Positions 1 to 64,000 of a DNA stretch of 64,000 bases are shown piece after piece. The notes below the pieces were generated by a model that searched no databases, was not told the DNA's origin, and worked only from the letters and a program-made list of their open reading frames with translations. This stretch comes from Vibrio pomeroyi. Lineage in GTDB: Bacteria; Pseudomonadota; Gammaproteobacteria; Enterobacterales; Vibrionaceae. The DNA lies in the NCBI RefSeq assembly GCF_024347595.1, contig NZ_AP025506.1:1240001-1304000 (forward strand). The letters are read 5' to 3'. Both the position numbers and the translations under genes were made by a program. The first letter of the stretch is position 1. Each line of letters begins with the position of its first letter.

Positions 1-2
1 AT

Positions 3-935
3 GATTCGATCTTAGCGCTTAAGAAAAAGGCTGACCGAGTATTAGCCGATTCGATTGTACAAATGGATTACCTTAAGTTTCTTGGCGCAGATACCATGTT
101 TACGTCGAGCTATAAAAGGTTGTATTCAGAATACAGCGAGCTGTTCGAGTACGTACTAGTCGACGAGCTTGAAGATGCTCAAGAAGCTCAAGTTGAATTC
201 CTCAATAACGCTCGTTTGCTTGAAGTGAAAGTGGCACACAAGAAATACATTGAGCCTTTGAAGGATGAATTAGAGTTTTTAGAAGATGAAGACTTTGATG
301 ACGTTGTTCCATTAACGTTTGCTAAGGCTGCTGCTCAAATCACGTTGGCAGAAAACCAAGTGAAAGCAAGCCCACGTGAAAAGTCGATCATCCAAGACGC
401 AGTTCAAGCAGCCGAGTTTGAATTGAACCACGTGCGCAGCGTCGCTCATGAAGTGAAAGTGCTGGCGAGTGTGAAAGGGGACAAGTTCGAGCAGTCGGTA
501 TTGAACGCTGAGAACCAGTTGCTGAGTATTTCACAAGTGGTGAATGATGAAGATTACCGTGACGTTGTGCTGCGTATTCAGTCTCAAAAGATTGTAGAGA
601 GTGTCAAAGCGTTAAAAAGCTCAGACATGACCTCTTTATTAAAGTCAGAGATCGAAACGTTGACTGAGCAATTAGCTAAGCTTGAAAGTGAAAACCAGCA
701 ACAAGCACAGCAATTGTCTGAAGCGACCAAACACAATCAGCTATTGGATGAGCAGGTGACTAAGAGTGATGCTCATATAAAAAGCTTGGAAGAGTTGGTG
801 GATAGCTTGAAAAGCTTAGGTGGTAAGGTAGCGAATGAAAGCGATTCCGACGTTACGCCAACTAACGTTGAATCTAACCTCGAAGATGCGGCTTTAGATC
901 AATCATCAGAAGAAGTGATTGAACCTTCGGTTTAG
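3..935 (+). CDS. Coiled-coil protein of unknown function, 5' end cut off by the window
   Basis: The frame is open from base 3 without a stop, so the ATG at 63 is probably internal and the gene begins left of the window. The visible part is about 310 residues. It is charged and strongly helical, with a Glu/Gln/Leu-rich coiled coil around the stretch encoded by 640-830 and an acidic, Ser-rich tail ending at 935. I see no signal peptide or membrane segment in the visible part, so it is probably cytoplasmic. I do not recognise a family. A clear intrinsic terminator follows at 968-990, marking the end of this transcription unit. That it is a real gene is well supported; its function is unknown. 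Confidence 0.75.
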   Translation, partial: DSILALKKKADRVLADSIVQMDYLKFLGADTMFTSSYKRLYSEYSELFEYVLVDELEDAQEAQVEFLNNARLLEVKVAHKKYIEPLKDELEFLEDEDFDDVVPLTFAKAAAQITLAENQVKASPREKSIIQDAVQAAEFELNHVRSVAHEVKVLASVKGDKFEQSVLNAENQLLSISQVVNDEDYRDVVLRIQSQKIVESVKALKSSDMTSLLKSEIETLTEQLAKLESENQQQAQQLSEATKHNQLLDEQVTKSDAHIKSLEELVDSLKSLGGKVANESDSDVTPTNVESNLEDAALDQSSEEVIEPSV

Positions 936-967
936 CATAACCAATGTCTTTATTTGTGACTGACTTA

Positions 968-990
968 AAAGCGCCTTAGGGCGCTTTTTT
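968..990 (+). terminator. Intrinsic terminator after the coiled-coil gene
   Basis: An 8-bp GC-rich stem (968-975 with 980-987) closes a 4-base loop and runs into a T tract. It lies 33 bases after the stop codon at 935. Confidence 0.85.
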
Positions 991-998
991 ACGTTCTG

Positions 999-1012
999 TT
1001 GATCTATGTCAA
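999..1012. promoter_or_regulatory. FNR-type box upstream of focA
   Basis: The sequence TTGATCTATGTCAA matches TTGAT-N4-ATCAA at 9 of 10 conserved positions. FNR is the oxygen-responsive activator of anaerobic genes, and focA is a classic target in enterobacteria. The box centre lies about 290 bases before the start codon and about 41 bases from a possible -10 at 1044-1049. That is not the standard class II spacing, so the site is likely but its promoter geometry is unclear. Confidence 0.5.
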
Positions 1013-1297
1013 AATCTGAAAATAAAAGCCTTCAAAACAGGTCTATAGTGTACGTCATTCTTTTGGTTTTAACGTAACTTGTTGATATTTATAGATGTGT
1101 TGTTTTTATCGTTAGTTTGCTTTCATTCATCAGACTTTTCTTTTTACTACTAAAGTCGTAAGAAATTCCAATATCATTGGAGGTTTGGCGTTTTCTTAGT
1201 TGTTGAAGGAAATTCGAGCATAAAATAGCTCTTGAATTAAGAAATGAAAGAGAGGATTATCGCGCTCCCGACGACATGTTTCAAAATGTAAATCATC

Positions 1298-2140
1298 ATG
1301 AATCTAAACCAATTTGACTCATTATTACCGCCACAAATGGCTGAGCGCGCTGCAGATATTGGCGTAGGTAAAGCAACCAAAGATCCAATCAAATCTTTTC
1401 TCCTAGCGATTTCAGCTGGTATCCATATCGGTATTGCGTTTGTGTTCTACACCATCGTTACCACCGGTGCTGGTGATTTGCCATGGGGCATTACACGTTT
1501 ATTAGGTGGCTTGGCATTTAGCTTAGGCTTGATCCTCGTTGTTGTGACTGGCGGTGAGCTGTTTACTAGTTCGGTGTTAACTCTGGTGGCGCGCGCAAGT
1601 GGCAAGATCACTTGGCGTACACTCGTTAAGAACTGGGCGACAGTTTATGTAGGCAACTTGATCGGCGCTTTGTTGCTGGTGGCTTGTATGTTGCTGACCA
1701 AACAATACATGTTTGACCACGGCCAAGTGGGCTTAAACGCGATGGCGATTTCCCAACATAAGATGCACCATGATTTCATCCAAGCTATCGCACTAGGTAT
1801 CATGTGTAATGTATTGGTTTGTATCGCAGTATGGATGACATTCAGTGGACGCACATTGACCGACAAAATCGCGGTAATGATTCTACCTGTTGCGATGTTT
1901 GTATCAGCAGGTTTTGAGCACTGTATTGCCAACATGTTCCAAGTTCCATTAGCAATCGGCATCAAGACGTTTGCCCCTGCTGAGTTCTGGACGATGACGG
2001 GCGCTAACCCTGCGGATTACGTTGACCTGAACATGATGGACTTTCTGATGAACAACTTGCTGCCCGTTACTATAGGTAACATCATTGGTGGCGGTATCTT
2101 TGTTGGTATGTGGTACTGGTTAATCTACCTGCGTGATTAA
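1298..2140 (+). CDS. focA: Formate channel FocA (formate/nitrite transporter family)
   Basis: This inner-membrane channel of the FNT family moves formate, and possibly nitrite or other small monocarboxylates, across the cytoplasmic membrane. The 280 residues match the usual family length and contain about six hydrophobic helices. Family-typical stretches are visible: the GGELFTSS segment after helix 2 (about residues 86-93), the KNW...GN loop-helix near residue 110, and GNIIGG in the last helix. FNT channels form pentamers with one pore per subunit. No pfl gene lies next to it, so it stands as a single gene between its own leader and the terminator at 2240-2266. Upstream FNR-type boxes suggest anaerobic induction. 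FocA is more likely than NirC because of overall resemblance to the Vibrio formate channel. Confidence 0.9.
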   Translation: MNLNQFDSLLPPQMAERAADIGVGKATKDPIKSFLLAISAGIHIGIAFVFYTIVTTGAGDLPWGITRLLGGLAFSLGLILVVVTGGELFTSSVLTLVARASGKITWRTLVKNWATVYVGNLIGALLLVACMLLTKQYMFDHGQVGLNAMAISQHKMHHDFIQAIALGIMCNVLVCIAVWMTFSGRTLTDKIAVMILPVAMFVSAGFEHCIANMFQVPLAIGIKTFAPAEFWTMTGANPADYVDLNMMDFLMNNLLPVTIGNIIGGGIFVGMWYWLIYLRD

Positions 2141-2239
2141 TATAGATGACGCGATCAACAGTGATTGCGTGACAAGTTCAGTCGACGAGAGTAGTTAAAG
2201 CTCAGCGAAACAATTGAATTGACATATGACACTTACAAG

Positions 2240-2266
2240 ACGGTCTGCATTGCAGGCCGTTTTTTA
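2240..2266 (+). terminator. Intrinsic terminator after focA
   Basis: A 10-bp stem (2240-2249 with 2251-2260, one G-T pair) is followed by six T residues. It lies about 100 bases after the focA stop. Confidence 0.75.
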
Positions 2267-2495
2267 TTTGTGGAAAACCATTCCTTTTGTTGCTCTGTTT
2301 GTCACCTGAAGAGACAACAGCATTGATCAACATGTGTGCATATGTCTTTGAAATTACCCAAGGATCAATAGCAATGATCTTTCTAATGGTCGAAATGGAC
2401 AAAAAAGGATCTATATTGATTTGGTTATCCACAGTTTCTGTGGATAACCTGTCTCAAATTCAGTGAGTAACCAGATCTAAGGGGGAGTGGAGAGG
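2267..2495. other. Gene-free region with a DnaA-box palindrome and clustered GATC sites
   Basis: This lies between the convergent focA and the fetB-like gene. I see no credible gene. It contains a perfect inverted repeat made of two consensus DnaA boxes (2423-2449). Five Dam GATC sites lie between 2325 and 2477 (starting at 2325, 2363, 2376, 2408 and 2474), far more than chance would place in about 150 bases. Confidence 0.6.
2423..2449. repeat. Perfect 12-bp inverted repeat containing two consensus DnaA boxes
   Basis: The arms 2423-2434 and 2438-2449 are exact reverse complements around a 3-base centre. Each arm contains the consensus DnaA box TTATCCACA, at 2425-2433 on the plus strand and at 2439-2447 on the minus strand. 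No T tract follows on either strand, so it does not look like a terminator. A DnaA-binding or titration site is possible, by inference only. Confidence 0.65.
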
Positions 2496-3290
2496 CTATT
2501 TTGCTGGTTTTATTTGAGCGAGAACTCGACCTTCTTTTGTCAGAGAAGTCTTCAATGAGAGGTGAAGAGCCAGTGCCAAAGAGCAGCTCATCATCACGAA
2601 AATAGCCAACATGATCATCAGTTGATATTTAATGGCGATCATCGGTGAAGCGCCTCCTAAAATCTGACCAGTCATCATGCCTGGCAGTGTCACTAAGCCT
2701 GTGGTCGCCATAGAGGCCATAATTGGAGACATTGCTTTCTGTATCGCGTTACGTACAAAAGGCGTAGCAGCGTAGGTTGGAGACGCACCTAGCGCGATTG
2801 CCGCTTCATATTCTGATTTCTGCGTTTCAAAAGCACCAAACAGGTTCTGCAATGCCACTATATTACTGCTTAAGCTATTGCCCAATAACATACCTGCAAT
2901 AGGGATAAGGTATTGCGCGTTGAAAACCGGTGTCGGTTTAATGATGAAAAAGCAGATAAACAAGACGATGGGTACACAGGTTACGGCAAGGCTAACGGCA
3001 ACAGGCGCTAATAATAGCTGCTTTGGTAACCTAGACTTCTCAACAATCGAGCTCGCACCGACAATTATCATGGCAAACAGCCACAACAAATTGACCCACA
3101 AACTGTTCAAGGTAAACAAATACTCTAGGTAAAGACCCACAAGAAACAGCTGAATAACCATGCGAATGATGCTGATAGAGGCTTCTTTTCCAAGGCCGAG
3201 TTTCAGCTTGTGGTTGATGGCAATGGGCAGAAAGAGAAGTGAACTGAAGAACAACAACTGCCACCAAGATATATCAATAACGTCTTGCAT
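2496..3290 (-). CDS. fetB: Iron-export-type ABC permease (FetB/YbbM family)
   Basis: This polytopic inner-membrane protein belongs to the FetB/YbbM (UPF0014) family, whose E. coli member pairs with the ATPase FetA and has been linked to iron export. About 264 residues with seven or so hydrophobic segments agree with family length. Recognisable features are the GMLLGNS segment near residue 130, the ALGAS motif near residue 165 and the LPGMMTGQILGG stretch near residue 202. I chose the ATG at 3290 because it has a good ribosome binding site (AAGGA, about 6 bases upstream); a TTG 45 bases further upstream is less likely. No ATPase gene is adjacent on either side, which is unusual for an ABC system: a fetA partner must lie elsewhere or be shared. 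Confidence 0.8.
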   Translation of the reverse strand: MQDVIDISWWQLLFFSSLLFLPIAINHKLKLGLGKEASISIIRMVIQLFLVGLYLEYLFTLNSLWVNLLWLFAMIIVGASSIVEKSRLPKQLLLAPVAVSLAVTCVPIVLFICFFIIKPTPVFNAQYLIPIAGMLLGNSLSSNIVALQNLFGAFETQKSEYEAAIALGASPTYAATPFVRNAIQKAMSPIMASMATTGLVTLPGMMTGQILGGASPMIAIKYQLMIMLAIFVMMSCSLALALHLSLKTSLTKEGRVLAQIKPAK

Positions 3291-3727
3291 AGTGCTTCCT
3301 TTTAAGTAGGCCTCCATCATATCTGAAAGTGCCAAATGATGTATTTCAGCTTCAAACCCGTCGATTCAAAAAGTGCTCAATTATTTAACAACCAAAGTAC
3401 AAAATATTGGTTGTTTAAGGCATTTTTAGCTACTACTTAGTAGGTAAAACGTTAAAATTGGTTACAATAAGGTTGTGTGAGTGTTGGAATTTAACATTTG
3501 TGAAATATACTTAATTCTTCACATTTGTTAATACTTTTTAATAACTTTGTTTAACTAAAAACAACTTTGGATGAGCTCAAAAAAGTATTGATTAGCAAGG
3601 GTTATAAGGGGAGATTTGATTGAACCCTACTTTGAGTATGGTCTAAAATTTGTTGTTAGATACTCAAGAACTTTAGCCCCATAGAATGGGTTACTCGAAA
3701 TTACTAAATACAAAATAGGCAAAATGT
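3291..3727. other. Divergent intergenic region between fetB-like gene and torECA
   Basis: This gap of about 440 bases is AT-rich and must contain the promoters of both neighbours. An imperfect palindrome with 12-base arms at 3493-3529 is the clearest structure. I found no FNR box as good as those at focA and torY, no small ORF with a ribosome binding site and no hairpin with a T tract. Confidence 0.45.
3493..3529. promoter_or_regulatory. Imperfect palindrome, possible operator of torECA
   Basis: The arms AACATTTGTGAA (3493-3504) and TTCACATTTGTT (3518-3529) match as an inverted repeat at 10 of 12 positions around a 13-base spacer. It lies about 200 bases upstream of torE. TorR or another regulator could bind it, but the E. 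coli TorR box is a direct decamer repeat and is not clearly present here. Confidence 0.35.
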
Positions 3728-3910
3728 ATGAGTGATGTTAAAAAAATTGAAACTGGCGAAAAACGCTCGCTGGAGTGGAAGTCATTCCTCTTCATTGCGG
3801 TGGTTCTCTTTCCAATATTAAGTGTGGCTTTTGTAGGCGGTTACGGCTTCATAGTTTGGGCACTACAAGTATTCGTATTCGGACCTCCTGGTGCTCACGG
3901 CGGCATGTAA
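3728..3910 (+). CDS. torE: TorE/NapE-type small membrane protein
   Basis: This 60-residue protein has one hydrophobic helix (about residues 20-51) preceded by a charged cytoplasmic segment. It is of the NapE/TorE family found at the head of vibrio and shewanella tor operons. Its exact role is unknown; it probably accompanies the membrane cytochrome. It is followed after 49 bases by torC and then torA, giving the order torE-torC-torA described in Vibrio fischeri as torECA. The start has only a weak purine stretch upstream. Confidence rests mainly on context and the conserved hydrophobic pattern. Confidence 0.85.
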   Translation: MSDVKKIETGEKRSLEWKSFLFIAVVLFPILSVAFVGGYGFIVWALQVFVFGPPGAHGGM

Positions 3911-3959
3911 TGCCCTCTAGTAACAACTTTTTTTAAACCAATATTTAAGAGAGCTAAAC

Positions 3960-5141
3960 ATGAAATCATTTTTAGTGAAATTATGGCGCACAATGACTCG
4001 CCCAGCAGTACACATCAGTCTTGGTGTACTAACAATGGGTGGCTTTATCGCCGGTGTTATTTTCTGGGGTGGCTTCAACACCGCTCTAGAGCACACAAAT
4101 ACAGAAGAGTTCTGTGTAAGCTGTCACACCATGCGTGACAATGTATACGTAGAACTGCAAGAAACGGTTCACTGGAAAAACACTTCTGGTGTACGTGCTA
4201 CTTGTCCTGACTGTCACGTTCCACATGAATGGACAGCAAAAATTGCTCGTAAGATGCAAGCATCTAAAGAAGTATTCGCACAAGTATTTGGTGACCTAGA
4301 CACACCAGAGAAATTCGAAGCACGTCGTATCGAATTGGCTAAGCATGAATGGGATCGTTTCTCTTCGAACAAATCTCTAGAATGTAAAAACTGCCACAAC
4401 TACGATTCAATGGATTTCGAAAACATGCGCCCAACAGCGCGTATCCAAATGAAGAACGCGGCAGAGCGTGACCAAAGCTGTGTTGACTGTCACAAAGGTA
4501 TCGCACACAACCTTCCATTAGATATGGACTCGGCAAGTGGTATCGTTGGTGAGCTAGAAAACGTTGCGAGCAGCACGTCTTACTCTGAAGGTAATGATGT
4601 GATTTCTATTCGTCACCTTCCTCTATACACAGACGAAACTGCAGAAGTTGAAGCTGGCCTACTAAGCCCTGCAAGTAAAGTGGCTATCGTTGGCGAGAAA
4701 GGCGACATGATCGAAGTTAAGATCGACGGTTGGCGTAAAGCGAAAGGCTTCGGACGTGTAATCCAAGAAGACTTCGGTATGAACATCTCTACTGCAATCC
4801 TGACTAAAGAAGTGTCTCAAAGTAACGGCATTACTATTGGTGAGAAGAAAGAAGATGAGTTAACAGGCCTTCCTTGGGAAGAAGTTGACCTAACACTTTG
4901 GATGAAGAAAGAGTCTATGATTGGCGACTACGCACCGATTTGGGATGCAGCTGGTCAAGCTTACCAATCTAACTGTTCAACGTGTCACTCACAGCCAGAT
5001 GAAGCTCACTTCAGCGCGAACGGCTGGGTAGGCATGCTAGATGGTATGATCGCATTCGTTAACTTCGACACAGATACAGAAGCACTTGTTCTTAAGTATC
5101 TACAGAAGCACTCATCAGATTTTTCTGAAGGCCATCACTAA
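3960..5141 (+). CDS. torC: Pentaheme c-type cytochrome TorC
   Basis: TorC takes electrons from the menaquinol pool and passes them to the periplasmic reductase TorA. It has one N-terminal membrane anchor (about residues 16-38) followed by a NapC/NirT-type tetraheme domain and a C-terminal monoheme domain. All five CXXCH heme sites are visible: CVSCH at residue 52, then CPDCH, CKNCH and CVDCH, and CSTCH near residue 340. The 393-residue length fits the TorC family. It lies between torE and torA, 24 bases before torA, so the three are one operon. No residue needed for heme attachment is missing. A second, shorter copy is encoded at 49492-50586. Confidence 0.95.
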   Translation: MKSFLVKLWRTMTRPAVHISLGVLTMGGFIAGVIFWGGFNTALEHTNTEEFCVSCHTMRDNVYVELQETVHWKNTSGVRATCPDCHVPHEWTAKIARKMQASKEVFAQVFGDLDTPEKFEARRIELAKHEWDRFSSNKSLECKNCHNYDSMDFENMRPTARIQMKNAAERDQSCVDCHKGIAHNLPLDMDSASGIVGELENVASSTSYSEGNDVISIRHLPLYTDETAEVEAGLLSPASKVAIVGEKGDMIEVKIDGWRKAKGFGRVIQEDFGMNISTAILTKEVSQSNGITIGEKKEDELTGLPWEEVDLTLWMKKESMIGDYAPIWDAAGQAYQSNCSTCHSQPDEAHFSANGWVGMLDGMIAFVNFDTDTEALVLKYLQKHSSDFSEGHH

Positions 5142-5165
5142 TAAGACGTCAATTGGAGTAACACA

Positions 5166-7628
5166 ATGGCAATTACAAGAAGAAGTTTTCTGAAAGGTGT
5201 CGCTACCACAAGTGCGGCATCTGTTATTGGCCCAAGCTTATTGGCGTCAGCGTCGGCTTCAGCAGCAGAAACAGAGGGAACTTGGAAAGTATCAGGTTCT
5301 CACTGGGGTGCATTCCGAGCTCGTGTTTACGCGGGTAAAGTACAAGAAATTAAACCTCTAGAAATCGATCAGCACCCAACAGAAATGCTGAAAGGTATCA
5401 AAGGTATTATCTACAGCCCATCACGTGTGCGTTACCCAATGGTTCGCCTAGATTGGTTGAAGAAGCACAAATACAGCGCAGACACGCGTGGTAACAACCG
5501 CTTCATTCGTGTGACTTGGGACGAGGCACTAGACCTTGTTTACCGCGAACTAGAGCGCGTACAGAAAGATTACGGTCCATGGGCGCTTCACACAGGTCAA
5601 ACTGGTTGGAGACAAACAGGTCAGTTCCACAGCTGTACGAACCACATGCAACGTGCAATGGCACTTCACGGTTACTCTGTGAAGAAAATCGGTGACTACT
5701 CAACAGGTGCTGGTCAAACGATCATGCCTTACGTGCTAGGTTCTACTGAAGTTTACGCACAAGGTACATCTTGGGAACTTATCCTAGAAAACAGTGACAA
5801 CATTGTTCTTTGGGGTAACGATCCAGTGAAAAACCTTCAAGTAGGTTGGACATGTGAGACTCACGAGTCGTTCGCATACCTAGAACAGCTGAAAGAAAAA
5901 GTTGCTAAGAAAGAGATCAACGTTGTTTCTGTTGACCCTGTTAAGAACAAAACAGGTCGTTACCTAGAAAACGAGCAAATGTACATCAACCCACAAACTG
6001 ATGTGGCGTTCATGCTTGGTGTTGCTCACGTTCTTTACAACGAAGACCTATACGACAAGAAGTTCATTGAAACTTACTGTCTAGGTTTTGAAGACTTCAT
6101 CAAGTACGTTCAAGGTGAAACGAAAGATAAAGTTGAGAAGACACCAGAATGGGCTGCAGAAATCTGTGGCGCAAGCGCTGACTCAATCCGTGAATTCGCT
6201 AAGATGCTGGTTAACGGTCGTACACAGATTCTTGTTGGTTGGAGTATCCAACGTCAAGAGCACGGTGAACAGCCTTACTGGATGTGTGCAGTTATCGCAG
6301 CAATGGTTGGCCAAATTGGTCTTCCAGGTGGTGGTATCTCTTACGGTCACCACTACTCTGGTATCGGTGTATCTTCAACTGGCTTCGCTGCTCCGGGTTC
6401 ATTCCCGCTGAACATCGACCAAGGTCAATCGCCTAAGCACACTAACACTGATTACAACGGTTACAGCCGCGTAATCCCTGTTGCGCGTTGGGTAGATAGC
6501 TTGCTAGAGCCTGGTAAGAAGATCAAAGCAAACGGCGCAACGGTGACACTGCCTGACATCAAGATGATGGTATTCAGTGGTAACAACCCGTGGCACCACC
6601 ACCAAGATCGCAACAAGATGCGTAAAGCATTCAAGAGCCTACAAACTGTAGTGGCTGTTGATTTCGCTTGGACTGCAACTTGTCGTCACTCTGACATCGT
6701 GCTTCCTGCATGTACTCAGTGGGAACGTAACGATATTGACGGTTACGGTGCATACTCTGGCCGTGGTTTGATCGCAATGCACAAGCTAGTGGATCCTCTG
6801 TTCCAGTCTAAGACTGACTTCGAGATCATGTCTAGCCTGACTAAGCGCTGGGGTCGTTACGACGATTACACGCGTGGTATGGACGAAATGCAGTGGGTTA
6901 AATCTCTGTACGACGAATGTCGCGCTTCAAACGAAGGCAGCTTTGAAATGCCTGAGTTCACTGAGTTCTGGGAAAAAGGTTTCCTAGACTTTGGTAAAGG
7001 TAAGCCATGGACTCGTCACGCTTCATTCCGTGAAGATCCAGAGATCAACGCACTAGGTACGCCTTCTGGTTTCATTGAAATCACAAGCCGTACAGTTGGC
7101 AACATGGGCTACGAGCACTGTCAAGAACACCCAATGTGGTTCGAGAAATCTGAACGTTCACACGGTGGTCCAGGCTCTGACAAACACCCGTACTGGCTAC
7201 AATCTTGTCACCCAGACAAGCGTCTTCACTCACAGATGTGTGAATCTGAAGAGTGGCGTGCAACTTACGCGGTACAAGGCCGTGAGCCAATCTACATCAA
7301 CCCAACAGATGCTAAGAAGAAAGGCATCAAAGATGGCGATGTAGTACGCGTTTTCAACGACCGTGGTCAACTACTAGCAGGTGCTGTTCTGATGGATAGC
7401 TACGCTCCTGGTGTTGTACGTATCGAAGAAGGTGCTTGGTACGGTCCGATCAACGAGAAAGTGGGCGCGCTAGATACATACGGCGATCCAAACACACTGA
7501 CTCAAGACATCGGTACGTCTGAACTTGCTCAAGCAACGTCAGCAAACACATGTTTGGTTAACTTCGAGAAGTTCCAAGGCAAACTGCCTCCAGTAACTTC
7601 ATTCGGTGGTCCAATCGAAGTTGCTTAA
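5166..7628 (+). CDS. torA: Periplasmic trimethylamine N-oxide reductase TorA
   Basis: This molybdopterin enzyme reduces trimethylamine N-oxide to trimethylamine as terminal electron acceptor in the periplasm. The N-terminus carries a twin-arginine signal (RRSFLK from residue 5) ending near an Ala-rich cleavage region at about residue 35. The molybdenum ligand is the serine in GDYSTGA (Ser179), which places it in the DMSO/TMAO reductase family. At 820 residues it has family length. It receives electrons from TorC encoded just upstream. No torD chaperone gene is adjacent, so folding help must come from elsewhere. A strong terminator closes the operon at 7665-7698. Confidence 0.95.
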
Positions 7629-7664
7629 GCCTCTCGCTTAAGAGCTGAGATTAAAGCTTGAATT

Positions 7665-7698
7665 AAAGCCCCTGTAAGCGTTCTTACAGGGGCTTTTT
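7665..7698 (+). terminator. Intrinsic terminator of torECA
   Basis: A perfect 14-bp stem (7665-7678 with 7683-7696) with a CGTT loop runs into Ts, 36 bases after the torA stop. Confidence 0.9.
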
Positions 7699-7881
7699 GT
7701 ATTTCTGATATCTGTACAGAGATTTCTAATTAAGTCATGTAGTCGCGTTTATGAGGGCTTTCTACCGGGGAGCTATAACGTATAGATTGAGATAAATTGC
7801 ACAAGTAACGTGGTAACAGCTATGGAGCAAAGGAAGAGGGTGTTTTGAAGGGGCTCTCTTAAGAACTAGGTCGTCGAAAGC

Positions 7882-7907
7882 AAAAAGGCCGATACAAAGT
7901 ACCGGCC
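7882..7907 (-). terminator. Intrinsic terminator of the putative manganese exporter gene
   Basis: Read on the minus strand, a 9-bp GC-rich stem (7907-7899 with 7895-7887, one G-T pair) closes a 3-base loop and is followed by five Ts (7886-7882). Confidence 0.8.
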
Positions 7908-7975
7908 GATTAGAAACCTATGGAGTGAAGCCTAAATCTTGAATAAAAACTTGAGTTTTGAATAGAAGCTTAAGC

Positions 7976-9190
7976 CTACATTTCGAACATAAACCAATAA
8001 CCGTATGCACAGATCAAAGCGGGCACACTCGAATACAAGGTGGCGATAAGCGCTGCTTTCGGTGCCATGGCAATTGCAGGGAATAACGCGTCACCATCAT
8101 TTGAAATCGCATTACCAACCTGAGCCGAAAGTGGCAGCGCACCCGACAGGTACAAGCTAGTGACCAATAATTGTGGACCACAGCCAGGTAGCAAACCCAT
8201 CAACACGCCCGCCAGGGGGAGCATGATCCCCCAACTTGAGAATAACGTCGCAAAATCCACATTTGCTAGCACAGAACCAAATTCGAAGAAAAGAAAGGCA
8301 ACCACAACCCACGCTGTGACAAAGTTGGTGTCTTGAGCGGTTTTTTGCAGTGGATGAGAGCCTAAACATTTCTCATCTTCACTTACTGCTGATTTGTAAT
8401 CTTCAATTTCTCGAGTCAGGCCCCATAGAAACATGGAGCTAATCAGTAAAATTGTTCCCGCCCATTCCATCGACATTTCAGGCAACGCGAGTAACTCGTT
8501 GACGTCCACTTGAAAAGAGCCAAGTAGGGCCACTGCAGCGCCGGGAATAATCAGCACCGACCATAGGTAGCCTTGCAGGTTGATCGCCTTTTTAGAGACG
8601 GATTCTTTGTCTTGGGATTGAGATGAGCACCTGCGAACAGCTTCATTTTGCTCAGCCTGTTTTGGACGTAAGAAGTCATCCGCATGGAATAGGTTAATGA
8701 TTCGACCTGACGCCGTGCCCACAATTACGCCCATCGCCATCATAGCTAAACCGGTTTTGGGTTCACTTGCTATCAACAAGAAGGCAGCATCGCCCATGGT
8801 GGAGACTAGCACGGCCACAACCGCACCAAACCCGAGTTTGCCGGATATAAATTGCGTGGTCACCACAATCGCACCGCCACAACCGGGTAAAGCCCCCATG
8901 AGTGCAGCAAATACTACTTGGTTTGAACGAGACTGATGCACAAGCTTGTTGAAGACGTTGTCTTTGTTGATGTAAAGGCTTAACCAGTGGTAAATCGCCA
9001 AGGTTAAAGCAACATAGCAAGACACTGCCCAGAACGCGTCTGACAGAGTGGTCACCGTCAATTCACGTGTAGCGGGAGCTGCCACAAGAGCGGCAAGTGA
9101 GATAGGTAATAGCAGTCGCTTAAATGACAGTGAAAACTGAGTTGTTTTCGAAGCACGACTGCTTGGCAAAAAAGAGATTAGACGATCCAT
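7976..9190 (-). CDS. Putative manganese exporter (MneA-type, LPGCG-repeat membrane protein)
   Basis: This is a 404-residue polytopic inner-membrane protein with about ten hydrophobic segments. It shows an internal duplication. The first half has LPGCGGA (about residue 100) followed by SGKLGFGA and MGDAAF. The second half has LPGCGPQ (about residue 335) followed by SGALPLSA and NDGDALF. Each half therefore carries one LPGCG loop and one GDA motif, as expected for an inverted- or tandem-repeat transporter with the motifs lining the substrate site. I recall this pattern from the V. cholerae manganese export protein MneA; the assignment is from memory. Its divergent neighbour is the manganese-dependent enzyme PpaC and a Fur-type box lies 44 bases upstream, both of which fit a metal role. 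Confidence 0.65.
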   Translation of the reverse strand: MDRLISFLPSSRASKTTQFSLSFKRLLLPISLAALVAAPATRELTVTTLSDAFWAVSCYVALTLAIYHWLSLYINKDNVFNKLVHQSRSNQVVFAALMGALPGCGGAIVVTTQFISGKLGFGAVVAVLVSTMGDAAFLLIASEPKTGLAMMAMGVIVGTASGRIINLFHADDFLRPKQAEQNEAVRRCSSQSQDKESVSKKAINLQGYLWSVLIIPGAAVALLGSFQVDVNELLALPEMSMEWAGTILLISSMFLWGLTREIEDYKSAVSEDEKCLGSHPLQKTAQDTNFVTAWVVVAFLFFEFGSVLANVDFATLFSSWGIMLPLAGVLMGLLPGCGPQLLVTSLYLSGALPLSAQVGNAISNDGDALFPAIAMAPKAALIATLYSSVPALICAYGYWFMFEM

Positions 9191-9233
9191 AGGTGTTACT
9201 CAAAATTAGTGGCTTAAGATAAATATATACGAA

Positions 9234-9248
9234 TGATAATAATTATCA
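9234..9248. promoter_or_regulatory. Perfect 7-1-7 Fur-type box
   Basis: TGATAAT-A-ATTATCA is a perfect 15-base inverted repeat identical to the core Fur box, and the flanks extend the match to about 18 of 19 consensus positions. It lies 44 bases before the exporter start and about 145 before ppaC. Fur (iron) is the expected ligand in vibrios; a manganese-responsive Fur homologue is the alternative. Confidence 0.75.
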
Positions 9249-9391
9249 ATTGCATTTGTTGTTTTTTTATCTATTGTTACTATTGGCTAAACCTAGGAAA
9301 CATGACCAATCTAAAAAAATGAGGTAAAGTATGGCTAATAAAGAGAGGCTCTAAAGGTAGAGTCATAATTGTTAGTGTAATAGGAAGAAAC

Positions 9392-10297
9392 ATGATTTTA
9401 GTTGTTGGTCACAAAAACCCTGATAGTGACAGTATTTGTAGTGCGTTAGTTGCAACAGAGCTTCTTAAAGCTCGTGGCGAGGAAGCGACACCAATTCGCC
9501 AAGGCGAGATCAACCGCGAAACTCAACACATTCTAGAAGTCGCTGGTGCTGAAAAGCCAGAGCTTCGTACTTCTGTTGCTGGTGAGAAAATCTGGCTAGT
9601 TGACTACTCAGATCTAGCACAAGCACCAGACGATGTTGCTGATGCAGAGATCGTAGGTATTGTCGATCACCACCGTCTAGGCGACGTGATGACAGTAAAC
9701 CCAATGGAAGCTTGGATCTGGCCTGTTGGTTGTACAAACACTGTACTTTTCAACATGTTCAAGATTGAAGGTCACGCTATCTCTCAACAAATCGCTAAGC
9801 TAATGATGTCTGCAATTCTTTCAGACACCGTTGGTTTCGCATCTCCAACATGTACTCAAAAAGACAAAGACGCGGTTGCTGAACTTGCTGAAATCGCAGG
9901 TGTAGAAGACGTTGATGCATTCATCAAAGCACTTCTAATCGCTAAAACAAACATCGAAGGCCTATCTGCTGCACAGCTAGTAGAAAAAGACCTTAAAGGT
10001 TACCCATTCAACGGTCGCGATGTTGTTGTTGGTCAAGTTGAGCTTGCGACTCTTGAGCAAGTAGACGGTATGATCGAAGCTCTAGAAGCTGATCTTGAAG
10101 AGCGTTGTGAGAAAGACGGTCTAGCATTTGCTGCGGTAATGCTAACTGACATCACTACTGCGCAAACTCGTCTTCTTTACAAAGGTGAGTGGGCTGAGAA
10201 ATTGGTTAAGCACGAGAAAGACGGCGTATTGATGATGGAAAATACACTAAGCCGTAAGAAGCAAGGCTGGCCTTGGCTACAAGGTGAGCTTGTTTAA
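9392..10297 (+). CDS. ppaC: Manganese-dependent inorganic pyrophosphatase (family II)
   Basis: This cytoplasmic enzyme hydrolyses pyrophosphate to two phosphates and needs Mn2+ (or Co2+). It belongs to the DHH phosphoesterase superfamily. Visible are the N-terminal GHKNPDSDS metal-binding motif (about residues 6-14), the DHH motif followed by RLGD (about residues 92-98), SDTVGF (about 149) and the C-terminal SRKKQ motif near residue 287 that binds substrate. The length of 301 residues is typical. It is monocistronic, with a terminator at 10317-10344. It sits divergent from a putative manganese exporter, a sensible pairing. Confidence 0.93.
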   Translation: MILVVGHKNPDSDSICSALVATELLKARGEEATPIRQGEINRETQHILEVAGAEKPELRTSVAGEKIWLVDYSDLAQAPDDVADAEIVGIVDHHRLGDVMTVNPMEAWIWPVGCTNTVLFNMFKIEGHAISQQIAKLMMSAILSDTVGFASPTCTQKDKDAVAELAEIAGVEDVDAFIKALLIAKTNIEGLSAAQLVEKDLKGYPFNGRDVVVGQVELATLEQVDGMIEALEADLEERCEKDGLAFAAVMLTDITTAQTRLLYKGEWAEKLVKHEKDGVLMMENTLSRKKQGWPWLQGELV

Positions 10298-10316
10298 TCA
10301 AGTCACTTAAATAATA

Positions 10317-10344
10317 AACGCCTGCTTATTTAGCAGGCGTTTTT
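10317..10344 (+). terminator. Intrinsic terminator after ppaC
   Basis: A 10-bp stem (10317-10326 with 10332-10341) around TATTT leads into a T run. Confidence 0.85.
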
Positions 10345-10438
10345 CTTTGAAGTAGCCTTTCTTCTCAATAGAAATATTTGAAGTTAATACTACTCAGCAT
10401 AAGATGAACAAAGTTACTGACTAACGTAGGAAATTAAG

Positions 10439-10828
10439 ATGACTACACAGCTAGACGATAAAAAAATCGCTGAAATTAATAAGTATACGGGTGAGCAACG
10501 CCTTAAATACTGTGTGAAAGAAATCGTAGCAAACCGTGAAGTATGGATCTTAACCGATGAACACGGTTGTGTAATGCTAAACACAGAAGACGAAGACTGT
10601 GTTCCAGTATGGCCAAACCAAGAGTTCGCGGAGTCGTGGGCAACGGGTGATTGGTCTGAATGTAAAGCTAAGTCTATCTCATTAAACAAATGGGACAGTC
10701 GCTGGACTAACGGTCTAGAAGACGATGAACTTGCTATCGTGGTATTCCCGAACGAGCAAGAAGAAGGCGTTATCCTGTTCCCTGATGAGTTCGACTTCGA
10801 GCTGAAGAAGCAGGCTGCTAAGCGATAA
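10439..10828 (+). CDS. DUF2750 family protein
   Basis: This is a small acidic cytoplasmic protein of 129 residues. The pattern VWILTDEHGCVML followed by VPVWP and the WPNQEFAESWA stretch is what I associate with the DUF2750 family of gammaproteobacteria; the function is not known. There is no signal peptide or membrane segment. It follows ppaC on the same strand but is separated by ppaC's terminator, so it is probably its own unit. A weak hairpin (10851-10876) lies beyond the stop. Confidence 0.8.
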   Translation: MTTQLDDKKIAEINKYTGEQRLKYCVKEIVANREVWILTDEHGCVMLNTEDEDCVPVWPNQEFAESWATGDWSECKAKSISLNKWDSRWTNGLEDDELAIVVFPNEQEEGVILFPDEFDFELKKQAAKR

Positions 10829-10850
10829 TCTTCTCGTAACATCATAAGTC

Positions 10851-10880
10851 AGCGTTGCCTTCTGCTAGGCAGCGCTTTAG
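10851..10880 (+). terminator. Weak terminator-like hairpin after the DUF2750 gene
   Basis: A 10-bp stem with one G-T pair (10851-10860 with 10867-10876) is followed by a broken T stretch. It is a weak candidate. Confidence 0.4.
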
Positions 10881-10924
10881 TTCTGTTTTATTACTTCAGC
10901 TCTCCGAAGAAAATAGAACTAACT

Positions 10925-11860
10925 TTATTTTTTCTTAATCGTCTTATCTTTTATTAGGTATATTGGCCTAGATTTGGTCTCCATATAGATTCTGCCTATG
11001 TACTCCCCTAGAACACCTATACTGATCAACTGAACTCCGCCAAAAAATACAATCGCAACAAATATGGAAGCAAAACCATCTGTATCACCACCCGTAATGA
11101 GCGTGTACAGTGTAATATACCCTCCATATATAAAAGCGATACTAGAGAAGATAAACCCAAGAAAGCCCCAAAATCGCAGTGGTACAATACTAAAGCTTGT
11201 TAGGCCATCTAAAGCATGACAAATAAGTTTTGTATAATTGAATTTTGTATTTCCAGAATGGCGCGCTACTCTGTCAAATTCAATGATAGCAACATCGTAA
11301 CCGACCCATGATAATAACCCTTGCATGTATCGGGAGCGTTCTTCCAAGGTATTAATAGCAGAAACAACATGTTGACTCATTAATCGGAAATCCCCAACAT
11401 TTGAATGAAGATGCTGGTCTCCGACCTTGTCCATCAAGTAATAGTAGAAGGTTGCTGAGTTTCTTTTAAGCCAAGAATCTTTTGATCGACTACCTCGCTT
11501 AGCGAGCACTATGTCTTTACCTGATTGCCATAGTTCGATCATTCTTGGAATTAGATTGGGTGGATCTTGCAGGTCAACATCCATTGGTATTACGGCGTCC
11601 CCTTTAGCGTAATTGAGTCCTGCTGTCAGTGCTGCGTCTTTGCCAAAGTTTCTCGTGAAGGATATAAACTCAATGTTGTTATATTCTTCCTTAATTCGTT
11701 TGATTTTTATCAAAGTAGAATCAATAGACCCATCATCGACAAATATTATCTCGAAGTCATAATCCAAATTGTCAAAAATTTTCGATATTTCTGATGTAAA
11801 AGGAAGTAAACTATTTTCCTCGTTAAATACAGGGCATATTATACTGATTAGTTTACTCAT
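10925..11860 (-). CDS. GtrB-like family 2 glycosyltransferase (polyprenyl-phosphate sugar synthase)
   Basis: Enzymes of this type move a sugar from a nucleotide donor to undecaprenyl phosphate on the inner face of the membrane, for later use on O-antigen or other surface glycans. The N-terminal GT-A domain shows the CPVFNEE start, VDDGSID (about residue 41) and the DVDLQDP metal/donor motif (about residue 94). The C-terminus has two membrane helices (about residues 225-290), the GtrB/DPM layout. Length 311 is typical. The start overlaps the end of the upstream 530-residue gene by 8 bases, so the two are coupled. The usual flippase gene gtrA is absent. Base composition is clearly more AT-rich than the flanks, a sign of transfer. 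Confidence 0.8.
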   Translation of the reverse strand: MSKLISIICPVFNEENSLLPFTSEISKIFDNLDYDFEIIFVDDGSIDSTLIKIKRIKEEYNNIEFISFTRNFGKDAALTAGLNYAKGDAVIPMDVDLQDPPNLIPRMIELWQSGKDIVLAKRGSRSKDSWLKRNSATFYYYLMDKVGDQHLHSNVGDFRLMSQHVVSAINTLEERSRYMQGLLSWVGYDVAIIEFDRVARHSGNTKFNYTKLICHALDGLTSFSIVPLRFWGFLGFIFSSIAFIYGGYITLYTLITGGDTDGFASIFVAIVFFGGVQLISIGVLGEYIGRIYMETKSRPIYLIKDKTIKKK

Positions 11861-13445
11861 CTAAAATCCTTTTGTAGATTGTAAACTCCATATCTCTGTA
11901 TTTTCTAATCATGATGGTATCAAATATTTCGTATTTATTTAATTCTTCAGAGATTACAGAGCTTGACCTAATGAAGTCTATAAATGAAAACCCTGACGGC
12001 AGCCTTTTAAGTTCTTCACTTGTTTCTATGATTATTATTTCAGGCGAATTAGACACTATGTCATTTTTTATAGATTCTATTACTAGCTTTAAAACCTCTT
12101 TGCTTTCCTCATTCTCACTATTAACGTGGTTAGGCAATGACCACATCGCAGGAAACTTGTTAACCCATTGCAACTGGCTATGCCTAGCTATCGAATTTAT
12201 AGGGTAAAGTGTTGTCGTTATTGCGAATACTTTATCTTGAGGAATAGAAGACAATGCTATTGAATTAAATAGAGGTGATAAATGACGGTTTTCCTCGTTA
12301 TCCAAAACGATATTAACTAAGCTGTCGATGTTGTTGTGATTGACGGACAATCTGCTGTTTGGCAGGACATTGTAGTAACTCATGCTATGTAAATAAACAA
12401 GGGAACAAATGGCTAAAGATAGAGGTATTATATCTTTTAATCTTCGTTTGCTGCGTAAACTAGCGAATGATGAATACATAAATAAAAAAACAAAAAATAA
12501 GGCTAGATTAGCGGTTAGGAGTAAGTGGTAGCTGAATCCGGTTCTGCCTATTAAAAAAGTTACAATAGAAGATAGATATATCAAAATAACATAAGTAACT
12601 GTAGTCATTAGAGGTGAGTTACGACTGTGTGTATAGATAAATCTTAATGGAAGAAAAGATACGAGTAGTAGGATAATAGGTAATAAGAAAAGATCTTCTA
12701 TTGAAATAAAATAAGACGAGTATGATGTAGAGGCTAATGGAACCACTGTCGAAAAATACGTTTCATGGTTAAAGTAAACAAACGACACATAGACTAAACC
12801 AAGTAACAATATTAAAAAATTTTCTTTCCTGAACAGTGTTTTAATGGATTTTAAATGATAGGAAAGATAGAGCTCAGATACTAAAAAGACTATTGAATAT
12901 TGTGGTTTTAATGAGATCGCCAAAGCTATAATTAGAATGTTAGCAACTATAACTTTTTTATTCGGACTTACTCCTAGTAGCCTTATTGATATCATGCTGC
13001 AATATGAAAGGAACGAACCGGTGATGATGTGTTCTCGTTGAAGAAAGTCATTAGGGAAAGTAAAGAAAAGACAGAAGGATAGAGTTAAGGCGATTAATAA
13101 TCCATTTTTTATGTTAATAAAATTGTATAGTATTATACTAGAGCATAAAAATATGTAGATTAACATCCCCACTCTTAACGCTGATATATCATTGATATGT
13201 AAAACAGAACCAATTGAGATGAATAGCTTGTAAATATAAACAATGAGAGGGGGATTAACTTCATAGAATTGAAGGTAAAAATCACTACCTTCTGAATAAA
13301 TAGCCATTTGTGATAAGAAAGAGACATCCGCATTTAGAATCATGGATGACTGGATGTAAAAAGCCTGAACGGAGAATAGAAAAATCAGGCATATACCTAA
13401 ATTATAAGATCGCCACTTAAAAGGCTGTTTGATTTGGTCTTCCAA
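11853..13445 (-). CDS. Large polytopic membrane protein, probable GT-C type glycosyltransferase
   Basis: These 530 residues have about ten hydrophobic segments in the first 355 and a soluble C-terminal domain. I do not recognise a named family. Its architecture, a first periplasmic loop after helix 1 containing acidic residues (Asp at about residue 40, Glu-Val-Asn at about 61-63), is like GT-C enzymes that take lipid-linked sugars. It is coupled to the GtrB-like gene, so it probably transfers that sugar to a surface glycan. The start codon is TTG, supported by a strong AAGGAG site 6 bases upstream. The gene is very AT-rich compared with its neighbours. Function is inferred from layout and context only. 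Confidence 0.65.
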   Translation of the reverse strand: MEDQIKQPFKWRSYNLGICLIFLFSVQAFYIQSSMILNADVSFLSQMAIYSEGSDFYLQFYEVNPPLIVYIYKLFISIGSVLHINDISALRVGMLIYIFLCSSIILYNFINIKNGLLIALTLSFCLFFTFPNDFLQREHIITGSFLSYCSMISIRLLGVSPNKKVIVANILIIALAISLKPQYSIVFLVSELYLSYHLKSIKTLFRKENFLILLLGLVYVSFVYFNHETYFSTVVPLASTSYSSYFISIEDLFLLPIILLLVSFLPLRFIYTHSRNSPLMTTVTYVILIYLSSIVTFLIGRTGFSYHLLLTANLALFFVFLFMYSSFASLRSKRRLKDIIPLSLAICSLVYLHSMSYYNVLPNSRLSVNHNNIDSLVNIVLDNEENRHLSPLFNSIALSSIPQDKVFAITTTLYPINSIARHSQLQWVNKFPAMWSLPNHVNSENEESKEVLKLVIESIKNDIVSNSPEIIIIETSEELKRLPSGFSFIDFIRSSSVISEELNKYEIFDTIMIRKYRDMEFTIYKRILDE

Positions 13446-13524
13446 GCGGTCTCCTTTCCTTTTAATCCGTTTAAACTATTGTAGGAAAGAATTTTTGGTT
13501 TCACCGTTTATTTTGATAGTTTTG

Positions 13525-14304
13525 TTAATACCCAATCAACTGATACAAAGGTGCTTGTTGTGCGTCTTTTGCTGCTCGTTGAAGTACGCCTGTTTCGCTG
13601 TATTTCTTTAGAATCTTTTTCACCACAGGCTTAGCTTGTGCTTTGGTCATTCCCGCTTTTAATTCTGGTTCATACAACATCTTTAGTAGCACCACATCTA
13701 ATGGCGATAATAAGTCCTCTGGCGTGTGATCATTGAAGATAGAAGGGTAGGCTTTATCGGAATCGTTAGGTAGCCCTAGCACCTGCGTTATCTCCTCTAC
13801 GATACAGGCGACAAGCTTGCCTCGCTGTCTTGCTTGGTCAACGGGGATAATAATCCCAGCATAAATAATCTCACCTTTGGAGTTAGTTCGATAACCAGCA
13901 GTACAGATAGCGCTGTTTAGGTGCTGTGTCGATTTAAGCTTGAGTATGGTTTTAGATTCCGCTATCCAGTTGCTTTGCCTTGTGTATATCCATTTAACAT
14001 TGGCTTCGGACTCTTTGCTGACGATTTTGATGGGGTGTTGTGTCACTTCGGATAAGTGCTGGATATGAAGTTCTGTGAGTTCTTGATGGAGTTCTTTGTC
14101 GCCGACTTGGTGATCAACCCATATCTTGATAGGTTGCTTCCATTTAGCGAGTGGTTTATTACCTTGGGAGTATTCGTGTTGCAGCGCGACGTTGTAGAAG
14201 GCCGTTTCTACGAACGACTTATCTAACCAAGTGAGTGGTGTACTTATGGCATGGAAGGAAACAACCGCAAGCAAGAGGGGAAGCATTGAAGCTTTTGTTA
14301 GCAT
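13525..14304 (-). CDS. Exported DUF2927 family protein
   Basis: A 259-residue protein with an N-terminal signal peptide (hydrophobic residues 7-20), so probably periplasmic. The central part contains ACIVEEITQVLGLPND (about residues 186-201), with an E-E-x-x-Q pattern where zinc peptidases would have HExxH. This arrangement is typical of DUF2927 proteins, which resemble metallopeptidases but may lack the full zinc site. The role is unknown. It has a good ribosome binding site (GAGGGG). It lies 42 bases downstream of sapF on the same strand and could be read through from the sap operon. Confidence 0.75.
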   Translation of the reverse strand: MLTKASMLPLLLAVVSFHAISTPLTWLDKSFVETAFYNVALQHEYSQGNKPLAKWKQPIKIWVDHQVGDKELHQELTELHIQHLSEVTQHPIKIVSKESEANVKWIYTRQSNWIAESKTILKLKSTQHLNSAICTAGYRTNSKGEIIYAGIIIPVDQARQRGKLVACIVEEITQVLGLPNDSDKAYPSIFNDHTPEDLLSPLDVVLLKMLYEPELKAGMTKAQAKPVVKKILKKYSETGVLQRAAKDAQQAPLYQLIGY

Positions 14305-14345
14305 GCGTTACCCCTCTAGTGGCGAGTTAAAAAAGCGAAACCAGT

Positions 14346-15128
14346 CTAGTGGTTTGGCGCTTTGGAGAAATGGCTCTCAACCAGTCTTTGAGTGATTTGG
14401 TGAGTTGGGTTGGTCAGCACTTGATCCGTTTCACCACTCTCAACCACATCACCTTCGTGCATCACGATGATCTTGTCGGTGATGTGTTTAACAATACCGA
14501 GGTGCTGAGATACGTAAACGAACGACACGCCCATCTCTTCTTGCAATTCTAAGAACAAATTGATGATTTGAGAGCGCATCGCCATGTCTAAACCATTCAA
14601 CGCTTCATCAGCAACGATGATCGATGGTTGAAGTATTAACGCACGAGCCAAACAAACCCTCTGTTTCTGACCCGCAGCAAGCATCTGAGGGTAGAAGTAA
14701 GCATGTTCCGGTAGAAGACCAACACGCAACAACGTGTCTTTCACACGACGCATACGGGCTTCTGGAGGCATGTTGGTGTTTCGCTTCAATGGGCCTTCAA
14801 GAATACGACCAATCTGAATGCGTGGGTTAAGCGATGTGTTCGGATCTTGGAAGATCATGCGAATTAGCTTACAGCGAGTCGAGTAGTCTTTATGCTCTAG
14901 CTTTTCACCATTCACACGAATCTCGCCTGCAGTTGGCTCTACCATGCCTGCTAGCATTCTCGCTAATGTCGATTTCCCTGAGCCATTCTGGCCGATAAAA
15001 CCAATCGTCTGTCCGGCTTCAAGACTAAAGCTCACTGGCTTTACGGCTTGATGAATCTTCTTACGGAAAAGACCAGAGCGAGTCGTAAAGTCTTTAGATA
15101 GATCACTGACTTCTAATAATGCACTCAT
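14346..15128 (-). CDS. sapF: Peptide ABC transporter ATPase SapF
   Basis: This is one of the two ATPases of the Sap importer, associated in enterobacteria with resistance to antimicrobial peptides and with potassium and heme/peptide uptake; in E. coli it has also been linked to putrescine export. The Walker A motif GQNGSGKS is at about residue 47 and Walker [13 protein letters not shown] near residue 170. The usual LSGGQ signature is altered to MLAAGQKQR near residue 150, a change I also recall in SapF homologues. Its start overlaps the end of sapD by 4 bases. It is the last gene of sapABCDF. Confidence 0.9.
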
Positions 15129-16126
15129 GATTTCTTTTTCTTCTCCATATTCAGAGGGAAGTGACAGTTAAACTTGTGGTTTTTGATGCGCTTGGTGTGT
15201 GGGATCTCGACACACTGTCTCTGCGCGTATGGGCAACGTGGTCCCAACCGACAACCAATCGGAAGGTGTTGTAACGGTGGAATCGACCCCGGCAGCGACT
15301 GAAGCTTCTCTTTGTGAGGGATCCAGTCGTTAAAGTCTGGCATCGCTTTCAATAGCGCAACCGTGTAAGGGTGTTTAGGCGCATCCAAAAGCTTTTGCGT
15401 GTCAGCCGATTCAACAGACTGTCCACAGTACATAACGGTAATACGAGTCGCCCATTGGGTAATGGTGGTTAAGTCATGACCAATCAGAACAATCGTCGTG
15501 TTATTGAGCTGATTCATTCGACTCAACAAACGCAGTATTTGAGACTGTGTAATTGGGTCTAAATCGTTGGTTGGTTCATCGGCAATCAAGACTTTTGGCT
15601 TGGCTGCGATCGCCATGGCAATCATCACTTTTTGACATTCACCATCGGTCAGCTCATATGAGTAGCTGTCCATTAGACGTGAGTGATCTTTGATACCGAC
15701 TTTGTGCAGTAGTGCTATCGCTTGCTTCTTACGCCACTTAAATCGTTGCCACCAACGACCTTCAAATGCGTGAGAAGGAATCGCTTCGATCAGTTGATGT
15801 CCCACTTTTTCGGAAGGATCAAGACACGTTGATGGTTCTTGGAAGATCATCGCGATATCACGAGCAATAACACGTCTGCGCTCTTTAGGCGTCAGTTGGA
15901 GTAAGTCAACGTTCCCCAGTCGCATTCGGTCAGCTGAGACCTTCCAGTTTTCCTTACAAACACCAACGATCGCTTTCGCAACCAAACTTTTACCAGAGCC
16001 GGATTCGCCTACTAGACCACGAATTTCCCCTTCATTGAGGGTAATACTCATTCGATCTACCGCTTTAACCATCCCTTGAGGAGTCTCAATCTCGATGGTT
16101 AGATGTCGAATATCAAGTAACGGCAT
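15125..16126 (-). CDS. sapD: Peptide ABC transporter ATPase SapD
   Basis: This is the second ATPase of the Sap system, of the OppD/DppD type. Walker A GESGSGKS lies at about residue 40 and Walker [13 protein letters not shown] near residue 185. The signature region reads ELTDGECQK instead of LSGGQ, as SapD proteins tend to. The C-terminal oligopeptide-transporter extension has the Cys-rich pattern [14 protein letters not shown] (about residues 290-303), which in the Opp/Dpp ATPases binds an iron-sulfur cluster. Stop and start codons overlap with sapC (TAATG) and with sapF, so translation is coupled. Confidence 0.92.
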
Positions 16127-17013
16127 TATTCGATTCCTGCGTTTAGCGCTTGGCGAACACCTTCACCGACAAGGTTAATCACGATCACTGTAAACATAAT
16201 AGCTAAGCCGGGTAGGGTTACTGTCCATGGTGCTAGGTAAATCAATTCTACTGAATCACCCAAAATTGAGCCCCATTCTGTACTTGGTGCTTGAGCGCCA
16301 AGACCAAGGAAGCCCAATGCTGTGATATCAAGAATCGCCACTGATAATGCCAATGTCACTTCTAGTGCAACCACGGTAAGAATATTGGGAACAATCGAAT
16401 TCCATAACAGATAAAAGTCGTTCGCACCATCAAGGCGAGAAGCGAGAATGTAGTCTTTCTCTACTTCGGCATGCACGGCAATGTATACCGAGCGTATAAA
16501 CCTCGGTATTAGTGCCAAACAGATGGCAAGCAGGATATTAAATTCACCAAATCCAAGAAAGGCCACGAAGATAATTGCCAGTAGCAACGATGGAATCGAC
16601 ATAACCGTATCAAGCAGGTGGTTGAGCGTGCTTGATAGCAGTCCGCGAGTCATACCAGCAAGTACGCCAATCAGGCAGCCAATCACAGCCGCGATAAAGG
16701 TGATAACAACTGCAGCACCGAAAGTCAGCTGAGAGCCAATAATCAGACGAGAAAGAATGTCTCTGCCCAAATCATCAGTACCTAGGAAGTATTCAACGGT
16801 GCCTGCTGGATCCCAAGAAGGCGGCGTTAATAGATGCCCGGTTTGTTCTTGAGAGTCGTGCGGCGCAAGCCATGGTGAAGTGACGGTAACCAGAATGATA
16901 AGCACCAAACACCACAGGCCAAACATCGCTAGATTATTGGCACGGAAGCTTCGCCAGAAACGTTCGAACTGGGTTGGAATCTGTTCTTCTTGGTAGACGT
17001 TATTTGTTAGCAT
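16126..17013 (-). CDS. sapC: Peptide ABC transporter permease SapC
   Basis: An inner-membrane permease of the DppC type, 295 residues. It has an N-terminal helix (about residues 30-50), a periplasmic stretch with the [13 protein letters not shown] motif (about 78-90) common to DppC-like permeases, and five further helices. The cytoplasmic EAA-like loop is near residues 185-205. It pairs with SapB in the membrane. Its first 14 bases overlap the end of sapB, so the two are co-translated. Confidence 0.92.
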
Positions 17014-17962
17014 ACCATTCCTTCCTTACCAGTGGATTGACCATCGCGCCCAATAGATCGGACAGAATGTTCGCAGTCAAAACCAGAGTTGCCACCACAA
17101 TTACGCCCGCTTGAATTGACACATAATCTTGATTAGACAGAGCATCTAATAACCAGCGGCCAATGCCCGGCCAGTTAAAAATCGATTCGGTAATGATCGC
17201 GAGCGTTAACATACTCGATAGCTGAACGCCGACCTTAGGAATAATCGGTGGAATCGCATTTCTTAACACGTGCTGAGTGATGATCTCTCTTGTTGAAAGA
17301 CCTTTTATTCGTGCCGCACGAATGTAGTTTTGAGTCATCACCTCTGCTACCGACGCGCGCATAAGTCGGATAACCTGCGTCGTTGGCGCGAGTGCTAAAA
17401 CAAGACAAGGCAGTGCCATATGTTCGATAACGCTTTGCAATGCATGTGCTCGGTAGCGACCTTCAGCAAAAAAAGCATCAATCATCGCGAAGCCAGTCAC
17501 GTGCTCAATCTCGTAAAGTAGATCGTATCGACCGCCAACAGGGAACATCTCAAAGTGCAGTGAGAACACCATGATCATCAATAGTGCGACCCAAAATATA
17601 GGTGCCGAGTAGCCTGCCATTGAGGTGAACGAGATAGTAGTATCGACAAATTTACCTTGTCTCATACCCGCGATGGTGCCAAAAGGGATACCGATGAAAA
17701 GCGCTAGTACAAAAGCGAAGAAGCACAGTTCCAGAGTCGCAGGGAACACAACGACTAGTTCATCAATGATGGGCACACCGTGTTTACTCAAACCGAAGTT
17801 GAGCGTCGATAATTCAGTAATATAGCTAATCCAACCGGGCCAGAAATCTTGGATAGCCCAAGGAGAGGTTTGGTCTAATCGAAGTAGTGAAAAGCCAACC
17901 AGAGTCAGAATCGCTAGGGTAATAACGAATAAGTTTATACGTCTTAATGTATACCAAAACAT
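17000..17962 (-). CDS. sapB: Peptide ABC transporter permease SapB
   Basis: An inner-membrane permease of the DppB type with 320 residues and six predicted helices, the first at residues 10-28. The EAA loop region around AARIKGLSTREII (about residues 215-227) is characteristic of the family. It forms the translocation pathway with SapC. Its start overlaps the sapA stop codon (TAATG arrangement), placing it second in the operon. Confidence 0.92.
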   Translation of the reverse strand: MFWYTLRRINLFVITLAILTLVGFSLLRLDQTSPWAIQDFWPGWISYITELSTLNFGLSKHGVPIIDELVVVFPATLELCFFAFVLALFIGIPFGTIAGMRQGKFVDTTISFTSMAGYSAPIFWVALLMIMVFSLHFEMFPVGGRYDLLYEIEHVTGFAMIDAFFAEGRYRAHALQSVIEHMALPCLVLALAPTTQVIRLMRASVAEVMTQNYIRAARIKGLSTREIITQHVLRNAIPPIIPKVGVQLSSMLTLAIITESIFNWPGIGRWLLDALSNQDYVSIQAGVIVVATLVLTANILSDLLGAMVNPLVRKEWYANK

Positions 17963-19584
17963 TAGCGCACCTCTCTTCTGACTTGATCAAAAGGTTGGGC
18001 ATTGAATGGGCTCTGTTTAAAGCCGGTTAGCGAACGATCGTGAACTCGGAATTGCACGCCATGCGCCAGAGGAATTACAGGAACTTCTTCGTTGAGAATG
18101 TTTTGCGCTTGTCGATACAAGTTCACACGGTGCCTTTGTTGATTGATCTCTAATGCTAAATCCAGAAGGAAATCAAAGTCTGAATTACACCACATAGAGA
18201 CGTTTAACCCTGCGCGTTCAGAACTGCAAGAGAGCAGGGGACGTAAGAAGTTGTCAGGATCGCCCGTGTTGCCAATCCAACCTGTAAGAAGCAAGTCTGT
18301 TGAAGCAATGGATGACAGTTGAGTACGATCGAATCGGTCGTCGGTATAGAGTTTCAGTTCGATACCAATGTCAGCCAAGTTTGCTTGAATCAATTCTGCC
18401 GTTTTTCGTGGGCTTGGGTTGTAGGCGCGAGGCTCTAAAGGTACCCACATTGAAAGTTCTAACCCCGGTTCAACACCTGCTTCTTTCAACAGTGCCACAG
18501 CGTAGTTTCGATCGTAGCGAACTTGAACGCTGTCTTTTTGGTGGGCCCAAGAGGTTGGTGGCAACAAGGTATAAGCTTTGGTGCCTGTACCGTAATAAAC
18601 AGAATCGAGAATGTTCTGGCGGTTGATCGCCAAGTTCAATGCTTTACGGACTCGCGAATCACGTAAGGCTGGGTGTTCAGTGTTTAGCGCAATAAAAGAA
18701 ACATTAACCGCAGGCGTTGCGGAAATCTGTAACTCTTCATGAGCTTGAATAATCGGGATTTGACTTGAAATCGGTGAGTTCAGCACGTCACATTCGTTGC
18801 GAAGAAGCTTAGCAAGTGTACCTGTTCCACGTTGTGAGGTGTCGAACACAACTTGGTCCATTTGAACGTCACCTTTCCAGTAATGCTTGTTCTTTTTCAA
18901 GCGCACTAGATCGTTGATCTGGTATTCATCTAAGTAGAAAGGACCAGTGCCTACTGGCTTAGAATCAATTTGGTTTTTCTCATCCGCAGCAACGAGCTTA
19001 TTAGCGTATTCTTTGGAGTGAATGACCGCGTAGCTGGTGGCTATGTTATTAAGGAATGAATTGTCAGGGCGACTTAATTGGAATTTAACCGAAAGGTCAT
19101 CGACTGCAGTAATGTCGACAATCAGGTTTTTGAAATCAATACCCGCAAACCATGGATATAAGCCACCACCCACATAGTGAAATGGGTTCGAGCTATCGAT
19201 GATGCGTTCGAAACTAAAGACCACGTCTTGCGCATTCATGCTACGAGTTGGAGTAAACCAATCTGTGGTTTGAAACTCAACATTAGGGCGCAATGTGAAA
19301 GTGTACTCAGTACCTGATTTATCGACAGACCAGCTCGTTGCCAAGTTCTGTTGTGGTCGGTAAGTCATAGGATCAAGCGTTAGCAAGGTATCGAAGATTT
19401 GAGGGCTCAGCGATTCTGCGGTAATGCCACTATCAACCAATTGTGGGTTGAAGGTACTAGGGTTACCTTGGCCGCAATAAATGAAGCCTTTTTCACGGAT
19501 CTGTTCGTGATCCACACTCTCACCACATCCGGCTAAAAAGCTCAGCGTGCAGATGCTCAGTGATAGTCTTATTAGTGCTTTCAT
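17962..19584 (-). CDS. sapA: Periplasmic peptide-binding lipoprotein SapA
   Basis: This substrate-binding component of the Sap importer is an SBP_bac_5 (OppA/DppA-like) protein of 540 residues. The signal peptide ends in the lipobox LAGC with the lipid-carrying cysteine at about residue 20; many SapA proteins have a plain signal peptide, so membrane anchoring is a detail worth noting. The family pattern of ALNLAINRQNI near residue 315 is visible. It heads the sapABCDF operon, 102 bases downstream of pspF on the same strand, with no strong terminator between them, so read-through from pspF is possible. Confidence 0.92.
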   Translation of the reverse strand: MKALIRLSLSICTLSFLAGCGESVDHEQIREKGFIYCGQGNPSTFNPQLVDSGITAESLSPQIFDTLLTLDPMTYRPQQNLATSWSVDKSGTEYTFTLRPNVEFQTTDWFTPTRSMNAQDVVFSFERIIDSSNPFHYVGGGLYPWFAGIDFKNLIVDITAVDDLSVKFQLSRPDNSFLNNIATSYAVIHSKEYANKLVAADEKNQIDSKPVGTGPFYLDEYQINDLVRLKKNKHYWKGDVQMDQVVFDTSQRGTGTLAKLLRNECDVLNSPISSQIPIIQAHEELQISATPAVNVSFIALNTEHPALRDSRVRKALNLAINRQNILDSVYYGTGTKAYTLLPPTSWAHQKDSVQVRYDRNYAVALLKEAGVEPGLELSMWVPLEPRAYNPSPRKTAELIQANLADIGIELKLYTDDRFDRTQLSSIASTDLLLTGWIGNTGDPDNFLRPLLSCSSERAGLNVSMWCNSDFDFLLDLALEINQQRHRVNLYRQAQNILNEEVPVIPLAHGVQFRVHDRSLTGFKQSPFNAQPFDQVRREVR

Positions 19585-19686
19585 AAAAAGAAATACTTTT
19601 CGAAACGAGGCGTTAGAGGAGCCTCAAGATCCGGACAATTTAACATTTTATTTATTCGGCTCCAAATAATAATCTAGTGTGGGCAG

Positions 19687-20709
19687 CTATTTATCGTTAG
19701 CTTGTCCGACAATCGCGTACTTCCTCACCATTCCTCGTAATTGGTTGTATGTTAACCCGAGTAATTCAGCGGCTTGCTTCTGATTGTACTTGCTCTGTTT
19801 TAAGGCTTGATTGAGTAGTTTGATGTCTTGCTGCTCCTGCCATGCTTTGTAATCCAACGGCAAAGAAAAAGCGCTATCAAATGAAGTATGGCTGTTGGAC
19901 TGAGCATTGCCAGTTTCTGGCGTCGAATCTTGATCTGTTTTCCATGCCGGTTTGAATGGGTTAAACACCAAAGATTCAATAGGATATGGATTCTTACCAT
20001 GCTGGTAGATCGCGCGTTCAATGACGTTTTTCAGCTCTCGCACATTCCCCGGCCAAGAGTACTCCAATAGCGACTCAACGGCTGACGGAGCAAAGCCGAC
20101 AAACAACTCTAATTCCAATTCACGACACATCTTGATGGCGTAGTATTCTGCCAATAACGTGATGTCTTCTTTGCGCTCACGAAGCGGCGGGATAGTAATC
20201 ACATCAAACGCCAATCGATCGAGTAAATCGGCTCTGAACTCGCCTTTTAATGCCATCTCAGGTAAGTCAGCATTGGTTGCACATACCAGTCTTACATTGG
20301 CACTCAAAGCCTTTTGGCCGCCAACACGTTCATATTGTCCGTATTCGATAACACGTAATAATTTTTCTTGAACGGCAAGAGGAGTGGTAGCAAGTTCATC
20401 GAGAAACAGTGTGCCGCCTTCTGCTCTTTCAAAGCGACCTTGATGACGACCTTTCGAACCAGTGAAAGAGCCAGACTCGTGACCAAATAACTCAGAATCA
20501 ATCAAGCCTTCACTGAGTGTTGAACAGTTCAGCGAGATTAAAGGCTGATCCCAGCGTCTTGAAAGGTAATGCAGCCTTTGAGCAATCAACTCTTTACCTG
20601 TACCACGCTCACCAATGATCAGAATGGGTCTTTCGATTGGTGCGAGTTGAGAAACTTTATCTAAAACAGAGAGAAAGCTAGGTGATTCACCAATAAGATT
20701 CTGCTGCAT
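19687..20709 (-). CDS. pspF: Psp operon activator PspF (sigma-54 enhancer-binding protein)
   Basis: PspF activates the sigma-54 promoter of pspA; PspA binds and inhibits it until the membrane is stressed. It lacks a receiver domain and consists of the AAA+ domain plus a C-terminal Fis-type helix-turn-helix (about residues 300-335). Walker A is GERGTGKE (about residue 30), Walker B GTLFLDE (about residue 97). The sigma-54 contact loop, normally GAFTGA, reads GSFTGS here. I chose the ATG at 20709 because of an AAGGA site and agreement with the E. coli N-terminus; an ATG at 20748 would add 13 residues. It is divergent from pspA and upstream of sapA. Confidence 0.93.
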   Translation of the reverse strand: MQQNLIGESPSFLSVLDKVSQLAPIERPILIIGERGTGKELIAQRLHYLSRRWDQPLISLNCSTLSEGLIDSELFGHESGSFTGSKGRHQGRFERAEGGTLFLDELATTPLAVQEKLLRVIEYGQYERVGGQKALSANVRLVCATNADLPEMALKGEFRADLLDRLAFDVITIPPLRERKEDITLLAEYYAIKMCRELELELFVGFAPSAVESLLEYSWPGNVRELKNVIERAIYQHGKNPYPIESLVFNPFKPAWKTDQDSTPETGNAQSNSHTSFDSAFSLPLDYKAWQEQQDIKLLNQALKQSKYNQKQAAELLGLTYNQLRGMVRKYAIVGQANDK

Positions 20710-20857
20710 AGTGGGTCCTTGTGTGAGCTGAGCACTGATGGAGTTCATTTAAAGGCTGTAGTGGTGAAAAATACCAATACTTGGCTAAATTCATCATAGC
20801 ATGTATCGAGTTAATCACCATTTTATTGTAAGTGTCTGATAATAAAAGGCTTAAAAG

Positions 20858-20874
20858 TTGGCACGCTACTTGGA
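20858..20874 (+). promoter_or_regulatory. Sigma-54 promoter of pspABC
   Basis: TTGGCACG-N4-TTGGA has the correct spacing between the -24 GG and the -12 element; the -12 reads TTGG rather than TTGC. It predicts a transcript start near 20885, about 97 bases before pspA. PspF binding sites should lie upstream, toward pspF. Confidence 0.75.
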
Positions 20875-20981
20875 TTAGTTATGGTAGGTTTAACAACAAA
20901 CGTAAATTTGTGAGCAAGTGGATTGAGAGTCTAATGACGATTTAAAACGCATTTGCCATCATTGTAATTAAGGAGTTCCTC

Positions 20982-21653
20982 ATGGGTATTTTTTCTCGCT
21001 TTGCAGACATTGTAAATTCAAACATCAGTGCACTATTAGATAAGGCTGAAGATCCTGAAAAGATGATTCGCCTGATTATCCAAGAAATGGAAGATACGCT
21101 GGTTGAGGTTCGCACTAACTCAGCAAAAGCCATCGCAGACAAGAAAGAGCTAGCACGCAAAGTTGAAGCTATCGAAACTCAGATTCTAGATTGGCAAAAT
21201 AAAGCGACACTAGCGCTAACTAAACAACGCGAAGATCTGGCGAGAGCAGCTCTGATTGAAAAGCAAAAACTTGAAGACATCATCAAGAGCCTGCACACTG
21301 AGCAAACTTTGGTTCATGAAACCATCGAGAAGCTAACCAGTGAGATTGGCAAGCTAGAAACTAAAATTGCAGAAACTCGTGCCAAGCAGCAAGCATTGAT
21401 GATTCGTAATAATGCTGCGAGCAATCGTCGTGATGTTCAAAAACATCTGCATTCAAGCAAAACCAACGAAGCAATGGCGAAGTTTGAGCAATTCTCGCGT
21501 AAAGTGGATGAATTAGAAGCTGAAGCTGACGTTTACGCAAAAACAGGCAACGCAAAATCTTTAGACCAAGAGTTTGCCGAGCTACAAGCTCAAGATGAAA
21601 TTGAAAAAGAGCTAGCGAAACTGAAGCAACAAGTTGAAAACCGCGATAAATAA
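20982..21653 (+). CDS. pspA: Phage shock protein A (membrane stress effector, PspF inhibitor)
   Basis: PspA is an ESCRT-III-like peripheral membrane protein. It polymerises on damaged inner membrane to limit proton leakage, and in resting cells binds PspF to block transcription. Its 223 residues are almost wholly helical coiled coil, beginning with an amphipathic N-terminal helix ([14 protein letters not shown]) that inserts in membranes. [10 protein letters not shown] (about residues 28-37) is a family hallmark. It has a strong AAGGAG ribosome binding site and is the first gene of pspABC. Confidence 0.96.
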
Positions 21654-21667
21654 TTTAGGAGTTTTCT

Positions 21668-21901
21668 ATGTCAACATTTCTAATTGCAGGTCCACTGATT
21701 GTCTTCTTAATCTTCGTGGCACCGCTATGGTTATTCTTACATTACCGCAGCAAGAAGAAATCCAGTAACGGTCTTTCAGAAACGGATCTTCAGCGTCTGC
21801 ACAAGCTTTCAGCGCAAGCGGAATCGATGCAAGATCGTGTGAAAACACTAGAAAAAATACTGGATGCGGAGTCGCCTAACTGGAGACGAAACTATGAGTA
21901 G
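21668..21901 (+). CDS. pspB: Phage shock protein B
   Basis: A 77-residue inner-membrane protein with one N-terminal helix (about residues 4-26) and a cytoplasmic helical tail. Together with PspC it senses envelope stress and pulls PspA away from PspF. It lies 14 bases after pspA and overlaps the start of pspC (ATGAGTAG). Confidence 0.93.
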   Translation: MSTFLIAGPLIVFLIFVAPLWLFLHYRSKKKSSNGLSETDLQRLHKLSAQAESMQDRVKTLEKILDAESPNWRRNYE

Positions 21902-22280
21902 AGAACTGTATCGCGACCCAATCAACGGAAAATTGTCTGGCGTGTGTGCGGGCTTAGCGAACTACTTTGGGCTTGAAGTTTGGCTGGTTCGAATCTTAGT
22001 TATCTCTGCAGCACTGCTTGGTGGTAGTTTTCTTGTCTTGTTAGCGTATTTAGCTTTGACATTTATGCTTGAAAAACAACCACCTCAGTATGTGGATGAG
22101 ATGAAAGCCAAACAAGAGCATACGCTGAAGCAAAAGCCTTGGGAAAAAGGGCAAACAGCAGAGTCTTTACTGGGCACTTTAGAGGGTGATTTCCAGAAGT
22201 TAGAGACCAGTGTCCGCAACATGGAAGCTTATGTCACCTCAGACACGTTTAAAGTGAATCGTGAATTTAAGAACATGTAG
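21894..22280 (+). CDS. pspC: Phage shock protein C
   Basis: PspC is the membrane partner of PspB in stress signalling. The family stretch NGKLSGVCAGLANYFG (about residues 11-26) precedes a hydrophobic region (residues 33-58). The cytoplasmic C-terminus is helical. I chose the ATG at 21894, which overlaps the pspB stop and has a GGAG site; 128 residues is close to the family's usual 120. It is the last gene of the operon, with a terminator at 22304-22346. Confidence 0.93.
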   Translation: MSRELYRDPINGKLSGVCAGLANYFGLEVWLVRILVISAALLGGSFLVLLAYLALTFMLEKQPPQYVDEMKAKQEHTLKQKPWEKGQTAESLLGTLEGDFQKLETSVRNMEAYVTSDTFKVNREFKNM

Positions 22281-22303
22281 CGCTAAAACCTAAAAAAGAT
22301 TAG

Positions 22304-22346
22304 ATAACGGTTTAGGAAAATTTATTCCAAGCCGTTATTTTTTTTA
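22304..22346 (+). terminator. Intrinsic terminator of pspABC
   Basis: The stem ATAACGG (22304-22310) pairs with CCGTTAT (22332-22338), extended by weaker inner pairs, and eight Ts follow. Confidence 0.8.
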
Positions 22347-22438
22347 ATAATTTTCTCTAAATAAATCTTACGCCGACTGGTAAGTTACATGCGATTAATC
22401 TATGTTATAAAAATATTTATAGATATGGATGATCACCA

Positions 22439-23473
22439 ATGTATAGAGCCTCCCTTGTCCTATTGACAGCCATAGCTGGGTTGTCTGGGTGTGGTAAGGA
22501 GCTTCCTCCCGTACCTGAGCCTGAATCTAGACCCGCCAAACTCTTCACCGTTTCCGTCGGTAATAATGCCTTTGAACGTAGTTTCCCCGCCACCACAGAA
22601 GCTGGCGATAAAGCCGTTCTTGCGTTTCGTGTTCCTGGGTTACTTCAGACTATCGATGTCACATCGGGTCAACAGGTTACCAAAGGTGACAAACTTGCAA
22701 CGCTTAACCCTGATGAATATCAGCTGTTAGAAAAGCAAGCGAGAGCCAACTTTAAACTTGCCGATGTTCAATACCAACGTTCGATCAAGCTGCGTAAAGA
22801 TCGAGTGGTTTCAGAGCAAGATTTCGACCAAGCGAAAGCGAATCACAACTCGGCTAAAGCTGTCTTGAACCAAGCTAAAGCTAACCTGCGTTACACCACT
22901 CTGGTTGCGCCTTACGATGGAACGATCTCCATCATTCCTGCTGAAAACCATGAATACATCGCCGCGAAACAAGGTGTGATGAATATTCAAACTAATCAGA
23001 TTCTTAAAGTCGTCTTCTTATTACCCGACCAACTTATCACGCGCTTTTCTTCAGGGTTTGAAACCGATGCAACCATGGTATTTGATGCGTTTCCTGAGAA
23101 CCCTTACGTTTTGACCTTCCAAGAAGTTGATACCGAAGCGGATCCAAAAACGGGTTCATACAAGGTAACCATGGTTATGGAAAGACCAACCGATATCGGT
23201 ATTTTACCGGGCATGTCTGGCACGGTAAGACTTGTTTCTGCGCAAGCTGCTGCGACCAAAATCCCTACGTCAGCAATGATAACTGACGGCGATGATGTGT
23301 CGGTATGGCGTGTAAACAACGATGGAATTGTTGAGAATGTAGCAATCGTCATTGATGAAAAACGCCATATCGTCTCTGGGCTGAATGATGGAGACCGCAT
23401 TGTCACTTCTGGCGTTAATGGTCTTGAGCCGGGCGTAAAAGTCCGAGAGTGGATCAAGGAAAGGGGGCTATAA
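22439..23473 (+). CDS. RND efflux periplasmic adaptor lipoprotein, first of two
   Basis: A membrane-fusion protein that links an inner-membrane RND pump to an outer-membrane channel. The N-terminal lipobox LSGC puts the acylated cysteine at about residue 18. The barrel-sandwich/hairpin order of HlyD-type adaptors is visible: AFRVPGLLQ with a lipoyl half (about residues 60-75), a coiled-coil hairpin (about 95-150), the second lipoyl half TTLVAPYDGTIS (about 155-166) and a C-terminal membrane-proximal domain. It is one base away from the second adaptor gene. The unit resembles what I recall as vexIJK of V. cholerae, also next to psp; this gene would be vexI. Confidence 0.87.
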   Translation: MYRASLVLLTAIAGLSGCGKELPPVPEPESRPAKLFTVSVGNNAFERSFPATTEAGDKAVLAFRVPGLLQTIDVTSGQQVTKGDKLATLNPDEYQLLEKQARANFKLADVQYQRSIKLRKDRVVSEQDFDQAKANHNSAKAVLNQAKANLRYTTLVAPYDGTISIIPAENHEYIAAKQGVMNIQTNQILKVVFLLPDQLITRFSSGFETDATMVFDAFPENPYVLTFQEVDTEADPKTGSYKVTMVMERPTDIGILPGMSGTVRLVSAQAAATKIPTSAMITDGDDVSVWRVNNDGIVENVAIVIDEKRHIVSGLNDGDRIVTSGVNGLEPGVKVREWIKERGL

Positions 23474-23474
23474 C

Positions 23475-24560
23475 ATGAAAACACTTAAAGTGGCCGCAGG
23501 ACTGTCGTGTTTAGCCTTACTGACAGCTTGTGAAGATAAACAAGTGGTAGAAGTGGACAATACACCCTTAGTTAAAGCCGTCGAGATTTCAGTCATTGAT
23601 TTTAGCGACAAGCTCTATTTCCCAGCGGTCGCAAATGCGGCTGAGAAAGCTCACCTTAGTTTCCGAGTGGCGGGGGAAATCTATAAGCTTGATGTTAAAG
23701 AAGGCGAACGTGTTTCTGCTGGTGACATCATTGCAGAGCTTGACCCGACCGATTATCAATTGGATGTGGACAACGCTCAGGCGCGTTACACGGTAATCAA
23801 CAGCCAATACAGACGTTCAAGTCCGTTGGTGAAGAAAGGGCTATTGGCGAAATCGCAGTTCGATGAAATCGCCGCGCAACGTCAGATCGCTTATGCCGAA
23901 TTAGAGCTTGCGAAACTGCGTTTGTCTTTCACTAATCTTCGTGCCCCAGTTGATGGGATTATCTCTCGCGTGAGTGTCGACCAATATGAAAATATTCAGG
24001 TTGGCCAACAGATTGTGAACATTCACAGTGTCGAGGATGTCGAAGTTGTCATTCAGCTCCCTGACCAAATCTATGTGAATCAACCTAATGAGACGCTACT
24101 GTCGAATGTTGAAGCTGTGGTGAGAGTGCCAAGCGGCAATGAATACACAGCAGGTATTAAAGAGTTCACCACTGAGCCGGACCCAAGTACGGGTACCTTC
24201 ACGGTGACACTAGCTTTGCCGATGCCAGAAGACGATTTGATTCTTGATGGTATGGCCGTTGATGTGACCTCAAACGGGCGAGATATCGGTTTGGAGCTAA
24301 AAGCTGGCGTACTTATCCCGATCGAAGCGGTATTCAATGCAGACGGTGATGAACTGGATCGTAAAAACTCTTATGTGTGGGTTCTTAACGATGACAAGAC
24401 AGTCTCGAAACAACAAGTCGTGTTAGGAAAAGCAAACCAGAAAACATTGCAGATAATGAAAGGATTAGAAATGGGGCAGCATGTCGTTGTTGCAGGCGTA
24501 TCGCGATTGCGAGATGGGATGACAGTGGAAGTATTGTCTCAGGAGACGAACAATGAGTGA
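23475..24560 (+). CDS. RND efflux periplasmic adaptor lipoprotein, second of two
   Basis: The second HlyD-type adaptor of the same operon, 361 residues. The lipobox LTAC places the lipidated cysteine at about residue 19. SFRVAGEIYKLDV (about 57-69) and the second lipoyl half TNLRAPVDGIIS (about 152-163) flank a short coiled coil. It is similar in layout but clearly different in sequence from the first adaptor, so the two may form a mixed hexamer. Its last 8 bases overlap the pump gene. By position it corresponds to vexJ. Confidence 0.87.
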   Translation: MKTLKVAAGLSCLALLTACEDKQVVEVDNTPLVKAVEISVIDFSDKLYFPAVANAAEKAHLSFRVAGEIYKLDVKEGERVSAGDIIAELDPTDYQLDVDNAQARYTVINSQYRRSSPLVKKGLLAKSQFDEIAAQRQIAYAELELAKLRLSFTNLRAPVDGIISRVSVDQYENIQVGQQIVNIHSVEDVEVVIQLPDQIYVNQPNETLLSNVEAVVRVPSGNEYTAGIKEFTTEPDPSTGTFTVTLALPMPEDDLILDGMAVDVTSNGRDIGLELKAGVLIPIEAVFNADGDELDRKNSYVWVLNDDKTVSKQQVVLGKANQKTLQIMKGLEMGQHVVVAGVSRLRDGMTVEVLSQETNNE

Positions 24561-27500
24561 AGTGAATAACAAGCCTCAAAATGACGATCAACAGGGTGAT
24601 GATCAGATCACAGGTGTTGCTTCTTACTTTATACGTAACAAAGTCATTAGCTGGATGCTATCTCTGATCTTTCTTATTGGTGGTGTTTCTGCATTCTTTG
24701 GTTTGGGTCGTCTAGAAGATCCTGCCTTCACTATCAAAGATGCAATGGTTGTAACCTCTTACCCTGGGGCGACCCCTCAGCAAGTGGAAGAGGAAGTGAC
24801 CTATCCATTAGAGAAAGCGATTCAACAGCTTACTTATGTAGACGAAGTGAACTCTATCTCAAGCCGTGGCCTGTCGCAGGTAACGGTAACGATGAAGAAT
24901 AACTACGGCCCCGATGATCTTCCGCAAATATGGGATGAACTTCGTCGAAAAGTGAATGATTTGAAGGTCGAATTGCCGCCGGGCGTAAATGACCCTCAAG
25001 TTATTGATGATTTCGGTGACGTTTACGGTATTTTGCTCGCGGTAACGGGCGATGGCTACAGTTACAAAGAGCTGCTGGATTACATCGATTACCTAAGGCG
25101 AGAGCTGGAGTTGGTTGATGGGGTCAGTAAGGTCTCCGTTTCTGGTCAACAACAAGAGCAAGTATTCATTGAGATATCGATGAAGCGGATAAGCTCCTTA
25201 GGTCTGTCTCCAAGCACGGTATTTAATCTTTTATCGACTCAAAACATTGTATCAAGTGCCGGTGCGGTAAGAATTGGCGACGAATACATTCGCATCCATC
25301 CAACGGGTGAGTTTCAGAATGTTGAACAGCTCGGCGATTTGATTCTAACTGAAGGCGGTGCTCAAGGTCTTATCTATTTGAAAGACGTAGCTGACGTTAC
25401 TCGTGGCTACGTTGAAGTACCGAGCAACATCATTGGCTATAACGGTAAACTGGCACTCAACCTTGGTGTCTCTTTTGCTCAAGGTGTAAACGTGGTTGCT
25501 GTCGGTGAAGCCTTTGACCGACGACTTGCTGAGCTTAAGTACCAACAACCTGTCGGCATCGATATATCTGAGGTTTATAACCAACCGAAAGAGGTAGATA
25601 AGTCGGTCAGTGGTTTTGTTGTCAGCCTCGGACAAGCGGTTGCGATCGTAATCGTAGTTCTGCTGTTCTTCATGGGGTTACGTTCCGGTCTGTTGATCGG
25701 TTTGATACTGTTGTTGACCGTTTTCGGTACCTTCATTTTCATGCAGTACTTCAAGATTGATCTCCAACGTATTTCATTAGGCGCATTGGTTATCGCCTTG
25801 GGGATGCTGGTGGATAATGCCATTGTGGTGGTGGAAGGGATATTGATCGGCACGCAGAAGGGGCGAACCCGGATGCAGGCCGCCACCGATATCGTTACCC
25901 AAACTAAATGGCCGCTGTTGGGTGCAACCGTTATTGCGGTGACCGCTTTTGCGCCTATCGGTTTGTCTGAAGACTCAACCGGCGAATACTGTGGCACCTT
26001 GTTTACGGTTCTGCTTATCTCGCTCATGTTGAGTTGGTTTACGGCAATCTCAATTACGCCATTCTTTGCTGATATGTTCTTTAAAGGTCAGAAGGTTGAT
26101 CCTGATAACGAAGGCAAAGACCCATACAACGGGATGGTTTTTGTTATCTATAAAAACTTCCTTGAGTTCTGTATGAAGCGTGCGTGGCTAACCATGTTCG
26201 TTCTGATTATTGGTTTGGGTGCGAGTGTTTACGGTTTTGGTTTTGTAAAACAAGCCTTCTTCCCATCTTCTACTACGCCAATGTTCCAAGTGGATGTTTG
26301 GATGCCGGAAGGGACCGATATTCGTGCGACCAACACCAAGCTTAAAGTGCTTGAAGGTTGGTTAGCAGAGCAGGACGAAGTTGAGCACATCACGACGACA
26401 GCAGGTAAAGGTCTACAACGTTTCATGCTGACTTACTCACCAGAGAAAAGTTATAGCGCATACGGCGAGATAACGGTTCGTGTGAAGAGCTATGAAGTGC
26501 TTGAAGGGCTGATGCTGCGTTTCCGTGAACATGTAAATGGTCAGTTCCCTGAGATCGACTACAAGCTGAAACAAATCGAATTAGGCCCTGGTGGCGGTGC
26601 GAAAATTGAAGCGCGAATTGTAGGCTCTGATCCAACGGTATTACGTTCAATTGCAGCCCAAGTGATGGACATCATGCGTGCTGATGATGGTGCATTTAAC
26701 GTTCGTCACGATTGGCGTGAAAGAACTAAGGTGTTAGAGCCTCAGTTCAACGAAAGCCAAGCTCGTCGTTACGGTATTACTAAGTCTGACGTTGATGATT
26801 TCCTGGCGATGTCTTTCTCGGGTAAATCGATTGGTGTGTATCGTGACGGTACTACGCTGATGCCTATCGTGGCTCGTTTACCTGAAGATGAGCGTGTTGA
26901 TATTCGTAACATCGAAGGCATGAAGATTTGGAGCCCAGCACTAAGTGAGTACATCCCACTGCAACAAGTAACGCTAGGTTACGAACTGGAATGGGAAGAC
27001 CCGCTGATCATCCGTAAAAACCGTAAGCGTATGCTGACGGTAATGGCGGATCCTGATCTATTGGGTGAGGAAACGGCTTCGACTCTACAGAAACGCTTAC
27101 AACCACAAATTGAAGCGATTGAGATGCCACCGGGTTACTCATTGGAGTGGGGTGGTGAATATGAGTCGTCGGCAGATGCACAGGCGTCACTGTTTACAAC
27201 CATGCCTCTGGGTTACTTGTTCATGTTCTTGATCACTGTGTTCTTGTTTAACTCGGTGAAAGAGCCTCTGATTGTTTGGTTAACAGTGCCACTCGCCTTG
27301 ATAGGGGTGACGACAGGCTTGTTAGCCTTGAATACACCATTCGGCTTTATGGCGCTGTTGGGCTTCTTGAGTCTATCAGGGATGCTTCTGAAGAACGGTA
27401 TCGTACTGCTTGATCAAATTGAGATTGAGATGAAGTCAGGTAAAGATCCATATGTAGCGGTTGTTGATGCGGCACTGAGTCGTGTTCGTCCGGTATGTAT

Positions 27501-27663
27501 GGCGGCGATCACTACCATTCTTGGTATGATCCCTCTGCTACCAGATATCTTCTTCAAACCAATGGCGGTAACCATTATGTTTGGTTTGGGCTTTGCGACT
27601 GTACTCACGCTAATCGTAGTACCTGTGCTGTATCGTCTATTCCATAAAATTGAAGTAGCTTAA
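24553..27663 (+). CDS. RND multidrug efflux pump (AcrB-type inner-membrane protein)
   Basis: A 1036-residue proton-driven exporter. The family pattern of twelve helices with two large periplasmic loops is visible. Helix 4 carries ALGMLVDNAIVVVEG (about residues 415-429) with the proton-relay Asp. The C-terminal half has the repeat GFLSLSGMLLKNGIVLLDQIE (about residues 937-957). The N-terminus has about 30 polar residues before the first helix. The best guess is a drug or bile-type exporter (vexK-like) rather than a metal pump. No outer-membrane channel gene is nearby, so it probably uses TolC. A terminator follows at 27681-27710. Confidence 0.9.
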   Translation: MSEVNNKPQNDDQQGDDQITGVASYFIRNKVISWMLSLIFLIGGVSAFFGLGRLEDPAFTIKDAMVVTSYPGATPQQVEEEVTYPLEKAIQQLTYVDEVNSISSRGLSQVTVTMKNNYGPDDLPQIWDELRRKVNDLKVELPPGVNDPQVIDDFGDVYGILLAVTGDGYSYKELLDYIDYLRRELELVDGVSKVSVSGQQQEQVFIEISMKRISSLGLSPSTVFNLLSTQNIVSSAGAVRIGDEYIRIHPTGEFQNVEQLGDLILTEGGAQGLIYLKDVADVTRGYVEVPSNIIGYNGKLALNLGVSFAQGVNVVAVGEAFDRRLAELKYQQPVGIDISEVYNQPKEVDKSVSGFVVSLGQAVAIVIVVLLFFMGLRSGLLIGLILLLTVFGTFIFMQYFKIDLQRISLGALVIALGMLVDNAIVVVEGILIGTQKGRTRMQAATDIVTQTKWPLLGATVIAVTAFAPIGLSEDSTGEYCGTLFTVLLISLMLSWFTAISITPFFADMFFKGQKVDPDNEGKDPYNGMVFVIYKNFLEFCMKRAWLTMFVLIIGLGASVYGFGFVKQAFFPSSTTPMFQVDVWMPEGTDIRATNTKLKVLEGWLAEQDEVEHITTTAGKGLQRFMLTYSPEKSYSAYGEITVRVKSYEVLEGLMLRFREHVNGQFPEIDYKLKQIELGPGGGAKIEARIVGSDPTVLRSIAAQVMDIMRADDGAFNVRHDWRERTKVLEPQFNESQARRYGITKSDVDDFLAMSFSGKSIGVYRDGTTLMPIVARLPEDERVDIRNIEGMKIWSPALSEYIPLQQVTLGYELEWEDPLIIRKNRKRMLTVMADPDLLGEETASTLQKRLQPQIEAIEMPPGYSLEWGGEYESSADAQASLFTTMPLGYLFMFLITVFLFNSVKEPLIVWLTVPLALIGVTTGLLALNTPFGFMALLGFLSLSGMLLKNGIVLLDQIEIEMKSGKDPYVAVVDAALSRVRPVCMAAITTILGMIPLLPDIFFKPMAVTIMFGLGFATVLTLIVVPVLYRLFHKIEVA

Positions 27664-27680
27664 CGCCAACTAACCTTTGA

Positions 27681-27710
27681 AATAATGCCCCTAATTGGGG
27701 CATTATTTTT
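27681..27710 (+). terminator. Intrinsic terminator of the RND operon
   Basis: An 11-bp stem (27681-27691 with 27697-27707) with a TAATT loop leads into Ts, 17 bases after the stop. Confidence 0.88.
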
Positions 27711-27740
27711 ATGTACGATTACTAAAAAGAGACCATCGAA

Positions 27741-28307
27741 ATGGAAGCGAATACAGTGGATAGAACGTGTGCATGGGCACTGAAACATGAACTTGAAAGG
27801 GAATATCACGATGCAGAGTGGGGCGTGCCTGTTTATGATGACCAAGTGCTATTTGAGTTCATTACGCTAGAAGGTGCCCAAGCCGGCCTAAGTTGGATTA
27901 CGATACTTAAAAAACGTGAAGGCTATCGTGCTGCATTTGAAAACTACGACCTCAATAAGCTAGCTGTACTCAATGAAGACAATGTGCCAAATATCATTGA
28001 AAACTTCGATGTGGTTAAACATAAGGGCAAGATTGCCTCGGTTTACAATAATGCGCGTGCAACGCTTGAACTTCAGAAAGAGTTTGGTTCTCTATCGAAT
28101 GCTTTATGGCAGTTTGTTGATAATGAGGTGATCGTCAATCAATGGACAGAGATGTCTCAAGTCCCGGCTTCTACCGAGCAATCCAAAGCGATGAGCAAGT
28201 TTTTGAAGAAAAGAGGATTCAAGTTTGTAGGGGAAACAATCTGTTACGCGTTTATGCAAGCAACAGGTATGGTTAATGACCATCTAGTTGGTTGTCCTTA
28301 CAAATAA
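27741..28307 (+). CDS. tag: DNA-3-methyladenine glycosylase I (Tag)
   Basis: Tag removes 3-methyladenine from alkylated DNA in base-excision repair. The 188-residue length is typical. RTCAWAL near the N-terminus supplies the first zinc-binding cysteine (about residue 10), and the C-terminal pattern NDHLVGC (about residues 179-185) gives the zinc-binding His/Cys pair; YHDAEWGVP (about 22-30) is the family signature. It stands alone between the RND terminator and the ToxR-like pair. Confidence 0.93.
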   Translation: MEANTVDRTCAWALKHELEREYHDAEWGVPVYDDQVLFEFITLEGAQAGLSWITILKKREGYRAAFENYDLNKLAVLNEDNVPNIIENFDVVKHKGKIASVYNNARATLELQKEFGSLSNALWQFVDNEVIVNQWTEMSQVPASTEQSKAMSKFLKKRGFKFVGETICYAFMQATGMVNDHLVGCPYK

Positions 28308-28416
28308 AAATATTATTTATCGTCGCGAAATAATTGCGTGAAAATTGGAAAATTCACTGGTCATTTATAAACTATTCAATATCATATGCGACCGAATTAA
28401 AACCTAGAAGACGATA

Positions 28417-29355
28417 GTGAAACAACAAAGCTACCAAATTTGTGATGCTAGTTATGATCCCTTGCTAAGGCAGTTTGTGCGTGAAGATGGCCACGTAGAA
28501 ACTATCGCGCCGTTAGAAGGTAAGGTGTTCTTGTTCTTGCTAGAGAATGCTGGTGAATGCATTGAACGAGGCCTGATATTTGATAGGTGCTGGGGCAATG
28601 TGATTGTTTCAGAACAAGCTCTCACCAATGTGATCTCCAAGATTCGCAAAACCCTGTCTCGAGTCACGTGTGGTTGTGCGACGATTCGTACCGTGAGTAA
28701 AACGGGCTATTCGCTTGAAATCAATGAGTCGATAAAGCCTAGCAAAGCTGAAGTTGTCCCTTATTCTGTGATTATAGAGGGCGTTGAATCAAACTCTTCG
28801 CCTGTCGCCCAAGAGGTGTTAGCAGCGACTGAAACCTCTGCCGATGCTAACAAGACAACGACATCAGATTCAGAACTCAATATTTCATCGAATCAAGAGC
28901 AGAACTCAGCCGAGCTAGAACCTTTAAATTCGAAAAAAAATACGTACCTCGTCAAAGCCGGTTATCTAATCGCGTTGATCTGCGTAGTCGTAACGGCGTT
29001 CAACCTTTTCCAAACCTATTATGCGCCAATGCCTTATTTTGTTGATAAGACGGAATATAGAGACAGTTACACAGACAATACCAATCAATACTTTTTCCAC
29101 ATTGTTCACGATGAAACCTATTCATTGCCAGCGATTACCCAAAAGCTAACGGATGTATTGCCGAGCCACTGCAACGTTGACGTCTTTGTCCGTATTTATC
29201 CATCTGTTGATCAGCCCGAAAATTATGCTTTGTATATGTTGGTTCAAAGGAAGGATGGCGAGGCCCTCAACTATGGGGCGACAATTTTCAATGTAGAGAC
29301 GTCTTTTGACTCATTTGCAGCTTATATGGAAAAGAGGAGCTACTTTTGCGATTAA
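28417..29355 (+). CDS. ToxR/TcpP-like membrane-bound transcription regulator
   Basis: A one-component regulator with three parts: a cytoplasmic winged-helix domain of the OmpR/ToxR type (about residues 15-108), a Ser/Glu/Asn-rich linker (about 115-172), and one membrane helix (about 178-200) followed by a periplasmic domain of about 110 residues. The periplasmic domain has two cysteines (SHC and the near-terminal YFCD), as in ToxR where they form a disulfide. The start is GTG with an AGAAG site. Its stop overlaps the next gene, encoding a small one-TM protein, giving a ToxR/ToxS or VtrA/VtrC type pair. The periplasmic sequence does not look like canonical ToxR. It could sense bile, pH or another periplasmic signal. 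Confidence 0.8.
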   Translation: MKQQSYQICDASYDPLLRQFVREDGHVETIAPLEGKVFLFLLENAGECIERGLIFDRCWGNVIVSEQALTNVISKIRKTLSRVTCGCATIRTVSKTGYSLEINESIKPSKAEVVPYSVIIEGVESNSSPVAQEVLAATETSADANKTTTSDSELNISSNQEQNSAELEPLNSKKNTYLVKAGYLIALICVVVTAFNLFQTYYAPMPYFVDKTEYRDSYTDNTNQYFFHIVHDETYSLPAITQKLTDVLPSHCNVDVFVRIYPSVDQPENYALYMLVQRKDGEALNYGATIFNVETSFDSFAAYMEKRSYFCD

Positions 29356-29816
29356 TTGGCTTACTTATTCTATTGGCAGTTGCTGCAGCAAGCTTTTTGC
29401 TGGAACAGAACGAATTGGCGGGCACTCGATGGCACTGTAAAACGCTAAAAACGGATTTCTTATCTCAGGCATTCCAACCGTATCAATCGCTTTATGAGCG
29501 AATGAGCATTACTTTTCAGTCTGACCAAACTTTTAGTATGAGAGAGTTTGTGACGATCACTGAGAAAGACGGCAACGAAGGCACAATGGAAAATCTTTAT
29601 TCCGGTTACTACGGTCTTGATGGGAATCATTTGTCGATGAGTATTATTGATGTGAGAACTGCCACTCCGTTTCATGATCCGATCATTAATCAGGAATACA
29701 GTGAGTACAAAGGGGTGACCATTGATTACTCGATCTTGGAGAACGATCAGTCCCTGTATCTGTTTAATGAGCACCGCTCAGAAATCTTCAACTGGACATG
29801 CTTTAAGGTTCAATAA
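29346..29816 (+). CDS. Small one-TM periplasmic partner of the ToxR-like regulator (ToxS/VtrC-like)
   Basis: These 156 residues have an N-terminal membrane helix (about 4-18) and the rest in the periplasm. Translation begins at a TTG inside the last codons of the regulator gene (10-base overlap), so the proteins are made together. The pattern is beta-rich: ELAGTRWHCKTL, a central SITFQSDQTFSMREF, GNHLSMSIIDV, and a closing IFNWTCFKV. The cysteines in WHC and WTC could form a disulfide. This would suit a lipocalin-like barrel, the fold of VtrC, which with VtrA binds bile salts in V. parahaemolyticus. Fold and function are inference. No Pfam-level family is apparent to me. Confidence 0.7.
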   Translation: MRLIGLLILLAVAAASFLLEQNELAGTRWHCKTLKTDFLSQAFQPYQSLYERMSITFQSDQTFSMREFVTITEKDGNEGTMENLYSGYYGLDGNHLSMSIIDVRTATPFHDPIINQEYSEYKGVTIDYSILENDQSLYLFNEHRSEIFNWTCFKVQ

Positions 29817-29875
29817 TCATTTATAAAGCGCTTTGTGTCAGTAGTGGGATTACAGGCAGCTGATAGGCAGAACTG

Positions 29876-29902
29876 AAAAAGGCAGGAATATCCTGCCTTT
29901 TT
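29876..29902. terminator. Bidirectional terminator between the ToxR-like pair and metC
   Basis: A perfect 12-bp stem (29876-29887 with 29891-29902) begins with five As and ends with five Ts, so it can terminate the small-partner gene on plus and metC on minus. Confidence 0.85.
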
Positions 29903-29926
29903 GCTTATTGAATCTAACGTTTCAGA

Positions 29927-31111
29927 TTAAACCAGAGCGTTGTAACGTTCTAATCCAGCCTCAAGATCTGCAATCAAATCATCGACATCTTCTAAGCCGA
30001 TATGAACACGAATCAAAGTACCTTCGAAGTTTGGATTCGCTACCGTTCTTAGGCTATCAAAGCTGCTTGGTTCATTCGCGAGAATCAAGCTCTCGAAACC
30101 ACCCCATGAGTAACCCATGCTGAAGTGTGTCATGCCATCAAGTAGTGCAGTCGTTGCTTTTGTGTTTGAGTTCTTTAGAACAAACGAGAATAGGCCATTG
30201 CCGCCGGTAAAGTCACGTTTGAAGAATTCATGACCAGGGCAAGACTCAAGAGCAGGGTGACGAACATGATCAACCTCAGGGCGAGTTTCTAGCCACTTAG
30301 CGACTTTCAAGCTGCTCTCTGCGTGTTGGCGCAAACGAACATCAAGAGTACGGATACCACGAAGACCAAGGTAAGCATCATCTGGTGAAACGCATTGTCC
30401 CATCAAGTAGCTCTGCTCTCTCAGTTGATCCCAGCATTTCTCGTTGGCAACCGCAGTGCCCAGCATGACATCTGAGTGACCTACTATGTACTTGGTCGCT
30501 GCTTGAATCGAGATATCGACACCAAAATCAAACGGTGAGAAGTTAACGCCTGCTGCCCAAGTGTTATCTAGCATCACGATGATGTCGTGTTCGTGGGCAA
30601 TACGCGCGAGCGTTGGAATGTCTTGGACTTCCATGGTGACTGAACCCGGAGACTCGGTAAATAGCACCTTGGTGTTTGGCTTGATGAGGTCTTGGATGCC
30701 TTCACCAATCGTTGGTTCGTAGTAAGTTGTCTCTACACCCATCTTTTTCATGATTGTGTCACAAAAATCACGAGTCGGTTCGTAACAGGTGTCGACCATC
30801 AAAATATGGTCGCCCGTTTCTACAAAAGAGAGAATGGCGTTAGAGATAGCTGCTGTACCACAAGGGTAGAGTGCACAGCCTGCGCCGCCTTCCACTTCCA
30901 CCATGGCATCTTGGAAGGCGAAATGAGTGTTGGTTCCACGACGTCCGTAAAAAAGTGTTTTGTTAGCGCGGTTAATTGTAGCTTTACGCTTCTCTTCTAC
31001 TGAGTTGAATACGACAGTTGAAGCGCGCTGTACTGGTGGGTTAACGACACCATTGGTCCACTTCTTATCACGACCTGCAGTGATCAGCTTAGTGGTTTTG
31101 TTCTCGGACAT
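29927..31111 (-). CDS. metC: Cystathionine beta-lyase MetC
   Basis: This PLP enzyme of the Cys/Met metabolism family cleaves cystathionine to homocysteine, pyruvate and ammonia in methionine synthesis. It has 394 residues, the usual length. YGRRGTNT (about residues 55-62) is a substrate/PLP-phosphate loop, and the PLP lysine is in AATKYIVGHSD (about residue 208). LGLRGIRTLDVRL is family-typical. The ribosome site is AAGGA. I did not find recognisable MetJ boxes upstream, so control by methionine is not evident here. Confidence 0.95.
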   Translation of the reverse strand: MSENKTTKLITAGRDKKWTNGVVNPPVQRASTVVFNSVEEKRKATINRANKTLFYGRRGTNTHFAFQDAMVEVEGGAGCALYPCGTAAISNAILSFVETGDHILMVDTCYEPTRDFCDTIMKKMGVETTYYEPTIGEGIQDLIKPNTKVLFTESPGSVTMEVQDIPTLARIAHEHDIIVMLDNTWAAGVNFSPFDFGVDISIQAATKYIVGHSDVMLGTAVANEKCWDQLREQSYLMGQCVSPDDAYLGLRGIRTLDVRLRQHAESSLKVAKWLETRPEVDHVRHPALESCPGHEFFKRDFTGGNGLFSFVLKNSNTKATTALLDGMTHFSMGYSWGGFESLILANEPSSFDSLRTVANPNFEGTLIRVHIGLEDVDDLIADLEAGLERYNALV

Positions 31112-31209
31112 GCTGTGAATTCCTTATCAATCGGTTATGCCCTATTTAAAACATGCCAATAGCCTTCAAAGCAAGAGGGGAGCGGGAGTTTTTACGCTTT
31201 TCTTTCGCT

Positions 31210-31247
31210 TTTTAACCTTTCACTTAATTAATGGTGAAAGGTTAAAA
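31210..31247. repeat. Perfect 14-bp inverted repeat between cls and metC
   Basis: The arms 31210-31223 and 31234-31247 are exact reverse complements around a 10-base AT-rich centre. No T tract follows in either direction beyond the arms, so it is a poor terminator. It could be a cls 3'-end hairpin or an operator for metC, whose start is about 100 bases away. Confidence 0.6.
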
Positions 31248-31292
31248 ACTTACGGGAGGAAGTGATGAGCCGTAATCGACTCATCATAGGTA

Positions 31293-32747
31293 TTACAGCA
31301 GAGGGTTGAACAAATAGAACAATCTTTCAAAGAAGCGATTTCGCAAGTTTCTCTGTTCCCACTGTTCCAGTACTACTGGGTGAGATGATTCAATGTACGA
31401 TTGTTGTAGCTCAGAGAGCTGTTGAGTGAAGTGCACGTCATCTACGGCTAGAGTCACTTCGAAGTTGAGCCATAGGCTGCGCATGTCGATATTGACCGTT
31501 CCGATCAAACAAAACTCTTCATCGATAACAACCGACTTGGTATGAAGAAGACCACCGTAAAACTCATAGATCTTCACACCAGCTTCAAGTAACTCAGTAT
31601 AAAAAGCGCGAGATGCCCACTTCACCATTAGTGAATCGTTGTTATGTGGAATGATCAGCTCTACGTTAACACCACGTTGCGCTGTCATTTTCAGTGTCTC
31701 TAACAAATCGGCGCTTGGGACGAAGTAGGGCGTCGTGATACGTACAGAGCGATTCGCCTGATTGATCGCAATGGTTAGAACTTGCAGGATCAAGTATTCC
31801 GGCATGCCTGGGCCAGATGGCACGACTTGAACAGGGTGATGCGTCATGATCTCTTCGACTGGACATTCTGGTAAATCAGGAAGGATTCGTTCACCTGTTT
31901 CCACTTCCCAATCCCAACCGTGAATAGCGGATAACACGTTAACGGTCGGGCCTGTCACTCGAACCATCACATCTATCCACTGACCCACACCTGAACTTTG
32001 TTTGAAGTGAGCTGGGTCGACCATGTTCATTGAACCGGTGTAGGCAATGGTTTCATCAATCACGATGATCTTGCGATGCTGCCTTAAATCTAAGCGTCGT
32101 AGGAAAATACGCCAAGGGCTCACTTCCAGTGCTTGCACAACGTGAACGCCCGCGTCTTTCATCATGGATAGCCAGTGGCTTTTAAAAAAGCGCGGGCTGC
32201 CCGCAGAATCGAGCAAAACTTTAACATCGACGCCACGTTTTGCGGCTCGAATAAGAGCAGAAGCAACTGAATCGGTTAGGCCGCCAGGGTGCCAAATATA
32301 GAAAACCATTTTGATACTGGTTTGAGCGTTTTCTATATCTTCAATAATTGCGTGTAGGATCTCGTTTGGCGAAGATTGCAGCGATAGGGTGTTTCCGCTA
32401 AGTGCAGGAATGCCCATTCGATTATTACAAAGCTCATCGATCTTGTGGATAGGGGAACCGACTTTGCCGGGAAGGTGGAGTTGGCAATCATCTAGTTTTC
32501 GGAACCAATCACCAAACGGAGTAAACATGCGATGTGCACGCTCAGCCCTTTTTCTGCCAAGGTTTAGCTCACCGAAAAGGAAGTAACAAGCGACACCGAC
32601 AATTGGGATAATGTAGATAACCATCAACCACGCGAGAGAAACACTCACAGAGCGTCGTTTTAGTACAACACGCAGTGTTACACCGGCTACGAGAACCCAG
32701 TACAACGCAACAGATGCCAAAGTTAAAAAATGGTAGAGCTTTTCCAC
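31293..32747 (-). CDS. cls: Cardiolipin synthase (phospholipase D family)
   Basis: This inner-membrane enzyme joins two phosphatidylglycerols to form cardiolipin. Two N-terminal helices (about residues 8-30 and 40-60) precede two phospholipase-D catalytic halves, each with an HKD motif: QHRKIIVIDE (about residue 248) and LHTKSVVIDEEF (about residue 404). Length 484 is typical of ClsA. The start is GTG with no strong ribosome site; it agrees with the ClsA N-terminus. It stands alone, with the next gene (an NSS transporter) divergent. Confidence 0.93.
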   Translation of the reverse strand: MEKLYHFLTLASVALYWVLVAGVTLRVVLKRRSVSVSLAWLMVIYIIPIVGVACYFLFGELNLGRKRAERAHRMFTPFGDWFRKLDDCQLHLPGKVGSPIHKIDELCNNRMGIPALSGNTLSLQSSPNEILHAIIEDIENAQTSIKMVFYIWHPGGLTDSVASALIRAAKRGVDVKVLLDSAGSPRFFKSHWLSMMKDAGVHVVQALEVSPWRIFLRRLDLRQHRKIIVIDETIAYTGSMNMVDPAHFKQSSGVGQWIDVMVRVTGPTVNVLSAIHGWDWEVETGERILPDLPECPVEEIMTHHPVQVVPSGPGMPEYLILQVLTIAINQANRSVRITTPYFVPSADLLETLKMTAQRGVNVELIIPHNNDSLMVKWASRAFYTELLEAGVKIYEFYGGLLHTKSVVIDEEFCLIGTVNIDMRSLWLNFEVTLAVDDVHFTQQLSELQQSYIESSHPVVLEQWEQRNLRNRFFERLFYLFNPLL

Positions 32748-33113
32748 ATTGAATACTCGAAAAAAGAGACACTTAGATAGTAATGCTATTTTACGGATAT
32801 GGGAATTTAAGGAATCAACTATTTACAAATTAGAGCTAAAGCTGTAAACAGGTTATAGTTGTTAAGTTTTGGTTAACTTAAGACGAAAACGATTGTTTTG
32901 TATGAAAACGCGGCATTTAACCATAAAAATTTACATTGGTAACGAAATATGTACGGTTCGGACTTCCAATTTTATTCTTAAACTGGTTTACTTGCTATAT
33001 ACGAGCGTCAATCTAATCTTTTAGATGTGTAAATTTTTTTATACATCTTATCTTTTAAAGACGCCACCCAAAGCAAAACACAACATCACATAACACAAAA
33101 GTTTGGAGTACAC
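32748..33113. other. Divergent intergenic region cls / NSS transporter
   Basis: This 366-base, AT-rich region contains the promoters of two divergent genes. A weak hairpin (33023-33031 with 33040-33048) whose loop is T-rich is the only structure I see. There is no ORF with a ribosome site. Confidence 0.4.
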
Positions 33114-34547
33114 GTGGCTACTAGTAATACAACCACAACACCCCGCGATACCTGGGGTTCGAAGTTAGGATTCGTAATGGCTGCAGCAGGTTCTGCTGTT
33201 GGCTTAGGTAACATTTGGAAATTCCCATACACAGCAGGCGAGAGTGGCGGTGGTGCATTCGTTGCAATTTACCTGTTTTTCGTAATCTTCATTGGTTTCA
33301 GTGTCATGCTGACTGAATTTGCTATTGGCCGTCATACGCAAAAATCAGCAGTAGGTGCATTCAAAACAACTGACCGTCGTTGGACGTTCGCTGGTGTTAT
33401 CGGCGTAGTGAGTGGTCTACTTATCATGGGTTTCTACCCTGTAGTAGGTGGCTGGTCTATCGCATACATCGGTAAAATTGCTGGAGGTCTACTAGACGCA
33501 CCTGAAGCAATTGGTGACAGCTTCGGTGGCTTTATCTCAAACCCAGTTCAACCACTTATGTGGATGGGCGCATACCTACTACTTAACATTGTTATTGTTA
33601 TGAAGGGTATTTCTGGCGGTATTGAGAAAGCGGGTAAGATTCTGATGCCACTTCTTTTCATCATCCTTATCGTGGTATCAATCAAAGGCATCATGCTTCC
33701 GGGCGCGATGGCTGGTCTTGAATTCCTATTCAGCCCTGACTTCTCTAAAGTAGACAGCGGTGTAATCCTAGCTGCACTAGGTCAAGCATTCTTCTCACTA
33801 TCTCTTGGTATGGGTTGTATGTTGACTTACGGTTCTTACCTTAAGAAGAAAGAGAACCTAGTTCAAACGACAGCTATGGTTACTGCAATGGATACTGGTG
33901 TTGCTATCCTAGCTGGTGTTGCAATGTTCCCTGCAATGTTCGCATTCGGTATGGAGCCTGCAGCTGGTCCTGGTCTAGTATTCGTTGTTGTTCCTCAGCT
34001 ATTCGCTGAAATGGGCGGCGTAGTTGGTCTTCTATTTGCTCTTATGTTCTTCGTTGGTCTAAGTGTTGCGGCACTTACTTCTTCAGTATCTCTACTTGAA
34101 GTTGTGGTTTCTTACCTAATCGATGAGAAAGGAATGAAGCGTGTAACAGCTGTACTGTCTGCAAGTGTAGTAATGGCGATTCTATGTATCTTCGCTTCGC
34201 TATCACTTGGTGGCTTCGGTCCAACACTGTTCGGTACTGGTGCGTTCGATATCTTCGACCTACTAACTGATAAGATCTTCCTAGCAGTTGGCGGTATGTT
34301 GGTATGTATCTTCGCTGGTTGGAGACTAAACCGTGCTGACCTAGAGAAAGAAATCACTAACGACGGTGAAGTATCTTTCCCACTATTTGGTCTATGGTAC
34401 ACACTAGTTAAGTACATCATCCCAGTAGCTATCGCTATCGTAGCGTTCATGGGTATCTCTTCTGGCTTCGACAGCGGTAAAGGTGCAATCATGCTACTAG
34501 GTATTGGTATTATTGCTGGCTCTGCGCTTATCTCTAAGAAGCTATAA
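33114..34547 (+). CDS. Sodium-dependent transporter, neurotransmitter:sodium symporter (NSS) family
   Basis: A Na+-coupled amino-acid symporter in the LeuT fold. The NSS signature is plain: GSAVGLGNIWKFPY (about residues 26-39) with the sodium and substrate ligands of the unwound helix 1. About eleven hydrophobic segments fit bacterial members such as MhsT and TnaT. The substrate cannot be read from the sequence; hydrophobic amino acids are common. The start is GTG with a GGAG site. A strong terminator follows at 34571-34602. Confidence 0.9.
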   Translation: MATSNTTTTPRDTWGSKLGFVMAAAGSAVGLGNIWKFPYTAGESGGGAFVAIYLFFVIFIGFSVMLTEFAIGRHTQKSAVGAFKTTDRRWTFAGVIGVVSGLLIMGFYPVVGGWSIAYIGKIAGGLLDAPEAIGDSFGGFISNPVQPLMWMGAYLLLNIVIVMKGISGGIEKAGKILMPLLFIILIVVSIKGIMLPGAMAGLEFLFSPDFSKVDSGVILAALGQAFFSLSLGMGCMLTYGSYLKKKENLVQTTAMVTAMDTGVAILAGVAMFPAMFAFGMEPAAGPGLVFVVVPQLFAEMGGVVGLLFALMFFVGLSVAALTSSVSLLEVVVSYLIDEKGMKRVTAVLSASVVMAILCIFASLSLGGFGPTLFGTGAFDIFDLLTDKIFLAVGGMLVCIFAGWRLNRADLEKEITNDGEVSFPLFGLWYTLVKYIIPVAIAIVAFMGISSGFDSGKGAIMLLGIGIIAGSALISKKL

Positions 34548-34570
34548 TCGCAAGCTAAGTAAATAACGAA

Positions 34571-34602
34571 AAAACGGGAGCCAATGGCTCCCGTTTTTTT
34601 TG
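34571..34602 (+). terminator. Intrinsic terminator after the NSS transporter
   Basis: A 12-bp stem (34571-34582 with 34586-34597) leads into an eight-base T tract. Confidence 0.92.
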
Positions 34603-34725
34603 CTTTAAATACTTAATTATTATCGAAAAATAAAAACCTTACATTCACTAAAGTTATCCGTCTGATAGCCGATATATTTATTGGTTAGGGCTGCTTAGTC
34701 CGTATTTTAATTAGGTAGGTGTTGT

Positions 34726-36342
34726 GTGAAATTGTCAGTGAGAAAGAAACTGTATGCCGGTTTTGGGTCTATATTGGCGGTGCTTGTCACGTTAGTCGGT
34801 ATTGTATGGATAGAAGTTATTGGGGCTCACAAGAGCGCTGATGAAATCAGAATGGACGATGTACCGGGTACCGTTACCTACCTTGTTCTGATCGATGAGG
34901 CTGGGGACGTTTACCGAGATGCACTAGGTGCGATCATTCAGGTCGATAATGCGCTTAATGATTATCGCTCGAATAAGAACGAATTTGCTCAAGCCATCGC
35001 GCAAGCAAAGCGTTTAGAAAGCAGAGGCTCTGAAGATCATCGCCGTATTGAGCGAATTGAAGATCTCATGGGACGTTTCACTCAAGAGTTTGAAGCGACA
35101 CTTGTACCTAAGATCAATGATGAATCTGAGCTACTAGCCAACATTCAACAGCTACGTTCTCTGTACGAGAGCAACTTGATCCCAATTGAAAACTTGCTTG
35201 ATCAAGCGTCAGCAAGTGAGCGTGTAGATACAGAGCAATCATTGCTTACGCTAACCGATACGTTTACTACCATAGAGCGCACCATCATGGTGTTGTCTGC
35301 GATTGCGATCGTATTTGGTTGTGTAATTGCATATGTGTTGTCTAGCTCGATCACCAACCGTTTGACTCGTGTTGAACAAGTAGCACGACGTGTAGCAAAT
35401 GGTGACCTAACGGCTGGTGACATTATTGATGATTCTGGCGATGAACTGGCTGAACTGGCTAAGTCGATTAACCAGATGCAGAAATCATTGGTCGACCTAC
35501 TGGGTTCTATCTCTTCTGTGACTCACCAAGTTCAATCTGTGACTGGCGAGCTATCGTCAATCAGCCAAGACATCGTGACGGGTGCGTCAGCTCAAGCTGA
35601 CAAAGCAAACCTGATAGCAACGGCTGCAGAAGAGCTAAGCTTGACCATTTCTGAAGTGGCTCAACAAGGTACTTCGACTTATGAAGAAGCGCGCCGCTCT
35701 GAAACTTCGGCAGAAGATGGCCGTAACGTGATTGTTGAGATGGTAGCGAGTATTCAACAAGTGTCGACTCAAATGAGCGATATGTCGTTGCAAATGAATA
35801 CTCTGGGTTCTCACGGTGAGCAGATTGGTAGCGTTATCAAGGTAATCGAAGACATTGCTGAGCAAACTAACCTACTAGCTCTTAATGCTGCAATTGAAGC
35901 GGCTCGTGCGGGGGAGTTCGGACGCGGTTTTGCTGTGGTTGCTGATGAAGTACGCGCGTTAGCGGAGAGAACGACCAAAGCGACGCAAGAAGTGTCTGGC
36001 ATCATTCAATCTATTCAGTCAGGTACTCAAGAGGCGGTGACTTACACCCAAGATAACTGCCGTTTGGTGGAGATTGGTGTCGAGCAAAGCTCAGGTGCTG
36101 TTTCGGCGCTAGAAGCGATTGTAAGCGGTGCGGGTAATGTACAAAGTATGGTTAACTCTATCGCGACTGCGGCAGAAGAACAGACTGCAGTGACTAAAGA
36201 GATTGCCGCAGATATTACGGCGATCAGTGATATCTCTGAGCAGTCTTTGCAACTGGCGACACGCAGTTCTGAAAACACTTCAGGTTTGAATGCTAAGGTT
36301 GCTGAGCTAGAAGCTCTGGTTGGTAAGTTCAAGCTTGCTTAG
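34726..36342 (+). CDS. Methyl-accepting chemotaxis protein
   Basis: A membrane chemoreceptor of 538 residues. TM1 is at about 10-31, a helical periplasmic sensor of about 150 residues of the four-helix-bundle type follows, then TM2 at about 186-207, a HAMP domain (about 208-262) and the cytoplasmic signalling coiled coil. The conserved hairpin tip reads [19 protein letters not shown] followed by [12 protein letters not shown] (centred near residue 395). The ligand is unknown. There is no CheB/R-binding pentapeptide at the C-terminus. The start is GTG. The gene stands alone, with a long terminator hairpin after it. Confidence 0.93.
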
Positions 36343-36402
36343 TGCTTAGTCCGTATTCAATCGGAACTAAAAGCCGATTATCGAAAGCGGACAAGTAAAG
36401 AG

Positions 36403-36444
36403 AAGCCCAATGATTCAATGTTAATTGAGTTAGTTGGGCTTTTT
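36403..36444 (+). terminator. Long terminator hairpin after the chemoreceptor gene
   Basis: The outer stem AAGCCCAA (36403-36410) pairs with TTGGGCTT (36434-36441), an AT-rich inner stem extends it, and Ts follow. Confidence 0.8.
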
Positions 36445-36507
36445 CGTAGCTGGAATCTGGGTTCAGACACGGTATACTCCACGTTCTACAATGGAGCTAG
36501 CCTTTAC

Positions 36508-37206
36508 ATGTTCGATATTCTTCTGAACCACTCTGATTTTTTACTTATCAATAAGCACCCCGGTGTCAGCGTCCACAAAGACGATGGCGATACCATGTTG
36601 CTTCAAGAAGTGGCTAAGGCAATCAATGAGCCTAAGCTGTATCTCGTTCATCGCCTTGATAAAATGACCTCAGGCATTCTGCTGCTAGCAAAGAACTCTT
36701 CAGCGGCGAGTGAGCTTTCACAGCTTTTCGCAAAGCGTGAGGTGGAGAAGTACTACCTTGCGATTGGCTCTAAGAAGCCGAAGAAAAAGCAGGGTTTGAT
36801 TTCTGGAGATATGGAGCGTTCACGACGCTCTAGCTGGAAGCTACTGACTAGTAAAGAAAACCCAGCGATTACCCAATTTTTATCAGCAACGGCTGAACCC
36901 GGTGAGCGCCTACTGTTATGTAAACCCTATACGGGGCGAACTCACCAGATCCGTGTCGCGATGAAGTCGATCGGTTCCGCTATTGTTGGTGACCCTATTT
37001 ACAATCCATCGAGTGAGGCAGACAGAGGTTATCTGCATGCCTTCGTGATTCGATTTACCTATCAATCACAAGCCTACGAATATGTCTGCGACCCAAGGAG
37101 CTTAGACTCTTTAGGAGAGAAGTGGCATCAAGAAACCGTCTCTAACGGTTTGGACAGTTGGCTTGAACCTTGGTCATTAACTTGGCCAAAGCTAAACACT
37201 AAGTGA
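36508..37206 (+). CDS. RluA-type pseudouridine synthase (TIGR01621-like)
   Basis: It isomerises uridine to pseudouridine in RNA. Motif II with the catalytic Asp is VHRLDKMTSG (about residues 50-59), and the later TGRTHQIRVAMKSIG (about 153-167) is the third RluA-family motif. At 232 residues it is a compact member without an S4 domain. I chose the ATG at 36508 since the frame extends upstream only through the previous gene's terminator. The target RNA is unknown. Its end overlaps the next gene by 4 bases if that gene starts at its GTG. Confidence 0.88.
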   Translation: MFDILLNHSDFLLINKHPGVSVHKDDGDTMLLQEVAKAINEPKLYLVHRLDKMTSGILLLAKNSSAASELSQLFAKREVEKYYLAIGSKKPKKKQGLISGDMERSRRSSWKLLTSKENPAITQFLSATAEPGERLLLCKPYTGRTHQIRVAMKSIGSAIVGDPIYNPSSEADRGYLHAFVIRFTYQSQAYEYVCDPRSLDSLGEKWHQETVSNGLDSWLEPWSLTWPKLNTK

Positions 37207-37214
37207 GTGAAATA

Positions 37215-38168
37215 ATGGAAGCATCAGCTTTACCTCTGTTTTTTAGTCATATTGAACAGCAACTTAATGAAGTACCAAATGAACTGCGCCGTATCTTTCA
37301 CGGTCGTGGTAAGTTTTGGCCAGGTCTAGAGCAACTGACATGTGACTGGGTTGATGGGCAGCTACTGGTTAACGTATTCAAAGAAGTAGACGATGAGTTC
37401 TTGTCATCTCTTAAAGCTGGATTGGTTGACTTGACCAATAAAGACATCTGGCAAGCAAAGCAGGGCACAAGTATTGTTCTGCAACACCGTTATGCCGATG
37501 GTGCGCCTTCAGAAGTGCTGTGGGGCGAGCTAAACGACTCTCCAGTCGTGGTTGAGCACGGTCTTAAATATCAGCTCGACATTGGCCGTAATCAAAACTT
37601 CGGTTTGTTCCTAGACATGCGTAATGGTCGTCAGTGGGTACAAGATAATGCCAAGGGTAAGAATGTTCTTAACTTGTTCGCATACACATGTGGCTTCTCT
37701 GTCGCAGCTATCGCTGGTGGCGCTCGTCAGTGCATGAACGTGGATATGTCGCGTGGCTCGCTAAACAAAGGCCGCGATAATCACCGTTTGAATGACCACG
37801 ACATGCGCTCGGTTAACTTCCTTGGTTACGATATTTTTAAGTCGTGGGGCAAAATCAAGAAAGGTGGCCCTTACGAGTTAGTTATTATCGATCCGCCTTC
37901 GTTCCAAAAAGGCAGTTTCGCACTAACTAAAGACTACAAAAAGATCTTACGTCGATTACCTGAGCTTCTAACAGAAGGTGGTGAAGTGATCGCGTGTGTT
38001 AACTCACCAGCGGTTTCTCCTAATTTCCTTATCGAAACGATGGCAGAAGAAGCGCCAAACGTTGAGTTTATTGAACGCCTAGATAACCCGCCTGAGTTTG
38101 TCGATGTCGATCTTGATTCAAGCTTGAAGGTGCTGAGGTTTAAAATTATTGCTTCTGCTGACGCTTAA
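37215..38168 (+). CDS. Class I SAM-dependent methyltransferase (rRNA RlmI/RlmK-like)
   Basis: This has a small N-terminal beta domain and a Rossmann methyltransferase domain. Motif I is VLNLFAYTCGFSVAA (about residue 150), and motif IV is IIDPPSFQKG (about residue 229), the DPPSF type found in 23S rRNA methyltransferases RlmI and RlmK. A GTG at 37203 overlapping the upstream stop could be the true start, adding four residues. It is coupled to the pseudouridine synthase gene, so both probably act on RNA. The substrate base is not decided by the sequence. Confidence 0.87.
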   Translation: MEASALPLFFSHIEQQLNEVPNELRRIFHGRGKFWPGLEQLTCDWVDGQLLVNVFKEVDDEFLSSLKAGLVDLTNKDIWQAKQGTSIVLQHRYADGAPSEVLWGELNDSPVVVEHGLKYQLDIGRNQNFGLFLDMRNGRQWVQDNAKGKNVLNLFAYTCGFSVAAIAGGARQCMNVDMSRGSLNKGRDNHRLNDHDMRSVNFLGYDIFKSWGKIKKGGPYELVIIDPPSFQKGSFALTKDYKKILRRLPELLTEGGEVIACVNSPAVSPNFLIETMAEEAPNVEFIERLDNPPEFVDVDLDSSLKVLRFKIIASADA

Positions 38169-38190
38169 TTGTTTTTAGACATCAGTTAGA

Positions 38191-38221
38191 AAAAACGCCG
38201 CTCATATTGAGCGGCGTTTTT
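38191..38221. terminator. Bidirectional terminator
   Basis: A perfect 14-bp stem (38191-38204 with 38208-38221) starts with five As and ends with five Ts. It serves the methyltransferase gene on plus and the CDP-alcohol phosphatidyltransferase operon on minus. Confidence 0.92.
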
Positions 38222-38246
38222 GTGTCTTGTTTTTGTCGTTAGATTG

Positions 38247-38867
38247 CTAACTCTCTTGCTGAGTCTTGAGGGTCTGGAACCCGAAATAAATTCGCATAAA
38301 CGTAGTCAGCCAACATGCCGCACCAAAGGTGTAAGCAATAACTGCAAAGTGTTGTGGCCAAATACAAAAAGCAATGAAACAGGCGATGGTCTCTGTGCCC
38401 TCAGTTAACCCAGACATGTAGTAGAGCGACTTATGTTTATAGACTGGGTTCTCGATTCCTCGTTTGCCTGCCATCACCGCAAACGCTAAAAAGCTGCTGC
38501 CTGTGCCGATAAAAGAGAAGATCAAAAATGCACCCGCAATAGCGTTATGTTCAGGGTTCGCAATCACGAAGCCAAAAGGAATTAACGAATAGAAAAGGAA
38601 ATCCAGGCTGATATCGAGGAAGCCGCCCGCATCGCTAATGCCTTGGATTCGAGCCAAAGCGCCATCAAGCCCATCGCAAACTCTGTTGAATACAATGAAG
38701 CCTAACGCCCACTCATATTGTTGAAATGCTAACGCAGGAAACGCTAAACAGCCGACTAAAAATCCGAACAGGGTGGTTTGGTTCGCTGTGATACCGATTT
38801 GATTCAATACTTTAGCTGATTGGTTTAACGGCCACTTTATGACTTTGATAGAGTACTTATCCAGCAT
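38247..38867 (-). CDS. ynjF: CDP-alcohol phosphatidyltransferase family membrane protein (YnjF-like)
   Basis: These 206 residues have about six membrane helices. The catalytic signature D-G-x2-A-R-x8-G-x3-D-x3-D is complete: DGALAR, then GGFLDISLD (about residues 74-94). Such enzymes transfer a phosphatidyl group from CDP-diacylglycerol to an alcohol; the acceptor is unknown here. The start at 38867 has a GGAGAAG site and overlaps the ABC ATPase gene end by 11 bases. E. coli ynjF lies in the ynj cluster with the same ABC genes, so the link is conserved. Confidence 0.85.
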   Translation of the reverse strand: MLDKYSIKVIKWPLNQSAKVLNQIGITANQTTLFGFLVGCLAFPALAFQQYEWALGFIVFNRVCDGLDGALARIQGISDAGGFLDISLDFLFYSLIPFGFVIANPEHNAIAGAFLIFSFIGTGSSFLAFAVMAGKRGIENPVYKHKSLYYMSGLTEGTETIACFIAFCIWPQHFAVIAYTFGAACWLTTFMRIYFGFQTLKTQQES

Positions 38868-39507
38868 GATGACTTCTCCATGGCCAAGAGAGTACTTGCG
38901 CTCCTTGAGGCACATCTGCTTCGTCGTGCGTTACCATCAGCGTAGGGATGTTGGCTTTTGTCAGCTGCTCAAACACCCAGTCGCGAAACTGTGCTCTGAG
39001 CTCTTGGTCTAACTTACTGAATGGTTCATCGAGTAAAGCCAGTTTAGGCTTCGCTAACAACATGCGAGTTAAGCTTATTCTCGCACGTTGGCCGCCTGAG
39101 ATTTGATCGGGGAAGGACTCAGCTAAATGAGTTAATTCAATATCCTTTAACGCCGCCATTGCTTGTTGCTGGCGAGCTGAGCCTTTAACAGAGTTAGGTA
39201 ATGAGAATGCCAAGTTTTCCCACACTTTTAGATGAGGGAACAGCAAGTCATCTTGAAACAGAATACCGACTTCACGTTGGTGTGATGGAAGCTCATCGAG
39301 CTGAATATCGTTCAAAACCACGCTGCCAGAATAGGAAAATTCTTCATTTAGGTGCCCCGCAACGGCATCCAACAAAGTCGATTTTCCGCAGCCGCTCGGC
39401 CCCATCAAAGCCAATACTTGGCCAGATTCTAATGTTACGTTTAGCGCTGAAAACAGCGATTCACCATCGTTCTTATGGATGGCGAGGTCGTTGAGGTACA
39501 GACTCAT
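38857..39507 (-). CDS. ynjD: ABC importer ATPase (YnjD-like)
   Basis: A 216-residue ATPase. Walker A GPSGCGKS is at about residue 36, the signature ISGGQRAR near residue 132, Walker B LALLDEPFSKLD near residue 152, and the switch histidine in VTHDEAD. It powers the fused permease encoded just upstream (35-base overlap). It is short for an importer ATPase, without a C-terminal regulatory domain. The substrate is unknown; the group is close to thiamine/iron-type importers. Confidence 0.87.
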   Translation of the reverse strand: MSLYLNDLAIHKNDGESLFSALNVTLESGQVLALMGPSGCGKSTLLDAVAGHLNEEFSYSGSVVLNDIQLDELPSHQREVGILFQDDLLFPHLKVWENLAFSLPNSVKGSARQQQAMAALKDIELTHLAESFPDQISGGQRARISLTRMLLAKPKLALLDEPFSKLDQELRAQFRDWVFEQLTKANIPTLMVTHDEADVPQGAQVLSWPWRSHHAG

Positions 39508-41173
39508 TACTTAGGAAACCCTTAAAAGTAAGACGGCGATATCTGACTTGAAGTCGGCTGACTAATATCGCTAAAGAGAAAAAGAATAGAGGCAATAAGG
39601 CCTGCCAAATGGCGTAAATAGCGGTTACTCTGCGGTCGAAACCACTCGTTAGCGCAACAGCTTCTGTGGTGATTGTGCTAATGCGACCCGCGCCAAGCAT
39701 TAATGTTGGTAAGTATTGAGCCAAACTTACACTGATCCCAACCGCCCAAGCGAAGGCAATGGCAGGCAACAAGATAGGCAGCTTGATGGAGTACCAACTT
39801 TGAGATGGCGACTTGCCCAAGCTGAGTGACGCTTTTATCAGGCCATCATTGAAGCTTTTCCAAGGCCCGTCTAAAGACAAGTACACAAATGGAAAGGCGA
39901 AGAATACGTGTGCCCAAATCACCCAGAATTCATAAGCGCTGCTGCCGATATAAAGCGTGGTGACTTGCATACCGAACAACACAGAGAGCTGAGGGATCAA
40001 CATTGGGATCGCGATAATAAAGCCCGGAACTTGCCACTTGTATTTGATTCGATATTCGTGAGCAACCAGCGCAAGTATCAAAGCCACCGAAGCGGCAATA
40101 AGACCAATCCATAAGCTTTGTCCGATGGTACTCATGATGCCATCCCACTCAAACTCCCAGAAACGCATGCTATAGCGGCTAGGGAGAAAGTCAGGGAAAC
40201 GCCAACGTTGGGCAACACTCCAAATCACCATCAATGGAATGATAAGTAGTGACAACGCAGCAAGCACAGTAAAGACGGTTTTCCCCGGAAGGTTCACGCC
40301 TGTTCTGCCTGAATATTGCCAAGTTCGAAAGTATTTCAGAATTGCCCATTCAACCAAACGTGCTAAGGCGATGATCAACGACGCTAAGCCAAATAGAACA
40401 ATGGCTCCGGCTGCTGCTCGTGGTAATAGATTAAGGTCTGGGTCGTTAAACCATTGCCATACTAGTACTGCAAAGGTCGGCGGGTTAGTCGGGCCAATGA
40501 TCAAAGCAATATCGACAACCGATACGCTGTAAGCGAGTACCGCAAGCATTGGGAAACGAAGCTTGGTAAACCATTGTGGGAAAATACATTTCCACCAAAT
40601 CTGAGATCGACTGTAGCCTAGTGAAGCACTCACCTTAGTGATACGTTCGACATCGATTTGTTGAAGTATCGATATGCTCATCAGCAACAAGAAAGGGACT
40701 TCTTTGAGTGCCAGCATAGTGATGAGGCCGAAAGCGTATGGGTCTTTGACCAACAAAGCCAATTCAGAGCTCGTCGCCGATTCACCGAGTAGGTGATGTA
40801 CTGCTCTCGCCCCAAGGCCTGTTGGGCTAAATAAAAAAGCAAAGCCAATGGCGAAAGCCACATGTGGAATAGCCAGCATTGGCGATAACGTTAGCTCAAT
40901 CTTTCTCCAAAACTTGTTTCCCCAAGAGGCTTGAAGAATACAAAAGGTAAGGAAGCAGGCGATGTAGCTGCTCGCGATTGCAGAGCTTAGGCTCAAACCG
41001 ATGGAGTGCCAAGCACCTTCCCATTGGAAGACTTGGCTAAAACCGTTGAGAGAGGGCTCCTCTAAACCTAGGGGCGGGATAAAACTCAGTGACGAGGCCA
41101 CCACTCCCGCTACCCCAGGAATCGTAGGGATAATGCACACAGCTATAACAACAAAATATAGAGCGCGTAGCAT
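39473..41173 (-). CDS. ynjC: ABC importer permease with two fused domains (YnjC-like)
   Basis: A 566-residue permease with two homologous halves of about six helices each, as in ThiP and FbpB. EAA-type loops are visible in each half: KVSASLGYSRSQIWWKCI (about residues 180-197) and KASLSLGKSPSQSWYSIKLP (about 440-459). I took the ATG at 41173; a TTG just before it would add one residue. It works with the binding protein upstream and the ATPase downstream. It is the central gene of the ynjBCDF operon. Confidence 0.88.
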   Translation of the reverse strand: MLRALYFVVIAVCIIPTIPGVAGVVASSLSFIPPLGLEEPSLNGFSQVFQWEGAWHSIGLSLSSAIASSYIACFLTFCILQASWGNKFWRKIELTLSPMLAIPHVAFAIGFAFLFSPTGLGARAVHHLLGESATSSELALLVKDPYAFGLITMLALKEVPFLLLMSISILQQIDVERITKVSASLGYSRSQIWWKCIFPQWFTKLRFPMLAVLAYSVSVVDIALIIGPTNPPTFAVLVWQWFNDPDLNLLPRAAAGAIVLFGLASLIIALARLVEWAILKYFRTWQYSGRTGVNLPGKTVFTVLAALSLLIIPLMVIWSVAQRWRFPDFLPSRYSMRFWEFEWDGIMSTIGQSLWIGLIAASVALILALVAHEYRIKYKWQVPGFIIAIPMLIPQLSVLFGMQVTTLYIGSSAYEFWVIWAHVFFAFPFVYLSLDGPWKSFNDGLIKASLSLGKSPSQSWYSIKLPILLPAIAFAWAVGISVSLAQYLPTLMLGAGRISTITTEAVALTSGFDRRVTAIYAIWQALLPLFFFSLAILVSRLQVRYRRLTFKGFLSNESVPQRPRHP

Positions 41174-41178
41174 CAAGC

Positions 41179-42345
41179 TTAGTTACCGTATCGCTTAAGC
41201 CACTCTTTCTCGAGCGCGTTTTGCCAGCTTGGGTGTGGTTCATCAACCGATTTAAATTGCTGAGTGTTTTTAGCACTTCCGGTCAGGTACTTGCTGCTTA
41301 ACACCGAAGGGTCGCCCCAAACATTAAGGTCACCCTTGCGAGATTGCGCTTCTGGGCTCAATAGGAAGTTGATGGTCACTTGAGCGCCTGCCGTTGCATT
41401 GGCATTCCAAGGAATCGCAAGGAAGTGAATGTTAGATAAAGCGCCGCTTTCTAACGCATAAGCCTTGGTAGTTTCCGCTAAACGGCCACTTGCTTGTGCT
41501 GAATACACAGAGTTTGGATTGAATGTTATCGCGAGGTCGAGTTGTCCATCATCCAGAAGTTGGATGCTTTCAGATGTACCTGCAGGGAATTGTTTGCCAC
41601 CGCGCCAAGCCACTTTATGGAATTTGTCTAGGTAAGCCCAAAGTGGTGCTGTTACCGCTTGGAAGTTGTCTTCCGAAACAGGTTGAGCCAGCGCTGGGTT
41701 GTTATTTGTTAGCTCAATCAATAGAGACTTGATAAAGCTAGTGCCATGAAATTCAGGTGGGCGAGGGTAGCTCAAACGGTTTGGGAACGCTTGAGCGTAG
41801 CTCAACATCTCTGAAAATGATTGTGGCGGGTTGTGTAGTGTCTCTTGGTCGTGAATGAACACAAGTTGTCCAACGCCCCAAGGTGCCTCAAGGCCTTCTG
41901 TTGGTTCAGAGAAGTCGACATCAATCGGTAAAGACTTATCGACGTACTGCCAGTTTGGAAGCGACTCTGTGAACGGGCCAAACAACAAAGCGTTGTCTTT
42001 CATCGAACGGAAGTTTTCGCCATTGATCCAAACGATATCAACACTGCCTTCGCTGTTCTTGCCTGCTGCTTTTTCTGCAAGTAAGCGAGTCGTGGTTTCT
42101 GCAATATCGGTTACTTTTACATGCTTTAAGGTAACACCGTAGTCACTCTGTAACTTCTTGCCTGCCCATTGTAGGTAACGATTGATCTCTTGGCTTCCGC
42201 CCCAAGCGTGAAAGTAGACAGTTTCTCCCTCTGCCTGCTGTTCAATTTGGTTCCAGTTGTCGGTTGATGTTGCTTCATCAGCATAAATGGTTGCGCTGTA
42301 TGCAACGGTTGCCATGATTCCTAACGTACTTACTATCTTGTTCAT
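41179..42345 (-). CDS. ynjB: Periplasmic substrate-binding protein (YnjB-like)
   Basis: This is the 388-residue binding protein of the ynj importer, with a signal peptide ending near YADEA (about residues 18-22). The fold looks like the iron/thiamine/spermidine class: VYFHAWGGSQEINRYLQW near residue 42 is a typical first strand and helix. The ligand cannot be read from the sequence. I chose the ATG at 42345 with a GGAAAA site; an upstream start would spoil the signal peptide. First gene of the operon. Confidence 0.87.
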   Translation of the reverse strand: MNKIVSTLGIMATVAYSATIYADEATSTDNWNQIEQQAEGETVYFHAWGGSQEINRYLQWAGKKLQSDYGVTLKHVKVTDIAETTTRLLAEKAAGKNSEGSVDIVWINGENFRSMKDNALLFGPFTESLPNWQYVDKSLPIDVDFSEPTEGLEAPWGVGQLVFIHDQETLHNPPQSFSEMLSYAQAFPNRLSYPRPPEFHGTSFIKSLLIELTNNNPALAQPVSEDNFQAVTAPLWAYLDKFHKVAWRGGKQFPAGTSESIQLLDDGQLDLAITFNPNSVYSAQASGRLAETTKAYALESGALSNIHFLAIPWNANATAGAQVTINFLLSPEAQSRKGDLNVWGDPSVLSSKYLTGSAKNTQQFKSVDEPHPSWQNALEKEWLKRYGN

Positions 42346-42404
42346 AAACTTTTCCATTTGGTAGTGAACGGGCAAGAGCATTGTATTTTCGAACTCCCTT
42401 GGGT

Positions 42405-42439
42405 GTGTTGGCCTTTCGTGGTTAACGAAAGATCAACAC
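42405..42439 (-). promoter_or_regulatory. 15-bp imperfect hairpin in the ynjB leader
   Basis: The arms 42405-42419 and 42425-42439 pair at 13 of 15 positions around a 5-base loop. No T tract follows on the minus strand. It may be an operator or an mRNA leader structure of ynjB. Confidence 0.4.
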
Positions 42440-42650
42440 TGCATAACAGTTATTCTATCTGTTTCTGAAATAATTTCTAATTCAATAGTAAATTCAATCA
42501 ATTACTAGGGGCCTCTGCCATCCTACCAACAGACCGTTAAAGCGGTGAATTAATTGCACCTAAATGAGGTTTTTTTGATATTTATTGGAGGTTGGTACGA
42601 AAAGAAGGCGAGAAGTAGCGTTTTTAATGATTAGGTTTTGAGCAGGCAAT

Positions 42651-42676
42651 AAAAAAGGAGCCGTGAAGGCTCCTTA
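42651..42676 (-). terminator. Intrinsic terminator of the META-domain lipoprotein gene
   Basis: On the minus strand an 8-bp stem (42676-42669 with 42663-42656) is followed by a T run (42657-42652). Confidence 0.85.
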
Positions 42677-42702
42677 AATCAATATCTGATGTCGATGACG
42701 GA

Positions 42703-43149
42703 TTAGTTTACCCAGTCACGAATCGTGTACGTTAGCGTGTGTACATCGTTTTTCAGTACTAGCGTATCGTTAGTTAGCGTTACGTCGCTCCACTCGCTTA
42801 GAGTAGCTGAAACCGATTGTTCGATTTCCATCGCTGAGCCCTGACACATTTTCATTGTCATGCCCATTTGTTTGATACGGAATTGACCGTCTTTTAGTTC
42901 GCCCTGACCAAAGAAGTTGTTACAACCAGCCATGCCGTTTGCAGTCATCTTTTCGCCGATCTCTAGACGAGGTGTTGCTTGATGTTCGCTTTTCTCAATG
43001 TCCTTGCCATCAATTTGCGCAAGTTCCCAATTATGGTGCTGTAGATCGGTTGGTGTTACTTGCATAGCGTTATCACCTGTTGTTGTGCATGCTGCTAGCA
43101 TCATAGGTAAAGCGGCTACTGCTAGTAATTTTTTTGAACTAAACTTCAT
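42703..43149 (-). CDS. META-domain lipoprotein (HslJ-like)
   Basis: A 148-residue lipoprotein. The signal peptide ends in LAAC (cysteine at about residue 21). A META/HslJ-like domain fills the rest, with NWELAQIDGK (about residues 42-51), MAGCNNFFGQG (about 75-85) and the C-terminal TLTYTIRD. HslJ of E. coli is a heat-inducible outer-membrane-associated lipoprotein tied to novobiocin resistance; the activity of the domain is unknown. I chose the ATG at 43149 because it gives a clean lipoprotein signal. Confidence 0.85.
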   Translation of the reverse strand: MKFSSKKLLAVAALPMMLAACTTTGDNAMQVTPTDLQHHNWELAQIDGKDIEKSEHQATPRLEIGEKMTANGMAGCNNFFGQGELKDGQFRIKQMGMTMKMCQGSAMEIEQSVSATLSEWSDVTLTNDTLVLKNDVHTLTYTIRDWVN

Positions 43150-43340
43150 ATTATAAGGCTCCAAAGGAAAGAACGAAGTTACCGAATAAGTGTAACTTGA
43201 TGGGTTCAAAGTATAGTTTACAAAACACTATATGTGTCAGTATAAGGTCATAGTTTAGTATGGATTTCATGAGCTAGGCGACAAATTAATCGCTTATTTT
43301 TGAATTAGTAAGCTTGATTTTGGATGTGTAAGGAGACGTA

Positions 43341-43601
43341 GTGGAGCAGTTAGAGTTTTTCCAAGTTCCAAGCCCTTGCGTTGGGGTTTGCTCAAGCGAT
43401 GAAAAAGGCTATTGCAATGGCTGTATGCGCAAAAGAGAAGAGCGTTTTAATTGGATGTCGATGACACCCGCTGAACAATTGCACGTGATAAAACTGTGTC
43501 GTCAGCGCTATAGAAGAAAAATAATGAAGAAAAACAACTTGGTTGGTCAGCCGGTAGACGAAGAGGGAAGTACAAGTCCCCAGAGAGATCTTTTCGGCTA
43601 A
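43341..43601 (+). CDS. DUF1289 family Cys-rich small protein
   Basis: An 86-residue protein with the DUF1289 pattern: SPCVGVCSSDEKGYCNGC (about residues 10-27), four cysteines that may bind metal or an iron-sulfur cluster, followed by a basic helical tail. The start is GTG with a strong AAGGAG site. Function is unknown. Confidence 0.85.
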   Translation: MEQLEFFQVPSPCVGVCSSDEKGYCNGCMRKREERFNWMSMTPAEQLHVIKLCRQRYRRKIMKKNNLVGQPVDEEGSTSPQRDLFG

Positions 43602-43710
43602 AGAGGAAGTATTAAGATTTTATTTAACTCCGAAGTAACTATTACTTTACATAATGGTTGGGGTGTAATACTAAGATAGGTACCTTTGTACCAGAAGGAG
43701 TGGTGTCGGT

Positions 43711-43878
43711 ATGAATAAAAAGGACGTAAGAATCAAAAAAAAACCAGTCAAAGCACTGGATAGGAAACCGATTGGGGCGAAAGATGACCCTGAAGAGAGC
43801 GCGCGTGATTGGCATTCGATGTCAGAAGAAGAACGAATGGAAATCCTTTCTCACCTATCAGACATGCCTTTTCAATAA
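43711..43878 (+). CDS. Small basic/acidic protein of unknown function (55 aa)
   Basis: A short frame from an ATG at 43711 to a TAA at 43878. The N-terminus is very Lys-rich (MNKKDVRIKKKPVK), the rest acidic (DDPEESARDWHSMSEEER). An AGAAGGAG site lies about 10 bases upstream, slightly farther than usual. A helical C-terminus is likely. I do not recognise a family. The good ribosome site and polarity of its composition make it more than chance; its end is 41 bases from the convergent thiamine-binding-type gene. Confidence 0.55.
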   Translation: MNKKDVRIKKKPVKALDRKPIGAKDDPEESARDWHSMSEEERMEILSHLSDMPFQ

Positions 43879-43919
43879 CATCACTGGTTCATCAGAGTCT
43901 TTTCAACAGCAGCACTTTC

Positions 43920-44222
43920 TTAAACAAACATATGATTCGCTTTCGTTACACCTCGATGGTACGTACAAAATGTATCATCGGCTTCGGTGGTCTTACTATG
44001 AATCTTAATGTTTGTGATGACTTCAACAGCCCCTGCGTCGTAACAAGCTTGTTCGGCCTTTTTGATGATATCGAGTAATTGGTTGAGTTCACCCTTCATC
44101 GTGGTTTCCATTGCGCCGACTTGGAATGGAACATCGGCCGCTTTTACCACTTCAATAGCTTTATCAACGACTTCGAAATTGTTGCCTTCTTTAACGCGAG
44201 GGATCACTTGGAAGGCAACCAT
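43920..44222 (-). CDS. MTH1187/YkoF-type thiamine-binding family protein
   Basis: About 100 residues in the ferredoxin-like MTH1187/YkoF fold. The start of the domain is VAFQVIPRVKEG, then VGAMETTMKGELNQLLDII (about residues 36-54), a family hallmark. Members bind thiamine or its precursor, or act as small oligomeric metabolite binders. The start is uncertain: the ATG at 44222 fits the domain border, while a GTG at 44252 or TTG at 44267 would add 10-15 charged residues. A link to the ynj importer, whose permease resembles ThiP, is possible but speculative. Confidence 0.72.
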   Translation of the reverse strand: MVAFQVIPRVKEGNNFEVVDKAIEVVKAADVPFQVGAMETTMKGELNQLLDIIKKAEQACYDAGAVEVITNIKIHSKTTEADDTFCTYHRGVTKANHMFV

Positions 44223-44350
44223 CACTTCTTTTTCTCTTTTTAACTCAGACACTTTCTGCTTACTCAATGAAAGGAAATTGTTGCAGATGATAGGTTAATG
44301 CGGAGATAAATTCTACAGCGGTTAAGCTGACGGCTTATTAGCGTACTTGA

Positions 44351-44572
44351 CTACTTGCTACCCCAGTGGTCGCTAACCCAACCACCTATGTGCTCATCAA
44401 AATGGCTGCCACTGAATCTCTGGTTACGTTCAACCGAAGTATCGCAGTCATCTTTGTTATCTATTAGGGTTTGTATGTAGTTTGCCATCGGGTCATTGCA
44501 ACGTTGACGATCTCGGCGGGTTGCCACTTCCTTAATCAGTTGTAATCGATATGTAGAGCTAGCACGTTTCAT
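44351..44572 (-). CDS. Small conserved-looking protein of unknown function (73 aa)
   Basis: 73 residues, basic at the N-terminus (MKRASSTYRLQLIKEVATRR) and acidic at the C-terminus, with Trp near the end (GGWVSDHW). It has a perfect AGGAGGT ribosome site seven bases before the ATG, which argues strongly that it is expressed. There is no signal peptide. I do not recognise the family. Confidence 0.7.
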   Translation of the reverse strand: MKRASSTYRLQLIKEVATRRDRQRCNDPMANYIQTLIDNKDDCDTSVERNQRFSGSHFDEHIGGWVSDHWGSK

Positions 44573-44763
44573 TTCAATGACCTCCTGTATTAGACACTAA
44601 TAGAAAAATCTAGTTGCCAGATATAGGGGCGTCAACGTGATTTAAGAGTATTTTTTTTGGGCAACCAAGAATCAATACGTTGGCATCATAATTCACAAAA
44701 GTGTCATTTAAGTTGGCGTCTTTAGAGCAGTTTTTGCGTGTGAATTTATGTTTGATTGCATAT

Positions 44764-44787
44764 AAAAAGCCCAGTGAAAACTGAGCT
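44764..44787 (-). terminator. Intrinsic terminator of the DEAD-box helicase gene
   Basis: Read on the minus strand an 8-bp stem (44787-44780 with 44775-44768, one G-U pair) is followed by five Ts. Confidence 0.75.
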
Positions 44788-44824
44788 AATTATTCTATTT
44801 CTGGTTGCTTAGAGCTATTTCTGG

Positions 44825-46063
44825 TTACTTTGAGCTGTTTGGCTTGCTCTCAAATTGTTTGATGCTCTTCTTCTTTGCTGTTCGTCGGTTGGCCATTTTG
44901 TCTTTTGGCGGACGCTTACGAGCCGTTGATTCTGATGCTGGTTTATCGGTCACAGGGAAACCTTCCAACGATTGCAACGGCAGTGGCTTATTGGTCATAG
45001 TTCGAATCGCATTGAGGTGTTCGTTTTCACTGTGGCTAACTAGCGAGATAGCACAGCCTGCGCTTCCTGCTCTCGCTGTTCTTCCTACGCGATGCACATA
45101 AGTTGCTGAGTGAGAAGGCAATTCAAAGTTGATCACAACAGGTAGCTGATCAATATGGATGCCACGAGCCATCACATCGGTTGCGATAAGCACGCGAGTT
45201 TCGCCATTTTTGAAACTCTCTAATGCCTGCGCGCGCTCTTCTTGGCTCTTGTTGCCATGTAACGCACTCACGCTGATCTTAGCTTTGTTCAATCGCTTGG
45301 TTAATGCGTCTGCATTGTCTTTGGCGCCAATAAAAACCAGCACCTGTGGCCATTGGTTTTGATTAAGTAGAGCAATCAGTGCTTGAGCCTTGCTGCCTTT
45401 GTTCACGAGATACAGTGTTTCTTCAATCGTTTCGACAACGCTGTTTTCTTGATGCGTTGTGATCTTCTCTGGATTTGATAAAAGCGTTTCAGCCTGGTTG
45501 ACTAACTCAGGTGGAAGCGTTGCAGAGAATAGCAATGACTGGCGCTTCGCTGGCAGAGCTGCGGTGATCGCTTGAATATCTAGCCAAAAGCCCATGTCGA
45601 TCAATCGGTCGGCTTCATCAAGAACCAATGACACACATTGAGTTAACTCCAATTCACCACTCTTGATGACAGCCAGCAAGCGGCCCGGTGTTGCGATAGC
45701 AATCTGTGGTTTGGTTAATAATTGCTGCTGTTGGTCATCCGTGTTCACACCGCCCGTCAACGTAATCGTACTGATATTAAGAGCCGTTGCGATCGGTTCT
45801 AAAGACTCAGCGACTTGAGACGCAAGTTCACGTGTTGGAACGATAACCAGTGCTTGCAGTTCATTTACATCATGGTTGATGTTGTTCAGCAAAGGTAAGC
45901 CAAACGCCAATGTTTTCCCGCTACCCGTTTGAGCCAACGCCAGCACGTCTTTCCCGGCAATAATCGTAGGAATTACCGCTTGTTGTATCTCTGTTGGTTT
46001 ATCGAATTGAGATGGTATCGCCGCGACGGTTTTTGCGTTAAGGGTTAGGTTATCAAATGACAT
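44825..46063 (-). CDS. DEAD-box RNA helicase (RhlE-like)
   Basis: A 412-residue ATP-dependent RNA helicase. Motifs in order: Q-motif region KPTEIQQ (about residue 23), AQTGSGKT (about 44), PTRELA (about 78), TPGRL, LDEADRL for DEAD (about 147), SAT (about 180), and HRVGRTARAG (about 320). The C-terminal extension is Lys/Arg-rich, typical of RhlE-like proteins that bind RNA. The ATG at 46063 matches the usual MSFDNL start. It probably works in ribosome assembly or mRNA decay. Confidence 0.9.
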   Translation of the reverse strand: MSFDNLTLNAKTVAAIPSQFDKPTEIQQAVIPTIIAGKDVLALAQTGSGKTLAFGLPLLNNINHDVNELQALVIVPTRELASQVAESLEPIATALNISTITLTGGVNTDDQQQQLLTKPQIAIATPGRLLAVIKSGELELTQCVSLVLDEADRLIDMGFWLDIQAITAALPAKRQSLLFSATLPPELVNQAETLLSNPEKITTHQENSVVETIEETLYLVNKGSKAQALIALLNQNQWPQVLVFIGAKDNADALTKRLNKAKISVSALHGNKSQEERAQALESFKNGETRVLIATDVMARGIHIDQLPVVINFELPSHSATYVHRVGRTARAGSAGCAISLVSHSENEHLNAIRTMTNKPLPLQSLEGFPVTDKPASESTARKRPPKDKMANRRTAKKKSIKQFESKPNSSK

Positions 46064-46274
46064 AAATGAACCAAGTATCAAAAGGGAGGTGGAGTCTAAC
46101 AGGGCTGCAAATGTTAGAGAATCAGTTTTGTAACGTTAGACCATAAACGCTCTTATTATATTCGCTAATTTCGTTTGTTAGCCATACGAGTTAATTAAAC
46201 GTTGAGCATATTGTAATGGCATTGAATGGACTTACAATGTGCGCCTCAAAAATGATACGTAAAAAGAGATAGAA

Positions 46275-46901
46275 ATGAGTTGGGATAGTATCTGGCTGTT
46301 CATTGTCATCGTGTTTTTTATTGCCATTATTCCTGGCCCTAACGCATTGTTAGTATTAAGCACAGCGTTGACTCAAAGGAAGCTGTTCGCGTTTGTTAAT
46401 GTGTTAGGCGTGTCTTGTGGTTTCTTTTTTCACGCTTTTATCTCAGCTAATGGCATAAGCCTGTTGTTGTCAAAAACACCAATGGCGTTTGAAGGGCTGA
46501 AGTGGGCTGGGGTTTTGTATCTCATCTGGCTTGGTTACAACCATTTTCGGGCGGCATTGCGTGCGCAAGAGGGTGTGCTTTCTGTGGTGAGTGCATCTGG
46601 GAGTAAGCTTTATCATCAGTTCTTAAAGGGGCTATTGACCAATCTACTTAACCCTAAAATTGTGCTGTTTTATCTCTCGATATTCCCTCAGTTCGTTACC
46701 ACAGATGCGATTGTATCAGACAGCCTAATGCTTGGTGGGATTCAAGCGATAGTGGTGTCGACGTGGTTCTTGGTCGTTATCTTAATGGCGGATACGTTTA
46801 AGCGCTTGTTGGTTCAAAAGCGTACCTCGCAAATGATGAACATGGTTTGTGGTGTGCTATTTGTGGGTTTCAGTATTCAGTTAGCCTTATTTCAGCTCTA
46901 G
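46275..46901 (+). CDS. LysE/RhtB family exporter
   Basis: A 208-residue inner-membrane protein with about six hydrophobic segments. IPGPNALLVLSTAL near residue 19 is the LysE-family signature PGP. RhtB-type members export amino acids such as homoserine or threonine; the substrate is not decided. Divergent from the DEAD-box helicase gene. Confidence 0.9.
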   Translation: MSWDSIWLFIVIVFFIAIIPGPNALLVLSTALTQRKLFAFVNVLGVSCGFFFHAFISANGISLLLSKTPMAFEGLKWAGVLYLIWLGYNHFRAALRAQEGVLSVVSASGSKLYHQFLKGLLTNLLNPKIVLFYLSIFPQFVTTDAIVSDSLMLGGIQAIVVSTWFLVVILMADTFKRLLVQKRTSQMMNMVCGVLFVGFSIQLALFQL

Positions 46902-47150
46902 GTTTAAAGCTTGATAGAAGCGTTAACAGATACGACTCATATCTCACTTTTCACTGAATCTTAGGGAATCCTTGTCTCTCTGCATAAATGCCTAAAGCAT
47001 TAGGTTATAAAGTCGATATAATAATCAGATATTAATTTGGTGAATGTATTAATTTGAAGCCAAATTGAAGATTAAGAATGGCCTTTGCTGATGATAACTG
47101 AAGCAAACGGTCAGCTCGCTTTAAAGAATAACAGAGACAGGGAGTCACTA

Positions 47151-47507
47151 ATGCGTGAAGAGTCATTCACCCAGAAACGCAAATATTACCGCTTAAAGTA
47201 CCCTCAAAAGGCACGCCCGGTGATGCGAATTAAGGATGAGCTTTTTCATGTGAGTGAAGTGTCTGAAAAGGGCGTCCGCCTGATGATGCGTAATATCATT
47301 CCTGTTTATCGCGGTTTTTCAATGGCAGGCACCCTAAGGTTGCATGACAACAACAGTATTGATATTAGCGGTGCCGTATTGCGACAAGAAGGTGACGAAG
47401 TGATCGTTCAGTTATCACAAGGTCCAAGCTTTAAAGATATGGTGTCAGAACAACGCCACATAAGACAGCGATACCCAGTATTTTTTGCAAGCCTCAGAGT
47501 GGCATAG
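47151..47507 (+). CDS. PilZ-domain protein (c-di-GMP receptor-like)
   Basis: 118 residues forming a single PilZ beta-barrel. The N-terminal RKYYR (about residues 10-14) fits the RxxxR motif that binds c-di-GMP; the second motif, normally D/N-x-S-x-x-G, reads EVSEKG (about 37-42), with Glu in the first position. That change may weaken binding. The ATG at 47151 has a GGGAG site, so I prefer it to upstream TTG/ATG codons. Function is likely c-di-GMP-linked control of motility or biofilm. Confidence 0.78.
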   Translation: MREESFTQKRKYYRLKYPQKARPVMRIKDELFHVSEVSEKGVRLMMRNIIPVYRGFSMAGTLRLHDNNSIDISGAVLRQEGDEVIVQLSQGPSFKDMVSEQRHIRQRYPVFFASLRVA

Positions 47508-47549
47508 AAAGCTTTTAAAGTTGGATTCACTCATTTAAGCCGATATTAA

Positions 47550-47582
47550 AAAGCCCAGCACTTTCTCAAGTGCTGGGCTTTG
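47550..47582. terminator. Bidirectional terminator between the PilZ and M14 peptidase genes
   Basis: A perfect 14-bp stem (47550-47563 with 47568-47581) has As before and Ts after it, so it can serve both convergent genes. Confidence 0.88.
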
Positions 47583-47647
47583 TTATATATGTAAGCAAAC
47601 TAACTATATGAACAAACTAAGGAGCTAAGTTCGTCTTATGGTTCGTT

Positions 47648-48772
47648 TTATAGCTCGTCTACTGTTGCCCAAACTGCGGCTAGCATGTCGTGACCAAATG
47701 CAACGCTGCGCTCTGGAGACCAACCGTAAAGTTCGTCTGCGTGGCTGATGTGATCTTTAAATGGCATCTCGACTGTGTAAGCTAAACACTTGAACTGCTC
47801 ACCAATCCAGTTTGTGCCAACCGTCATATTCGCTTTGCCCGGTTCGTCTTTATCGTAACCAAACTCATCTTGGAACTCTGGTGTGATAGTCAGCAGTGCT
47901 TGCTTGAAGTGATTCTCTAGTTTAGCAATACGCTCGTTGTATGAAGGCGTGCCTTCGCTACCTGCTACAAAGTTATATGGAATCGCTTCGTCGCCGTGAA
48001 TGTCTAGACACAGGTCAACGCCCGTTTCTAGCATGCGCTCACGAACAAGGAATACTTCTGGGCTACGCTCCATAGAAGGCGATTGCCATTCACGGTTCAG
48101 GTTAACGCCAATCGCATTAGTACGAAGGTGACCGCGGATGCTGCCATCTGGGTTCATGTTAGGAACCACGCGGAAAACAACGCTGTCTAGCAGAGAACGA
48201 CCCACTGTATCTGTTTCATCAAGTAGACGTTGAAGTAGACCTTCGATTAACCATTCAGCCATAGTCTCGCCAGGGTGTTGGCGACCAATAACCCAAATGT
48301 TTTTCTTCTCTTCACTTGGCTCACCAATGGTTAGCAAAGTGATGTCATTGTTGTCTAGTGTGTGACCTAGAGTTTCAAGCTTACAAGCTGGGTGCGTTTG
48401 CGCGCTGTGCAGAAGATCTTGGTGACGATCGTATGAGTACGGTGCGAAGTACGCGAAGTACATTGAATCGTGCTCTGGAATGATATCGAAGCTTAGCGTG
48501 TCGCCATCGAACTGAGATGGAATACGGAACCATTCTTCGCGGTCGTACGATGCAACCACATCGTAATCTTTCCAGCCTTCAGGGTATGCAGACGTTGCCA
48601 GTTGACCGATTTCAAAGTGGTGTGCTTGTTGAGCATCGCTTTCTAAACGGAAGTGGAACCACTGAGAGATTTCAGTCTGGTTGTCTGCTGGGATAGTCAG
48701 TTGAATGTTTTGTGGTGAATCTGCTGAAACGACGTGAATATTGCCGCTTTCGAAATTGCTGAAAATTTTCAT
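47648..48772 (-). CDS. M14-type metallocarboxypeptidase (cytosolic carboxypeptidase-like)
   Basis: 374 residues: an N-terminal beta-sandwich domain (about 1-130) of the cytosolic carboxypeptidase type, then the M14 zinc domain. Zinc ligands are visible in RQHPGETMAEW (H-x-x-E, about residues 171-181) and DIHGDE (about 260-265); NPDGS and NLNREW lie between. There is no signal peptide, so it is cytoplasmic. The cleaved substrate, perhaps a C-terminal Glu or a peptide, is unknown. The ATG at 48772 gives the normal family N-terminus. Confidence 0.85.
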   Translation of the reverse strand: MKIFSNFESGNIHVVSADSPQNIQLTIPADNQTEISQWFHFRLESDAQQAHHFEIGQLATSAYPEGWKDYDVVASYDREEWFRIPSQFDGDTLSFDIIPEHDSMYFAYFAPYSYDRHQDLLHSAQTHPACKLETLGHTLDNNDITLLTIGEPSEEKKNIWVIGRQHPGETMAEWLIEGLLQRLLDETDTVGRSLLDSVVFRVVPNMNPDGSIRGHLRTNAIGVNLNREWQSPSMERSPEVFLVRERMLETGVDLCLDIHGDEAIPYNFVAGSEGTPSYNERIAKLENHFKQALLTITPEFQDEFGYDKDEPGKANMTVGTNWIGEQFKCLAYTVEMPFKDHISHADELYGWSPERSVAFGHDMLAAVWATVDEL

Positions 48773-48910
48773 TGTAGTTTTTATCTCGTAGTTGAGTTGC
48801 CGTAAGACTAGCACACTTTTTTTCGAGCAAACCATTAACTAAATCGTAATGAGATGTTATTTCAACGATCTACTTTTTCGTTGTCTATTTTTGAACAACC
48901 CACTTTCCAA

Positions 48911-49186
48911 CTATCGACGCTGGCAAGTGGTACACCCACGGCAGGCAGAACGTGTGTGGCGATCTAACTTGCTACGTTGCACCTTGCAATAAGCGTTTTT
49001 TAGCGCTCTTCGTCCAGAAAACCAATCATCAGGTTTCTCAAGAATCAGATAACCATTAAAGCGTTTCACAAGCTCGATTCTGTTTTGCTCGATGAACTTG
49101 CTATCAAACCCAATTTCAAAGTAATCAAGCGCTTGTTCGATAGAGGTGAAACTCGCTATTTTTTGCTGGAATTCTGTCTGGTTCAT
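48911..49186 (-). CDS. NifW-like small protein, orphan
   Basis: 91 residues. FTSIEQALDYFEIGFDS followed by NRIELVKRFNGYL (about residues 13-47) resembles NifW, the nitrogenase-stabilising protein of diazotrophs. The C-terminus ends with a cysteine-rich tail (SACRGCTTCQ). No nif gene is in the window, so a role outside nitrogenase is likely. The ribosome site is weak, and the assignment rests on my memory of the family pattern. Confidence 0.6.
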   Translation of the reverse strand: MNQTEFQQKIASFTSIEQALDYFEIGFDSKFIEQNRIELVKRFNGYLILEKPDDWFSGRRALKNAYCKVQRSKLDRHTRSACRGCTTCQRR

Positions 49187-49491
49187 GGAGTGAAGAGTTT
49201 ATGAAAAGAGTTAGCCGACATTGTATTAGATTTACAATTTACTTCTTTGATTTGGGAGCGAGTTTAATGTCTTTATTGTTTTATTAATCAGTTATTGGAA
49301 TCTAATGCGAGCCTTATATTTGTGTGGCGATTGGTTGTTAGGGCGCTAATTTTTTTAAGTGACATTAAGCTTTCAGAAAGGTTCATTTTTTGTTCCTCAG
49401 ATTGCGATTTATGATCCAAATCAAACGGAACTACCCCTAAAGTACTATTCTGATCGTAATTGTAACCAATTGTTGAAGATGATTAAAAATT
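49187..49491. other. Promoter region of the torYZ-like operon
   Basis: This 305-base gap contains an FNR-type box at 49411-49424 and a -10-like TATTCT at 49446-49451. I see no further gene. Confidence 0.5.
49411..49424 (+). promoter_or_regulatory. FNR-type box of the torYZ-like operon
   Basis: ATGATCCAAATCAA matches TTGAT-N4-ATCAA at 9 of 10 positions. With the hexamer TATTCT at 49446-49451 as -10 the start would be near 49458, placing the box about 41 bases upstream, the class II activation position. V. fischeri torYZ is reported to be FNR-dependent, which agrees. Confidence 0.68.
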
Positions 49492-50586
49492 ATGACAATA
49501 AAAAAACGTTATATCGCACTAATAGCGGCGGTTGGTATAGGCATTGGCTGGTTAACTTTAGGGGGAACTGCAGCCGTTATGCACTATACATCGAGCACTG
49601 AGTTTTGTGTTTCTTGCCACACAATGGAAACACCCCACAAAGAATACCAAGGTTCAGTTCACTTCAGTAACGCAAAAGGCATTAGAGCTGAGTGTGCCGA
49701 TTGCCATATCCCAACGGATCCGATTGACTACGTGATCACCAAAGTAAGAGCGTCTAAAGACATCTATCACGAATTCATCTCAGGTAAGATCGACACACCT
49801 GAAAAATACGAAGCACACCGTGAAGAGATGGCCGAAACAGTATGGGCTCAATTCCGTGAAAATGATTCAGCGACATGTCGCTCTTGTCACGATTTCGATG
49901 CTATGGAAGAGTTTGAGCAATCTCGTGATGCGGCGAAAATGCACGCTTACGGGAAAGAGAACAACCAAACGTGTATCGACTGTCATAAAGGCGTAGCGCA
50001 CTTTGCCCCAGAAGCTCAGCTAGACAGCAAAGCCTTCGATACCCTGATTGCCTTTACCAAAAATACGCCAGCAGATGCGAAAGTGGTTTACCCAGTCACT
50101 GATATCGCAATGGGCGAATTTGGTAACCTAAATCCAACAGCAAAACTAGAAGTGGTTAAAGCTGAAGGCGACAACCGTACTGTGACTCTGAATGCGTTTC
50201 AAATGAAAGGCGCAGAGCAAGTGCTTTACTTCGGTGAGGGTCAACGTGCGATCGTTGCGACACTAACAGACAAAGGTCAAGAAGCACTGACTACTGGTGA
50301 ATACGAAGCCGATGCTTATGGTAACGAATGGCGTTCTGTTGCGTTGACGGGTGACATTACTTCGCCAGTTGTCGATAGCCTAGACCCAATCTGGTCTTAC
50401 GCAGAAGAGTTGGACAACGTCTACTGTTCGACTTGTCACGCAAAAATTCCTGGTGAGCACTTCACTGTTAACGCTTGGGGACCAGTAGCTAAAGGTATGG
50501 GAGCTCGTACAGATATCTCAGAACAAAACCTTGAACTTCTGACTAAGTATTTCCAAAACCACGCGAAAGACGTTGTTGGCCACTAA
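49492..50586 (+). CDS. torY: Pentaheme c-type cytochrome, TorY/TorC-like
   Basis: 364 residues: an N-terminal membrane helix (about 8-30), a NapC/NirT tetraheme domain and a C-terminal monoheme part. Five CXXCH sites: CVSCH (residue 39), CADCH, CRSCH, CIDCH, and CSTCH near residue 311. It carries electrons from menaquinol to the reductase encoded 16 bases downstream. This is the second such cytochrome in the window; it lacks a torE partner, as in E. coli torYZ. Expression is probably anaerobic via FNR. Confidence 0.9.
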   Translation: MTIKKRYIALIAAVGIGIGWLTLGGTAAVMHYTSSTEFCVSCHTMETPHKEYQGSVHFSNAKGIRAECADCHIPTDPIDYVITKVRASKDIYHEFISGKIDTPEKYEAHREEMAETVWAQFRENDSATCRSCHDFDAMEEFEQSRDAAKMHAYGKENNQTCIDCHKGVAHFAPEAQLDSKAFDTLIAFTKNTPADAKVVYPVTDIAMGEFGNLNPTAKLEVVKAEGDNRTVTLNAFQMKGAEQVLYFGEGQRAIVATLTDKGQEALTTGEYEADAYGNEWRSVALTGDITSPVVDSLDPIWSYAEELDNVYCSTCHAKIPGEHFTVNAWGPVAKGMGARTDISEQNLELLTKYFQNHAKDVVGH

Positions 50587-50602
50587 TAGTAAGGAATAAA
50601 AA

Positions 50603-53056
50603 ATGACAGATATTACACGTCGCGGATTTTTAAAAGGCACAGGTATCACTGCTGGTGCGATGGCGTTTACATCGTTCTCTCCAATGTCAGTAGCTTCGTC
50701 AAACACGCGTGGAAAAGGGGTTCTAACGGCAGGTCGTATGGGACCAATGCTGTGTGAAGTGAAAGATGGCAAGTTAGTGTCGACCACGAATGCGGTACCT
50801 CAAACCGTTTTTAACAGCCTTCAAACCACAGGCCCAGATCAAGTACACACCAAAGCGCGTATTAAATACCCTATGGTACGCAAGAGCTACTTAGATAACC
50901 CGTTAGCGCCTAAAGCAGAGCGCGGTAGCGATGAGTTTGTTCGCGTATCTTGGGAGGAAGCTTACAAACTAATACACGAACAACATATGCGTATTCGTGC
51001 AAATAACACCCCAGATGCAATTTTCGCAGGTTCATACGGCTGGCGTTCAAGTGGTGTGCTTCATAAGGCACAGACTTTACTTCAGCGTTACATGGGCATG
51101 GCTGGTGGTTACTCTGGTCACATGGGCGATTACTCAACAGGTGCTGCGCAAGTTATCATGCCGCACGTTGTGGGCTCGATTGAAGTATACGAGCAACAAA
51201 CAACGCACCCAATGGTGCTAGAACACAGTGATGTGGTGGTACTTTGGGGCCTAAACCCAATGAACACTTTGAAGATCGCTTGGAGTTCTACAGACTGCTC
51301 GGGCTTAGAGTTCTTCCATCAGTTGAAGAAGTCGGGCAAAACGGTTATCGCAATCGACCCAATGCGTTCTGAAACTATCGAGTTCTTTGGCGACAACGCT
51401 GAGTGGATTGCTCCACACCCAATGACCGATGTTGCGATGTTGATGGGTATTGCTCATACGTTAGTTATAAAAGGTAAACACGACCGAACATTCATCGAAA
51501 AATACACGACTGGCTATGATGTTTTCGAAGATTACCTAATGGGTAAAGAAGACGGCGTAGTGAAAGACGCACAGTGGGCGTCAAGCGTGTGTGGTGTGCC
51601 AGCTAAACAGCTTGAATTGCTGGCTGATATTTTCAGCAGCAACCGCACAATGTTGATGGCAGGTTGGGGTATTCAACGTCAACAGTTTGGTGAACAACGC
51701 CACTGGATGTTAGTAACTCTTGCTGCAATGCTTGGTCAGATTGGTTTGCCAGGTGGTGGCTTCGGCTTCTCTTACCACTACTCTAATGGCGGCAACCCAT
51801 CTCGCGATGCTGGCGTATTGCCTGCAATGTCCGCGTCTTTAGGTGCTGTAGCAGGTAGTGATGAGCGAGGTTGGTCAGCGACGGGTAAGGTGATTAACTC
51901 ATTCCCTGTTGCTCGTATTGTAGAAGCCCTAGAAAATCCGGGCAAAGCGTACAAACATAATGGTCATGATCGTGTGTTCCCAAATATCAAAATGATTTGG
52001 TGGGCGGGCGGTGGTAATTTCACTCACCACCAAGACACCAACCGCTTGATTAAAGCGTGGCAGAAACCGGAATTGGTTGTTATTTCTGAAATCTACTGGA
52101 CCGCAGCTGCGAAGCATGCAGATATTGTTTTGCCTATTACAACATCGTTTGAACGTAATGACCTGACGATGACTGGCGACTACAGTAACCAGCACCTAGT
52201 ACCAATGAAGAAAGCGGTTGAGCCACAAGGTGAAGCGCGTAATGACTTCGATGTATTTGCAGATATGGCAGAGCTGTTAGCTCCAGGTGGTCATGAAGTA
52301 TATACCGAAGGCAAAACTGAAATGGAATGGTTGTACCAATTCTACAAAGCTGCTCAACAAGGTGGCCGCGCTGCACGCGTTGCTATGCCGAACTTCAGCA
52401 AGTTTTGGGAAGACAATCAACTGATCGAAATGAAGTGGAACGAGAAGAACGCACAGTTTGTTCGTTACGCTGACTTCCGAGAGAATCCAATCATGAATCC
52501 ACTAGGCACACCAAGTGGTAAGATTGAAATATTCTCGAAAACGATTGAAGGTTACAAGCTTGATGATTGTCCTCCACATCCAACTTGGATGGAGCCAACA
52601 GAGTACATCGGCAATGCTAAAGATGGCGAACTGCAATTGATGACAGCGCATGCGGCGCACCGTCTACACAGTCAGTTCAACTACGCGAAGATTCGTGAAG
52701 AGTATGCGATTGCAGACCGCGAGCCGATTTCAATCCACCCTGAAGACGCAAAAGCGCGTGGCATTAAAACGGGTGACTTGGTTCGCGCACACAATGGTCG
52801 TGGTCAAGTATTGGTTGGTGCACTAGTGACAGATGGCATCAAACAAGGCTCTGTATGTATCCATGAAGGCGGTTGGCCAGATTTAGATAAAGATACAGGC
52901 CTATGTAAAAACGGTGGCTGTAACGTACTTACGTTGGATATTCCGACCTCTCGTTTGGCGAATGGTTGTGCAGCGAACTCTGCGCTTGTGAAAATTGAAA
53001 AATACACAGGCCCAGTATTAGAACTGACGGCATTTGATCCACCTAAAAATGGCTAA
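50603..53056 (+). CDS. torZ: Molybdopterin N-/S-oxide reductase, TorZ-like
   Basis: 817 residues with a twin-arginine signal (RRGFLK from residue 6), so periplasmic. The molybdenum ligand is Ser178 in GDYSTGA. It is clearly homologous to TorA at 5166-7628 but diverged. Relatives of the TorZ/BisC group accept TMAO and other N- or S-oxides (biotin sulfoxide, methionine sulfoxide). The pair with torY and absence of torE point to torYZ. No dedicated chaperone gene is adjacent. A terminator follows at 53085-53112. Confidence 0.9.
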
Positions 53057-53084
53057 TCTTTAACGAGACATAGCTAATTGAACG

Positions 53085-53112
53085 AAGCCAGCCTAACCGC
53101 TGGCTTTTTTTA
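53085..53112 (+). terminator. Intrinsic terminator of the torYZ-like operon
   Basis: An 8-bp stem (53085-53092 with 53099-53106) closes a CTAACC loop and a T tract follows. Confidence 0.85.
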
Positions 53113-53199
53113 TGATCTTTTTTGCCATGGAAAGACTATTACTGTGTGTCGAGTAGACAACTCATAATAATCAACGACATCAATGCAAGAGAGAAGCCC

Positions 53200-53412
53200 A
53201 TGAATCGGATCAACCCAAAGAAGTTATTTCGTAGCAAATGGACAGCCGTTAGCCCTGTGAAGAAAGAAAAGCACTTTATGGTCACAGAAGTTGAATTTGA
53301 TGAAGGGGAGGTCGTGCGCTGCATGATAGAGGCGGTCATGACCAAACGAGAAGAAGACATCAATTGGCGAGAGCTTACAGATAATCAAAATTGGCTCCCG
53401 GGTTGGAAGTAA
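53200..53412 (+). CDS. Trp-rich small protein (TIGR02450-like)
   Basis: A 70-residue protein with the pattern KLFRSKWTAV, then EKHFMVTEVEFDE and INWRELTDNQNWLPGW, which I recognise from the TIGR02450 tryptophan-rich family. The function is unknown. The ATG at 53200 gives the family-typical N-terminus (MNRINPKKL); an upstream ATG would add an unrelated stretch. Confidence 0.8.
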   Translation: MNRINPKKLFRSKWTAVSPVKKEKHFMVTEVEFDEGEVVRCMIEAVMTKREEDINWRELTDNQNWLPGWK

Positions 53413-53460
53413 AGCTGGAAGCCTTTTTATTCAAATCTGTTGTTAATGGCGGACAGGCGT

Positions 53461-54198
53461 TTATCGGATATTCGACGCGCGCTTTTGCCAGTATTTGAGC
53501 CCCTCTAACACACCCTCAGCGTGTGTTGCTGTGCTAGTGTACACATTGTCTCTGTCGGACAGGTGAGCCACCTCTGGGTAATGGTTAGCGACTAATATCG
53601 AATTTACACCATCTATCGTTAACATGGATGTGTCGTTTGCAGAGTCGCCAGCCACACACACCTCTTCTACGCTCAAATCATGCTGCTTGAGTAGATGATG
53701 AATCGCGGTAGCCTTATTGACGCCCTTTGGTGTGATGTCTAAATACCAATCGTGGGAGTAGGTGAGGTGTACATCCAATCCGTGCGACTCCAAGCTTGAT
53801 TCGATCAACTCATGTTGAGGTTCAGACAGCTTCCCTTCAAAAGTAATCTTGTAATCACCTTGATGGTTTTCAAAGCGTTCGCCCATAAAGTCGAGTGGTG
53901 CGAGTGCTGTCTCGACCTTGGATTTGTTCCAAGACGCTTCTAACTGGTTGTGCCAAACATGATCGGGTTTTTGGGAGTGAACGTGATGAATTCTAGTGCC
54001 AACATCGCTGATAATGCTGTGTGGTTTAGGGTAGTTATCAGACGCCAACCCAACTCGAATTGACGGCAGAGTTCTTCCTGTCGCAATGATAAAACGGATA
54101 TCAGGTTGCTCGGTTAGGTAGTCAAATAACTGATTAACGCCATGAGAAGATCCTCCATCCAGCGTTCCGTCAAAGTCACACACCAGCATTTTTATCAT
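53461..54198 (-). CDS. HAD-family phosphatase (sucrose-phosphate-phosphatase-like)
   Basis: 245 residues. DFDGTLDG (about residues 6-13) is HAD motif I with the nucleophilic Asp; ATGRT (about 39) is motif II; motif III/IV includes GDSANDTSM (about 181-189). A Cof-type cap domain lies between. Likely a sugar-phosphate or similar phosphatase; the substrate is unknown. The ATG at 54198 has an AAGGA site. Confidence 0.85.
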   Translation of the reverse strand: MIKMLVCDFDGTLDGGSSHGVNQLFDYLTEQPDIRFIIATGRTLPSIRVGLASDNYPKPHSIISDVGTRIHHVHSQKPDHVWHNQLEASWNKSKVETALAPLDFMGERFENHQGDYKITFEGKLSEPQHELIESSLESHGLDVHLTYSHDWYLDITPKGVNKATAIHHLLKQHDLSVEEVCVAGDSANDTSMLTIDGVNSILVANHYPEVAHLSDRDNVYTSTATHAEGVLEGLKYWQKRASNIR

Positions 54199-54862
54199 TC
54201 GAATTCCTTGTCTTTCTCTCTCATTCATCGCGGGGAAATGTCTATTTCTTTTATAAAGAATGGCTCAGCAGTGAGCACTCTACAAGTTGTCTTGTGGCTT
54301 AGATAATCGATATTGAACAGTTTGCAGCAAGTATCACAGTTGGTGTGATGTTTTGAAATTCTGGGTTGAAAAACTCGATTTTGTCTCGCTGGTTTTAGCC
54401 GATTTTCCTTTGTTTTTTTAGGTTAAGTACGAGTGGGGGATCAGACCCTTACAACAGGCTGAGTGCTTGCATCTAAAGCGTCACGAAATCTTAATAAATA
54501 GTTTGTATTCGAATTATTTGTACACGAACTATTTGGCGCTATTCTTAGTCTGTTTAGCGTATTAATTGATCAAATGTAAAATAAATATTCAATAATCTAT
54601 CAGTAAGTAATACATAATATTGCAAGCGACCTTGTTGTTTTAATGTCTTTGTTTTTCAGTGCTTTGGGTGTTTGTTGTTTTATTTTTAATCATTGTTTTT
54701 TCTAGGGGATTGGTGGTTTTGTGGGTGATTTACAGAACGAGACCCCTTGATTTACATTGGCTAATTACTTAGAGTGCTAATCGTTTTTTGAGTTTAAATA
54801 AGTCATTTTTAAGTTTAAATAACCGTTTTTAAGTTTAAATAACTAAGAAAGGATTAGATTAC
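54199..54862. other. Long AT-rich upstream region of proVWX
   Basis: About 660 bases without a convincing gene between the divergent HAD gene and proV. It contains an imperfect inverted repeat (54496-54506 with 54524-54534, 10 of 11 positions) and three direct repeats just before proV. A G-rich/C-rich stretch at 54435-54448 has no assigned role. The length suits a heavily regulated osmotic promoter. Confidence 0.5.
54791..54842. repeat. Three direct repeats AGTTTAAATAA just before proV
   Basis: The 11-mer AGTTTAAATAA occurs at 54791-54801, 54812-54822 and 54832-54842, each preceded by a T-rich run. Spacing is 21 and 20 bases, two helical turns, as expected for a protein binding one face of DNA. 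The last copy ends 20 bases before the proV start. Confidence 0.75.
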
Positions 54863-56050
54863 ATGGATCCCATACTGGAAGTTAAGGGACTGTACAAGGT
54901 GTTTGGTGAAGACACCGACCGTGCTTTTACGATGATTAATCAAGGTGCGGACAAAGACAAAGTTTTCGAAGAAACAGGTCTAACGATCGGCGTTAACGAT
55001 GTTTCTCTTAGTATTCAAGAAGGCGAGATTTTCGTAATAATGGGACTGTCAGGATCTGGCAAATCAACCCTAGTACGCCTTCTTAACCGCTTGATTGAAC
55101 CTACCAAAGGCAATGTGCTTCTACGAGGCAAAGATATTGCCCACATCTCAGAAGATGAACTCCGCGAAGTCCGCCGCAACAACATCTCAATGGTTTTCCA
55201 AAATTTCGCATTGATGCCTCACATGACTGTGATCGAAAACGCAGCGTTTGGCCTTGAGCTTGCGGGTGTTGATGTAGATAAACGAAAAGAGTCAGCACTG
55301 GCCGCGTTAGAACGAGTTGGCCTTGGCGCGTATTCGGAGTCTTACCCAGATGAACTGTCTGGTGGTATGAAGCAGCGTGTTGGTTTGGCTCGCGCCTTAG
55401 CATGTGACCCAGACATTCTGTTAATGGACGAAGCGTTCTCTGCACTCGATCCATTGATTCGTAACGAAATGCAAGACGAGTTAATCCGACTTCAAAATGA
55501 CGATAAACGAACGATTGTTTTCATCTCGCATGATTTGGATGAAGCGATGCGTATCGGTGACCGAATCGCGATTATGCAAAATGGCGAAGTGGTTCAAGTG
55601 GGTACTCCTGACGAGATCTTAAACAGCCCAGCGAACGACTACGTTGAAGCCTTCTTCCGTGGTGTGAATGTCGCAAGTGTTCTTACCGTGAAAGACATCG
55701 CACGCAAGAAACCTGCAGCGGTATTTAAGAAATCTGAACACGATGGTCCAGCCTCGGCTCTGCAAATCTTGATGGATAACGATCGTGAATACGGCATCGT
55801 TGTTGAGAAGAGCAGTCACTACTCAGGCATTGTTTCCATCGATTCCCTTCGCAAAGCCCACAAAGAGAACAAATCATTAGTTAGCGCTCAGCTAAGTGAT
55901 GGCTTAACTCTCAATCCAGATTTACCAATCAATGATGTGCTTGGCCTTGTTGGCGGTGTGCCTTATTCCGTTCCTGTTGTGGACGAGCAAGGTAATTACT
56001 TTGGCGTTGTGACTAAGTCACGATTGCTACAAACATTAGATAAGGGATAG
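54863..56050 (+). CDS. proV: Glycine betaine/proline importer ATPase ProV
   Basis: The ATPase of the ProU osmoprotectant importer, 395 residues. Walker A GLSGSGKS is at about residue 58, the signature LSGGMKQR near residue 167, Walker [13 protein letters not shown] near residue 188, then two CBS domains at the C-terminus (about residues 280-395) that respond to ionic strength in the family. First gene of proVWX, with 3 bases to proW. Confidence 0.94.
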
Positions 56051-56053
56051 ATC

Positions 56054-57148
56054 ATGTCGTCGGAACAAACAAATAATGACCCATGGTCGCAAGCAGCTCC
56101 CTCTACTCAGCCAGCAAGTGATCCTTGGGGCCAAACAACGGAAACTGCACCATCTGCGGATTGGTTAAGCAGCGAAACCGTTGAGGTTACGCCTTTTGAC
56201 CCACTGAACCCTTTCGCTGAAGCCGTACTACCAGTGGATACTTGGGTTGAGTCTGGTCTGAATTGGTTGGTTGAACATGGACGCCCATTGTTTCAGGCGA
56301 TACGTGTGCCTATCGATTTCATCCTAAGTTCATTTGAAACAGCACTGGTTTCCACGCCTGCACCATTCATGCTGATCATCTTGTTTTTAGTCGCATGGCA
56401 GTTTTCAAACCTGAAGCTTGGTGTTGCTACAGCAGTATCCTTGACGTTCATTGGTTTGATTGGCGCTTGGTCTGAAGCCATGACCACGCTTTCGTTGGTG
56501 ATGACATCGGTCTTCTTCTGCCTGTTGATTGGTTTACCCATGGGGATATGGCTCGCCCGCAGTAACACGGCGGCTAAATTCGTTCGTCCAATTCTGGATG
56601 CCATGCAAACCACGCCAGCCTTCGTTTATCTCGTACCCATCGTAATGTTGTTTGGTATCGGTAACGTACCGGGTGTTGTTGTGACCATCATATTCGCACT
56701 GCCGCCAGTGGTACGTTTAACCATTTTAGGTATTCAGCAAGTGCCGGAAGAGTTGATTGAAGCCGGTCACTCATTTGGCGCAAGCAAAAAACAGATGCTT
56801 TATCGAATTCAATTGCCACTAGCATTGCCAACCATCATGGCGGGCGTAAACCAAACACTGATGTTGTCGCTATCTATGGTGGTTATCGCATCAATGATTG
56901 CGGTAGGTGGTCTAGGTCAAATGGTACTGAGAGGTATCGGCCGCTTAGATATGGGGCTGGCCGCAGTCGGTGGTCTAGGCATCGTTATTCTCGCCATCTT
57001 ATTAGATCGCATTACCCAAGTGTTGGGTGTCAATGCAGGCAATACAAAATTACGCTGGTACCGCATGGGACCTGTTTCCCTTGTACTTAATGCTTTAAAT
57101 CGCGGTAACAAATCAGAACTTCAATTAAGGAAAAACACCAATGAATAA
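56054..57148 (+). CDS. proW: Glycine betaine/proline importer permease ProW
   Basis: A 364-residue permease. About 90 polar N-terminal residues with Ser/Thr/Pro-rich repeats (two DPWxQ units near residues 9 and 23) precede the membrane domain of about seven helices. The EAA loop [15 protein letters not shown] (about residues 236-250) contacts ProV. It overlaps proX by 8 bases. Confidence 0.94.
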
Positions 57149-58148
57149 TTCATGGAAGAGCAAACTTGCAGTGAGCATCGTTTCTACACTGGCAGTATCA
57201 ACGAACGTGTGGGCAGCAAGCCTACCGGGTGAAGGTGTATCTGTTCAGCCTGTTCAATCGTCTGTAGCAGAAGAAACGTTCCAAACGTTGATTGTTAACC
57301 GTGCTCTAGAAGAACTTGGCTACGATGTGAAATCAACGCAAGAAGTGGACTACAACGTAGGCTACACCTCAATTGCAAAAGGTGACGCAACGTTCCTAAC
57401 GGTAGGTTGGTTCCCACTTCACGCAGACAAATACACAATGGCGGGTGGCGATGACAAATTCTACCGCGAAGGCCAATATGTAAGTGGTGCTGCGCAAGGT
57501 TACCTGATTGATAAGAAAACGGCAGAAAAGTACAACATCACTAACATTGGTCAATTAACTGATCCAAAAATCGCGAAACTGTTTGACGCAGATGGTGACG
57601 GCAAAGCAGACCTAACAGGCTGTAACCCAGGTTGGGGTTGTGAGATGGTGATTGAACATCAACTGTCAGCATTCAAACTGGACGATACAGTAACTCATAA
57701 CCAAGGTAACTATGCGGCTATCATCGCAGACACGATTTCACGTTATCAAAAGGGTGAATCAATCCTTTACTACACGTGGACACCGTACTGGGTAAGTGGT
57801 GTATTGGTTCCTAACGAAGACGTAGTATGGCTAGAAGTGCCATTCTCTTCACTTCCTGGCGAGCGTTCTGATGTCGATACTACTTTGTCTAATGGCAAAA
57901 ACTACGGCTTCCAAATGAACTCAATGCGTATCATCGCGAACAAAGAGTTTGCGAAGAACAACCCATCTGCGGCTAAGCTTTTCGAAATCATCAAACTTAA
58001 CATCAACGATGTAAGTGCTCAGAACATGATGATGAGTAAAGGTAAGAACAGCTCGGCTGATATCGAAGCGCACGTAAACGGTTGGATTAAAGCGAACCAA
58101 AATACGTTTGATGCTTGGATTGCAGAAGCGAAGAAAGCAGCACTATAG
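57141..58148 (+). CDS. proX: Glycine betaine-binding periplasmic protein ProX
   Basis: The 335-residue binding protein of ProU, with a signal peptide ending near VWAAS (about residues 23-25). The Trp-containing stretches that in ProX form the aromatic betaine-binding cage are present: [19 protein letters not shown] and [10 protein letters not shown]. The overlap with proW gives coupled translation. A terminator follows at 58267-58304. Confidence 0.94.
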
Positions 58149-58266
58149 ATTGGTACTTGTTCAGCTCGATTATCACCTCAACTGGAAACCATGAGCGTGT
58201 TTGGTGATTGTGTAGAGTCACTGAATCACTTTCAAATGAAGTGAAAAGACGGCAAGAATGATGATT

Positions 58267-58304
58267 AAAAAAGCCAGCAGTCCTATTTGGATTGCTGGCT
58301 TTTT
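58267..58304 (+). terminator. Intrinsic terminator of proVWX
   Basis: A long stem (58267-58283 with 58289-58304, one mismatch) ends in a T tract. Confidence 0.82.
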
Positions 58305-58349
58305 GCTTTCTGTTTCTATGCTTTATGCTGCAGTTCTAGCTTCTAGCTT

Positions 58350-58724
58350 CTAGCGTTCGCCTTGAACTTCGAAGTCATCGCTTACTAGGCGAGCACGGCC
58401 ATCCGCTTCTAATGCCCAGTGTTCACGGTGCACGACACCGAACGCTTTGTTCATTGTCCAGCTAGCGGTAAGAATGTAGCCACCCTCTGGATACTCTTCC
58501 CACTTAACATCTGTGTAATCAACGTCTTTGAAGCCTTGGTCAATGATGTTTTGCCAAAATGCTTGAATCGCTTCACGGCCTTCAAAAGTGCCGAATGGGC
58601 GAGCTTCCATCACACAAGCCTCAGTGTATTGGTCTGCACAACCTTTTGCGTCTTGGCTATTGAATGCTTTTTGCCACGCGTTAATGCCTTGCTTACATGC
58701 TTCTAATACTTGGTTGTTTAACAT
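58350..58724 (-). CDS. NTF2-like (SnoaL/SgcJ-type) small protein
   Basis: 124 residues. The AWQKAFNSQDAKGCADQYTE opening (about 16-35) and the WTMNKAFGVVHREHWAL strands (about 90-106) fit the cone-shaped NTF2/SnoaL fold, which includes isomerases and hydrolases as well as binding proteins. The activity is unknown. The ATG at 58724 has a GGAGAG site. It is divergent from a LysR gene, which may control it. Confidence 0.75.
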   Translation of the reverse strand: MLNNQVLEACKQGINAWQKAFNSQDAKGCADQYTEACVMEARPFGTFEGREAIQAFWQNIIDQGFKDVDYTDVKWEEYPEGGYILTASWTMNKAFGVVHREHWALEADGRARLVSDDFEVQGER

Positions 58725-58866
58725 TGTTTTCTCTCCATAGCAGTCTTCTTTCAAACACTGTTTCTTTGATTAGGTATCTCGATAAGTGGGATTCAGTTTA
58801 GTCTTGGAAATTAAATTGAAAAACAGAGATAATAGAAAATACTGTATGCAAAAAGAGAACAATAAG

Positions 58867-59739
58867 ATGAGTAAGCTAAAGCAGATGTCTATTTTCGCTC
58901 ATATCGTAGAGCAAGGCTCAGTATCGGCTGCGGCTGAAAAACTAGAGTTGTCTAAATCTGTCGTCAGTCAGCACCTCAAAATTCTGGAACAAGAGCTAGG
59001 CGCTTCGCTTCTCAAGCGCACAACACGAAGGCAAACCCTAACCAGTATGGGTGAACGTTTCTACCTGAGTTGTAAAGACATCAACGTGATCGCTGAATCG
59101 GCGTGGGATATAGCGAAAGCCGAACTGGAAGAGCCGCAAGGTCGGATTCGAATAACGGCTCCCAATGCATTGATGGACTTGTTGGTCGCGCCTGTTATTG
59201 CAGACTTAATGAAGCAGTACCCGAAACTAAAGCCAGAACTGATCAGTGATGATCAACATTTGGACTTCATGGAACACGATATTGATCTTGCGGTACGAGT
59301 GGGCAGCTCGCGTGACAGCAATCTCAAGCAGAAACGGTTAGGTGAGTTTAAAGACGTCTTGTGTGGCGTAGAAAGCATGCGAGAGCGTGAACTTGAATCG
59401 CTTCCTTATATTGCTAACTCATGGCAAGGAAAACAGGTGACTCATCATTTTAGCTCTCAAGGTGAGAAAGACTTTGTCTATCAACAACAAGCCAGTTGTA
59501 CCACTAACTCATTTCATAGTTGTCTTGCCTTAATCAAATCAGGCGTTGGCATTGGTGTGATCCCAGACTTCTACCTTCACCAGTTATCTGGTGAAGTGGT
59601 CGACATCATGCCTAGCTTTCAACTGCCGACCAACACTGTTTATGCGCTGACCCCGTTCACTTCCAACACACCTATCGCCATCCAACTTTGTGTTCAAGCA
59701 TTGGAAGAGAAGCTTAAACAGGATTTCATCAAAAGCTGA
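58867..59739 (+). CDS. LysR-family transcriptional regulator
   Basis: 290 residues: an N-terminal winged helix-turn-helix (about 4-62, SVSAAAEKLELSKSVVSQHLKILEQEL) and an effector-binding domain (about 90-290). Regulators of this kind often control the divergently transcribed neighbour, here the NTF2-like gene, in response to a small metabolite. I chose the ATG at 58867; ATGs at 58846 and 58786 would give longer N-termini. Confidence 0.88.
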   Translation: MSKLKQMSIFAHIVEQGSVSAAAEKLELSKSVVSQHLKILEQELGASLLKRTTRRQTLTSMGERFYLSCKDINVIAESAWDIAKAELEEPQGRIRITAPNALMDLLVAPVIADLMKQYPKLKPELISDDQHLDFMEHDIDLAVRVGSSRDSNLKQKRLGEFKDVLCGVESMRERELESLPYIANSWQGKQVTHHFSSQGEKDFVYQQQASCTTNSFHSCLALIKSGVGIGVIPDFYLHQLSGEVVDIMPSFQLPTNTVYALTPFTSNTPIAIQLCVQALEEKLKQDFIKS

Positions 59740-60013
59740 TCGTCGGACGTTGTCGTGCTGTGTGAGAGTAACAAAAGGGGCTAACAACGAAGCGTAAAAA
59801 CTTCGAGTTATATAGACGCCTTATTAGATGATGTGTTTGGTATAAGAATGGTGCATGTCACATAGTTATTTATTTGTAATATAATAACTCATGATCGTGA
59901 TGTTTGTTCAACTTGTCGTACAAATATTGTCCTATAGTGGTTTCCGTTACTTCGGTAACACCCTACAAACTATGGAATAAACAATATACGTGAAATATAT
60001 CATGGAGACTTGT

Positions 60014-61378
60014 ATGATTTTTAACCCTTGCAACTTTAAGTTTTGCAAACCACTTTCGTGCTCAATTCTTTTGGCGATGGCTTCTTGTGGAGCGTCGGCT
60101 GAAACATTGAATATTCAATCTGCATCAGACTGGGGAGGAGCTCATAACTCTTATCCAGCATCAAATGCGATTGATGGCAGCACAGACTGGTCATCGCGTT
60201 GGGCGGCTCAAAATGCCCCTGTTAATCTAGTGCTCGATCTAGGATCAGTACAAAATGTTCAGGACGTCGCGATAGCTTGGGGTAAAGGAGAAGAACAAAC
60301 TTATAAGTTCGAGATCAGAGCATTAGCAGATGAAAGCTCAAGTAATTGGGACAAGGTTTACTATGGATACAGCAGTGGCAGCACATCAGGTTTTGAAAGC
60401 TATGATGTAACAGATGTTCAAGCTCGCTGGATTCGTATCAAAGTATTTGAAAACAGCGCTCAAAGTGTTTGGACAAACATAACTGAAGTCGAAATCAGTG
60501 GTAATGATAGCCCTGACTACGGTCTTGATCCAAATCTACCGCCATCAGGCAACTTCGACTTACTCGATTGGTATGTCAGCATCCCTGTTGATGAAGGAGA
60601 TGGTTACGCAACTTCTATTAAAGAGAACGCGCTAGATGCTGGTTATGAAGATCAGTTCTTCTATACAGGCAGTGATGGTGGCTTGGTGTTCTATACACCT
60701 GTTGAAGGCGTGACCACATCGAGTGGAACTAAGTATGTGCGTACTGAACTGCGAGAAATGCTGCGTCGTGGTGACACTTCTTACTCTACCTCTGGTAAAG
60801 ACAACAACTGGGCATTCTCGTCTATTCCATCGAGTGAACAGGCTGATTTTGGTGGCATTGACGGCACGTTGAATGCGACGTTGGCCATCAACCATGTGAC
60901 GACTACGACCTCAAACACAGAGCAAGTTGGTCGAATCGTGATTGGTCAGATCCACGCTGAGAAAAACGAACCTATTCGTCTGTACTACCATAAATTGCCA
61001 GGGAACGACAAAGGTGCGATCTACTTTGCTCATGAAACCTCTAAATCGACTGGGGGTGATGAAACTTGGCATAACTTGTTAGGTAACATGGTCACTTCTG
61101 ATGGTGACTTGAATAACACCAGCAACCCAAGTGATGGCATTGCGTTAGATGAAACCTTCTCGTACTCCATTGTTGTCGAAGGCGACAAGTTGATTACGAC
61201 GATTAGCCAGAATGGTTCAGAGCTAGCGGCAAAAGAAGTGAATATGAGCAACAGCGGTTATGACGATGCTGATAACTACATGTACTTTAAAGCAGGCATC
61301 TACTTGCAAGATAACTCAAGTGCTGACAGCGATTATGCGCAAGTGACTTTCTACCAGTTAGATAATAATCACAACTAG
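60014..61378 (+). CDS. Secreted alginate lyase (PL7) with N-terminal CBM32
   Basis: 454 residues. A signal peptide (about 1-31) is followed by a discoidin/CBM32 carbohydrate-binding domain (about 35-165, ASNAIDGSTDWSSRWAA and EVEISG near the end) and a PL7 lyase domain (about 185-450). All three PL7 motifs are present: RTELRE (residue 243), QIH (residues 312-314) and YFKAGIYLQ (residue 424). QIH forms often prefer guluronate-containing alginate. The ATG at 60014 has a GGAG site. Released lyase would let the cell use brown-algal alginate. A terminator follows. Confidence 0.93.
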   Translation: MIFNPCNFKFCKPLSCSILLAMASCGASAETLNIQSASDWGGAHNSYPASNAIDGSTDWSSRWAAQNAPVNLVLDLGSVQNVQDVAIAWGKGEEQTYKFEIRALADESSSNWDKVYYGYSSGSTSGFESYDVTDVQARWIRIKVFENSAQSVWTNITEVEISGNDSPDYGLDPNLPPSGNFDLLDWYVSIPVDEGDGYATSIKENALDAGYEDQFFYTGSDGGLVFYTPVEGVTTSSGTKYVRTELREMLRRGDTSYSTSGKDNNWAFSSIPSSEQADFGGIDGTLNATLAINHVTTTTSNTEQVGRIVIGQIHAEKNEPIRLYYHKLPGNDKGAIYFAHETSKSTGGDETWHNLLGNMVTSDGDLNNTSNPSDGIALDETFSYSIVVEGDKLITTISQNGSELAAKEVNMSNSGYDDADNYMYFKAGIYLQDNSSADSDYAQVTFYQLDNNHN

Positions 61379-61419
61379 GCTTTGTTCAGCCAGTAACGAA
61401 ACTTGTGAATACTTAACGT

Positions 61420-61447
61420 GGAGGTGACCATTCGGTCATCTCCTTTT
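61420..61447 (+). terminator. Intrinsic terminator of the alginate lyase gene
   Basis: A 10-bp stem (61420-61429 with 61434-61443, one G-T pair) with an ATTC loop leads into four Ts. Confidence 0.78.
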
Positions 61448-61574
61448 CATCTTTCCACCTCTCATTTCTAATATATCGCGTTCCTTTCATAGGGTGCAGA
61501 TTGGCAAAAAATCCAACCCTTACTTATATTTACCTAGAGTGTCTAGTTGCTTATTAATATCAAAGGGGACGTCT

Positions 61575-62822
61575 TTGCCTGAGCGCTTTACTAAGTCATG
61601 TCACGAGTGCGGACTGGTTAGTCAGTTTGAAGAGTTGTCTGCGGGCAGTGAAGCGTCTTGTCCAAGATGCTCCCATGCCTTGTCGAGTGTTGGGCAACAC
61701 AAAGAGCAGGGTGTGATGGCTTATGCGGTCGCGAGTCTTATTACGTTGATAATGAGCCTCACTTTTCCTTATATGTCGTTCAGTGTTCAAGGAATTAGCC
61801 AACAGATTACCTTGTATCAAGCTGTCGATATGATGAATCGAATGGACAACAGCCTGATCGCCATCTTACTTTTTTTAGCCGTCATTCTTTTACCTGCGTA
61901 CTTTTTAGTTTTGTCTCTTTGGTTCTATCTGCTTGTTGACCGAAATAAACACGTTGATTACGCATCCAATCGCTTTACGTTTTTGGCTTTGAAGTCATTA
62001 AGTTGGGCAAAGCCATGGTTGATGGTCGATGTGTTCTTAATTGGTGTGTTGGTGAGCTTGATTAAGATAGCGTCTTTGGCTGACGTATCCATGGGCCTGT
62101 CGTTCTGGGCGTTTTGCATTTACGCCGTGCTGGTGGTGAAGACGATATCTTTGGTGGACTTTGATTGGTTATGGGATCGCTTAGTACCAATGAAAACCTC
62201 GCAAGATCAAATGGTAGGCAGCATCTTTCAAAATAAGCAGCATTTAGCCTGTCACATTTGCGGACAAGTACACAACTACAGTGAGAGCACTCATCACTGC
62301 TCACGCTGCCACACGCACTTACATCGCTTTGAACCAATCAAAAACCTGCAGATAGCGTGGGCGCTGTTGTTTACTTCGGTGGTGTTTTATATCCCCGCCA
62401 ACTTGTACCCGATGATGTATACCTCAGCTTTTGGAAGTAGCGAGGGCTCAACCATCATGGAAGGGGTTATCTTACTTTGGAATATGGGTTCATACCCTGT
62501 GGCACTTATTATTCTTATTGCGAGTGTTTTTATCCCAATGGCGAAGATGGTCGCTCTGGCTTATTTGTACTGGAATGCCAAAAGGGTTCATGGGCTCACA
62601 GAACAAAGGGCGAATCGTTACTTAAAGCTCTACCGCGTGACTGAATTTATTGGCCGTTGGTCGATGATCGATATTTTCGTTGTCGCCATCTTAGTGGCAT
62701 TGGTTCAATTAGATGGCGTGATGGCTATTTATCCGGGCCCAGCAGCTCTGTCGTTTGCGTCGGTGGTCATCTTTACGATGTTGTCAGCGATGATTTTCGA
62801 CTCCCGAATTATATGGAAGTAA
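61575..62822 (+). CDS. pqiA: Paraquat-inducible-type membrane protein PqiA
   Basis: 415 residues in two similar halves. Each half has a zinc ribbon (CHECG with CPRC at about residues 9 and 28; CHIC with CSRC at about 227 and 243) followed by about four membrane helices. PqiA/LetA proteins work with MCE proteins (PqiB/LetB) to move lipids between the inner and outer membranes. A TTG with an AAAGGGGAC site is preferred; a GTG at 61494 would add 27 residues. Followed after 24 bases by pqiB. Confidence 0.85.
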   Translation: MPERFTKSCHECGLVSQFEELSAGSEASCPRCSHALSSVGQHKEQGVMAYAVASLITLIMSLTFPYMSFSVQGISQQITLYQAVDMMNRMDNSLIAILLFLAVILLPAYFLVLSLWFYLLVDRNKHVDYASNRFTFLALKSLSWAKPWLMVDVFLIGVLVSLIKIASLADVSMGLSFWAFCIYAVLVVKTISLVDFDWLWDRLVPMKTSQDQMVGSIFQNKQHLACHICGQVHNYSESTHHCSRCHTHLHRFEPIKNLQIAWALLFTSVVFYIPANLYPMMYTSAFGSSEGSTIMEGVILLWNMGSYPVALIILIASVFIPMAKMVALAYLYWNAKRVHGLTEQRANRYLKLYRVTEFIGRWSMIDIFVVAILVALVQLDGVMAIYPGPAALSFASVVIFTMLSAMIFDSRIIWK

Positions 62823-62846
62823 TCTCCCCAAAGAGGTGTGGGACAT

Positions 62847-64000
62847 ATGGAAAAGCAAAATACTTCAGATGCAAAAGTATCAAAAAAGAGCGAGCTGTCG
62901 CCAGTCTGGATAGTACCGATTATTGCGGTGTTAGTCGGGTGTTGGATGCTATTTCAATACTTCAACAATCGTGGGCCAGAGATAACCCTTATCTTGCCGG
63001 ATGCGTCGGGTATAGAGGCAGGAAAAACGGCGATTAAGTCTAAGAATGTCCATGTGGGAACCATTACCGATGTTGCTTTGAGCGAAGACTATGAATACAT
63101 CATAGCGAAAGCACAGATCGACAAGAAAGCATCTCGTATGATTAATGCCGACACTCAATTCTGGGTCGTTGAACCCCATGTTGGTACCGATGGTATCAGT
63201 GGTCTAGAGACCATTTTGTCGGGCTCTTATATTGAATTAAAGCCGGGTAAATCGAGTGAGTCTCAGCTGAAGTTTGATGTGCTCGACACGCCACCGGTTG
63301 CGGGGCCTGATACGAAAGGCATTCGTGTTGTGGTGTCACATCATAAGGCGAATCAACTTAATGTCGGTGAGCCCGTGTTGCACCATGGTTTTGTTGTGGG
63401 GCGTGTGGAAAAAACGAGTTTCGATTACCAAAAGAAAGAGGGCAAATACCAATTGTTTATTTTCGCGCCTTATGACGGGCTGATCTTCGAAAAGACTCAG
63501 TTCTGGCTATCTTCTGGCATCGATGTGCGGTTTGGCGCCAACGGTTTAGACGTCAACTTCGCATCGATAGAAAGCATATTGACCGGTGGGGTGAGCTTTG
63601 ATGTCGCGGAGAGCATTAAGCCGGGAGCACAAATCAAAGAAAACCTACACGAGTATACGCTTTATGATAACTACGATGCGGTATTACAGGGCAAATACAC
63701 TACTTCGATTGATTACGTATTGTTGTTTGAAGAATCTGTGCGCGGTCTAAGGAAAGGCGCACCTGTAGAATATCGTGGTGTACGCATTGGTACGGTTGAT
63801 ACGGTACCGCTGCAGATTCGTATGGACAAAGATGGCAAGGTATCGAATCGTATTCCAATCCTAATCAAGCTTGAAATTGAGCGAGTATCCGAAGTCTTTA
63901 GAGCCGTGAATGCCAAAACCTTTGCAGAGCGGGTCAAACTGCAGATGGGAGAAGGGTTAAGAGCGACATTGAAAACTGGTAACTTGCTCACGGGCGCATT
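62847..64000 (+). CDS. pqiB: MCE-domain lipid transport protein PqiB, 3' end beyond the window
   Basis: About 384 residues are visible and the frame is still open at the edge. A membrane helix (about 19-40, WIVPIIAVLVGCWMLF) precedes MCE domains. The first starts at GPEITLILPDASGIEAGKT (about 44-62) with GTDGISGL and SGSYIELKPG; a second follows near residue 155, and the third begins near residue 277. The N-terminus resembles E. coli PqiB closely, which has three MCE domains. It would form a hexameric tube across the periplasm with PqiA in the inner membrane. Confidence 0.85.
   Translation, partial: MEKQNTSDAKVSKKSELSPVWIVPIIAVLVGCWMLFQYFNNRGPEITLILPDASGIEAGKTAIKSKNVHVGTITDVALSEDYEYIIAKAQIDKKASRMINADTQFWVVEPHVGTDGISGLETILSGSYIELKPGKSSESQLKFDVLDTPPVAGPDTKGIRVVVSHHKANQLNVGEPVLHHGFVVGRVEKTSFDYQKKEGKYQLFIFAPYDGLIFEKTQFWLSSGIDVRFGANGLDVNFASIESILTGGVSFDVAESIKPGAQIKENLHEYTLYDNYDAVLQGKYTTSIDYVLLFEESVRGLRKGAPVEYRGVRIGTVDTVPLQIRMDKDGKVSNRIPILIKLEIERVSEVFRAVNAKTFAERVKLQMGEGLRATLKTGNLLTGA

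Follow-up and report, generated by a model that had tools for sequence, protein, structure and literature searches.

An overlapping gene pair for a ToxR-like regulator and a small periplasmic partner in Vibrio pomeroyi: a probable new branch of the ToxR/ToxS-VtrA/VtrC superfamily

Gene organization of the locus

The window, i.e., the whole stretch of 64,000 nucleotides of Vibrio pomeroyi DNA that was analysed, contains two overlapping genes on the forward strand, termed here A and B, which encode a putative membrane-tethered regulator and its putative partner. The features discussed below are as follows:

27741..28307, + strand: tag, DNA-3-methyladenine glycosylase (PF03352), flanking gene, context only
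28308..28416, + strand: tag-A intergenic region, candidate promoter or autoregulatory region
28417..29355, + strand: gene A, ToxR-like membrane-tethered transcription factor, 312 aa, GTG start
28504..28716, + strand: winged-helix domain of A (PF00486), residues 30-100, E 3.9e-9
28945..29001, + strand: single transmembrane helix of A, residues 177-195, from hydropathy
29017..29352, + strand: periplasmic domain of A, about residues 201-312, with invariant C252 and C311
29333..29339, + strand: AGAGGAG, Shine-Dalgarno-like, inside the A coding sequence, 6 bases before the TTG of B
29346..29355, + strand: A/B overlap of 10 bases, TTGCGATTAA, with the B start, the A Cys311 codon and the A stop
29346..29816, + strand: gene B, one-TM periplasmic partner, 156 aa, TTG start
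29346..29402, + strand: N-terminal transmembrane helix of B, residues 1-19, from hydropathy (helix 2-18 in the model)
29427..29807, + strand: predicted 8-stranded lipocalin-like barrel of B, residues 28-154, from an AlphaFold2 model
29927..31111, - strand: metC-type PLP enzyme (PF01053), flanking gene, context only

The first-pass annotation had described a winged-helix/TM/periplasmic protein whose gene is overlapped over 10 bases by a TTG-started frame for 156 residues, and this arrangement was found at 28417-29355 and 29346-29816. It had also pointed to a cysteine pair in each periplasmic part; these pairs are C252/C311 in A and C31/C152 in B, and each is invariant in 22/22 aligned sequences, the window included. 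Farther upstream, before tag, the window contains efflux-type genes (23475-27663; MFP-like and RND-like, named by eye), and an RND gene beside tag is also found at tag loci that lack the pair.

The DNA-binding part of A is recognized by Pfam (36.9 bits against a cut-off of 26.2 for PF00486), and its winged-helix profile matches the DNA-binding domains of CadC and ToxR. Hydropathy reveals only one hydrophobic stretch, at residues 177-195, and from the sequence we infer a single transmembrane helix with the periplasmic domain C-terminal to it. The full-length AlphaFold2 model of A had a pLDDT of 40 and failed even over the winged helix, an outcome probably due to an alignment of low diversity; a Foldseek comparison of this low-confidence model (pLDDT 40) with known structures gave no match at E <= 0.001. 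Because the model failed, a VtrA/ToxR-like alpha-beta fold of the periplasmic domain is one that we only infer.

The overlap between the two genes appears to be a stable property of the locus. Among the 26 close loci, which include the window's own and are defined by a B identity of at least 59%, it measures 10 bases in 24 loci and 13 bases in the other two, and B begins with TTG in 23 and with ATG in three. A GAGG or AAGG core precedes B in 23 of the 26, and the remaining three are the loci with an ATG start. Upstream of A, the block CTATTCAATATCATATGCGACC at 28372-28393 is largely conserved among close relatives and may serve the pair as promoter or as an autoregulatory site; sigma-70-like matches around the tag-A intergenic region are at chance level.

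The partner protein and its predicted barrel

The AlphaFold2 model of B, with a pLDDT of 89.8, is an 8-stranded barrel in which a helix (residues 112-119) lies between strands 5 and 6. C31 falls in strand 1 (residues 28-35) and C152 in strand 8 (residues 150-154), positions that would suit a disulfide between them. When the model was compared with known structures, ToxS and VtrC entries took the top five places by VIA Z, and ToxS 8u2f and 8alo were the best structural matches; in Foldseek, the retinol-binding protein 1rlb_E equals VtrC on E-value (2.1e-3), but its TM-score is 0.39. B is thus predicted with high confidence to fold as a ToxS/VtrC lipocalin-like barrel. A barrel of this kind had been anticipated from the gene arrangement, as had the likeness of the pair to ToxR/ToxS and VtrA/VtrC, and both the architecture and the fold predicted for B agree with that expectation. 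At the level of sequence families, B matched no Pfam family over the cut-off (RTC4 at E 0.029 and Lipocalin_4 at E 0.11 were the sub-cut-off matches) and no NCBIfam model; Lipocalin_4 was also found below the cut-off in two of 22 B family members (best 0.019).

Comparison of the close loci shows that both A and B are under purifying selection. Within A, median dN/dS by region, from pairs with dS > 0.1 (183 to 250 of 300 pairs, 25 of 26 loci), was 0.049 over the winged helix, 0.549 over the cytoplasmic linker, 0.208 over the membrane segment and 0.080 over the periplasmic domain. For B the median is 0.077 (189 of 300 pairs usable, 25 of 26 close loci, L036 dropped), and the two other same-strand frames over B hold 252 and 394 stops. 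The small frame is thus conserved in relatives; a lack of such conservation had been named in the first-pass annotation as grounds for refutation.

Occurrence of the pair and its three genomic settings

B was searched for in 196 genomes drawn from the genus, a sample of its species that is not complete. Matches were found at 53 places in 38 of these genomes, e.g., in vibrios named V. splendidus, V. chagasii and V. crassostreae, and a related A gene is present at all 53. The loci fall into three types, namely T (26 loci), O (19 loci) and S (eight loci). The phylogenies of both proteins recover each type as a single group, with support of 100/100, 97/94 and 99/98 for T, O and S in the A tree and of 94/87, 100/98 and 100/99 in the B tree; the trees comprise 36 rows (nine of the 26 T loci, 19 O and eight S), among which several O rows are long-branched.

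The T type, to which the window belongs, comprises the close relatives. Both open reading frames are present in all 26 loci, tag lies in the stretch in 25 and metC in 24; at one locus (L035) open reading frames that resemble a transposase by eye occupy the position expected for metC, and at another (L042) the stretch is without metC. The tag/metC setting, in which a search across vibrios had been suggested, is shared by these close relatives only; O and S relatives occupy other settings. A survey of tag itself covered 61 genomes, of which 57, the window's own included, had a match. Among the matches listed are 30 tag loci: the pair adjoins tag in five, tag and metC lie within about 0.9 kb of one another without the pair in 14, and metC is outside the stretch in 11, one of which belongs to a genome (G045) with the pair about 8 kb from tag. 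Because tag and metC are also adjacent without the pair, their junction is taken to be old and the pair to have been gained or lost there.

At O loci (L054-L067, L072-L075 and L079), the pair, with an A/B overlap of 10-17 bases, is divergent from a gene for an outer-membrane protein (OMP) of the OMP_b-brl kind in all 19 cases. The loci were recovered by searching with B and not with the OMP, which was called by similarity to one such protein; three of these proteins tested against Pfam matched PF13505 at 3.4e-19 or better. The alignment of the OMP-A intergenic regions shows a block of three A-rich half-sites with a spacing of about 11 bases, and this operator-like triple repeat, ACTAAA/CAAAT/CACA with an 11-bp period, is common to the O loci and lies on the OMP side. 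The half-sites are reminiscent of the ToxR box, given in the literature as TNAAA-N5-TNAAA. A matrix was built from 11 groups of loci and applied by leaving one group out at a time, with one locus scored per group. The block was the best site in 11/11 left-out groups, and in 10 of the 11 it outscored every position on both strands of the 64-kb window, the exception being L054, which reached only the 1.3e-4 level. Because the block was picked by eye from the alignment of all 19 loci beforehand, the test is not fully independent, and it should be regarded as strong but not independent proof. No O-type operator match was found in the tag-A intergenic region of the window (best PWM score -1.6) or before the S gene A' (best PWM score 3.7), and a genome-wide scan with the consensus pattern was at chance (97 matches vs. 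87 in the control).

The divergent OMP_b-brl gene is most likely the regulatory target in the O branch, and more generally the pairs of some relatives may control an adjacent outer-membrane protein gene; the OMP neighbour is a feature of the relatives' loci and not of the window locus. Since pair, OMP gene and repeat co-occur, a single test in this branch can take in regulator, sensor, DNA site and target at once, and this is what makes the 19/19 association with a common repeat valuable. A related arrangement exists in the window's own genome on the second contig (C2; L076 5119-6471), where an OMP homologue is divergent from a 104-aa winged-helix-only gene. The operator-like site in the intergenic region there scores 16.3 against a maximum of 11.6 in the window, the best matches of the 104-aa regulator in the local set are O-type regulators (E 4.3e-24), and no convincing membrane or partner remnant was found at this locus. 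Among 61 genomes searched, six, including the window's own, hold a gene of this type, and in five of them it is divergent from an OMP gene.

In the S type, the regulator gene A' and the sensor gene B' are apart, with the thiol peroxidase gene tpx between them at all eight loci, one of which lies in the window's own genome (L048 3619-6293; C1:3108118-3110792), with a gap of 590 bases between tpx and A'. The tpx product was tested against Pfam at one S locus and matched PF08534. The split branch is a natural test of whether the pair needs gene overlap to work. Searches of the 19 O stretches (4.3-9 kb) and of nine T stretches of 12.9 kb gave no homologue of tpx or redoxin.

The window's genome contains further ToxR-like genes. 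At L146 (4701-6395), a ToxR-like gene of 298 aa lies directly upstream of a gene of the redoxin family (PF08534) with a signal-peptide-like start, which makes this the second ToxR-like/peroxiredoxin neighbourhood of the genome. Overlapping pairs of a ToxR-like gene and a small-protein gene are found at L006 (1396-2719; 298 and 145 aa) and L007 (1492-2756; 268 and 153 aa); the small partners at both match no Pfam family, and these pairs are candidates for more co-component systems.

Proposed function and alternative explanations

Taken together, A and B very probably constitute a co-component signalling system that forms a new branch of the ToxR/ToxS-VtrA/VtrC superfamily. Translational coupling would allow the two proteins to be made in step. 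They might then associate in the periplasm as a heterodimer, with B completing or stabilising the domain of A, and a hydrophobic envelope- or host-derived molecule bound in the B barrel could alter the stability or pairing of A. Alternatively, the trigger might be envelope stress, the loss of B or the loss of the disulfides, with the same consequence for A. The winged helix of A would subsequently regulate promoters from the membrane via A-rich direct repeats; in the O branch, A would pass the signal to DNA-bound winged helices at the OMP promoter. Pairing, ligand and targets are extrapolated in this scheme from ToxRS and VtrAC. The T-branch pair of the window probably serves an envelope function as well.

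The observations on the three branches could be joined into one history, which as a whole we consider unlikely. The O form would be ancestral, with a disulfide-closed lipocalin barrel that senses the state of the envelope and an 11-bp triple repeat through which a divergent small OMP is controlled. The T copy would have moved between tag and metC and acquired other targets, and the S copy would have been split, leaving its regulator and sensor genes, no longer overlapping, on either side of the tpx that they control. In part of the T-bearing clade, the soluble winged-helix-only relative would hold the OMP locus.

Among other explanations, the most serious is that B acts purely as a chaperone or anti-protease guard of A, with a ligand-free barrel, and that envelope protein stress or proteolysis is the signal to which the pair responds. 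Such a role has been proposed for TcpH and ToxS; the folds closest to B, ToxS and VtrC, are nonetheless both described in the literature, PMC9214523 included, as binding bile salts, and we regard the guard-only reading as somewhat improbable, although ligand sensing and guarding by B are not mutually exclusive. A pair that acts mainly as a redox sensor, in which reduction and oxidation of C252/C311 in A and of C31/C152 in B switch A, would be in keeping with the invariance of both cysteine pairs, the paralogous S pair that flanks tpx at 8/8 loci, the redoxin gene that adjoins the ToxR-like gene at L146 and the statement in PMC9214523 that ToxR requires oxidised disulfides. Structural disulfides would be equally invariant, however, and the absence of tpx and redoxin homologues from the O and T stretches also argues against this explanation, which is less probable still.

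Two further explanations have little to recommend them. The shared architecture could mean that the pair is the local toxRS (or vtrAC) orthologue in a new position, but B matches neither the ToxS family PF17323 (up to E 1) nor, with its sequence or its profile, any VtrC chain in a search of PDB sequences (E up to 10), and we consider orthology very improbable. The relocation of toxRS itself is ruled out by the canonical htpG-toxR-toxS copy elsewhere in the same genome (L143; ToxR of 303 aa, ToxS matching PF17323 at E 1e-59), and the first-pass annotation was right that the pair, which sits between tag and metC and not beside htpG, is not toxRS. Finally, a TTG start and no Pfam family over the cut-off might be expected if B were a fortuitous reading frame that overlaps the gene of a one-component regulator. 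This is hardly conceivable for a gene with relatives at 53 places in 38 genomes, a dN/dS of 0.077 and a confident barrel model, and the chance-frame reading is refuted by conservation, selection and the predicted barrel. The co-component system proposed above is the preferred reading.

Comparison with known co-component systems

The co-component superfamily and its overlapping gene architecture have been published by Kinch et al. 2022 (PMC9214523), and the comparison given here draws on that paper and on PMC10269533, PMC13042144 (a preprint), PMC10624426 and PMC8517210. Because concept and architecture were already available, the pair can count as new only at the level of a branch; the first-pass annotation, which had proposed a new co-component sensor, was correct as to a distinct lineage, but not as to a new concept, and the separate ligand and regulon that it assumed for the pair are putative. 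What goes beyond the open-access literature searched is the branch itself, the association with an OMP gene and a candidate operator, and the split form around tpx.

The likeness to ToxR/ToxS is considerable. In both systems, the gene of a regulator with a winged helix, a transmembrane helix and a periplasmic part is followed by that of a one-TM partner, and the periplasmic part of ToxR is described as carrying a cysteine pair, as does that of A. ToxR is also described as acting on outer-membrane porin genes, the class of target that is proposed here for the O branch. B differs from its counterpart in ToxR/ToxS by having a cysteine in both its first and its last strand, and profile comparison with hhalign gave probabilities of only 4% for the periplasmic domain of A vs. 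ToxR and 0.4% for B vs. ToxS. As described in PMC9214523, the C-terminal cysteine of the superfamily's regulator, which VtrA does not have, is encoded at the gene overlap. C311 of A, whose codon (29347-29349) lies within the overlap, corresponds to this arrangement (Kinch et al. 2022), and its invariant pair sets A apart from VtrA, which is described as lacking cysteines of the ToxR kind.

The placement of the cysteines in B recalls partners of the FidL/YqeJ/BprQ type (GrvA/FidL, YqeI/YqeJ, MarT/FidL and BprP/BprQ), the hallmark of which, as given in PMC9214523, is a disulfide that links the N-terminal barrel strand to the C-terminal one; in the model of B, strands 1 and 8 fit this hallmark. 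FidL_like is not one of the nine Pfam families to which 22 members of the B family gave matches (E <= 0.1). PF15941 was over the cut-off in none of 21 relatives and in 0/14 controls; its single weak match, below the cut-off at E 8.9e-4, came from another family of the order. On sequence and model, a distant kinship of B with FidL-type partners is possible. Given the barrel of B, the lack of a sequence link between the periplasmic parts and ToxR, ToxS or VtrC and the presence of toxRS elsewhere in the genome, the pair is best regarded as a distinct member of the superfamily and not as a new kind of system. Most descriptions of co-component sensors come from enteric pathogens, and many of these sensors have no known ligand (PMC9214523); the present branch is found in vibrios.
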